Shown: positions 1-38,150 of the stretch, piece after piece
Layout of the letters: every line of letters starts with the position of its first letter
Numbering within the stretch: position 1 is the first letter of the stretch
Assembly (NCBI GenBank): GCA_021845665.1
Contig: JAJZVO010000040.1
Coordinates: forward strand, 1 to 38,150
Length of the DNA stretch: 38,150 nt
From: Bacteroidota bacterium
GTDB lineage: Bacteria; Bacteroidota; Ignavibacteria; Kryptoniales; JAKASW01
Reading direction: 5' to 3'
The notes under the pieces: model-generated
Databases searched by the model: none
Seen by the model: the letters and a program-made list of their open reading frames with translations, nothing else
What the model was told of the DNA's origin: nothing
Program-made: the position numbers and the translations under genes

Positions 1-725
1 CCGATCTTGCTTGGAGGCAAACTTTTGTTTGAGACGGAAGCTGAGCTGAACGGATTTAGGATTTTGTATTGCTATCACGTTCGAGTAGACGCTTGTACCG
101 GGAAGAGAGTCAAGAGCCGGCACGTCAGCCATGGCGGGCATCAAGGTAATGTAAAGCATGTCGGGACTCCCTCCCAGCCCGCTCGAAGTGAGGGAAGCCT
201 CATAAGCCTTCGGGAGGGACTGCATTCCAATCTCGATCACAGCCCCGTTAACTTTGGGTTCGACCTGTATTCCCGTAATTTTCGGCAGGCTTTGCTGCTC
301 AGGTGAAAAGGTGAATTCAGATTTCTCTTGGTCGAATGCAAGTGTGCCCTGGGAAATTTTAGAGAAGAGTTCTCCTGAAAATTCAGCAGGCATGTAAAGC
401 ACCCCGTTAGCTTCGAGCACCGGTAGAGGCATTTGTACGGCGTTGGTCTCACCACGCAATGAAACGACCACAAAGTCGTTCGATGGAGTGAAGAGGAGGT
501 TTCCGTAATTTGAGTAAACACTCAGTTTGTCCGTTGCCTTCAGAACGAAGGTGTTAAGGCCGAGCGCGTGAGCGACTTCGGCGATTGAGACGTAAACATG
601 GTGAAGCTCCTGGAAACCGCCGATGTAGGCTGTGCCGGTCGCGGTATGCAGCGGAATGACCCTGGGCTGTGCGGCCGCCGGGGCACAGTAAAGGAGTAAG
701 ACGGCCAGAAGAATTCTAACGCGCA
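1..725 (-). CDS. N-acetylmuramoyl-L-alanine amidase-like protein, N-terminal part only (cut by window edge)
   Basis: The frame opens at ATG 725 and stays open to the left edge (last whole codon 5-3), so only about 241 N-terminal residues are present. They start with a clear Sec signal peptide (MRVRILLAVLLLYCAPAAAQ), followed by a domain resembling the copper-amine-oxidase-like N-terminal fold (YVSIAEVAHALG, then LEANGVLYMPAEF) and, from about residue 130, a beta-rich AMIN-like stretch (KITGIQVEPKVNGAVIEIG). In Bacteroidota-type genomes this arrangement usually precedes an Amidase_3 zinc domain that cleaves the amide between N-acetylmuramate and the stem peptide, acting in the periplasm. That catalytic part would lie outside the window, so the amidase call is an inference from domain order. 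The start overlaps the end of the upstream TIGR02757 gene by 10 nt, implying one transcript and translational coupling. Confidence 0.6.
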
Positions 726-1528
726 TGAGTCCCCTTCCTCAACTCGATCCCATAAAGGAACAGCGGGACGTCGTACTTGACGGGGTCAATCGGGTCGAGA
801 GATCTCAGTTTCTCCGTGATCTCCCATGCAGTTTTCCAATTGTCTGTTTTTCTTTTAGTAAGCTTCAACTTCCTCGCCGCCCTCGAGACATTGACATCGA
901 GGGGGATGATAAGCTTGTCCGTCCCGAGCCAGTTGTAAAATCCAAAGTCGATATCATCTTTTCTTGTCATCCATCTTAGAAACATATTCATTCTTTTGCA
1001 AGCACTCCCGTCGCGCGGACTCGCCAGCAGCGCGCGGGCACGCGGTGTAAATGAACCACCCAACCCGCGAGGCACATTCGCCGATTTGATCTCTTCCAAC
1101 AACTCCGTCAGGACGCCATACGACGTACGGTCCTCCGCCCGCACCAGAGATTTTTCCAATGTGCCGCGCGATTGCAAGACCGACGCGGTTGCGAAAAGTA
1201 TTTGTACGATATCCCTTCCCATGATGTTCTTGTAGGCAAACTGCACATGTCCATCCAGACTTTTCAGCATCCGGTGATAGTTGAAGTTCGTCATCGATTT
1301 GTACGGCGATCCGCCGAGTTCAGCGAAGACTTTCTCCAGTGATCTAAGAATTGCGTAGCGGGGACCTATCGCGAACATGGACGCAATAAACGCTGCGGTT
1401 TCTACGTCCGATTTCTCGCTGAACCTTTTCGGAAAACAGATCGGATCAGCTGAATAAAACTCTTCGGGTGAATTGCTATTCCGCATGGTCTCGTACAGAA
1501 GTTGGAGCCGTTCAAGTTCCTGCGTCAT
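716..1528 (-). CDS. TIGR02757 (DUF2400) family protein
   Basis: This 270-residue protein matches the TIGR02757/DUF2400 family in length and motifs. Visible landmarks are the N-terminal CFPKRFSEKSDVETAAFIAS block, the central RWMTRKDDIDFGFYNW block and the C-terminal LIIPLDVNVSRAARKL stretch followed by LRSLDPIDPVKYD. The family is widespread in Bacteroidota. Its biochemical role is not established; the C-terminal half recalls helix-hairpin-helix base-excision glycosylases, which is suggestive only. The ATG at 1528 overlaps the stop of the short GIY-YIG gene (ATGA) and the stop overlaps the amidase start by 10 nt, so three proteins are probably made from one mRNA. No signal peptide or membrane segment is seen, so it is cytoplasmic. 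Confidence 0.85.
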   Translation of the reverse strand: MTQELERLQLLYETMRNSNSPEEFYSADPICFPKRFSEKSDVETAAFIASMFAIGPRYAILRSLEKVFAELGGSPYKSMTNFNYHRMLKSLDGHVQFAYKNIMGRDIVQILFATASVLQSRGTLEKSLVRAEDRTSYGVLTELLEEIKSANVPRGLGGSFTPRARALLASPRDGSACKRMNMFLRWMTRKDDIDFGFYNWLGTDKLIIPLDVNVSRAARKLKLTKRKTDNWKTAWEITEKLRSLDPIDPVKYDVPLFLYGIELRKGTHAR

Positions 1529-1701
1529 TGTTCCAGCCGGTCCGACAGTATAGAAGATATCGGTCTGAACGGCCGCCGCGGTCTCGTGGATTTCACCTTC
1601 CCTAGGTTGTGCGCCTTAAGGCGTTCCAGCTCATCGTCGCTGCTCCCCGTGTAATGCCAACTGGCTTTCAGACTCGAGATCATGTACATGTAGTAGCTCA
1701 C
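1525..1701 (-). CDS. Truncated GIY-YIG domain protein (58 aa)
   Basis: The product begins VSYYMYMISSL and continues HYTGSSDDELERLKAHNLGKVKS, which fits the N-terminal two thirds of a small GIY-YIG endonuclease domain of the UPF0213/YhbQ type (usually 80-100 residues). YYMYM stands for the GIY strand, HYTG for the YIG strand, and the arginine of ELERL is kept. The final third, with the metal-binding glutamate and the conserved tail, is absent: the frame stops right after RRPFRPISSILSDRLEQ, and I found no continuation in another frame. The GTG at 1701 is preferred because AGGGGG lies 9 nt upstream; GTG 1707 is also possible. A longer ATG frame from 1842 only translates the tRNA-Pro gene and is not real. 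The stop overlaps the next start (ATGA). It is probably an inactive remnant or a truncated regulator. Confidence 0.55.
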   Translation of the reverse strand: MSYYMYMISSLKASWHYTGSSDDELERLKAHNLGKVKSTRPRRPFRPISSILSDRLEQ

Positions 1702-1774
1702 TTTCACGATCCCCCTGATAAGACAATCCGCCGACTCTTTTTCAGAACCGGCGGAATTCCTGTAATCATCGTAG

Positions 1775-1848
<74 letters not shown>

Positions 1849-1854
1849 GTGGTT

Positions 1855-1886
1855 CTAAAATAGCGCCTAAGGTTGAACGAAACAAT
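1855..1886 (-). promoter_or_regulatory. Promoter of tRNA-Pro (ATTG-N20-TATTTTAG)
   Basis: On the minus strand ATTG (1886-1883) is separated by exactly 20 nt from TATTTTAG (1862-1855), close to the Bacteroidota primary-sigma consensus TTTG-N19-21-TAnnTTTG. The downstream element ends 6 nt before the mature tRNA 5' end, which gives a transcript start essentially at the tRNA. The same spacing recurs at tRNA-Arg, the MerR gene and serA. Confidence 0.55.
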
Positions 1887-1919
1887 GAAAGTCTTCTGAA
1901 CGTGCAACGAATTTCAGTA

Positions 1920-2294
1920 TCAGGCTTTGCCGGAGAGTTTTTCGATCAGGTCGTTTAGGAAAGCACGTGTTTCGAGGAGGAATTGCTTGAGGTCATCTGA
2001 AGACTCGACCGCCACTTCAGTCTCAATTAGTTGAGCCAAGCCATCGCCTGCCTTGGAGCCCAGAACTTTCTTCGCGCCTTCAATCGTGAACCCTTGCTCA
2101 CGGACAAGACGCTTGATCTCGAAAATCAGGCTAATATCTCTATTAGTATAAATACGGTTACCAGCCCTGTTCTTCGCGGGATTAAGTTCGGAAAATTGTG
2201 ACTCCCAATACCTGAGAACATGCTGCTCTAACCCCGTAATGCGGCTAACTTCCGAGATGGAGTAGTAAAGTTTCTTGAACTCGAAATCCTTCAT
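1920..2294 (-). CDS. MerR-family transcriptional regulator
   Basis: This 124-residue protein carries a MerR-type winged helix-turn-helix at about residues 8-78: KLYYSISEVSRITGLEQHVL, then RYWESQFSELNP, the wing containing NRAGNRIYTNRD, and helix FEIKRLVREQGFTIEGAKK. The remaining tail is short and helical and shows no cysteine metal-sensor motif or drug-binding domain, as in the compact MerR-like proteins common in Bacteroidota whose ligand is unknown. It stands alone between two tRNA genes. Its ATG follows a promoter so closely that the mRNA should be leaderless, and no Shine-Dalgarno sequence is present. The DNA-binding role is secure by family; the targets are not visible. Confidence 0.88.
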   Translation of the reverse strand: MKDFEFKKLYYSISEVSRITGLEQHVLRYWESQFSELNPAKNRAGNRIYTNRDISLIFEIKRLVREQGFTIEGAKKVLGSKAGDGLAQLIETEVAVESSDDLKQFLLETRAFLNDLIEKLSGKA

Positions 2295-2300
2295 CTGGCG

Positions 2301-2332
2301 AAATTATAATACATTACAGAAATAATTGCAAA
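2301..2332 (-). promoter_or_regulatory. Promoter of the MerR gene, predicted leaderless (TTTG-N20-TATAATTT)
   Basis: Minus strand: TTTG (2332-2329), 20 nt, then TATAATTT (2308-2301). It also reads as a sigma-70-like pair TTGCAA-N17-TATAAT. Only 6 nt separate the downstream element from the ATG at 2294, so transcription should begin at or within 2 nt of the start codon. Confidence 0.6.
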
Positions 2333-2364
2333 TTCCTGTTAGATAAAACTCGCAAGCTTTTCGA

Positions 2365-2396
2365 TTTGGATTTGCACCGATGTGAAGATAAATTTA
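2365..2396 (+). promoter_or_regulatory. Promoter of tRNA-Arg (TTTG-N20-TAAATTTA)
   Basis: TTTG (2365-2368) is followed after 20 nt by TAAATTTA (2389-2396), a 7/8 match to TAnnTTTG. The element ends 5 nt before the mature tRNA 5' end. Spacer and start distance nearly equal those of the tRNA-Pro promoter. Confidence 0.6.
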
Positions 2397-2401
2397 TCCG
2401 A

Positions 2402-2475
2402 GCGCCATTAGCTCAATTGGATAGAGCAACAGACTTCGGATCTGTCGGTTGGGGGTTCGACTCCCTCATGGCGCA
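2402..2475 (+). tRNA. tRNA-Arg (anticodon TCG)
   Basis: This is a 74-nt cloverleaf. Acceptor stem GCGCCAT (2402-2408) pairs with ATGGCGC (2468-2474) and discriminator A is at 2475. The D-arm contains TAGCTCAATTGGATAGAGCA, the anticodon stem ACAGA/TCTGT encloses loop CTTCGGA (anticodon TCG), and the T-arm contains GGTTCGACTCC. CCA is not encoded. Confidence 0.95.
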
Positions 2476-2701
2476 CTTCAAAGACATCCTTCGCAGTCCA
2501 GTAGGCGGGATGTCGTCCCTTCAATCTTCCCAACGCTGATCCTTGTCCTTGGTTTTGGGATAGATCATCCTGATGAATGAGCCACCAAATCTCCAATCTG
2601 AAGTCCGGCCGCCTCCGATGCGGGATAGCCTGCGACTCACCGAAACCAATCCCTATTCACTCCGTACTCCCAAAAGTGAAACAAAATCAGAGGGACTGAA
2701 A

Positions 2702-3817
2702 ATGCCTACCGGGAAAAAAGGAAAACGAAGAAAGCGTTGGATCGTGGTTGGAGCGATAATTCTTGTGCTAGGGGTTGGAGCATTCATCGTTGGAAAGTCT
2801 AGAGCCGGTGGCAGCGCTGGTGGTCCACCAAGCGTAAAGGTCGCCAGGGGGACAATTGTCGAGAAAGCGCTTGCAGTGGGTACGATCGAACCGGAAAACC
2901 AAGTGTCGATCAAATCACGTGTCAGTGGAGTGGTGAAGAAGCTGTTTGTCGATGTCGGCTCCTATGTCCACGCGGGCGAACCTCTTCTTGAAGTGAAGCC
3001 CGATCCTACTCCGGTTGAGCTTGCCGATGCGAAGCGGCAGCTCGAATTGGCACAGGTCGGCTTCGACAATGTCAGGAAGGAGAAAGATAGACAGTCTCTT
3101 CTGCATCAGCGTTCCCTTATCTCCGACCAGGATTTCGAGAACACGCAGAAAGCATACAGAGAATCGGAACTGCGCGTGAAGATAGCCAGGGAAAGACTCG
3201 AGCTTATGCAGAGCGGTGCGGTTACGATAGATAACACGAAAATAGAGTCGATAATTTATGCACCGATAGACGGTTATGTATTGACAAGAGCAGTAGAGGT
3301 CGGGGATCCGGTCACGCCTCTCACGTCTTACCAGGAAGGGACCGTATTAATGAAGATGGCAAACATGAGCAGTCTCGTGTTTAAGGGTACTGTTGATGAG
3401 ATAGATGTGGGTAAGCTTCGTGAGGGAATGCCGGCGGAACTGCGCATCGGAGCTCTTCCTGGATACACCATCCAGGGCAAACTTTCCAAGATATGGCTGC
3501 AGGCCGAGAAGAAAGAAAACGCTTCGGTCTTCCCGATCGAGATCTCGATTTCCAACACAAAGGAAGTGACCTTGCGGGCAGGCTACTCTGCGAACGCCGA
3601 CATAATCATCAGAAAAAAGAGCGACATACTTTATATCCCTGAAAGAGTCGTGGAGTTCAGAAATGATTCCGCTTTTGTTAAGATTCCGCTTGCAGATAAT
3701 AAATCGGAAGATCGGTCGATCAAGACAGAACTCTCGGATGCGATAAACATTGAAGTCGTATCAGGCCTGAAGGAAGGCGAGAAGGTTCTCGAAAAACCTG
3801 TCGTCAAAATCAACTAA
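2702..3817 (+). CDS. HlyD/MFP-type periplasmic adaptor of an efflux ABC transporter
   Basis: This 371-residue protein has a basic N-terminus (KKGKRRKRW) and one membrane anchor at about residues 14-33. It is followed by a barrel-sandwich (lipoyl-like) half with VSIKSRVSGVVKKLFVDVGS, a coiled-coil hairpin at about 100-160 (ELADAKRQLELAQVGFDNV), the second lipoyl half (IIYAPIDGYVLTRAVEVGD) and a beta-barrel domain. This is the layout of MacA-like membrane-fusion proteins, which link an inner-membrane ABC transporter to an outer-membrane channel. The ATG at 2702 is chosen because AGAGGG lies 7 nt upstream; earlier in-frame starts give a low-complexity leader with no ribosome site. Two FtsX-type permeases follow at 9 and 107 nt. 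No separate promoter was found, so read-through from tRNA-Arg is possible. Confidence 0.9.
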   Translation: MPTGKKGKRRKRWIVVGAIILVLGVGAFIVGKSRAGGSAGGPPSVKVARGTIVEKALAVGTIEPENQVSIKSRVSGVVKKLFVDVGSYVHAGEPLLEVKPDPTPVELADAKRQLELAQVGFDNVRKEKDRQSLLHQRSLISDQDFENTQKAYRESELRVKIARERLELMQSGAVTIDNTKIESIIYAPIDGYVLTRAVEVGDPVTPLTSYQEGTVLMKMANMSSLVFKGTVDEIDVGKLREGMPAELRIGALPGYTIQGKLSKIWLQAEKKENASVFPIEISISNTKEVTLRAGYSANADIIIRKKSDILYIPERVVEFRNDSAFVKIPLADNKSEDRSIKTELSDAINIEVVSGLKEGEKVLEKPVVKIN

Positions 3818-3826
3818 GGCCCCGAC

Positions 3827-5062
3827 ATGAGAGCATTTACAAGCTTCTTCTCGGAATTCTTCGCCGACCTTCACGCACAGAAGATGCGCACATTCCTTAC
3901 GATGTTCGGCATCGTATGGGGAACGGTCACGATAATTGTCCTCATATCCTTCGGACTCGGTTTCAAGAAGCAGGCTATGATCAACATGCACGGAATGGGA
4001 GAAAACATATCTGTCCTTTTCCCGAACAGGACGACAAAACCGTACCAGGGATTGGGAATCGGGAGAGGAATACGTCTGACTGAAGAGGCCGCTGCGGTGA
4101 TCGCTGCCAAAGTAAGAGAGCTGGAGACGATTACACCGGAATACATCAGCATGGGAATCCCTGTCCGATTCGGAAACAATATCACCAATCCCGGGATTAC
4201 CGGCGTCTATCCGGTTTACGAAGATCTGCGTCACGTAATACCTGCCGAAGGAGGGAGGTTCATCGACACCGTTGACGTGATCGAGCGAAAGAGAGTAGTG
4301 ATGCTCGGCGACCGGGTGAAATCGTTCCTATTCGGCGACAAGGAGGCACTCGGCCGGACCGTCTTTATTGGAGAAACTCCTTTTACGGTCATCGGGGTGA
4401 TGCAGGCGAAAGGGCAAAACTCGTCTTACTATACACGAGACCAGGATCGCATATTCATTCCCGCGCCTACCTATACGGCGATCTTCGGGTCACCATACAT
4501 AACCGATCTGGTGTATAAGGCTAACGACCCTTCGAAGACAGCGGAGGTAGAACAAGGAGTACGCGAGGCATTAGGAGAGAAATACGGTTTCGACCCCGAG
4601 GACAAAGATGCCGTGTTCATTTGGAATACGGCGGACTTCGACAGGATCCTTCAATACATTACGATCGGATTCACCGTCTTTCTCGGGATCATCGGCAGCT
4701 TCACGCTTGGAGTTGCAGGCCTCGGGGTGGCCAACATAATGTTCATCGTTGTCCGTGAAAGGACAAACGAGATCGGCGTTAAGAGAGCGGTCGGTGCGAG
4801 GAGGTCCACGATACTGCTGCAGTTCTTTGCGGAGACCTTCATGATTGTCGGTCTGGGCGCTGCGATCGGCTTTATCATCGGATGGGGGATCGTATCTGCG
4901 ATGCAGCTGATTCCCGTCAAGGAATACGTGGGCACGCCGGAGATTTCTCTCCCGGTGGTAATCTCGACGATGTCGATACTTGCTGCAATTGGGTTGTCGG
5001 CGGGGATGCTGCCAGCCCGGCGCGCTGCCAGTCTTGACATCGTGGAGTGTCTCAGGGAATAG
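3827..5062 (+). CDS. ABC transporter permease, MacB/FtsX type (first of two)
   Basis: The 411 residues follow the MacB permease plan. One N-terminal membrane helix (about 22-42) is followed by a large periplasmic MacB_PCD domain (about 45-270) and an FtsX domain with three helices (about 275-305, 330-356 and 375-397). Conserved FtsX features are VRERTNEIGVKRAVGA after the second helix and the terminal PARRAASLDIVECLRE. Such permeases are mechanotransmission partners of an ATPase and an adaptor, exporting macrolides, lipids or peptides; the substrate cannot be read from sequence. AAGG lies 7 nt before the ATG. The gene is 9 nt from the adaptor and almost certainly co-transcribed. No nucleotide-binding domain is fused or adjacent. 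Confidence 0.9.
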   Translation: MRAFTSFFSEFFADLHAQKMRTFLTMFGIVWGTVTIIVLISFGLGFKKQAMINMHGMGENISVLFPNRTTKPYQGLGIGRGIRLTEEAAAVIAAKVRELETITPEYISMGIPVRFGNNITNPGITGVYPVYEDLRHVIPAEGGRFIDTVDVIERKRVVMLGDRVKSFLFGDKEALGRTVFIGETPFTVIGVMQAKGQNSSYYTRDQDRIFIPAPTYTAIFGSPYITDLVYKANDPSKTAEVEQGVREALGEKYGFDPEDKDAVFIWNTADFDRILQYITIGFTVFLGIIGSFTLGVAGLGVANIMFIVVRERTNEIGVKRAVGARRSTILLQFFAETFMIVGLGAAIGFIIGWGIVSAMQLIPVKEYVGTPEISLPVVISTMSILAAIGLSAGMLPARRAASLDIVECLRE

Positions 5063-5169
5063 ATGCTTACAAAGGATCACGTCGTGAGTTGGATGAATTT
5101 CTTCAGCCTGCTTGAACCAGGCGATATCTCAAACGGTCATGCTAAACGACCCCAGTCCGCAGGAGACTT

Positions 5170-6417
5170 ATGATAATGGGAGGCGAACTACTCAGAGAGT
5201 TTTTCCGCGATTTAAAAAACCACAGGATGCGCAGCGCTTTGACTTTGATTGCTATCACGTGGGGGACAATGTCCGTCGTTTTGCTTCTTGCTTTCGGCGA
5301 AGGATTTGGAACTGCGATGCGGAGCGGTTTGGTGAACGCCTGGAACAGGGTTTTGATCATCTATGGCGGCGAGACCGGAAAGGTGTACCAGGGTCTTCCC
5401 AAAGGGAGACAGATTAATCTCGAAGAAAGCGATGTCGCCCTGCTGAGAGCTGCGGTTCCAGACATAATCATGGCCAGTCCGCAGTACAGGAAGAATGCCG
5501 AACTTTTTTACGGAAAGACGAGACTCACCACCGAATGCGAGGGCACGGGTCAGGACTTCAAAGAAATGCGGGCCATGTATCCCGAGGCCGGCGGGCGTTT
5601 TATCGACGCGAACGACGTTAGATACCAGAAACGAAGTCTCTTCCTCGGTTACGAGATAGCCGGTGACCTTTTCAAGGGAGAGAATCCTGTCGGAAAAACG
5701 GTGATGCTCGATAATGTGCCTTTCACGGTAATCGGGATAATGGAGAAGAAACTGCAGACGTCCATGAACAACGGTCCGGATTCGAGGCGGGCAGTCATCC
5801 CGTACTCGACATTCAGGACCGTTTACGGATATAAGTACATTAACACGATTCTTGCGAAGGGTCCAAGCCCGGTTTCCCAAGCACAGATGATAAACCAGAT
5901 CCGTCAAGTCCTCTCGAAGAAATACAGGACAGACCCTGCCGATGACCGCGCCATCGGCATATTCGACACGATGATGATCGACGAGATGATCAAAAAGATA
6001 AGTTTCGGCATAAGTATTTTTCTCGGCATTGTAGGGTTCTTCACTCTCATGATCGCGGGAGTTGGCGTGGCAAACGTCATGTATGTTGTCGTGAAGGAAC
6101 GCACGAGAGAAATCGGAATCAAGATGGCTGTGGGTGCCAGAAGGTCGTATATACTGTCGCAATTTATTTTCGAAGCGCTATTTCTGTCGACGCTGGGCGG
6201 CGTGGTGGGCCTTCTGCTTTCATGGGGGATCGTTGCTGCAACAGGGCTTATCGACACAAGCAGTGGCGCCATGCAGTTCCTCGGCAGGCCTATTCTTTCG
6301 ATTGGAATAATGATTTTCACGGTAACCGTTTTAACATTGATCGGTATATTTGCAGGCGTCTTCCCCGCCCGACGAGCCGCAGCGGTAGATCCGGTAGAGT
6401 CGCTCAGGTACGAATAA
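5170..6417 (+). CDS. ABC transporter permease, MacB/FtsX type (second of two)
   Basis: This 415-residue paralogue of the preceding gene has the same plan: an N-terminal helix (about 22-42), a MacB_PCD periplasmic domain, an FtsX domain with VKERTREIGIKMAVGA, and a terminal PARRAAAVDPVESLRYE. The pair probably forms a heterodimeric permease. AGGAG lies 4 nt before ATG 5170 and 10 nt before a second ATG at 5176, so the exact start is uncertain by two residues. The 107-nt gap after the first permease holds only a weak 5-bp hairpin (GCCTG/CAGGC) and no gene. No ATP-binding subunit follows; the next gene is an unrelated thioredoxin-like protein. Confidence 0.9.
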   Translation: MIMGGELLREFFRDLKNHRMRSALTLIAITWGTMSVVLLLAFGEGFGTAMRSGLVNAWNRVLIIYGGETGKVYQGLPKGRQINLEESDVALLRAAVPDIIMASPQYRKNAELFYGKTRLTTECEGTGQDFKEMRAMYPEAGGRFIDANDVRYQKRSLFLGYEIAGDLFKGENPVGKTVMLDNVPFTVIGIMEKKLQTSMNNGPDSRRAVIPYSTFRTVYGYKYINTILAKGPSPVSQAQMINQIRQVLSKKYRTDPADDRAIGIFDTMMIDEMIKKISFGISIFLGIVGFFTLMIAGVGVANVMYVVVKERTREIGIKMAVGARRSYILSQFIFEALFLSTLGGVVGLLLSWGIVAATGLIDTSSGAMQFLGRPILSIGIMIFTVTVLTLIGIFAGVFPARRAAAVDPVESLRYE

Positions 6418-6592
6418 GGATTGGTGCCGAGTCGAGCCTCGTTATAGCGCACCCCAGCAAGGGCTTGCCCTCTCCCGCCATCCAGGCCGACCCGGCTTTC
6501 GAAATCTCAACATTGCGTGAACAAATCACTCCGCTTCATCGTTTATATTGTTAGTGTGTTTCGAAAGAACGATTAAGAATCGGAAGGCTAAC

Positions 6593-7180
6593 ATGAAAAT
6601 GGACTATGTTGACAAATCGGCGGGGGAAAACGGCGGGCAGGCATTCGACATAAGGGTCTGGATCGAGAAAGGTCTCAGCTGGGACAAATACCTTTCGGAA
6701 TGCAAACAGAATGAAGACAGGATGAGCAAGATGTATCGAAAGGTTTCCGTCCCAAGAGATACGATAGACTTCTTGAAAGCGAAGGACGTTCTCACAATAG
6801 TATGCATTTCCGAAGACTGGTGCCCTGACTGCGCCCAAAACGTCCCGCTGATGGTTAAGCTTGCAGAGGCATTGCCGTCAACCGACTTGAGACTTTTCTT
6901 CCGCGACAGGAACGAAAAGCTCATGGACCACTATCTCACTAACGGAAAGAGAGTGGTACCGACGGTCGTATTCTTCGACAGTAAACTAAACGAAATAGGA
7001 AAGTGGGCGGGACCGAGCCGAAAAGCAAAAGCATGGACGCTAGACACGTTGGTCAAGGGCCGCAGGATTGGTGATATTCCGCAGGAAGAGCGAGATCGTT
7101 TCGGCGAGCTATACGATGACAAATTTCTAAGTGAGTTCCTCAACGATTCATTATCCGAAATCACAGCTGCACTCGGTTAA
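6593..7180 (+). CDS. Thioredoxin-family protein with CPDC active site
   Basis: This 195-residue protein has a thioredoxin fold with a WCPDC redox centre (Cys77 and Cys80) after strand LTIVCISED, and a cis-proline in RVVPTVVFFD. It resembles the thioredoxin_9 type group found in Bacteroidota and Firmicutes. There is no signal peptide, so it should act in the cytoplasm, probably as a disulfide reductase or a thiol relay with an unknown partner. ATG 6593 is preferred because GGAAGG lies 5 nt upstream; an earlier in-frame start at 6548 has no clear ribosome site. It stands 175 nt from the permease and 63 nt from the following dehydrogenase, so operon membership is unclear. Confidence 0.82.
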   Translation: MKMDYVDKSAGENGGQAFDIRVWIEKGLSWDKYLSECKQNEDRMSKMYRKVSVPRDTIDFLKAKDVLTIVCISEDWCPDCAQNVPLMVKLAEALPSTDLRLFFRDRNEKLMDHYLTNGKRVVPTVVFFDSKLNEIGKWAGPSRKAKAWTLDTLVKGRRIGDIPQEERDRFGELYDDKFLSEFLNDSLSEITAALG

Positions 7181-7243
7181 TCCAATTTCGATTCACGCTG
7201 CTGGCACATCCACAATCATGCGTCTCACCCTTTTGAGGGGGAC

Positions 7244-8263
7244 GTGGATAAGCCAAATAAGAAAGAGGTTCCACAATTGCGCACAATAACGGTATCATTC
7301 AAGCCTGACAAAGAACAACGGGAAACGATTTCACGAATCTTCGCCGGGAACGACCTGACATTCCTCACGGACTATGCTGACAAGGAACAGAGAAGTGATC
7401 AGCTTGACAATACAGAACTTCTCATCGCGTGGAATCCTAACAACGAATTGGATGACCTCGATCGAAGACATCTTGAAAACATAAAGTTCGTCCAGCTGAT
7501 CTCGGCAGGCTATGATCATTTAAGGTTCGAAATGTTTAATCCTGCATGCCAGATAGCGGCGAACCAGGGTGCATACGCGCTACCGATGGCCGAGCACGTC
7601 CTTGCAATGCTTCTGGAAAGGGGAAAGAAGCTAAGGTATTATCATGACCTGCTGGCCGCGGGAAAGTTTGAGCAGTGGAGGAATGTCACGAAACAAATAA
7701 CCGGCTCGACGCTCGGGATAGTTGGGTTCGGATCTATCGGGAAAGAGACAGCTCGATTGATGCGTCCCTTCGAGCTGAAGATCCTCGCATTGAACACTAC
7801 CGGGAACACAGATCAGCGGGTCGACTTCTGCGGGACGTTGAAGGATCTCGACTATGTGCTGGCCAATTCAGATTTCATCTTGCTCTCGCTCCCTCTCGAC
7901 CGTGGGACTGAAGGACTCATCGGGCGGCGAGAACTAGAGATTATGAAACCAGTCGGCATCCTCGTGAATGTGGCAAGGGGAGCTATAGTTCAGCAAAAAG
8001 CGCTGTACGAACATTTGAAATCTCATCCGGACTTTTCGGCTTGCATAGATGCCTGGTGGGTCGAGCCGTTCAGACAGGGCGAGTTCCGCGTCGACTACCC
8101 TTTCTTCGAACTGCCGAACCTCCTCGGCTCGCCGCACAATTCCGCGCTCGTAGACGGCATAATGCTTCAAGGTGTGGCGCGTGCGGCGGAAAATGCCGCC
8201 GGGTTCCTCAGGAATGGAAATGCCAACGGACTTGTACATCGACCGAATAATTCTGCCCGCTGA
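7244..8263 (+). CDS. D-isomer-specific 2-hydroxyacid dehydrogenase family protein
   Basis: This 339-residue cytoplasmic oxidoreductase is of the 2-hydroxyacid dehydrogenase superfamily. The NAD(P)-binding motif is LGIVGFGSIGKE, the substrate-binding arginine is in VNVARGAIV, the acidic partner lies near DAWWVEP, and the catalytic histidine is in GSPHNSAL. DAWWVEP is unusual: most members have D(V/A)(F/T)xxEP. The protein lacks the C-terminal ACT region of SerA, so it is probably not phosphoglycerate dehydrogenase; the substrate is unknown. The GTG at 7244 sits 3 nt after AGGGGG. A TTG at 7277 with AGAGG 8 nt upstream would remove 11 residues and fits the domain start equally well. Confidence 0.85.
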   Translation: MDKPNKKEVPQLRTITVSFKPDKEQRETISRIFAGNDLTFLTDYADKEQRSDQLDNTELLIAWNPNNELDDLDRRHLENIKFVQLISAGYDHLRFEMFNPACQIAANQGAYALPMAEHVLAMLLERGKKLRYYHDLLAAGKFEQWRNVTKQITGSTLGIVGFGSIGKETARLMRPFELKILALNTTGNTDQRVDFCGTLKDLDYVLANSDFILLSLPLDRGTEGLIGRRELEIMKPVGILVNVARGAIVQQKALYEHLKSHPDFSACIDAWWVEPFRQGEFRVDYPFFELPNLLGSPHNSALVDGIMLQGVARAAENAAGFLRNGNANGLVHRPNNSAR

Positions 8264-8308
8264 TAGAATCTGCGTCGGATGCCTGGACTAAAGCACGCGC
8301 GAGACAGA

Positions 8309-8521
8309 TCACTTCAGATTGAAGAACGCCACGAAGTAAAGGAGGACGATTGCTACGCCGATGCCGTACATCACTACTGAAACCCTCTCTCTCGTAGTAG
8401 CCGTCCTCCAGTCTTTAACGGGCGGAAGGATAAAAGGGGCTGCAACAACTATCACAAGGAGGATCGCGATCAGCGGCGGCACGCCAAGATCGGAATACCA
8501 TCTCACAAGCTGGTTAATCAT
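8309..8521 (-). CDS. Small membrane protein, function unknown (70 aa)
   Basis: The 70 residues form two hydrophobic segments (about 14-34 and 48-67) joined by a charged loop, PPVKDWRTATTRERVS, giving a helical hairpin in the inner membrane. I do not recognise the family. The nearest Shine-Dalgarno-like sequence, CAGGAG, is about 14 nt upstream, longer than usual. It converges with the dehydrogenase gene (45 nt between stops), with serA divergent on the other side. The amino-acid pattern (hydrophobic blocks, RER and KDW at the loop) is convincingly protein-like, but conservation is needed to be certain. Confidence 0.6.
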   Translation of the reverse strand: MINQLVRWYSDLGVPPLIAILLVIVVAAPFILPPVKDWRTATTRERVSVVMYGIGVAIVLLYFVAFFNLK

Positions 8522-8862
8522 TATCTAACACACAACTCCTGGAGCGGCATTGTGCCGACACCTACGGCAGGCTTTCTTTTCACAGCATGGAATCCTGCGT
8601 ATAGGGCTCGCCTCGATATTCTGTCCTTTTCATTCTTAAGATAAATTCATAAAAACTCATCCCAATCTCAAGTAGTCGCGGCACCATTCATATATTATGG
8701 TACGGCGAACGGACACGGAGAGGATCGATGGAGCCGGGAGCGATAGAAACCGACATTCGATCGGCCCGAACCGGCCAGGACTTCATGGATCATTCACAGT
8801 AGATGTTCAGTTCTGCCGGAATTCCCAAGGGCGCTCTACGGGGTTTCATCGAAGGCGGCTTT
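8522..8862 (+). other. Intergenic region between the small membrane protein and serA
   Basis: About 340 nt contain no protein-like frame or RNA that I recognise. A short TGCCG/CGGCA stem (8553-8569) followed by CTTTCTTTT could terminate plus-strand transcription, but it is weak. The serA promoter begins at 8863. Confidence 0.4.
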
Positions 8863-8894
8863 ATTGTTATTAATTCTCACTTCCGCTAAATTTC
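8863..8894 (+). promoter_or_regulatory. Promoter of serA (ATTG-N20-TAAATTTC)
   Basis: ATTG (8863-8866), exactly 20 nt, then TAAATTTC (8887-8894), a 7/8 match to TAnnTTTG. It has the same geometry as the two tRNA promoters. It predicts a start near 8900 and a 5' leader of about 90 nt before ATG 8993. Confidence 0.5.
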
Positions 8895-8992
8895 GCTGCA
8901 TTTTTGTATCGTTATTCAGCACTTAGACGATGGTGGATCCCAAAAGGAACACCGGTAGTTCTTTAATCGCCCAACACCGAAAGGAACCCGAT

Positions 8993-10189
8993 ATGAAAGT
9001 ACTGATAGCCGACAAGCTGTCGGACAAAACCGTCTCGGCTCTCACGGCTCTGGGAATGGAGGTCACCGTAAACTCTGACTTATCTGCCGACGACCTGCCC
9101 GGTTCAGTTCATGATACAGATATACTTGTCGTTCGCTCCACAAAAGTCACTTCCAAAACGATCGAGTCTGCGAAGAGACTATCCCTGATTATCCGGGCAG
9201 GTGCCGGTGTGAATACAATCGACCTCGCGTCGGCCAACACGCGCGGTATATACGTGTCCAATTGTCCGGGAAAAAACACGGAAGCGGTAGCAGAGCTGGC
9301 TCTCGGGTTGCTGATCGCCGCCGACAGACAAATCGCAAATGCGACGTACGCCTTGAGAGATGGCGTCTGGAAGAAGAAGGCATACGGCAAGTCGCGCGGC
9401 TTAAAGGAACGAACGCTTGGAATCATCGGATTCGGCGCCATAGGTAAGGCAGTCGCTTCGCGCGCGATGGCTATGGAAATGAATGTCATCGGATGGTCGA
9501 AAAGTCTGAGCAAAGAAATTGCAGAAGCATATGGTATCGGATTTGCGCCGGACCTACTGTCGCTGGCAAAACAATCGGATGCGGTCAGCGTGCACGTCGC
9601 CTACAAGCCGGAGACAAATCATCTCATCGGCAGAGACTTTTTCGACGCAATGAAGAGTGGTGGTATCTTCGTGAACACATCGCGGGGCGAGGTTGTGGAC
9701 ACCACTGCCCTGATTGAAGCGATTAGATCTAAGAGTCTGCGTGTCGGTCTCGATGTGTTCGAAGGTGAACCCGCAGGTGGAGAGGCCGCATTTGCCGATA
9801 AAGAGCTGGCGAATCTCGTGACTGCAACTCCGCACATCGGCGCGTCGACCGATCAGGCATCGGAAGCTATAGCCGATGAGGTAGTGAACATAGTCAAATC
9901 CTACCTGGCAACAGGCGTGCCTTTGAACACCGTGAACATCCGGACACGCTCATCTGCCACTCAATCGCTGGTTGTACGGCACTACAACCGTGTAGGCGTG
10001 CTGGCGGGAGTGCTCGACAAACTGAAACGCGCCGGTGTTAACGTGGAGGAGATGACAAACATAATTTTTGAGGCGTCGAAAGCTGCATGCTGCACACTTC
10101 TAATCGATGCGGCTCCCCCGAAAGAAATCCTGAGTGAAATGTCGAAGGATGAAAATATAATCGAGGTAGCCCTGAAACCTCTGGCCTAA
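8993..10189 (+). CDS. serA: D-3-phosphoglycerate dehydrogenase
   Basis: The 398 residues match the short SerA form. The substrate and nucleotide domains carry VRSTKVTSKTI, RAGAGVNTIDL, NCPGKNTEAVAELALGLL, the Rossmann motif LGIIGFGAIGKAVA, the arginine in VNTSRGEVVD, DVFEGEP, and the catalytic histidine in TPHIGASTDQA. A C-terminal ACT-type regulatory region (about 320-398, with VVRHYNRVGVLAGVLDKLK) follows. The enzyme oxidises 3-phosphoglycerate to 3-phosphohydroxypyruvate, the first committed step of serine synthesis, and the ACT domain usually senses serine. ATG 8993 is chosen because AAGGAA lies 6 nt upstream. No serC or serB gene is adjacent; the gene appears to be monocistronic under its own promoter. 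Confidence 0.92.
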   Translation: MKVLIADKLSDKTVSALTALGMEVTVNSDLSADDLPGSVHDTDILVVRSTKVTSKTIESAKRLSLIIRAGAGVNTIDLASANTRGIYVSNCPGKNTEAVAELALGLLIAADRQIANATYALRDGVWKKKAYGKSRGLKERTLGIIGFGAIGKAVASRAMAMEMNVIGWSKSLSKEIAEAYGIGFAPDLLSLAKQSDAVSVHVAYKPETNHLIGRDFFDAMKSGGIFVNTSRGEVVDTTALIEAIRSKSLRVGLDVFEGEPAGGEAAFADKELANLVTATPHIGASTDQASEAIADEVVNIVKSYLATGVPLNTVNIRTRSSATQSLVVRHYNRVGVLAGVLDKLKRAGVNVEEMTNIIFEASKAACCTLLIDAAPPKEILSEMSKDENIIEVALKPLA

Positions 10190-10317
10190 CGAAAGCGGCG
10201 TAGATCAGCTGGCGTTTTCCCCTTATATATAATCGCAGGAGAGTCACTTGGACAGAGGAACATTTGCCCTTCTGAGCGATGCGTCTAATATCTATCACTT
10301 GGGAAATTAGCGCGCCA

Positions 10318-10548
10318 TTAAAAAGCGGCACCCGCCATAATCGACCACACACCATTTTTGCCGCCGCCGTCCGGCAACGCTGCTGCAAACTCATTCCTGA
10401 ACGGCGAATTAGTCGCGGACGTATGTCTCAACTCGACCCCCAGGCCCATAGGCCCAAGGTCGATATTAGGTCCGCCACCGACAGTAATATTGAAAAGGGA
10501 TTAAGTCGTTGCCCCAATTCCTACAACGCCGATAGGAACGGCTAAAAT
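10318..10548 (-). pseudogene. Remnant of an outer-membrane beta-barrel protein gene (3' end)
   Basis: The minus strand reads downstream from about 10548 as AVPIGVVGIGATT, an in-frame TAA (10503-10501), then about 60 codons including LFNITVGGGPNIDLGPMG, LGVELRHTSATNSPFRNEF and GVWSIMAGAAF before TAA at 10320-10318. Alternating polar and hydrophobic residues, glycine-rich turns and a terminal phenylalanine are typical of the last strands of an outer-membrane barrel. There is no start, an internal stop, and the upstream end runs into a terminator hairpin, so this is a decayed fragment. The specific family is not identifiable. Confidence 0.45.
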
Positions 10549-10549
10549 G

Positions 10550-10577
10550 AAAAAGGGCGTCTTGCAACGCCCCCTTT
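10550..10577 (-). terminator. Rho-independent terminator of the nifJ operon
   Basis: On the minus strand a GGGCGT/ACGCCC stem, extended by flanking A-T pairs, encloses a 6-nt loop and is followed by TTTTTC. It lies 17 nt after the stop of the dihydroorotate-dehydrogenase-like gene. Confidence 0.75.
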
Positions 10578-10593
10578 CGGTAGTGAAGAGGAG

Positions 10594-11592
10594 TCAAACC
10601 AATAGTTTATAACTGTTCAGCGCCTTCACATAGTTGGCACGTTCGAACGCAGCCGGGTCGGCCACGGATTTCTGACTCATACTTCCCTTCATCTGCTCGA
10701 TCGACTCATACTCGTGCTCTTCCATCCACTTTGAAAGATCGGCGAGAACGGTCTTGATGTGTTTAGGGCCGTGCTGTAAGAGTGCCGAGCACAACATGGT
10801 CACATCGGCGCCTGCCATCACGAGTTTCAACACGTCTTCAGCGGTGTGTACTCCGCTCGTCGCCGCAAGGCTCGCCTTCAGCTTGCCGTGCAGGATCGCG
10901 ATCCACCGCATCGGCAGCCTGATTGCAGACGAGTCGCTCATCGTAACATTGGGAACCACTTCCAGTTCGTTCAAATTTATATCAGGCTGATAAAAACGGT
11001 TGAACATAACGAGGCCGTTTGCGCCGGCGCCGACGGCACGCTGCGCGAAGTTTGCCAGCGACCCAAAGTAGGGGCTCAGCTTCACTGCGAGCGGGATGCT
11101 TACCGAATCCCTGACGGCCGAAATCACGTTAATGTATCTTCCCTCGACATCGTACGAGGTCAGATGAGGATCGGTCGGAATGTAATAGACATTGAGCTCC
11201 ATCGCATCGGCTCCGGCCTCTTCGAAATGCCTGGCGTACTTAATCCAGCCGCCCGACGTTATTCCGTTGAGACTCGGTATCACGGGGATGCTCAGCGATT
11301 CCTTCGCCTTTCTCAGGAGTTCTATGTACGAATCCGGCTCCAAGTTGTATTCTTCGGCCTTCGGAAAATAGCTAAGCGCTTCGGCAAAGCTTTCTGTGCC
11401 ATAATGAAGATAGTGGTCGAGTTCCTCGCTCTCATGGGCGATCTCCTCTTCAAACAGCGAGTACATTACGATGGCCGAAGCTCCCGCATCCTCAAGCCTC
11501 TTCATATTGTCAAGGCTCCTGGAGAGCGGGCTGGCCGAGGGGACGATCGGATTCTTCAGCTCTATACCGAGATATTTGGTTTTGAGATTCAT
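10594..11592 (-). CDS. Dihydroorotate dehydrogenase-like (DHOD-like) flavoprotein
   Basis: This 332-residue TIM-barrel flavoprotein resembles class-1 dihydroorotate dehydrogenase. It begins [20 protein letters not shown] and carries [44 protein letters not shown] and an FMN-phosphate region around [18 protein letters not shown]. Members next to pyruvate:ferredoxin oxidoreductase are usually annotated dihydroorotate dehydrogenase-like. They may use ferredoxin or NAD rather than fumarate, and it is not certain that they make orotate. No other pyrimidine genes are here. ATG 11592 is preferred because the domain begins there and a TTG 14 codons upstream overlaps the nifJ stop; no strong ribosome site is visible. 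The gap to nifJ is 38 nt, so the two are co-transcribed. Confidence 0.85.
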
Positions 11593-11630
11593 GTCATCAC
11601 TTTCGTTTTCGTTCGTTGCAGACTTCCGAT

Positions 11631-14600
11631 TCAATTCATTGCCGGGGCGGCAGCAGGTTTGCCGTCACCGTCAGACTTTGAAGCTTCGAATTCCTTCGAA
11701 AGCTGTTCGTACATCTTCCATCTCTGGGCGATGTCATCCTGGGCGAGCTCCATAAGGAATTTCACCCTGTCGGGGTGAGTCTTCTTCAGCATATTGAACC
11801 GCGTCTCGAGGGATGTGAAGTCTCCCACCGATCCCTTCGGCGCCTTGGAATCGAGCTTGAACGGGTTCTTCCCATCATTAGCCTGTCTTGGATCAAACCT
11901 GAATAGAGGCCAGTAGCCCGTATCGACAGCCACTTTCTGATGCTGAGCCCCGAGGGACATATCGATGCCGTGTTCGATGCAATGGGAATAAGCGATTATG
12001 ATTGAGGGCCCGTCATACGATTCAGCTTCGAGGAAGGCGCGGACAGTTTGTGCGTCGTTGGCTCCCATTGCCACGCGTGCCACATAGACGTTGCCGTACA
12101 TCAGGGCCATCAGGGAGAGGTCCTTCTTCCTCATCGGCTTCCCGGCAGCGGCGAACTTAGCAACTGCCGCACGCGGAGTAGATTTCGACATCTGGCCACC
12201 GGTGTTAGAATAGACTTCCGTGTCGAGGACGAGAATATTTACATTCTTACCGGAAGCGAGCACGTGGTCGAGTCCGCCGTAGCCTATGTCGTAGGCCCAA
12301 CCGTCTCCACCGACTATCCAGACGCTTCGTTTCACAAGATTATCCGCGACATTCAGAAGCCTTTTGGCTTCGGGCAGGCTCATGGAAGCGAGTTTTGACT
12401 TCAGCTGCTTCACTCTGTCCCGCTGTTCATATATACCTGCTTCACCTGCCTGGTCGGATTCAAGGAGCTCTTTTGCCAACTGGTCGCCGATCTGAGAGGA
12501 AAGCTTCCGAACGAGTTCCTTTGCAATCTCGGTCTGCTTGTCGATGGCCAGTCTCATACCGAAGCCGAACTCGGCGTTATCCTCGAAGAGCGAGTTGGAC
12601 CAGGCTGGTCCGCGGCCGTCTTTGTTAACAGTGTAAGGAGTCGTCGGGAGATTTCCGCCGTAGATCGAAGAGCAGCCGGTTGCGTTGGCGATCATGGTAC
12701 GATCGCCGAAGAGTTGAGTTACGAGCTTGACGTAAGGGGTCTCTCCGCAGCCGGAGCACGCGCCGGAGTATTCGAAGAGCGGCTGCAGGAACTGAGAGTC
12801 TTTTACGTTGTCCAGTCGAATAGTTCTGCGATCAACCTCGGGGATGTTGAGGAAGAATTCGTAATTGATCTTCTCCGCTTCTCTCAGAGGGGGCTGGGGC
12901 TTCATGTTGATAGCCTTCACCTTAGCTTCCTTCTTGCTCTTCGCGGGACAGAACTCGACGCAGAGTCCGCAGCCGGTGCAATCTTCGGGTGCAACCTGCA
13001 GTGAATACTTCATCCCTTTATGCTCAGGGCTCTTGAAGTCGACTGCCTTGAAAGTGGGCGGCGCCCCGGCCATGTCGGCGGAATCGAACACTTTCACGCG
13101 AATGCTCGCATGCGGGCATATCACGATGCACTTATTGCACTGGATGCAGATATCCGGCTCCCACACGGGAATTTCGAGAGCGATGTTGCGTTTCTCCCAC
13201 TGTGCCGTTGCGGTCGGGAAAGTGCCGTCCAGCGGCATGGCGCTCACGGGAAGTGTGTCTCCCTTACCTTCGATCATGCGGGCCGTTACTCTCTTCACGT
13301 ACTCGGGGGCACGGTCGGACACGATAGGAGGCATCTCGATAGTGCTCGACACCCTTTCGGGGACTTTCACTTCAAACAGATTCGCGAGAGTCTGGTCGAC
13401 GGCCTGGAAATTCTGCTGGACTACCTGATCTCCTTTACGGCCGTAAGTTTTCTTGATCGACTTTTTGATCTGTTCGATCGCCTGCTCGCGCGTAAGGACG
13501 CCGGATATGGCGAAGAAACAGGTCTGCATTATCGTATTGATCCTGCTTCCCATATTCGTCTGACGGGCCACTTTGTACGCGTCGATGACGTAGAACTTGA
13601 GATGCTTCTCCACGATCTGTTTTTGAATCAGCCTGGGGAGCTTGTCCCAGACCTTGTCCGGCCCGTAAATACTGTTAAGGAGAAACACGCTTCCCGGTGC
13701 GGCCTTCTCCAGCACATCGAACTTTTCGACGAAAAACCACTGGTGGCAGGCGACGAAGTTCGCCTGGTTGATAAGATACGTCGAGTGAATGGGTTTAGGC
13801 CCGAACCGGAGGTGAGACACAGTCTGCGATCCTGATTTCTTGGAGTCGTAGACGAAATAGCCCTGGGCGTAGAAGTCTGTCTCGCCGCCGATGATCTTGA
13901 TGGAGTTCTTGTTAGCGCCGACAGTTCCGTCAGCTCCGAGGCCATAGAACATCGCGCGGACGACTTCCGGCGGCTCGATATCGAAGGATGGATCATAGTC
14001 GAGGCTCGTATTGGTCACGTCGTCCACAATGCCGACGGTAAAATGGTTTTTCGGTTTGTCTTTCTTCATTTCCTCGAAGACCGCCTTCACCATCGCGGGA
14101 GTAAATTCTTTAGAAGAGAGGCCGTACCTTCCGCCAATTATCCGTGGTTCTGCGTGAAGAGGGAAACTACCGGACGCTTTGGCTTCGGCAATTGCCGTGA
14201 CGACATCCGAGTAAAGCGGCTCGCCCGTCGCGCCGGGTTCCTTCGTGCGGTCTAGGACCGCAATGTTCTTCGTCGTTTTCGGAAGCGATCCGATAAACGC
14301 TTCGATAGAGAAAGGCCTGAAGAGCCTGACCTTTACGACTCCGACCTTCTCGCCTTTCGAGGAGAGATACTCGACAGTCTCGTGAACGGCTTCGGCACCC
14401 GATCCCATGACTATTATTACACGCTCGGCGTCGGGAGAGCCGACATACTGGTACAATTTGTACTCGCGGCCGGTCACTTTAGCGAACTTGTCCATGGCGG
14501 ACTGCACGATCGCGGGGCAAGCCTCGTAAAATTTGTTTACAGTCTCACGCGCCTGGAAGAACACATCGGGATTCTGCGCCGAGCCGCGGAGCACAGGATG

Positions 14601-15278
14601 ATCAGGAGAAAGCGCGCGCTGACGATGCTGGTCGATAAGGTCATCGGTAATGAGGGCACGCATCTGTTCGTCGGAGAGTTGCTGAATTTTCAATACCTCA
14701 TGAGAAGTCCTGAAGCCGTCGAAGAAATGAAGGAACGGAACACGCGCTTCGAGAGTGGCGGCCTGCGCAATCAGCGCGAAGTCGTTCACTTCCTGCACCG
14801 AGTTAGAAGCAAGCATCGCGAAACCAGTCGGTCTCGCGGCCATCACGTCGCTATGATCCCCAAAGATGGAAAGCGCGTGCGCTGCAACTGATCGGGCCGC
14901 GATATGAAAGACCGTAGATGTAAGTTCCCCTGCAATCTTGAACATATTCGGAATCATCAGCAACAGCCCCTGAGAAGCAGTGAAGGTGGTCGTCAGCGCA
15001 CCTGCCTGCAATGCACCATGCACAGCACCGGATGCTCCACCCTCGCTCTGGAGTTCGGCTACGAGCGGGATTGATCCCCACAGGTTCGGCCTGTTCTGGG
15101 CGGACCATTCGTCCGACCATTCGCCCATCGGCGACGAAGGCGTAATCGGGTAGATTGCAATGACTTCGTTCAGCTTATGCGCGACATAGGCAGCTGCCTC
15201 GTTTCCGTCGATCGTCGCGATTTTTACAGATGAGTCCGATTCCTTTTGGGAGTTATCGGATGTATTCTCTTCAGCCAT
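11631..15278 (-). CDS. nifJ: Pyruvate:ferredoxin (flavodoxin) oxidoreductase, single-chain
   Basis: The 1215-residue fused enzyme converts pyruvate and CoA to acetyl-CoA and CO2 with reduction of ferredoxin. Domain order is complete. The pyruvate-binding domain I contains [17 protein letters not shown] (about 42-58). Domain II is near 260-410 and the gamma-type domain near 420-640. The 2[4Fe-4S] ferredoxin domain has [12 protein letters not shown] (about 711-721) and [12 protein letters not shown] (about 767-778). A third cluster cysteine pair, CSGCGETPY (about 841), is followed by the thiamine-diphosphate domain with [17 protein letters not shown] and [19 protein letters not shown] 15278 is chosen because GAAGGA lies 6 nt upstream. 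The first 18 residues and the last 15 are charged or Ala/Pro-rich tails. Its presence implies ferredoxin-dependent, anaerobic-type pyruvate metabolism. Confidence 0.96.
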
Positions 15279-15305
15279 TTCTGTTCCTTCTTTTTCAAAG
15301 TGCAA

Positions 15306-15688
15306 AGTGTTTTCTAAACTGGACGTTCAGAATTTCTGCAATAACGGTGCCGGAAGAGGCGCTTCGTTAATCTTTGTGGTTCAAAGACTTACGACGAACG
15401 GACAATGGGGGAATGCCGTTTCGGGTGGTATTCTGCCCCAGCTGCATGAGGAAATCGCCAGCTATAATTTAGCGGTTCTCGACTGTTGAGACAGGATAAT
15501 TGGATTGACGAAAGCCGAAAAGGCTGGAGACTAATCGAGCAGGCAGGCACTCCTTACAGATCTTTGCACACCGCGCACACTGGAGAGAAAGAATTGCTGC
15601 GGATGCAATTCAAGATTGGATACGTGACGATCTGAGGTTGTCCGAGCGAACCTCGATCTATTCCGCTTCCCATGATGCGACAAAAGAG
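15306..15688 (-). other. Intergenic region upstream of nifJ
   Basis: About 380 nt separate nifJ from the terminator behind the TonB-dependent receptor gene. No protein-like frame is seen. A CCTG-N20-TAAATTAT pair (15495-15464, minus) is the best promoter candidate for nifJ, but its upstream element is poor. Confidence 0.3.
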
Positions 15689-15717
15689 AAGACGTCCCGC
15701 TGGTTGCGGGACGTCTT
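15689..15717 (-). terminator. Strong hairpin terminator behind the TonB-dependent receptor gene
   Basis: A perfect 12-bp stem, AAGACGTCCCGC (15689-15700) with GCGGGACGTCTT (15706-15717), encloses a 5-nt loop. On the minus strand it is followed by CTCTTTTG, on the plus strand by a purine-rich sequence, so it best fits termination of the receptor transcript. Confidence 0.75.
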
Positions 15718-15737
15718 GAAGAAGAAAGCTGAGACAG

Positions 15738-15765
15738 CCTTGTCAGGATTAAGAAACTGACAGGG
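15738..15765 (-). other. Second stem-loop just after the TonB receptor stop
   Basis: CCTTGTCAG (15738-15746) pairs with CTGACAGGG (15757-15765), 9 bp with one G-T pair and a 10-nt loop. It lacks a T-tract and may protect the mRNA 3' end or assist the stronger hairpin 20 nt downstream. Confidence 0.45.
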
Positions 15766-15780
15766 TTAGGGTTGACGGTT

Positions 15781-18700
15781 TTAGAAGTTATATCTTGCGC
15801 CGAGTTGCATCTGCCATCGGGAGTAGAACGGATCCGGGGACCAAGGGTGCCCGCTGCTCGGCAACGCGAGCGCGAAGGTCGGCTGGCCTGCCGCGTTCAT
15901 TCCTTCATAGTTCAGCAATCCATACGTACCGTATTCAACCGTCTCAACATATCCCCAATTGTGGTTCAGGAGATTGAGGACGTTGAGGATGTCGAGCGTG
16001 AATTCGAGATTCTGACCAGCAACAGTTGGTATGTCCTCTGCAAGCCGCAGATTCAGCTGGCCGTCCCATGGAGATCTCCCGGCGTTTCGCGGAAAGATCT
16101 GGCCTTTATACTTGCTTAGGTAAGTATCACTGTTGATGTAATTGGCCAACTCGGTGTAAGCAGAGGCGGGTGCGGCAACCCAAGAACCACTCTGTTTAAC
16201 GACAAGGTTAATGTCACCACCAGGAGTAGAATTCTTTGGCACATAAAGGAGGTCGTTGGCATTGGAGCCGTCCCCGTTGACGTCACCATTGTAGATATAG
16301 GAGAACGGCGGACCAGATTCACCGGTGTAGAACAGCGACAGGGTTGTTGCAAACCCGTGAGCGTACTCCACCTCTTCGGAAATCGACGCGACGACCCTGT
16401 TGGGGACTGAGAAATCGGAGACAGCAAGCGGCGGGTTGTTGGGATTCCCCGGGATCGGATTGTACCTCCATTGTGAATAAGCCTGACTCGATGTGACCGC
16501 GTTCTGATCGTAAGATTGGCTGTAAGTATACGACAAGTCGAGGAACATCTCGTCGTTGATCATCTTGTTGCCGAGGATCTGGAATATTCCTTCGCCAAAC
16601 TGCCTGTGGAGCGAAGCAGTAAGATCGTATTCGTAAGGCCTGTTTGTGTTTGTCATATACATGACATCGGTGTAGTTCTTGCTGACCAGATTATAATTCC
16701 AGCCGGGATTATAAGTACCGGCTTTGGGAGTCCCATAGAGCGGCCTGCCACCAAGTCCCACGTAAGTATCAGGCGCGGCGTTGGGAACAATGTTTATGTT
16801 CTGGTACATGACATCGTTGAGCGACTGGCTGAACAGTCCTTCAAGAGTACCCACAAATCCATACGGGAGCGCGTGATCGACAGCAAGGTCGACTCTGAGA
16901 ACCTGGGGCATCCTGAAGTTCGGAGAGGTCATATCGATCTCGGTTGTTGTTATAGGCACGAGTGCACCGCCTGCGACAGGCTGATCAAGCGGATTCGGAT
17001 TGAAGAAACCGCCCGGGAGACCATAGACGCTCAGGCGATTGACGTCAACTCCGGTATTGCTGTATTGATTTGAAATCCAGACGTAAGGCACGCGTCCGGT
17101 AAATACGCCGGCGCCGCCACGGACCACCCACTGCCTGTCGCCATTGATGTCCCAGTTCAACCCGATACGGGGAGAGAAAAGGAACTCGGGTTTCGGAGTC
17201 TGATCCGTCCGCAGACCCATGAACGCGAATGTGGAATCGAAAGTCGGATTGTTGTACGGCTGTGTCGGGAAAGTCGGAACGTCTAGCCTTAAACCGTAAG
17301 TGACTTTCAAATTCTGAATGAGGCTCCATTCGTCCTGAGCGTAGAGGCCATACTGAATCGCACTCCAGTTTGCCATCGGCTGCTGAACGCCCGCGATGTT
17401 TGAGTAGTCGTGCTTGAAATTGTATGGCTGTCCAGCCTCCAGACTCGCGAGACTGTTGAACTGGTAGTAGCCGTAGTAGTCGGGGAGAAACAGGTTGTTG
17501 AATGTGAAAGACTCGTCGTGTGTTCCGAACGTAAGTAGATGCCTGCCGAGTGAAAGAGACAGGTTATCCGTGAGCTCCCAGATGTACTGGTACGTATGGT
17601 TGGCACCCGAGTATTGCTCGCTCCCTGCTACGATGGTTCCCGTCGAAAATCCGGCCGGGTGGTACAGCTCAATCATCGGCATAAGCGGATTCGGCACGAC
17701 GCGATGATCGATTATCGAAGTATAGTTCAGGATTGCTTCGTTAGAGAGATTGGAACCGAACGCGCTGTTGAGCTGCGCGACGATTGAATTCGTCTTGTCG
17801 TTGAATGTGTAAGCCGCGGAGGAGAGGTAAAGAGTATTTGAGCTCCTCGTGATTACATCCTGATTAGCGTTCACAAAGTTATATCTCAGGCTGAGCTTCT
17901 CCGTTTCGGACATATTGTAATCCACTCTCGCGAACACTTTGTTCGACGGAGTGAGCGCTGTATAGGTATTGGCCGTGCCTGGATTAAGACCGTATTTCTG
18001 CTCCAATATGTTCGTGAACTGTTGGATTACAGAATCCGGCGCGCCAGAGATATCCTGATAGGGCTGGCGCTCCCTGTCGATTTCGCCGTTGACGAAGAAG
18101 AAGAGCTTGTTCCTTATGATCGGACCGCCGAGACGGAAGCCTGTCTGAACGTTGCTGAACTTCGGGTAAGGTGTACGGGCCGCATTGGGGCTGAGTCCGA
18201 CAAAGTTCTGATTCTGTCCGAAGAAGTAGATGGATCCGTCGAATCGGTTGGTCCCACTTCTGGTAATGGCGTTGACTTCACCTCCTGTGAAGCCTCCCTG
18301 GCGCACATCGAAAGGCGCAAGCGAGACCTGAAACGTCTGAATGGCATCCAGGCTTATCGGCGTGGTGCCGGCCTGGCCGCCTGGCGTCCCGCTGGATGGA
18401 AGACCAAACAGATCATTGTAGTTCGCACCGTCGATCTGGATGTTGTTATACTTGTTGTTCCTGCCCAACGCGGAGTTGCCCACGAAATCAGGAGAGAGGG
18501 CCTCGAAATCCTGGAAGCTCCTTGTGATAGTGGGAAAGCTCTCAATGAATTTCCTCGATACGGTTGTCGCCGCTCCGGTCCGGTTCGTGTTTGAAAGCCC
18601 GGGCGCGTTTGCTATGACTTCCACTCCACCAACGCTGACTGCCTGCTGGGTGAGTTTGAAATTCAATTCGAGGTTCTGACCGATTTCCAGGAATACGTTC

Positions 18701-18981
18701 TTGACTTCCTGTGTTTTGTAGCCCACGTCGGATACAGTAATTGTGTAAGGACCGCCGACTCTCATACCGCGAATGTAATAGCGGCCATCGAGCTGCGTGC
18801 TGTTACCGTACTTGGTTCCTGACGGGATATGAAGCGCAATCACCGTCGCTCCGGGAACCGGCTGACCGTTTGTATCCTTGACCGTTCCGCTTATCGACGC
18901 AGTTGTGACACCCTGCGCATAAATAGAGACTGGAACGACAAGGAGCAGAGTCAGGAGAAGGAAACCTCGTAACATTTGCAT
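15781..18981 (-). CDS. TonB-dependent receptor, Oar-like, with carboxypeptidase-regulatory-like domain
   Basis: This is a 1066-residue outer-membrane protein. A signal peptide ends at IYAQ. A CarboxypepD_reg-like Ig domain spans about 27-115 (ASISGTVKDTNGQPVPGATV, DGRYYIRGMRVGGPYTITV). A plug follows at about 130-240 (SFQDFEALSPDF, NNIQIDGANYNDLFGLP, FDVRQGGFTGGEVNAITRSG), then a large beta-barrel ending in phenylalanine (MQLGARYNF). This matches Oar-type receptors, which lack a SusD partner; none is encoded here. The family imports or exports large substrates using TonB energy and some members move proteases; the ligand is not predictable. AAAGGAG lies 6 nt before ATG 18981. The gene is monocistronic, bounded by a 1.1-kb gap upstream and tandem hairpins downstream. 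Confidence 0.92.
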   Translation of the reverse strand: MQMLRGFLLLTLLLVVPVSIYAQGVTTASISGTVKDTNGQPVPGATVIALHIPSGTKYGNSTQLDGRYYIRGMRVGGPYTITVSDVGYKTQEVKNVFLEIGQNLELNFKLTQQAVSVGGVEVIANAPGLSNTNRTGAATTVSRKFIESFPTITRSFQDFEALSPDFVGNSALGRNNKYNNIQIDGANYNDLFGLPSSGTPGGQAGTTPISLDAIQTFQVSLAPFDVRQGGFTGGEVNAITRSGTNRFDGSIYFFGQNQNFVGLSPNAARTPYPKFSNVQTGFRLGGPIIRNKLFFFVNGEIDRERQPYQDISGAPDSVIQQFTNILEQKYGLNPGTANTYTALTPSNKVFARVDYNMSETEKLSLRYNFVNANQDVITRSSNTLYLSSAAYTFNDKTNSIVAQLNSAFGSNLSNEAILNYTSIIDHRVVPNPLMPMIELYHPAGFSTGTIVAGSEQYSGANHTYQYIWELTDNLSLSLGRHLLTFGTHDESFTFNNLFLPDYYGYYQFNSLASLEAGQPYNFKHDYSNIAGVQQPMANWSAIQYGLYAQDEWSLIQNLKVTYGLRLDVPTFPTQPYNNPTFDSTFAFMGLRTDQTPKPEFLFSPRIGLNWDINGDRQWVVRGGAGVFTGRVPYVWISNQYSNTGVDVNRLSVYGLPGGFFNPNPLDQPVAGGALVPITTTEIDMTSPNFRMPQVLRVDLAVDHALPYGFVGTLEGLFSQSLNDVMYQNINIVPNAAPDTYVGLGGRPLYGTPKAGTYNPGWNYNLVSKNYTDVMYMTNTNRPYEYDLTASLHRQFGEGIFQILGNKMINDEMFLDLSYTYSQSYDQNAVTSSQAYSQWRYNPIPGNPNNPPLAVSDFSVPNRVVASISEEVEYAHGFATTLSLFYTGESGPPFSYIYNGDVNGDGSNANDLLYVPKNSTPGGDINLVVKQSGSWVAAPASAYTELANYINSDTYLSKYKGQIFPRNAGRSPWDGQLNLRLAEDIPTVAGQNLEFTLDILNVLNLLNHNWGYVETVEYGTYGLLNYEGMNAAGQPTFALALPSSGHPWSPDPFYSRWQMQLGARYNF

Positions 18982-19640
18982 GAGTTGCTCCTTTCGGTTT
19001 GGTAAAAGGTAACTTCGTAGGGAATTAGTTTTGTGAAGGTGTGCAGTAACGTAATAATCCCGGAATGGTATATGGTTGTCCGCTGCATCACTTCAGCCTC
19101 GGTGAAAAAATAGTTTTCGTGTCCCGCAAATGCAAGCAGAAGGAGGCTAACAAAAGGTTAAGTCTTGTAATTGCCAACATCCGTTTAGGATGACGTCAAG
19201 GATTCTACTACCCACGAGTCATACTGGACGGAATTGTTTAGTGTTCCCGGATGCATCCCTGGGGTTGAAGATTGTCCGGACAACCATCGGCGTTCACCTT
19301 GCCGGACTCTTGCAGGCAAACCGACGATGCATAACCCGAGTCTCTGTGAGCTTTGTAAAAGTGCGCCCGCATGCATATCCTTTCTACACCAGTGAATCAT
19401 CATAGGGAAAGCTGCCTGTACATCGGAGATTCGACCGAAAGGATTGAAGAGCACACGACTGCCCGGAAGCGGAGAGTCAGCGAGTGCACTTCGAAGCGGC
19501 CTTAGAGGAAGAGCGCTGAGCCGCAGTGGCGCCACCGCTACTAATATTCACTCCCGAAAACCCGTGTCTTGCCGCACTTAAGAGATATTCTTAGCGACGG
19601 CAAATGGAGGCATCTCGGAGTAACAATAAGCGGATAGCTG
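18982..19640 (-). other. Gene-poor region upstream of the TonB receptor
   Basis: About 660 nt contain no convincing gene. The longest open frame (19535-19185, minus) reads as low-quality protein with many stops in the neighbouring frames, no ribosome site and no recognisable domain. The first 100 nt presumably hold the receptor promoter, but no element with the spacing seen elsewhere was found. The region may contain further debris of the decayed peptidase gene described at 19641-19900. Confidence 0.4.
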
Positions 19641-19900
19641 GAGTGGCTCCCGTCGTACCAGATTTGCACCGGCTGCTTCTAGTCTTTAGAAGTGCCGTCT
19701 TTCGACCGATGCTTATCCATCACGTCGGAGCCTAAGTTGGTATCTTGAAGTGCCGGGAGATTTCAATATCTAGTTTTCCTCCGCGTGCCGGAAGCGGTCT
19801 TTCAAGATATATAATCATCCTGGGACCGTCGACGACACAGATGATATTTTCCTTCTCATAATTATCTCCCACATTTCTTGGGAAGAGGGGTTGGAGGAAA
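19641..19900 (-). pseudogene. Decayed M1-family metallopeptidase fragment
   Basis: On the minus strand one frame reads LFPRNVGDNYEKENIICVV, then DGPRMIIYLERPLPARGGKL, DIEISRHFKIPT and a TAG at 19734-19732. After a frame change it continues SDVMDKHRSKDGTSKD, a stop, and QPVQIWYD. This order matches the N-terminal domain of bacterial M1 aminopeptidase-like proteins, where a proline-rich (L/P)KPLxPG strand leads to a (W)xFKIPxxGSDRMG segment, a (S/K)KDG turn and AQWYPR. The tryptophan expected before FKIP is replaced by arginine (one transition), and there are stops and at least one frameshift. No zinc motif was found nearby, so only a fragment remains. Confidence 0.5.
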
Positions 19901-20119
19901 AAGTGGATCAAAGCGCTAAATCAGATCACTTTCGTTAACAGGGCTAATGATTCGAAGCTGGAGGAAACGCCGGAGGCGTTCACGAAGCGCTGTCATGTGA
20001 AAAAGGACGGTCATAGGAGAAAAGGGTTCATAAGAGTTGCATTCCATCCCGTTCGTGGAGTACAAGCTTAAGAAAGAGAGAGGCTGTTAGAACAGGATAG
20101 AATGGAAGACAAAGGACAA

Positions 20120-20896
20120 TCAGCCGAAACGGCCGGTTATGTAGTCTTCGGTCTGTTTCTTCTTAGGCCTTGTGAACATGTCGCGCGTGCCGCTGAATTC
20201 AATGAGCTCGCCGATGTAGAAGAACGCGGTGTTGTCGCTGACACGTGCCGCCTGCTGCATGTTGTGAGTCACGATGACGATAGTGTATTTGTCTTTCAGT
20301 TGGAAAATAAGTTCCTCGATCTTTGCAGTCGAAAGAGGGTCGAGAGCCGAAGCGGGTTCGTCCATGAGGATAACTTCGGGACCGACCGCGAGGGTTCTCG
20401 CTATGCAGAGTCTTTGCTGCTGACCGCCGGACAGACTCGCGCCCGATTTCTTAAGCGAGTCCTTCACTTCATCCCACAAGGCCGCCTGGACAAGGGTTTT
20501 CTCGACGACCTCGTCAAGTTCTTTCCGTTTGTGTCTACCGGTGAGCTTCAGGCCAGCGACGACATTGTCGTAGATTGACATCGACGGGAATGGGTTCGGT
20601 TTCTGGAAGACCATGCCGATTTTCTTTCTTACGAGGACGGGGTCGACGCCGGAAGCGTAGATATCCGTTCCATCGACCAGCACCCTACCCATGATCCGCG
20701 CATCGCGAGCGAGCTCATGCATTCGGTTCAAGGTTCTGAGGAACGTCGTCTTCCCGCAGCCGGATGGGCCGATGAAAGCTGTGACCATCGACTTGGGGAT
20801 TGAGATGCTGATTCCCTTGAGTACCTGGACTTTTCCAAAATAGGCCTTGAGATCTTCGGTGACAATGCCAGTCGTATATTCAGGTGTAGTGGTCAT
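20120..20896 (-). CDS. pstB: Phosphate ABC transporter ATP-binding protein
   Basis: This 258-residue ABC ATPase of the PstB subfamily has Walker [18 protein letters not shown], the Q-loop in [17 protein letters not shown] (diagnostic for PstB), signature [16 protein letters not shown], Walker [14 protein letters not shown], and the switch histidine in [14 protein letters not shown]. It powers high-affinity phosphate import through PstC-PstA at the inner membrane. The ATG overlaps the pstA stop (ATGA at 20896-20893), indicating translational coupling. It is the last gene of the run; no phoU follows, and only decayed sequence lies downstream. No clear terminator is visible after the stop. Confidence 0.96.
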
Positions 20897-21747
20897 ACAG
20901 AATGCTCATCTTTCTGTCTTGAGAAGGCCCTCATTCCAAGATTTGCGATCAGTATCGCGAGAACCAAGACCAGTGCGCCCGCCCATGCCTGGCGGTGCCA
21001 GTCTCTATAAGGAGATATCGCATAGTTGAATATCTGAACCGGCAACGTCGAAATCGGCTGAGTCAGGCTGTAGCTGAAGAAGGCATTGTTGAAGCTCGTG
21101 AAAAGCAGGGGTGCGGTCTCGCCGAGGACTCTGGCGCCCGCCAGGAGTATTCCAGTTATGATGCCGCTTTTGGCACTCCTTAATATGACCGAGAGTACAG
21201 TCCGCCAATAAGGGACACCGAGAGCGAGCGAAGCCTCGCGTATTGAGTTGGGCACAGTCTGCAGGATCTCATCGGTTGTACGCAGAACCGTAGGAATCAT
21301 CATGACGCCGAGGGCAAATCCACCCGCGAGGACGCTGAAGCTTTTCATCGGGAGGACAACCACGGTGTACGCGAAGACGCCCATTACGATCGACGGTGTG
21401 CCGTTGAGGACGTCGGCGACGAACCGGACGACATTGGAGAATTTCGCTTGTGGGAATTCTCCAAGGAAGATTCCGCCGAAGAGTCCGATCGGGATCCCGA
21501 TGAGCGCCGCGATTCCGACGACGTATGCGGAGCCGATGATCGCATTGGCCATTCCTCCTCCCGGTTCGCCGACAGGGGCAGGCCTGTGAAGCAAGAAGTT
21601 CATGTTGACCGAAGCGGCACCCTTATAGAAAAGATACCCTACGATCAGAATAAGCGGGAGAAGCACCACGAGCATGCTCGAAGAGAAAAGGGCTGTAAAA
21701 AAGCCGCTCGATATTTTCCGGCGCCAGTAGGAGAAACCGCTCCCCAC
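20893..21747 (-). CDS. pstA: Phosphate ABC transporter permease PstA
   Basis: This membrane permease has about six helices and the BPD-type EAA loop in [21 protein letters not shown]. Other PstA features are [14 protein letters not shown] and [20 protein letters not shown] favour the GTG at 21747 (284 residues), which has AGGA 8 nt upstream, follows the pstC stop by 14 nt and begins just before the YWRRK basic patch. Alternatives are TTG 21786 with AAGG 8 nt upstream and GTG 21795, both overlapping pstC; the extra residues are acidic and unlike a PstA start. It forms the channel with PstC. Confidence 0.93.
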
Positions 21748-21761
21748 AAGGACCGTCCTGC

Positions 21762-22730
21762 CTACAGCGCTTTGGTCGTCCGCCAAATCAACCACCTTGC
21801 AATCGCATTAACTATTAGAGTAATCAAAAGAAGAATGAAGGCTATTGCAATCAACGCAGACAGATAGGAAGTATAGGTTGCCTCCGTGAACTCATTCGCG
21901 ATGACTGCGGCCATCGTATATCCGGGTTGAAAGAGTGATTCGGTTATCTTGGGAGTATTCCCGATAACCATAGTAACCGCCATTGTTTCGCCAAGTGCTC
22001 TAGCGAGTGCGAGAACTATCGAGCCCAGAATTCCGCTTCTGGCGAAAGGAAGTGCGATCTTCTTAAGAGTTTCCCAACGAGTCGCGCCGAGAGCGTACAT
22101 GCCTTCCTTCAGAGGGACAGGAACGGTGCGGAGCACTTCCGTTGAGACAGATATAATGAAGGGCACAATCATAATCGCAAGTATCAATGAAGCCGTAAGG
22201 AAACCGATGCCGAGTGCATAGCCTTTGAAGAACGGGAGATAGCCGAAATTGTTCTGAAGGAAAGGTTCCACGACATTTGCCATCAAAGGCGAGAGGACGA
22301 AGATACCCCAGAGGCCATAAATGACGCTCGGTATTCCTGCAAGAAGTTCGACGAGCGGCTGCAAAAGCTTCGTGAGCCATTTCGGCGCAAGCTCAGCCAG
22401 AAATATCGCGGTACCTATTCCGAGCGGCGTCGCGATCAGGAGTGCGAGGAACGACGTTACGAGAGTTCCGTAAATGAACGGAAGGGCACCGAAGACTTCG
22501 CTTACCGGGTTCCAGGTGGTCCCTTTTACAAAATTCCAGAAGCCTGCATTTGCAAACGCTTCGCGAGAAGACAAATATAGCTCGATGCCGAGCCAAACCA
22601 ACAAGACGATGACAAGAAAGGCAAAAAAACCGAGCACGGCCTTGAAAACCGCATCGGCTCTTATGAAAGATTTTCGTTCGACCTTGAGCGGTCCCGCAAT
22701 AGCTCCTGCATTCTCTATTTCGACAGCCAT
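21762..22730 (-). CDS. pstC: Phosphate ABC transporter permease PstC
   Basis: This 322-residue permease has a cytoplasmic N-tail, a first helix at about 30-50, and five further helices. It shows PstC hallmarks: GTTWNPVSEVFGALPFIYGT, the LLAGIPSVIYGLWG loop and the EAA motif KEGMYALGATRWETLKKIAL. It is first in pstC-pstA-pstB. The expected upstream pstS (periplasmic phosphate binder) is missing; instead the gene for a VWA protein ends 82 nt upstream. There is no Shine-Dalgarno at usable distance from ATG 22730, and the promoter core lies only 6 nt upstream, suggesting a leaderless mRNA under Pho control. Confidence 0.95.
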   Translation of the reverse strand: MAVEIENAGAIAGPLKVERKSFIRADAVFKAVLGFFAFLVIVLLVWLGIELYLSSREAFANAGFWNFVKGTTWNPVSEVFGALPFIYGTLVTSFLALLIATPLGIGTAIFLAELAPKWLTKLLQPLVELLAGIPSVIYGLWGIFVLSPLMANVVEPFLQNNFGYLPFFKGYALGIGFLTASLILAIMIVPFIISVSTEVLRTVPVPLKEGMYALGATRWETLKKIALPFARSGILGSIVLALARALGETMAVTMVIGNTPKITESLFQPGYTMAAVIANEFTEATYTSYLSALIAIAFILLLITLIVNAIARWLIWRTTKAL

Positions 22731-22734
22731 CCTA

Positions 22735-22790
22735 TAAAATTATCCAGGGGCATTTACTTGGAGGTTAATTTAATATTAAGGAATTGTTAA
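22735..22790 (-). promoter_or_regulatory. Probable Pho box and promoter of pstCAB
   Basis: On the minus strand three hexamers, TTAACA (22790-22785), TTAATA (22779-22774) and TTAACC (22768-22763), recur with an exact 11-nt period, the spacing of PhoB/PhoP direct repeats. The last repeat ends in the place of the -33 element: its TTAA is 20 nt upstream of GATAATTT (22744-22737). Activator repeats replacing the upstream promoter element is the classical Pho-regulon layout. The core element lies 6 nt before the pstC ATG. Confidence 0.6.
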
Positions 22791-22812
22791 GCGAATTTGA
22801 TGCCAGTGTTAA

Positions 22813-24954
22813 CTACGGAAGCCCCCAGAGCTTCCTCATTGTCCATTCAATTGCGAGCAGGACGAAGACGATCGCCAGAATGGGAAGTGACGAAAGGAGC
22901 TCGAAACTCCTGGATTGTGAAATTTCAGTCGGCTCTTTCCAGGATGGCTCCAGGTTAATCCCATTCCGCACGAACTGAGAAGGCGTAAAGAACATTCCTC
23001 CCGAGACTGAGGCAATCTGTCTGAGAAGAGACACATTCATGGCAGTCCGGATATACTCTATGTTAAGCGGTTCCACGGTCACAATTCCGCTGTCGGCGCC
23101 GGCAAATGTAGAACCGGAGGTGGCATCCGCAACGTATTCGTATCTCCCCTCGCCCAACCCAGACAGGTTTCCCGTGTAAGCTCCTTTACCCACTGACGAT
23201 AGTTTTATTGCAGATATCTTCTTCCCGTTCTTCTCATTCACAGCGAGGTCTACATTTGCTCGATCGACCGGCTTCCCGTCCTGTCCGACAAGGAGCGCGT
23301 TGAAATGGATAGTCTCCGACGGGTCATAGATGCTCTTATCGGTGCGGACCGTAAGAAGTTTCTGCTTACCGCTGCTTATCATCGTCCGTAGAAGCGCAGC
23401 CAGGAAATCCTTGAGGAAATCGTTCCGGAGACCGCTTATCGGACTCATGAGCTGAAGCCTCCAGAGACCGTATGCAAGGAATGCAGCGCTTCGGCCGGCA
23501 GGGTCTGCGAGGAACACCGGGGATGAGTATTTAACGCCGCTCATCACAGGCGACGCAAGGACTTCCGATCCGGAAGTGGGTGCACAGTCAATTCTCTGAT
23601 AATACAGAGGTGGGAACAAGGAAGAATTTGCCTCGACCAGTGAATAGACTGGTTGGAGTGTTGCAGGAATGTCCTGCCCCACCAGCGGAGAAATCCCGAC
23701 CTGATATTCGCCCGGTTGATACATCGAGACCTTGAAAGGAAGTCTCGGAAGTTGGCCTACGTTTCGCGGTGAAAAGTCCGACCCCGCGAAATACACATAA
23801 GGAAGGTTTTCTCTGTTTAGCTTGCCGATAACCTCGCTCATAGTGAGTGCCGATCTGTCGTTTGGAAAATCATACAGCACGGCGGCATCGTAACTTCCGG
23901 CAAGAATCGCGGGGGCGTTTTTCTCGTAGAAAGTGTCGCCGGTTCTCTGGACCAGCACCCTCAATTCGAAATCGCCGCTCGATTCGATGTTCCTCCGTAA
24001 GAAGGCGACATCTGTTGCGGGAGATCCTGCCACAAGAAGAATCGAATACTTTCCCTTCCGTACATCAACGCTTACGGAGGCAGAATTATTTTTGGTGCTG
24101 AATTCACCGCTTAGCGGAGGTACATACACTTTCAACAGATGGGTCCCGGTTGTCAGTGGTGTGTAATCAAACGATGCTTCGACCTCACCACGTTCCGGCA
24201 GGGTAACCGTCTCTGACGCCACTTCCCTTCCTTCATCGATAAGGTTAGCCGTCACTAACGCCGATCCATAACCGTTCGAGCCGATGATCGCCCTGACGAC
24301 GCTCTTCTTGCCGGCATACATCGACGGAGCAGGAATAACCTGACGGACGATCACATCCTTTGGTAAAGTTGAATCGCCGATTCCGATTGTATAAACCGGG
24401 AATGTCATATTTCGCACCAGGTTCGTCGGATTACCGCCCATGTTATAGTCGCCGTCGGAGATTAGAATTGCAAAGGCAGTGCGACCATAGTCATCCATCC
24501 TTAGAGATTTCTCGACGGCCGCAGAGATATCGGTGCCGGGCCGGTCATAGCGAAGAGAATCGATATTGCGGTGAGGCAAAATCTTCTCTCCAAATACAAC
24601 TGCATCGATCTTGAAGTAATGCTCGATCGTATCGAACGAAGCACTCTTCAGGACATACCGAACCGCTGCCGGACGCGCCATCGATGCGTCTTTTAGTGAC
24701 ATGCTTTTCGAATCGTCGACCAGGAGGAGCACATCCTTCTTTTTGTATTCGAAACTCACAAAGTCCGTGACAAGATTTGTCATGGCAAGAAAAAGGAAGA
24801 ACAACGAAGCCCAGCGCAGCGTACCCAGGAACGCTTTGCGAGGCCGGGAAATCACATCCAACTTACGATACATCAAATACGCGAGGCTCGCGGAGACAAG
24901 CGCGAACAGGATAAACAGGTAGAAAGGGATATCGAAATGAATCTGAAAATTCAT
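22813..24954 (-). CDS. VWA-domain membrane protein with GATase-like and beta domains
   Basis: This 713-residue protein has two N-terminal membrane helices (about 10-29 and 43-63) and a von Willebrand A domain (about 74-200) with a complete MIDAS metal site: D80xS82xS84, Thr141 in GTDIS and Asp167 in LISDGDY. A beta-sandwich (about 205-300) and a Rossmann-like segment resembling glutamine-amidotransferase-like folds (about 310-430, starting YSILLVAGSPATD) follow. Another Ig-like domain (about 545-640) precedes a final helix near the C-terminus (LLSSLPILAIVFVLLAIEW). This plan is common for large VWA proteins paired with MoxR ATPases in Bacteroidota. Most of the chain would face the periplasm if the C-terminal helix is the third crossing. 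It overlaps the S8 protease gene by 4 nt (ATGA). The partner is likely the MoxR protein two genes upstream. Confidence 0.82.
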   Translation of the reverse strand: MNFQIHFDIPFYLFILFALVSASLAYLMYRKLDVISRPRKAFLGTLRWASLFFLFLAMTNLVTDFVSFEYKKKDVLLLVDDSKSMSLKDASMARPAAVRYVLKSASFDTIEHYFKIDAVVFGEKILPHRNIDSLRYDRPGTDISAAVEKSLRMDDYGRTAFAILISDGDYNMGGNPTNLVRNMTFPVYTIGIGDSTLPKDVIVRQVIPAPSMYAGKKSVVRAIIGSNGYGSALVTANLIDEGREVASETVTLPERGEVEASFDYTPLTTGTHLLKVYVPPLSGEFSTKNNSASVSVDVRKGKYSILLVAGSPATDVAFLRRNIESSGDFELRVLVQRTGDTFYEKNAPAILAGSYDAAVLYDFPNDRSALTMSEVIGKLNRENLPYVYFAGSDFSPRNVGQLPRLPFKVSMYQPGEYQVGISPLVGQDIPATLQPVYSLVEANSSLFPPLYYQRIDCAPTSGSEVLASPVMSGVKYSSPVFLADPAGRSAAFLAYGLWRLQLMSPISGLRNDFLKDFLAALLRTMISSGKQKLLTVRTDKSIYDPSETIHFNALLVGQDGKPVDRANVDLAVNEKNGKKISAIKLSSVGKGAYTGNLSGLGEGRYEYVADATSGSTFAGADSGIVTVEPLNIEYIRTAMNVSLLRQIASVSGGMFFTPSQFVRNGINLEPSWKEPTEISQSRSFELLSSLPILAIVFVLLAIEWTMRKLWGLP

Positions 24955-27056
24955 TTCAAATAGAGGACCTTTTCAACTTTCATGACTCCGTCTATGATAA
25001 TACGAATAAAATAGACTCCACTGCTTGCCCTGTTCCCGGTGGAGGTGGTACCGTTCCAATCCACTTCCTGGTAGCCGGTAGGCAAGGCTCCGTTGAAAAG
25101 ACCGGCGACCTTTCTCCCGAGCACATCGTAAACGTCTACTGCAACATCCGATCCTTTATAAAGCACAAAGGGGATATGGACCTGCAGGCTGAACGGGTTT
25201 GGATAAGCTGCATAGGACCGGAATGCCTGCGCCGGTGGGGGCGGGACCGACTCAAGTCCTCCGACACTAAAAGGTGCAGATGAGCCGTAATATGGTACAT
25301 CGAGGTTCTTTCCCGATGAATCCACAAGATCGAAATAAGAATTCATTGACTGCGGCGACAAAGCGGGAAGCGGCGCAACGAAGGCATACTGGTTAGCCGT
25401 GTCGGTTGGAAACACGCGTGCAGATTGAAAGCCTGAACCATCATAAGAGTAATATGCCCTGCTCATTCGCGTATCGATTCCAGACGTACTGAATGCTTTT
25501 ACCGCGACGTAGACGACGGAATCCTCCTGCCATGTCACGAAGCTGTTAGAGCCGACAAAGCCGATTTTCCTGACGGCATTCCATGCATTGACAATTCCCC
25601 AACCGTAGTAGTCGTTGGGATAAGACGACGACAACGGATCGCCGGGAAAATGCGGCTGGACGGCGGTCTGTTTCAGCAGATCGATGACCTGCATTGGAGT
25701 GTAATCTGGACGAACCGACAGAATCAAGGAAGCGATCCCGGCTGTTATCGGCGTGGAAAAGGAAGTGCCGCTTTCGTAATCGTACGTATCGGGGCCGGGG
25801 ACGGTAGCGACGTAATCGTCGACGCCGTCGGCGACGAGGTCAGGCTTTATTCTCCCATCGTTGGTGGGCCCGGTGGAGCTGAAACCTGCGAGCTGTCCCG
25901 TCTGGTCCACCGCTCCGACGGAGATGATGCTGTCCGCATCCGCCGGTACATCCATTGTCCCAATGGTGCCGTTGCCATTTCCTTCGTTGCCCATCGCCTG
26001 TACCACTATGACACCCAGCCTTGCCGCGATCGTCGCTGCCCTGCTTGCAAAGGACGTCTTGCCGTTGAAGTCACCCCTCGAAAAGAAATAAGAGATGGAT
26101 GAATCCACCTGTCCGGTGGAGTCGACATAAGTGCTGTATGCGACGGAAGACGATACGACATCAACTCCATGAGCCTCCATCCATTCGAGGCCTTCGACCC
26201 AGTCGTCCTCTTCCCATTGAAAATCCGTCACCGGCACGTACTCAGTCTTGGCGAGCATGAAAGAAGAACCGTAAGAGGCGCCGACTATGCTGCCGGGAGA
26301 ATACCCGCCGAGCACGGATAGAGTTGAGGTCCCGTGGTTATCCTGATACGAAGAGTCTCCGGGCTGGTTCGCCGTGATGGAATCGTTCTGGACGAAATCA
26401 TGTTCACCGATTATCTTGATATTCTTGAGAGCGTTGTGAGTCTCATACCTAAAACCCGAGTCGAGCATGCCGATCAGAACGCCTTTCCCGTCGATGCCGA
26501 GGGACTGCACCTGAGGAACGCCGCTCAACTCAAGCTGTTCAAATGAAGGTCCGTAGAAGGCAGAGTCTCCCGCGACGTTGACACTCGACACCTTGAATAG
26601 GAGCGAGTGCGGATTTCCCGGGCGCGCGACCATGCGGATCGGCACGATGGAAGTAGCGACCTTCTGAACGCCTCTCACAAATGGAAATCGCATCGCGCCC
26701 ACTATCTGAAGCGAGTCCGTTACAACCGTCGCTGCGTTGAACCAGCGGCTGGTCCCTATCACTTTGAGGCCGATGCTCTCCAGGCTGTCTATGTATCCTG
26801 AGTAGACGGGAAAATCCATTACCGAAACTATATTGGACGGGGGAAGTACCTTCAGGCGCCGGGTGATAGCACGCTGGTCGAGTACATTATGGCTCAGGAG
26901 ATATCGTTCCGCAGCTCCGCCGAGGGAAAAGTCGGTAAAACCATCGGCCTCGGGTTTGTTTTTAAAGAAGACCCAGTAGCGGCTCTGTGCGTAGACCTTA
27001 GGAGAAGTAAACGCTGCAAATGTAAGAAGCAACAGAAGAGTTGTTCGGACTTTCAC
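24951..27056 (-). CDS. S8 (subtilisin-like) serine protease with T9SS type A sorting domain
   Basis: This 701-residue secreted protease has a signal peptide (about 1-23, ending VYAQ). A pro-region of about 24-180 is followed by a subtilisin domain with catalytic Asp199 (IGMLDSGF), His241 (DNHGTSTLS), oxyanion Asn357 (AMGNEGNGN) and Ser432 (GTSFSTPITAG). The C-terminal 85 residues (about 615-701) are a T9SS sorting domain: AYPNPFSLQVHIPF, VAVDVYDVLGRKV, and a terminal GVYFIRI...KVEKVLYLK strand pair. It should cross the outer membrane by type IX secretion and be released or anchored at the surface. The GTG start lies 3 nt after the MoxR stop and the stop overlaps the VWA gene, so translation is coupled on both sides. 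Placement inside a MoxR-VWA pair is unusual. Confidence 0.93.
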   Translation of the reverse strand: MKVRTTLLLLLTFAAFTSPKVYAQSRYWVFFKNKPEADGFTDFSLGGAAERYLLSHNVLDQRAITRRLKVLPPSNIVSVMDFPVYSGYIDSLESIGLKVIGTSRWFNAATVVTDSLQIVGAMRFPFVRGVQKVATSIVPIRMVARPGNPHSLLFKVSSVNVAGDSAFYGPSFEQLELSGVPQVQSLGIDGKGVLIGMLDSGFRYETHNALKNIKIIGEHDFVQNDSITANQPGDSSYQDNHGTSTLSVLGGYSPGSIVGASYGSSFMLAKTEYVPVTDFQWEEDDWVEGLEWMEAHGVDVVSSSVAYSTYVDSTGQVDSSISYFFSRGDFNGKTSFASRAATIAARLGVIVVQAMGNEGNGNGTIGTMDVPADADSIISVGAVDQTGQLAGFSSTGPTNDGRIKPDLVADGVDDYVATVPGPDTYDYESGTSFSTPITAGIASLILSVRPDYTPMQVIDLLKQTAVQPHFPGDPLSSSYPNDYYGWGIVNAWNAVRKIGFVGSNSFVTWQEDSVVYVAVKAFSTSGIDTRMSRAYYSYDGSGFQSARVFPTDTANQYAFVAPLPALSPQSMNSYFDLVDSSGKNLDVPYYGSSAPFSVGGLESVPPPPAQAFRSYAAYPNPFSLQVHIPFVLYKGSDVAVDVYDVLGRKVAGLFNGALPTGYQEVDWNGTTSTGNRASSGVYFIRIIIDGVMKVEKVLYLK

Positions 27057-27059
27057 GAA

Positions 27060-28064
27060 TCAGATCTCAAGAAGCCTGCGGACGATTTCGGGAGTGTTGG
27101 TATTTTCAGCTTCGGCATTGAAGTTAGTTATGATCCTGTGCCGAAGGACGGGGAGAGCAGCATGTTTTACGTCTTCAATATCGGGACTCAGCCTGTTATC
27201 CAGCGCGGCACTTGCCTTTGCGGCAAGTATCAGGTATTGAGAGGCTCTGGGTCCCGCCCCGTAGCTAACATACTGTTTTACAAAATCGGGAGCCTTACCG
27301 TTCTGTGGGCGAGTCAAGTTTGCGAGCTGGACGGCATATTTCACGACAGAATCGGAGACCGGGACGCGCCTCACCAGCTCCTGGAAGTAGGTAATGTCGT
27401 CGGCGCCGACGGCCTTAGTGATTGCAGGATTAAGATCACCGGTCGTAGACTGAACGATTCTCACCTCTTCTTCGAATGTCGGGTAATCGAGCCAAAGGTT
27501 GAACATGAACCGGTCGAGCTGCGCTTCGGGCAGAGGATAGGTTCCTTCCTGCTCGATAGGATTCTGGGTCGCGAGCACGAAGAACGGCTGTTCGAGCTGG
27601 AAGGTCTGTCCGGCGGCAGTCACGCGATATTCCTGCATAGCTTCGAGTAGCGCGCTTTGTGTCTTCGGCGGTGTCCTGTTTATCTCATCCGCCAGTATAA
27701 TATTCCCGAAGAGGGGACCTTTGACGAATCTGAACGACCTTTCGCCGGTATTGACGTTTTCTTCGATGATCTCCGTTCCGGTGATATCGCTCGGCATGAG
27801 ATCCGGAGTGAATTGAATGCGGCTGAACCGGAGATTCAACGCGTCAGAAAGAGTCTTCACGAGGAGTGTTTTCGCCAGACCGGGCACACCGATAAGGAGA
27901 CAGTGTCCGCGAGAGAGAATTGTCACGAAGATCTGTTTCACGATTTCATCCTGGCCGACAATGACTTTTGCGATCTCCCTGCGCAGATCGCCGAAGCTTT
28001 TGCTTAGACGCGAGATTCCTTCAACGTCGGAAGTCTGGCCCTGTTTCGAAGATTCCTTGCTCAA
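27060..28064 (-). CDS. MoxR-family AAA+ ATPase
   Basis: The 334 residues show the MoxR AAA_3 plan: IVGQDEIVKQIFVTILSRGH, Walker A GVPGLAKT (about 59-66), the RIQFTPDLMPSDITGTEI loop, Walker B and neighbouring DEINRTPPKTQSALLEAMQE, sensor 1 in FVLATQNPIEQEGTYPLPEAQ, arginine finger region LDRFMF, and the C-terminal lid with SYGAGPRASQYLILAAKA. MoxR proteins are cytoplasmic chaperone-like ATPases that work with VWA proteins to assemble or mature complexes. The start is TTG 28064, with GGGGG 4 nt upstream and 12 nt after the M16 stop. The cognate VWA gene is separated by the S8 protease gene. Confidence 0.94.
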   Translation of the reverse strand: MSKESSKQGQTSDVEGISRLSKSFGDLRREIAKVIVGQDEIVKQIFVTILSRGHCLLIGVPGLAKTLLVKTLSDALNLRFSRIQFTPDLMPSDITGTEIIEENVNTGERSFRFVKGPLFGNIILADEINRTPPKTQSALLEAMQEYRVTAAGQTFQLEQPFFVLATQNPIEQEGTYPLPEAQLDRFMFNLWLDYPTFEEEVRIVQSTTGDLNPAITKAVGADDITYFQELVRRVPVSDSVVKYAVQLANLTRPQNGKAPDFVKQYVSYGAGPRASQYLILAAKASAALDNRLSPDIEDVKHAALPVLRHRIITNFNAEAENTNTPEIVRRLLEI

Positions 28065-28076
28065 GTGTCCCCCGAT

Positions 28077-29477
28077 CTAAGTTTTCTTAACATTTTTAAT
28101 CGAACCCGCCGCGCTGTTCTCTCCGACGACCTCGACGCGTCCGAATCTTTTCAACTTTCCGCCGATCTCCTTCGCATCGCCGCTGAGGACGACGTACAGG
28201 TTATCGGGATCGATATACTTTCTGGCCACCGCACGGACGTCACTGGCGGTCACCTTCTTTATGTTGTTCCTGTAGTCTCTATAGTAGTTCTTAGGAAGAT
28301 CATAGAGTTCGATCGCAACTGCCCGACCTGCGACCTGTTGAGGAGTCTCGAGTTGGATCGGGAAAAGACCCGTCAGGTAATTTTTCACCAAGGTGAGTTC
28401 ATTACGTGACGGAAGAGTGTCCCTGATGCGCTTCAGCTCTTTCACTATTTCCCCGATGGTATCAGCAGTCACTTCATTCCTCACATCTGCTGATGCCTGA
28501 AATGCGCCCGGCAGCATGCGTCCGTCGAAGTCGGTGCGTCCTCCGTAAGTATACCCATGCACTTCGCGCAGGTTCATGTTAATCCTCGAACTAAAGTAGC
28601 CGCCGAGGATCGTATTCATAACGAAGACTTTGAGGTAGTCCGGATTGTTGCGAGCTATTCCGCGGTGTCCGACCCTCAGTGATGACTGCACCGCGCCAGG
28701 CTTGTTTGCGATGAACACACGACCGTCAGGACGCAAATCCGGCAATGGCGGAAGCATATTCTTCCTACACACACCCTTCCAATTTTTGAAGGAACCAGAG
28801 ACATACTTTTCCGCCTCCTTCGGAGTGATGTCGCCTGCGAAGACAACGAATGAGTTGTCAGGAGTGAAAAAAGTCTTGTGGAACGCTGCGAAGTCGGTTC
28901 GTTTCATTTGATTTACAGATTCTTCGGTCCCGCTGACAGTGCCGCCATACGGGTGGGTACCGAAGACGATTGACGAAAATGATGTATCGGCCAAGTATCC
29001 CGGATCGGCTTTCAACTGCTGGATCGAAGCGGTCCTTTGCAGCTTTACGCGCTCCACTTCTTTTTGTGGAAAGGTCGGGTTTAGAACGACGTCGCGAAGT
29101 ATGTCGAACCCCTTCGCCAGGTGGGCTTTGAGTACTGAGACGAATACCTGTCCCGCGTCCCACGATACGCTCTGTGAAAGCGATCCGCCGACAAAATCGA
29201 TCTCCTCGGCAATTCTCGTCGCGTTTCGTGTCTTTGTCCCTTTCGAAAGAAGCTCGCAGGTGACGCTCGCAAGTCCGGGGGTGTGTCCGTCATAGGCGGC
29301 ACCGCTTTTCAGTACAAATCCGATAGTTACTATCGGAAGCTGGTGGTTTTCAATAACGAAGACCTTGAAACCGTTCGGATATTTCTTTTCGAAGTATTTG
29401 GGGAACGAGATCCTGCCGGCCGGTCCGGGTTTTGGCGCTTTCGATCTGTCGAGCGCCGGTGTTCTGTAAACCTTCAT
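28077..29477 (-). CDS. M16-family peptidase homologue lacking the zinc motif
   Basis: This 466-residue protein has the M16 (pitrilysin/processing-peptidase) fold: FVLKSGAAYDGHTPGLASVT at the N-half and an intact C-half with SLRVGHRGIARNNPDYLKVF and ILGGYFSSRINMNLREVHGYTYG. The inverted zinc motif HxxEH is replaced by SVTCE at residues 71-75, so both histidines and the catalytic glutamate are lost. Such subunits pair with a catalytic M16 partner and supply the glycine-rich substrate-binding loop, as alpha/beta subunits do in mitochondrial processing peptidase. Two catalytic M16 genes lie immediately upstream. I see no convincing signal peptide. The gap to the preceding gene is 57 nt. Confidence 0.9.
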   Translation of the reverse strand: MKVYRTPALDRSKAPKPGPAGRISFPKYFEKKYPNGFKVFVIENHQLPIVTIGFVLKSGAAYDGHTPGLASVTCELLSKGTKTRNATRIAEEIDFVGGSLSQSVSWDAGQVFVSVLKAHLAKGFDILRDVVLNPTFPQKEVERVKLQRTASIQQLKADPGYLADTSFSSIVFGTHPYGGTVSGTEESVNQMKRTDFAAFHKTFFTPDNSFVVFAGDITPKEAEKYVSGSFKNWKGVCRKNMLPPLPDLRPDGRVFIANKPGAVQSSLRVGHRGIARNNPDYLKVFVMNTILGGYFSSRINMNLREVHGYTYGGRTDFDGRMLPGAFQASADVRNEVTADTIGEIVKELKRIRDTLPSRNELTLVKNYLTGLFPIQLETPQQVAGRAVAIELYDLPKNYYRDYRNNIKKVTASDVRAVARKYIDPDNLYVVLSGDAKEIGGKLKRFGRVEVVGENSAAGSIKNVKKT

Positions 29478-29534
29478 TTTTCAATCACCGAGATTTGGAC
29501 GAGTCCGCACAGGCAGCCGGACTGCATTTTGAAT

Positions 29535-30857
29535 TTAGTCATTGTTCTCCGATGGAAAGTAAGTGAGGACAACCCTTCTATCTTGATCGAGCAGATCGCC
29601 TGAGGCTCGCTTTACGCCCTCACGGGTAACGCTCAGTTCACGCTCCACTTCTGAATTTATCAGTCCTGCGTCTTCAAAGATTGTCTGATAATGAGCGAGC
29701 GCGTCTGCGACGCCGCTGTTCGTAGAGAGCCTGCTCACGTATGAAGAGAGAGTGGAATTTCTTGCCTTCTCAAACTCGTACGGCTTGACGAGGGACCTCT
29801 TCAACCTCTGGATCTCTTCATCGAAGATAGCGAGGACTTCTTCCGTAGTATGGCCGGGCGCCAGGAACGCACTGAACAGAAATACTCCGGCCTTTTCCAT
29901 GCCTTCGATAGATACATCGAATTCGGAAGCCGCTTGCGATTCATAGAGCAGTCTCTTGTACAAACGCGAACTGTTGCCGTCCGAAAGGATCTTCGCGGCC
30001 TGGCTTAGCTGATAATACTCAGGGGACCCTTCCGGAGGGATTTTGTAGGCGACAAGAACGGCGGGTGCAGGGACATTTCCACGGAGGGTCTTCTCGACCG
30101 ACTTAGTAAGCGATATGTCTTCGAACTGAACGGGAGGGACAAGAACCTTTGCTCGCGGTATGTCTGTGAAATATTTTCTCACGAGCTTTTCCGCTTCAGC
30201 CTCGTCGATATCGCCGCTTACAACCAGTACTGCGTTGTCGGGAGTGTAGTAGGTCTCGTAGAAGTGCCTGACATCGTCCATTCCTGCCGCATTCAGATCA
30301 TCCATCGACCCTATGACCGGCCAGTGGTACTGCCCGATCGGGAAGATAAGTTCCTGCAGTTTCTCCGAGGCATCCCCATAAGGACGATTGTCAATCCGCC
30401 ACCTTTTCTCTTCCTTTACAACTTCCCGCTGCGTGGTAAGAGCTTCCTCGGTAACTGTGAACTTGAGCATCCTGTCGCTTTCCAGCCACAGAGCAAGGGC
30501 CAGCTGGCTCGAGGGCAGAACCTCGTAATAATTTGTTACATCCTCTGTGGTGTAGGCGTTGTTGTATCCACCAGCAAGCGAAATGTAATGATCAAACTCA
30601 CCTTTTAAGACATGTTCGGACCCCTCAAACATAAGGTGTTCGAAAAGGTGAGCGAACCCGGTCTTCCCCTTCTTTTCGTTCTTGGAACCGACATGATAGC
30701 AAACGTCCACTGCGACGACGGGGACCGACCTGTCGACGCGAAGGATTACGCATAGCCCGTTCTCCAGACGAAACTCTCTAAACTTCACGTGCACAGTCGG
30801 CATCGCCGCGTAACGGGCTGATCTCGATGGTATCGCGTCGTATCGATATTTCTTCAA
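29535..30857 (-). CDS. M16-family zinc metallopeptidase (catalytic)
   Basis: The 440 residues carry an intact inverted zinc motif in GFAHLFEHLMFEGS (His70, Glu73, His74) and the distal glutamate region REVVKEEKRWRIDNRPYG. The C-terminal M16 domain starts near AVLVAYKIPPEGSPEYYQL and has ILSDGNSSRLYKRLLYE. These enzymes degrade or process peptides inside a clam-like chamber. No clear signal peptide is seen, though many bacterial homologues are periplasmic. The start is TTG 30857 (CGGAG 6 nt upstream); ATG at residue 19 (MPTVHVKFREF) matches the paralogue's domain start and is an alternative. It is closely related to the M16 gene upstream and probably arose by tandem duplication. Confidence 0.92.
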   Translation of the reverse strand: MKKYRYDAIPSRSARYAAMPTVHVKFREFRLENGLCVILRVDRSVPVVAVDVCYHVGSKNEKKGKTGFAHLFEHLMFEGSEHVLKGEFDHYISLAGGYNNAYTTEDVTNYYEVLPSSQLALALWLESDRMLKFTVTEEALTTQREVVKEEKRWRIDNRPYGDASEKLQELIFPIGQYHWPVIGSMDDLNAAGMDDVRHFYETYYTPDNAVLVVSGDIDEAEAEKLVRKYFTDIPRAKVLVPPVQFEDISLTKSVEKTLRGNVPAPAVLVAYKIPPEGSPEYYQLSQAAKILSDGNSSRLYKRLLYESQAASEFDVSIEGMEKAGVFLFSAFLAPGHTTEEVLAIFDEEIQRLKRSLVKPYEFEKARNSTLSSYVSRLSTNSGVADALAHYQTIFEDAGLINSEVERELSVTREGVKRASGDLLDQDRRVVLTYFPSENND

Positions 30858-30903
30858 AGCAAACTCCGAAAACGTATATTTAACAATCTCAAAAACTGCG
30901 GAT

Positions 30904-32241
30904 TCAAATTCTCCCCTTTAGACGTCTGTTTCCACAGGGCAAATAGTAAACGACGGCACTGTCGAGTGTGTCCAGATACTCGGAGGCCACATCCCGGATC
31001 TGTTTCCGTGACACTTTAAGCAGGCGGTCAAGGTACCGATTTATCATTCCCGTATCGCCGTAGAATGTACGGAAGTGTGCCAGGTTATCTGCCCGTCCGA
31101 GGGTTCTTGACAGCTGCCTGACCCACTCCGAAGAGAACCGGTTTCTGATTTTCTCCAGTTCCTTCGCGTGAGGCCCGCTTTCTGCGAGCTTTCTGATCTC
31201 GTTCCTGATTTCACGCTCCACATCGGAGGGTTCGTTCCGAGGCGAGACGACGGCGTTCACGACGAAGAGCCCGGGGGCTTCCATGTCAAGCTGAAATGCG
31301 GTCACCGACTGGGCGATTCTCTTCTCATATACGAGTCTCGTGTACAGCCTTGAACTTTTTCCTCTTGAGAGGATGCCGGCGGCAAGGTTGAGCGCATCGG
31401 AATCGCTCGAAGCCACAGGCGGCACCCTGAAAGCCATGTAGACCGCCGGAAGCGCGACATCGTCGTAAACGACTTCCCGGACCTGCCCGCGCAATGGTTT
31501 TTCAATTACAGGATCCCGATCGGGCCGAGCACCAGAAGAAATATCGCCAAAGTATTTCTTCACCATCCCTGAAGCTTCGGGAGGGTTGAAATCGCCGGTG
31601 ATGGCCAATACCGCATTGTTGGGCACATAGTAACTTCGGAAGAACGAACTCACATCGTTTACCGTTGCCGCGTCAAGATGTTCAAGATACCCGACAACGG
31701 GCCACCTGTACGGATGCTCGCGGTAAGCCATGGAGAATATTTTTTCCCATGCAGTTCCATACGGTTTGTTATCGACACGAAAGCGCCTTTCTTCCTTGAC
31801 TACTTCCCTTTGGTTGTCGAGGTTGCGGCGGCTGATATCGAGACTCGACATACGGTCGGACTCCAGCCACAGAGCGAGTTCAAGGCGGTTTGCGGGAAGC
31901 GTCTCAAAATAATTAGTACGGTCCCAGCTTGTGGAACCGTTGAATACTCCGCCGGCCTCTTCCACGTACCTCATGTGTTCCGCCTTTTTCACATTTGCAG
32001 AACCCTGGAACATCATATGTTCAAACAAATGAGCGAAGCCGGTGCGAGACGGCTCTTCATCTTTGCTTCCGACATGATACCAGATATCGACTGCAACGAC
32101 CGGGGCATTTTTGTCAGGACTCAATATCACGTGCAACCCGTTCGACAGGGTGAATTCCGAGAACTTTATGAATATCAACTCGTCTCCGCGAGAATTCAAT
32201 AACGACCCAGGTGGAGAGAACGGACGATCGCCCTGGCGCAT
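30904..32241 (-). CDS. M16-family zinc metallopeptidase (catalytic)
   Basis: The 445-residue form has the zinc motif in GFAHLFEHMMFQGS (His71, Glu74, His75), the distal glutamate in REVVKEERRFRVDNKPYG and the C-domain in AVYMAFRVPPVASSDSDAL with ILSRGKSSRLYTRLVYE. It shares many segments with the next gene (for example ALWLESDRM and the WPVxGxxxxLxAA block), supporting duplication. ATG 32241 has no clear ribosome site; a TTG at 32178 with GGAG 5 nt upstream would start LIFIKFSEFTLSNG, exactly at the domain boundary, and is a good alternative. The gap to the SurA-like gene is 23 nt, so it belongs to the same transcript. Confidence 0.92.
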   Translation of the reverse strand: MRQGDRPFSPPGSLLNSRGDELIFIKFSEFTLSNGLHVILSPDKNAPVVAVDIWYHVGSKDEEPSRTGFAHLFEHMMFQGSANVKKAEHMRYVEEAGGVFNGSTSWDRTNYFETLPANRLELALWLESDRMSSLDISRRNLDNQREVVKEERRFRVDNKPYGTAWEKIFSMAYREHPYRWPVVGYLEHLDAATVNDVSSFFRSYYVPNNAVLAITGDFNPPEASGMVKKYFGDISSGARPDRDPVIEKPLRGQVREVVYDDVALPAVYMAFRVPPVASSDSDALNLAAGILSRGKSSRLYTRLVYEKRIAQSVTAFQLDMEAPGLFVVNAVVSPRNEPSDVEREIRNEIRKLAESGPHAKELEKIRNRFSSEWVRQLSRTLGRADNLAHFRTFYGDTGMINRYLDRLLKVSRKQIRDVASEYLDTLDSAVVYYLPCGNRRLKGRI

Positions 32242-32264
32242 GTATTAACGCAGGTCCCCGCTTT

Positions 32265-33542
32265 TCAGCTCAATATTTTCCAGTAAACCTGTTTCTTGAG
32301 TTGAGCGATCCACTTCTGATACGCATTGTCCTGCTTCATTGAAAGGGCCATCTTTTCGAGACGGGAATAGTCCTCGTTAAGGTTAACCTTGTGCTCGGGA
32401 ATCCGGTCCCTGAGGTAGACGATTTGATAACCGTACGAAGCACCGGCGGTCACTTTCACCGGCGCGCTGATCTCACCGACCTTCATGGTATCGACCGTCG
32501 CGCGGAAGGAAGGTTCGAGCTGATCGACAGAGACTGTTCCCAGGTCACCGCCAAGATCCTTGGTCTGTTTGTCTTCAGAGTATTCCCTCGCGAGCACTGC
32601 GAAGCTTGCTCCGTGCATCGCCGCTTCGCGCAGCGAGTCAAGGAATGCCACGGTAGAATCGTCATCCGACGGTAGTACCGGAATTTTGATGAGAATATGT
32701 CTTGCGTGGACCATGTCGCCCCTGCGCTTAAGCAGCTGTATGATGTGATAGCCGAACTGGGTTCTGACGATACCTGATATTTCTCCGGGTTTGAGGGCGT
32801 AGACAGCGTGCTCGAATTCGGGAACGAACTGTCCGCGGCTCGCCCACCCCAAGTCGCCGCCGTCCGGAGCGCTCCCCGGATCCTGGGAGTATTTTTTCGC
32901 GAGCTCCGAGAAGCTCGCGCCGTGCTTCAGCGAATCGAGGAGCGCTTCCGCCTTCGAGTAAGCTTCTTCCTTCGCTTTCTTGCTCGGCTTCGGCTTGATA
33001 AATATGTGACTCAATGTCACTTGCTCCGGGACTTCCTGAAGGCTGTCCTTATACTCATTGTAGAATTCGCGCACTTCGAGCGGCGACACCTTCAAATCGC
33101 CGAACTTGTTCTCCTTTTCCTTCTCGATCATGAGCTGCCGGCGCATGTCTTCCCTGAACTCATTTTGAATCTTGCTTATGGACATCCCGTACAGCTTCTC
33201 GACCTTTTCTTTGCTTCCGACCTGTGCGATGAGGTTCTGGATTCTCTGGTCGAGTTGCCTGCCGACTTCTTCATCGCTAACCGTAACGCTGTCAAGTTCC
33301 GCCTGCGCCAATATAAGTTTGTCGTCTATCATCGCATCGAGAATTCTCTGACGAAGCTGCGGGTCGTCCGGGTTCAGCTTGTTCTGATATGCCGCCAGTT
33401 GGACCTGGTAGTCAAGTTCAGATTTCAGAATAATCTGATTGCCGACCACCGCAACGACCTCATCGAGGACCGGCTTCGACTGGCCAAACGCCAAACCGCC
33501 GAACAACGCCAGCATCACCAATATTCCACTTACCCTTTTCAC
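32265..33542 (-). CDS. SurA-like periplasmic peptidyl-prolyl isomerase with two PpiC domains
   Basis: This 425-residue secreted chaperone has a signal peptide ending at LAFGQ, a SurA-N-like helical domain (about 25-165, DEVVAVVGNQIILKSELDYQ), and two parvulin domains at about 175-270 (SHIFIKPKPSKKAKEEAYSK, GGDLGWASRGQFVPEFEHAV, RTQFGYHIIQL) and 278-385 (ARHILIKIPVLP, GGDLGTVSVDQLEP, YGYQIVYL). The family escorts unfolded outer-membrane proteins across the periplasm. The GTG at 33542 is preferred because CAGGAG lies 8 nt upstream; a GTG at 33551 overlapping the previous stop has no room for a ribosome site. Last-helix residues QVYWKILS complete the SurA-like C-terminus. It sits directly upstream of the M16 peptidases. 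Confidence 0.93.
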   Translation of the reverse strand: MKRVSGILVMLALFGGLAFGQSKPVLDEVVAVVGNQIILKSELDYQVQLAAYQNKLNPDDPQLRQRILDAMIDDKLILAQAELDSVTVSDEEVGRQLDQRIQNLIAQVGSKEKVEKLYGMSISKIQNEFREDMRRQLMIEKEKENKFGDLKVSPLEVREFYNEYKDSLQEVPEQVTLSHIFIKPKPSKKAKEEAYSKAEALLDSLKHGASFSELAKKYSQDPGSAPDGGDLGWASRGQFVPEFEHAVYALKPGEISGIVRTQFGYHIIQLLKRRGDMVHARHILIKIPVLPSDDDSTVAFLDSLREAAMHGASFAVLAREYSEDKQTKDLGGDLGTVSVDQLEPSFRATVDTMKVGEISAPVKVTAGASYGYQIVYLRDRIPEHKVNLNEDYSRLEKMALSMKQDNAYQKWIAQLKKQVYWKILS

Positions 33543-33547
33543 TCTAA

Positions 33548-34411
33548 TCACTCCTGGCTATTAGTATCACTAATAGCAACACTTGGATTAATCTGAAAAT
33601 TTCCCAACGACCTGAGAGAATCAACGAGAGCACTATACATCTTCTGGCGTTTCTCGATAGTCAGTCTCTCCTTTATTCCGGGTGAGGCGTAACTTAGAGG
33701 CAGAAGGCTACCGGGACTAATCTTATCGATGACTTGCACTATATAGTTGACGCTGTCCACCTGGATCGGGAACGACACTTTACCCGGATCAAGCGACTGA
33801 ATGACATTCCAGACAGCTCCGTCGGCATCCGTTCCTTTGAGATATACCGAGTCTTTCACGGAGATGATCTGGTAAGCCGGTATTTCGGAGAATGCCGAAG
33901 ACCACGGGGTTCCAGAGACGAGAGCGTTCCTGAAAGCGACCGCTACGCTTCGCTTGTCGAAGCCCGCATAATTGACGTATGCAATGCTTCCTGAAGCCAG
34001 AAACTCTGCGCGGTGTGAGTCATAGAACGCCGATATCTCCTTAGAGGACAGATTCAGAGGGACATCGTATATTTCTTTATTAAGCAGCATCGTAATTGCG
34101 AGCTGCATCGAGAATTCTTTGACTCGCTGTTGGAACTGGGCCGATTCGTTCAGGCCGAGCTTCTCGGCTTCGTCGAAAAGCAAATGCTCGTCGACCCAAT
34201 TAGAGACGTAGTTGCGGACCGCATAAGCAGAGGTGGTATCGACGTGGGGAGCCACGTCGGCCATCCGGAGATCATTTCCGCGGACCGAAGCGAGGAATTT
34301 TCCACGCTTCGCTTCGCTTGAGCACCCCGCGAGCAAGACTGCCGAGACGACCGGGACCAGGAGTGCGAGAAGGTCACTTCGCCGAAATAAGCTCATCGAA
34401 AGTCTTCTCAT
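33548..34411 (-). CDS. Lipoprotein with SurA-N-like domain, no isomerase domain evident
   Basis: This 287-residue predicted lipoprotein has a signal segment ending in the lipobox VLLAGC (Cys30). The next part (DLRMADVAPHVDTTSAYAVR, NYVSNWVDEHLLFDEAEKLG) resembles the helical N-domain of SurA/PrsA-type foldases, and the helical tail (SPGIKERLTIEKRQKMYSAL) resembles their C-terminal helix. The middle, where a parvulin domain would sit, is short and lacks the GGDLG and FGYHI signatures, so catalytic isomerase activity is unlikely. The start overlaps the preceding gene by 38 nt; ATG 34396 (residue 6) has GAGAAG upstream and may be the true start. It could be a membrane-tethered holdase partner of the flanking isomerases. 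Confidence 0.72.
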   Translation of the reverse strand: MRRLSMSLFRRSDLLALLVPVVSAVLLAGCSSEAKRGKFLASVRGNDLRMADVAPHVDTTSAYAVRNYVSNWVDEHLLFDEAEKLGLNESAQFQQRVKEFSMQLAITMLLNKEIYDVPLNLSSKEISAFYDSHRAEFLASGSIAYVNYAGFDKRSVAVAFRNALVSGTPWSSAFSEIPAYQIISVKDSVYLKGTDADGAVWNVIQSLDPGKVSFPIQVDSVNYIVQVIDKISPGSLLPLSYASPGIKERLTIEKRQKMYSALVDSLRSLGNFQINPSVAISDTNSQE

Positions 34412-36365
34412 TTATCTTTGCACCGAACTCTTTCCTCAAATGGTCCATCCATTCTTTTCGGAGCCTGTTCGACTCATATTCCTGGTAGTCCGCCGAAACT
34501 TCTCCGCGCGCTGCTTCGAAAGTCTTCGGTCCCGGCGGCACGAACCGGTTAACCCTGAATATTGAGAAAGACCCCTCGAAGCTCTCGGGCTTGCTGAATT
34601 GACCGGGCTGCATCCCGAACGCTTCGATCACGAGAGCGTTCGACGAATCGGCAAACACCCCCCAGTGTCCGGCTTTCTCCCTGAGATTTTTTCCCAAGTC
34701 GAATCTGGCGACCAGGGTATCGAAGTCGGCCCCGCCTTTAAGCAGAGTGTAAAGGCTGTCGGCAAGTTTTTGGTTGGAAACATCGATTCTGCTCAGATCA
34801 ACTCTTCTCGGCCACGTATACCGATCTGCATGCGCTTGGAAATACGGTTTAAGTACACTATCGGTTGTCGCCACTTTATCCCAGACTTTTTCCTGCTCGA
34901 TCTGATAGATCATGATTCCGTCTTCATACTTCGTTATCAGCGAATCGAACTGCGGATAGGTACGCGCCTCCGGCCCCGCGTAGTGAGCGAGAACCAAGTC
35001 GTTGCCAGCCTGGTCTGCGATGTGTACCAGGTTGGATCTATTCAGCATCGCGGAACCAAATTTTCCACTCTCCCTGGCAATTGCCAGGACCGTATCGACA
35101 GTTCCTGCCGTGTGGTCGAAGGTGAAGAGAGACATCTTCGTTTCCGCCGGTGTGAGAAGCGAATCGAAATCGGCGCTTTGGAACGTTTTCAACGAATCCA
35201 CTAAGCTGTAGAGAGTGTCGATTGCCTGCTGGTCGAGCTTAAAGTCATACTTATTCTTGAGTCCGTCGACAAAGTTTTGATAGTCGTATTTGTAACCGCC
35301 GTTCATGTATTCGGACCGGAGTCGATCCTTGACTTCGTCAAATGACGGAATGGGTTCGATCCCAGTCAGTTTGATGATATGATAACCGAACTGAGTTCTA
35401 ACGGGCCCGGTAATTTGTCCTATTTTCGTCATGCTGAATGCCGCTTCGTCGAAAGGCCGTACCATCATACCGCGTTTAAAGTACCCGAGGTCGCCTCCCC
35501 GCCTGGCGGACATAGAATCGGCGGAATACTCGCGGGCGAGTTTTGCGAAGCTAACTCCGCTCTTTGCGGAATCCATAATCGCGAGCGCTTTGTCATACGC
35601 CTTAAGAGTATCGGCAGGAGAGTTGCCGTTTATTTTAATGAGGATGTGGCTTGCCCGGATAGCTTCTACACGAGGATTTCTATCCTCCAGTTTTATGACC
35701 AAATAGCCGAACGCCGTCCGCACAGGATAGCTCCCGACTTCGCCCGGTTTCAGCGAATACAGCATATTTTCGAACGCTTCTCCGCCCTGGTATTGAAGGA
35801 AAGTTCCCGCCGTCACATAGTAGGTATCCCCGCCACGATAGACATGAATGAGCGAGTCTATGGGTGCTCCGGCCTTCAACGCTTTAATCACGCCCATCGC
35901 CTCATCGAACGCCTTGAGAGTATCTCCCGTGGGATACAGGGAATCCGGCCGGATTTGAATAAACACTTCTTTCGCCCGGACTTCAGACTTACGCCTCTCG
36001 TAAATTTTCTCCACCATCGGATCGGTGATCTCGTGTTCGAGTACATAGCTTACGGCAAGTTGAGACTCATATCTCTGCATCTCGGATTTGACTGCCGGTT
36101 GGTCGAGGAGATGTTCCTTCCTGGCATCCATGAGTTTAAGTTTATAATCGACAAGCAAGTTCAGGAAATTCTTCTTGCTGGAAACCGAATTTGCCGAATC
36201 GCTGTTCGGCACTGAATTCTGCGCGTATTGTTGCTCGAATTCACCGTACGTGATTGGCTTTCCACCGACGACTGCAATGACTTTATTGCCCATGCTTAGA
36301 TTTGCCGCACAGCCTGCAGCAAACAAGCTCAGGAAAAACAGATAGGCCAGGTGTTTAACAGACAT
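34374..36365 (-). CDS. Peptidyl-prolyl isomerase lipoprotein with repeated PpiC domains
   Basis: This 663-residue protein has a lipobox-like FAAGC (Cys19). A SurA/PrsA-N-like part (about 28-125, AVVGGKPITYGEFEQQYAQN) is followed by a first, degenerate parvulin repeat (about 128-225, VRAKEVFIQIRPDS, RTAFGYLVIKL) and a second, canonical one (about 235-335, ASHILIKINGNSPADTLKAY, GGDLGYFKRGMMVRPFDEAA, RTQFGYHIIKL). After a long helical linker, a third parvulin-like block is visible near 520-610 (LSRIDVSNQKLADSLYTLL, GHWGVFADSSN). This length and repeat number exceed the usual 300-450 residues. It heads the nine-gene run, with GGAGG 8 nt before the ATG and a promoter at 36431-36400. It is probably anchored to a membrane as a periplasmic foldase. 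Confidence 0.88.
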   Translation of the reverse strand: MSVKHLAYLFFLSLFAAGCAANLSMGNKVIAVVGGKPITYGEFEQQYAQNSVPNSDSANSVSSKKNFLNLLVDYKLKLMDARKEHLLDQPAVKSEMQRYESQLAVSYVLEHEITDPMVEKIYERRKSEVRAKEVFIQIRPDSLYPTGDTLKAFDEAMGVIKALKAGAPIDSLIHVYRGGDTYYVTAGTFLQYQGGEAFENMLYSLKPGEVGSYPVRTAFGYLVIKLEDRNPRVEAIRASHILIKINGNSPADTLKAYDKALAIMDSAKSGVSFAKLAREYSADSMSARRGGDLGYFKRGMMVRPFDEAAFSMTKIGQITGPVRTQFGYHIIKLTGIEPIPSFDEVKDRLRSEYMNGGYKYDYQNFVDGLKNKYDFKLDQQAIDTLYSLVDSLKTFQSADFDSLLTPAETKMSLFTFDHTAGTVDTVLAIARESGKFGSAMLNRSNLVHIADQAGNDLVLAHYAGPEARTYPQFDSLITKYEDGIMIYQIEQEKVWDKVATTDSVLKPYFQAHADRYTWPRRVDLSRIDVSNQKLADSLYTLLKGGADFDTLVARFDLGKNLREKAGHWGVFADSSNALVIEAFGMQPGQFSKPESFEGSFSIFRVNRFVPPGPKTFEAARGEVSADYQEYESNRLRKEWMDHLRKEFGAKINEKTFDELISAK

Positions 36366-36399
36366 TCAGGAAACCTCCATTTAGATTGACATGCGGTTA

Positions 36400-36431
36400 A
36401 AATCATAACCAACACCCGTCTGAAAATCAAG
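36400..36431 (-). promoter_or_regulatory. Promoter of the envelope proteostasis run (CTTG-N20-TATGATTT)
   Basis: Minus strand: CTTG (36431-36428), 20 nt, TATGATTT (36407-36400). It nearly repeats the MerR promoter TTTG-N20-TATAATTT, and also reads as TTGATT-N17-TATGAT. The predicted leader is about 30 nt and contains GGAGG before ATG 36365. Confidence 0.55.
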
Positions 36432-36546
36432 GTAAGAGGAAGGCATCCATGATTGCAATTTTTCGGACAGTTCTGTATTTTGAGTCTGCATTTTGTCCGG
36501 GGATTTGTGTACAAATTTCTGCAATGACCACTGAAGAATAGACATC

Positions 36547-37188
36547 ATGGTTGCTCTTTTGATCGGTCTGATCATCGGGATTGCGATTTCGATTCCTATC
36601 GGGCCAATTAATGTCACAGTGATATCGAGAGCCCTGAAGAAAGGATTCTCGAACGCGTTCGCCGTCGGTCTAGGAGCGTCGGTGATGGATTTCATTTATT
36701 GCGGCGCTGCCCTGCTGGGGTTGTCGGCGTTCGTTCACAAGATCGAAGTGAACATCATATTCCAGGCAATCGGATTCATCCTGCTGATATACCTGGGGAT
36801 CAGAGATATCTCGACACGGCCGGACAGTTTTCGTTACGAAAACGATATTCAGCAGAACGGAAAAATTCGCGGTGCTTTTTTCGTAGGCGTGTTCATGTAC
36901 GTTTCGAATCCGGCGCTCGTCGCTTTCTGGATCACGCTCAGCGGCGTCGTCCAGTCTACCGGATCACTCATAGATGGAATTGCCGACGGCGCGCTATTTA
37001 CGCTCGGAGTTGGTTTTGGAACCGTATTGTGGTATTATTTACTCTTGAAGGCGATATTCTGGAAGCGGGATTCATTTAAAGCGGAGACATTGACGTTGCT
37101 TTCAAAAGTTTCTGGCTACATCATGCTGGCATTTAGCGCATACGTCGGATATGAGTTACTTACTAACTTTGTAGTGCATCGCGTATGA
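36547..37188 (+). CDS. LysE-family amino-acid or metabolite exporter
   Basis: The 213-residue integral membrane protein has six predicted helices and the LysE/RhtB signature at the N-terminus: IGIAISIPIGPINVTVISRAL and KKGFSNAFAVGLGASVMDFI. The family exports amino acids or other small metabolites across the inner membrane by proton exchange. A basic-aromatic loop (SFRYENDIQQNGKIRG) separates helices 3 and 4, and YVSNPALVAFW is the conserved fourth-helix NP motif. The substrate cannot be assigned. There is no strong ribosome site before ATG 36547. It is divergent from the envelope run and 109 nt upstream of the alkyltransferase gene. Confidence 0.85.
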   Translation: MVALLIGLIIGIAISIPIGPINVTVISRALKKGFSNAFAVGLGASVMDFIYCGAALLGLSAFVHKIEVNIIFQAIGFILLIYLGIRDISTRPDSFRYENDIQQNGKIRGAFFVGVFMYVSNPALVAFWITLSGVVQSTGSLIDGIADGALFTLGVGFGTVLWYYLLLKAIFWKRDSFKAETLTLLSKVSGYIMLAFSAYVGYELLTNFVVHRV

Positions 37189-37297
37189 CGAGTTCATCCT
37201 ATCAACATTCCATGACGAAACCGTATTGCATCCCGTCGAATGTCGCCTGCAGTTTACCGGTTTACTTGCTTCTCATTAAAAAGTAGAGGTAGGACAA

Positions 37298-37918
37298 GTG
37301 TCGCAGGTAAATGTGAAAGTTTCTCCGCAATGGCTGAGGAATGTCGAACGGTTCGGGAGAACGGACACCCTTCGCGGCGCGCTAACGATGCACAGCGATG
37401 TGCAGGAAATAGCATCGAAGGTTTACTGCGCTTCTTTCGAATCTCCGATAGGTGTGATCTACCTCGCCTCCACAGAGAAGGGACTTTGTAAGGTTGCGCT
37501 CCCCAAAGACGGTAAATCCAGTTTTCTCGGTTGGATCAAGGACAATTTTGCGCCTGACACAATAGTCGACGACAGAAAGAGGAATTCAAACGCGATAAGA
37601 CAAATTAATGAGTACTTGATCGGCAAGCGGACGAGGTTCGATCTCGATATCGATCTTATCGGGACGGGGTTTCAACTCAGAGTATGGACTGAATTGACAA
37701 AGACTCCTTATGGCAGGATAACTACCTACAAACAAATCGCAAAACGGCTTCACACCAAAGGATACAGGGCTATAGGTGCGACTGTTAGCAAGAACCCCGT
37801 ACCTATCGTCATTCCGTGTCACAGGGTTATCGGTTCGAACAGCAAGCTAGTTGGATATGCCGGCGGTATGAGGCTGAAGGAATACCTTTTAAGGCTTGAA
37901 GGAATCATCCTGGTTTAG
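37298..37918 (+). CDS. ogt: Methylated-DNA-protein-cysteine S-methyltransferase (O6-alkylguanine repair)
   Basis: The 206-residue suicide repair protein has an N-terminal Ada/Ogt fold (about 41-120, VYCASFESPIGVIYLASTEKG) and a C-terminal DNA-binding catalytic domain: TGFQLRVWTELTKTPYGRIT, TYKQIAKRL, and the active site VIPCHRVI with acceptor Cys174 followed by GYAGGMRLKEYLLRLEG. It transfers the alkyl group from O6-alkylguanine to the cysteine. The AIGATVSKNP segment is a slight variant of the usual A(V/I)GxAxxxNP. The first 30 residues are an extra N-terminal extension; ATG 37388 would remove them but has no ribosome site, whereas GTG 37298 has AGG about 6 nt upstream. The symbol is by family; ogt and ada C-domain forms are hard to separate. 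Confidence 0.9.
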   Translation: MSQVNVKVSPQWLRNVERFGRTDTLRGALTMHSDVQEIASKVYCASFESPIGVIYLASTEKGLCKVALPKDGKSSFLGWIKDNFAPDTIVDDRKRNSNAIRQINEYLIGKRTRFDLDIDLIGTGFQLRVWTELTKTPYGRITTYKQIAKRLHTKGYRAIGATVSKNPVPIVIPCHRVIGSNSKLVGYAGGMRLKEYLLRLEGIILV

Positions 37919-38009
37919 TTCGACCCGGCGAGAGTGCACTCACCGAAGTTTCCCCGATCTCAACTAAAGAATCTTCACAAGAGAGACCCAATAGACCTGC
38001 GGGGGGATG

Positions 38010-38147
38010 TGCGACAAAAATATAACGCACCATCGGCATCGATTAAAAATGGACGCCTGTGAAGGTGCCCGAAACCCCGAATGGGGTTTTGAGACTTTTT
38101 GAGCCGTTCATTTAAATGAATGGCGATAGTTTCACAAATTTGTCGCA
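38010..38147. repeat. Inverted repeat TGCGACAAA/TTTGTCGCA enclosing terminator and palindrome
   Basis: TGCGACAAA (38010-38018) and its exact complement TTTGTCGCA (38139-38147) flank the terminator and a 14-nt palindrome TTCATTTAAATGAA (38107-38120). The window ends 3 nt after the right copy, so the full element cannot be judged. Confidence 0.35.
38072..38100 (+). terminator. Rho-independent terminator downstream of the alkyltransferase gene
   Basis: AAACCCC (38072-38078) pairs with GGGGTTT (38083-38089) around loop GAAT, followed by TGAGACTTTTT. It lies about 155 nt after the stop at 37918, in a stretch without genes. Confidence 0.6.
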
Positions 38148-38150
38148 GAC

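Follow-up and report, generated by a model that had tools for sequence, protein, structure and literature searches.

A repeat array upstream of pstC in a Kryptoniales bacterium, a probable Pho box in phase with a Bacteroidota-type -7 element

The phosphate regulons of proteobacteria, firmicutes, actinobacteria and cyanobacteria have been mapped in detail; in the Bacteroidota, the sigma factor and the promoters differ. The locus described here carries a tandem repeat in front of phosphate transport genes. It lies in a 38,150-nucleotide stretch of DNA (contig JAJZVO010000040.1, hereafter the window) from a Bacteroidota bacterium of the class Ignavibacteria, order Kryptoniales. The genes form a pstC-pstA-pstB operon, with which neither pstS nor phoU was seen:

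21762..22730, minus strand, pstC, phosphate ABC transporter permease (NCBIfam TIGR02138, E 6.7e-98, above cut-off)
20893..21795, minus strand, pstA-like permease, overlapping pstC (Pfam BPD_transp_1; operon position)
20120..20896, minus strand, pstB-like ATPase (Pfam ABC_tran, E 1.2e-30; operon position)

Downstream of the operon, on the same strand, lies the gene of a large TonB-dependent/OMP_b-brl_4 receptor (15781-18981), an order that recalls the TonB receptors found behind arrays in other genomes; no array of its own scoring 9 or more was found. Upstream, a gene for a von Willebrand/MG2 protein runs in the same direction as far as 22813, where it adjoins the first weak unit of the array. 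On the minus strand, the DNA 5′ of the gene starting at 22730 reads TTAACACTGGC ATCAAATTCGC TTAACAATTCC TTAATATTAAA TTAACCTCCAA GTAAATGCCCC TGGATAATTTTATAGG, followed by ATG, and contains these features:

22807..22812, minus strand, TTAACA, possible in-phase unit -1, which immediately follows the upstream gene's stop codon
22796..22801, minus strand, ATCAAA, weak in-phase unit 0 (GTCAAA in most relatives)
22785..22790, minus strand, TTAACA, Pho half-site 1, predicted at -60 to -55
22774..22779, minus strand, TTAATA, Pho half-site 2, predicted at -49 to -44
22763..22768, minus strand, TTAACC, Pho half-site 3, predicted at -38 to -33, the place of the -33 element
22752..22757, minus strand, GTAAAT, degenerate in-phase half-site 4, predicted at -27 to -22, conserved in the genus
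22737-22744, minus strand, GATAATTT
22735..22742, minus strand, -7 element TAATTTTA (TAnnTT; the final G of TAnnTTTG is absent)
22730, minus strand, A of the pstC ATG, the predicted transcription start

The original prediction described TTAACA, TTAATA and TTAACC recurring at exactly 11-nt spacing, and the minus-strand coordinates give 11 and 11. It also set the third repeat 20 nt before GATAATTT; the actual distance is 18 nt, and 20 nt is reached if the count runs from the TA of TAATTTTA. The in-phase fourth unit, GTAAAT, and the two weaker upstream ones had gone without mention. A Pho box needs two or more direct repeats that recur every 11 nt, and the array holds three strong units and a degenerate fourth. 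The half-sites follow TTAAC(A/C), and likeness to GTCA appears only in the weaker units. No -33 element is evident in the sequence of the pstC promoter.

For promoter numbering, the T of the -7 element was set at -12, as in Flavobacterium johnsoniae, for which a -7 consensus of TAnnTTTG and transcription starts 12 nt after that T are reported (PMC6847099). By this numbering, half-site 3 spans -38 to -33, half-site 4 spans -27 to -22, and +1 coincides with the start codon of pstC. Because an in-frame TAA lies inside the -7 element TAATTTTA of the window, pstC cannot start further upstream, and a leaderless mRNA is predicted, with transcription probably starting at the start codon itself. Leaderless mRNAs account for 5.5% in the report on Flavobacterium psychrophilum (PMC9723704). 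Judged from sequence, the array is very probably a PhoB Pho box that replaces the -33 element, is phase-locked to a Bacteroidota-type -7 element and switches on pstCAB.

The array is conserved. The genus set comprises 13 genomes, in 11 of which pstC was detected (in G005 it is missing where a contig ends inside pstB), and the repeat is present in all 11 orthologous pst promoters found, as the original prediction would have it. The array is gapless in each of them, TAnnTT is retained and half-site 3 always lies 20 nt from TAnnTT; measured from the first T of half-site 1, the start codon is 60 nt away in 10 genomes and 61 nt in G006. Within half-site 1, TAAC is invariant and the first T is found in 10/11 promoters; TTAA is invariant (11/11) in half-sites 2 and 3, with the fifth base of half-site 2 being C rather than T in 9/11. 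Further upstream, unit 0 has T as its second base in 10/11 promoters and A as its fourth, also in 10/11, and unit -1 retains TTAAC in 5/11. The TA and TT of the -7 element are invariant (11/11), with the G of TAnnTTTG in place in 0/11 pst promoters. Across 195 upstream regions of the genus, TAHHTTTG occurs 7 times in the forward orientation versus 2 in reverse, too few cases for a consensus, so that TAnnTT is the sole support for the -7 type of the genus; TAnnTTGT, which resembles the SM5 box of F. psychrophilum, fits some porin and pstSb promoters.

One genome, G002, carries the pst promoter on two contigs that share 104 identical bases, spanning the box and the start of pstC. One contig has the normal upstream gene and the other an integrase and phage-like genes, and the tyrosine-integrase gene (Phage_integrase) abuts the pst promoter (L061, C15 ~10191-11464; L060, C39 1-106). 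In G002, the region of the Pho box thus seems to serve as the attachment site of an integrative element, whose insertion keeps an in-phase array.

Phosphate genes elsewhere in the window's genome bear similar arrays. Contig C16 holds a cluster of two PstS proteins (both above the TIGR00975 cut-off), a porin whose match to Porin_O_P is weak (E 0.012, below cut-off), an exopolyphosphatase, CHAD and SixA proteins and a polyphosphate kinase. When the genome was searched with a loose form of the pattern, 4 of the 6 matches preceded phosphate genes, namely pstC, the porin of a porin-pstS pair, the second pstS (pstSb) and ppk, which places boxes at several phosphate-uptake loci in one genome. The distance from half-site 3 to TAnnTT is 20 nt alike at the pstC, porin and second pstS promoters. 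The search proposed earlier, for TTAAnn repeats of 11-nt period upstream of other phosphate genes, was thus successful in the same genome and in its relatives.

For the relatives, a unit matrix built from pst sites only was used to score upstream regions, with 60 shuffles each. The box is found at the porin promoter in 12/12 genomes with upstream sequence and at the pstSb promoter in 12/13 (not G001), and 0/60 shuffles reach each of these scores. TAnnTT sits at the pst-type offset in 12/12 porin sites and in the 11/11 directly comparable pstSb sites, with G008 one unit out of register, so that the distance to the -7 element is fixed (20 nt at pst, porin and pstSb) and the array covers the -33 place. 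In porin promoters, the position of half-site 4 reads GTTACA, GTTATA or GTCACA; pstSa follows close behind the porin and has no box of its own. Most of the arrays that score 9 or more in 420,566 bases of genus DNA belong to pstC, porin or pstSb. Arrays scoring 20.3 (G003, L174 1638-1670) and 11.0 (G000, L056 17680) occur at similar places, the latter ~68 nt upstream of a 97-aa ORF. In G008 (L065 4075-10170), genes for a 347-aa protein with its own array, an exopolyphosphatase and a polyphosphate kinase stand directly before pstCAB.

A profile of the pst sites run over the 13 genomes returned 12 strong matches, the 11 pstC promoters and the second copy in G002, and 18 weak ones, of which 4, including the best two, are at porin or pstS promoters, one of these being a pstSb promoter of a relative. 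The best non-pst matches are the porin promoters of G006 and G005 (E 0.0019 and 0.037). In the window's own genome, where 150 of 1076 candidates were scored, this profile missed the porin, pstSb and ppk sites at E <= 5 and brought no further regulon member above noise, the second match being on contig C126. With the unit matrix, no such array was found upstream of the PPX, CHAD and SixA genes; the G011 PPX region (1.7) beats its shuffles and is far below the boxes.

The polyphosphate kinase gene behaves differently. PPK1 is encoded (E <= 1e-100) in 8/13 genus genomes, upstream of which there is a strong triple in G000 and G012, a strong pair in G008, a weaker pair in G006, a degenerate array in G003 and none in G001, G005 and G011. 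A TTAAC pair (L056 8753-8780; L194-L201) is conserved in G000, G012 and G008 and, more weakly, in G006, and the likely -7 element, placed by eye, is 8 nt closer than in the pst type in G000, G012, G003 and G008. This mixture rules out ppk as a conserved genus-wide member; it is probably a lineage-limited member with another geometry.

The genome also encodes the expected two-component system. A PhoB-like regulator, a PhoR-like kinase and PhoU are encoded in a row on contig C92. The PhoB and PnpS/PhoR models rank first for the pair with scores below their equivalog cut-offs; for the regulator, PhoB is the top NCBIfam match, yet at 245.8 bits against a cut-off of 296.2. No PhoB orthologue was found in G004, G005 and G007, all three of which keep the boxes. 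We read these absences as assembly gaps and not as counter-evidence, a reading that is not proven for G004: the G007 contig ends where synteny with G002 would reach phoB, and in both G004 and G005 the contig breaks off no more than ~3 kb from tilS, which lies beside phoB in G000. Autoregulation of phoBR through a box was considered and rejected, as none lies within 250 nt upstream of phoB in 9/9 genomes scanned (the G011 locus left out); the unit matrix likewise found no box in the PhoR upstream regions of the relatives.

The same phase extends beyond the genus. The loci scanned outside it were 98 pst loci, 19 of the same class or order and 79 from named records of many phyla. Of the 196 strand scans, 30 score above the 99th percentile of shuffles (~2 expected), and most of the top ones lie in front of porin, pstS or pst genes, either in same-class genomes or in records with Bacteroidetes or Ignavibacteria in the title. 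In these loci, one residue of 11 is common to 15/28 TAnnTT motifs downstream of the array versus 1/17 upstream. Three same-class genomes of one family (L036, L037, L038) have strong TTAAC arrays near pstS or pstC, with TG where the TA of the -7 element is expected.

A survey of 391 genomes of the class, for three TTAAY repeats followed by TANNTTTG after a gap of any length from 8 to 36 nt, gave 100 matches in 74 genomes versus 11 for a reversed control (summed by eye). Merging left 90 sites, 74 of them with a gap of exactly 10, 21 or 32 nt (43, 26 and 5 sites by shortest gap), counts that are not of independent events because sites within one genus or family are related by descent. The window's own site, with a gap of 21, falls outside the matches since its -7 element lacks the final G. 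On balance we favour a class-wide Bacteroidota design, in which 11-bp TTAAY arrays would end 10, 21 or 32 nt before TAnnTTTG, PhoB and sigma factor would meet on one face of the helix, and pstC would be leaderless in the genus.

For 30 of the 100 matches the next gene was listed. TonB-dependent receptors are the commonest, with 13 (L205, L207, L210, L211, L215-L219, L222, L229-L231), followed by 4 PstS-like proteins, 3 glycosyltransferase-like proteins, 2 Porin_O_P porins, a TPR protein, an acyltransferase/acetyltransferase fusion and a GCV_H protein, whose gap is out of phase; 4 are without a Pfam match (one porin-like by eye) and 1 site has no ORF. The fusion (L212, 3-1472), preceded by an in-phase array, combines Acyltransf_2 and Acetyltransf_5, which we take to be the domain make-up of ornithine-lipid synthases; that identity would fit phosphorus-sparing membranes. 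The phoBR operon of Flavobacterium includes a TonB receptor that is reported to be strongly induced at low phosphate (PMC8115612).

Could the array be a chance recurrence in AT-rich intergenic DNA? With up to two mismatches, the pattern has 6 matches in the whole 4.64-Mb genome versus 10 for the reversed control, a frequency that would suit chance; by count the pattern is not rare, and the count alone is no evidence. What sets it apart is its position, because the 4 matches at phosphate genes lie just upstream of them. Within the window, TTAACN6TTAACN6TTAAC with at most one mismatch occurs once, where shuffling predicts no occurrence (mean 0.00 over 100 shuffles). Retention in every orthologous pst promoter and the phase of the 74 class-wide sites rule chance out, and we leave it next to no probability.

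Two further readings accept the array as a regulatory site. Another response regulator of the OmpR family, ArcA-like or PhoP-like, might bind it, in which case control would not, or not only, be by phosphate and PhoB. Six further Trans_reg_C regulators are encoded in the genome, many class-wide sites precede TonB-dependent receptors without an assigned substrate, and the PhoP motif of Riemerella anatipestifer, TTTAACA, is reported to resemble the ArcA motif and has been tied to other targets (PMC9603813). Against this, the genus boxes stand at pstC, the porin-pstSa pair, pstSb and partly ppk, and just one of the seven regulators was seen beside a PhoR-like kinase and PhoU, which makes control by another regulator unlikely. 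Alternatively, the box might repress, or merely tune, a promoter that is active without it. Sequence by itself does not give the sign of regulation, and the generally weak -33 motifs of F. johnsoniae (PMC6847099) soften any argument from the absence of one here; the array nevertheless lies upstream of the -7 element, in the position of an activator, at a promoter with no evident -33 element, and we regard repression or tuning as very improbable.

Activation by PhoB, the reading we prefer, would proceed as follows. Under phosphate starvation, PhoR would phosphorylate PhoB, and head-to-tail PhoB dimers, one per 22 bp, would fill the array of 11-bp half-sites, three of them strong, a fourth degenerate and possibly two more upstream. 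The dimers would stack along one face of the helix, with the promoter-proximal dimer standing in for the -33 contact. Because the array ends at the -33 place and shares the helical phase of TAnnTT, bound PhoB could keep the primary sigma factor in place even though no -33 element is evident, and so turn on pstCAB; the porin-pstSa operon and pstSb would be driven by the same architecture. The original prediction of a PhoB/PhoP-type Pho box replacing the -33 element gains support from the 11/11 pst promoters, from the boxes at other phosphate genes and from half-site 3 at -38 to -33.

If the class-wide design is true, Pho regulons, including TonB-dependent receptors and genes for phosphorus-free lipids, could be read from sequence in uncultured Bacteroidota. 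With the spacing rule between repeat and promoter, genes of the phosphorus response can be predicted from uncultured genomes of this poorly studied group, and the strict phase makes PhoB activation of a divergent RNA polymerase directly testable.

Among known systems, the PhoP box of Bacillus subtilis has TTAACA-like repeats at 11-nt spacing, with four units in the core promoter region, and works at sigma-A promoters with a TATAAT-type -10. Half-sites and spacing are alike in the window, whereas the -10 type differs. The Escherichia coli Pho box stands in place of the -35 element and, like the window array, consists of 11-nt direct repeats before pst genes. E. coli PhoB binds tandem 11-nt units, two to a box, of the CTGTCAT type (PMC4415409, PMC1906773), with the box ~10 bp upstream of the -10 element (PMC1906773). 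In the window, by contrast, the core is TTAAC and not TGTCA, the CTGTCAT half-site consensus is not found in the array, and 8 nt separate the last 8-mer from TA, as opposed to 10 bp. Closer in descent, the R. anatipestifer PhoP motif comes from the same phylum and shares the type of regulator, a response regulator, and the TTAACA core, but it is ArcA-like with other targets, and no tandem phase rule appears in the available part of that report (PMC9603813). With this TTTAACA motif in print, the earlier statement that Pho boxes are poorly defined in the lineage is only partly right.

The box type itself is already known, since Pho boxes of TTAA repeats occur in cyanobacteria. There, the SphR/PhoB box has the consensus CTTAACCT and comprises three tandem 8-mers with 3-nt linkers (PMC1906773, PMC11126600), an arrangement also present in the window as CTTAACAA ttc CTTAATAT taa ATTAACCT. 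In Synechocystis, mutation of any of the three TTAA repeats is reported to cut PhoB binding in vitro (PMC11126600). The two boxes have in common the TTAA core, the 11-nt period, at least three tandem units and a place upstream of pst genes. The new part is the phase-locking of the box to the Bacteroidota -7 element; in the literature searched, as far as its available parts go, no Pho box was recognised as defined relative to that element. Unlike the cyanobacterial box, the window array stands in fixed helical phase with a Bacteroidota-type TAnnTT, and the pstC mRNA behind it is probably leaderless.
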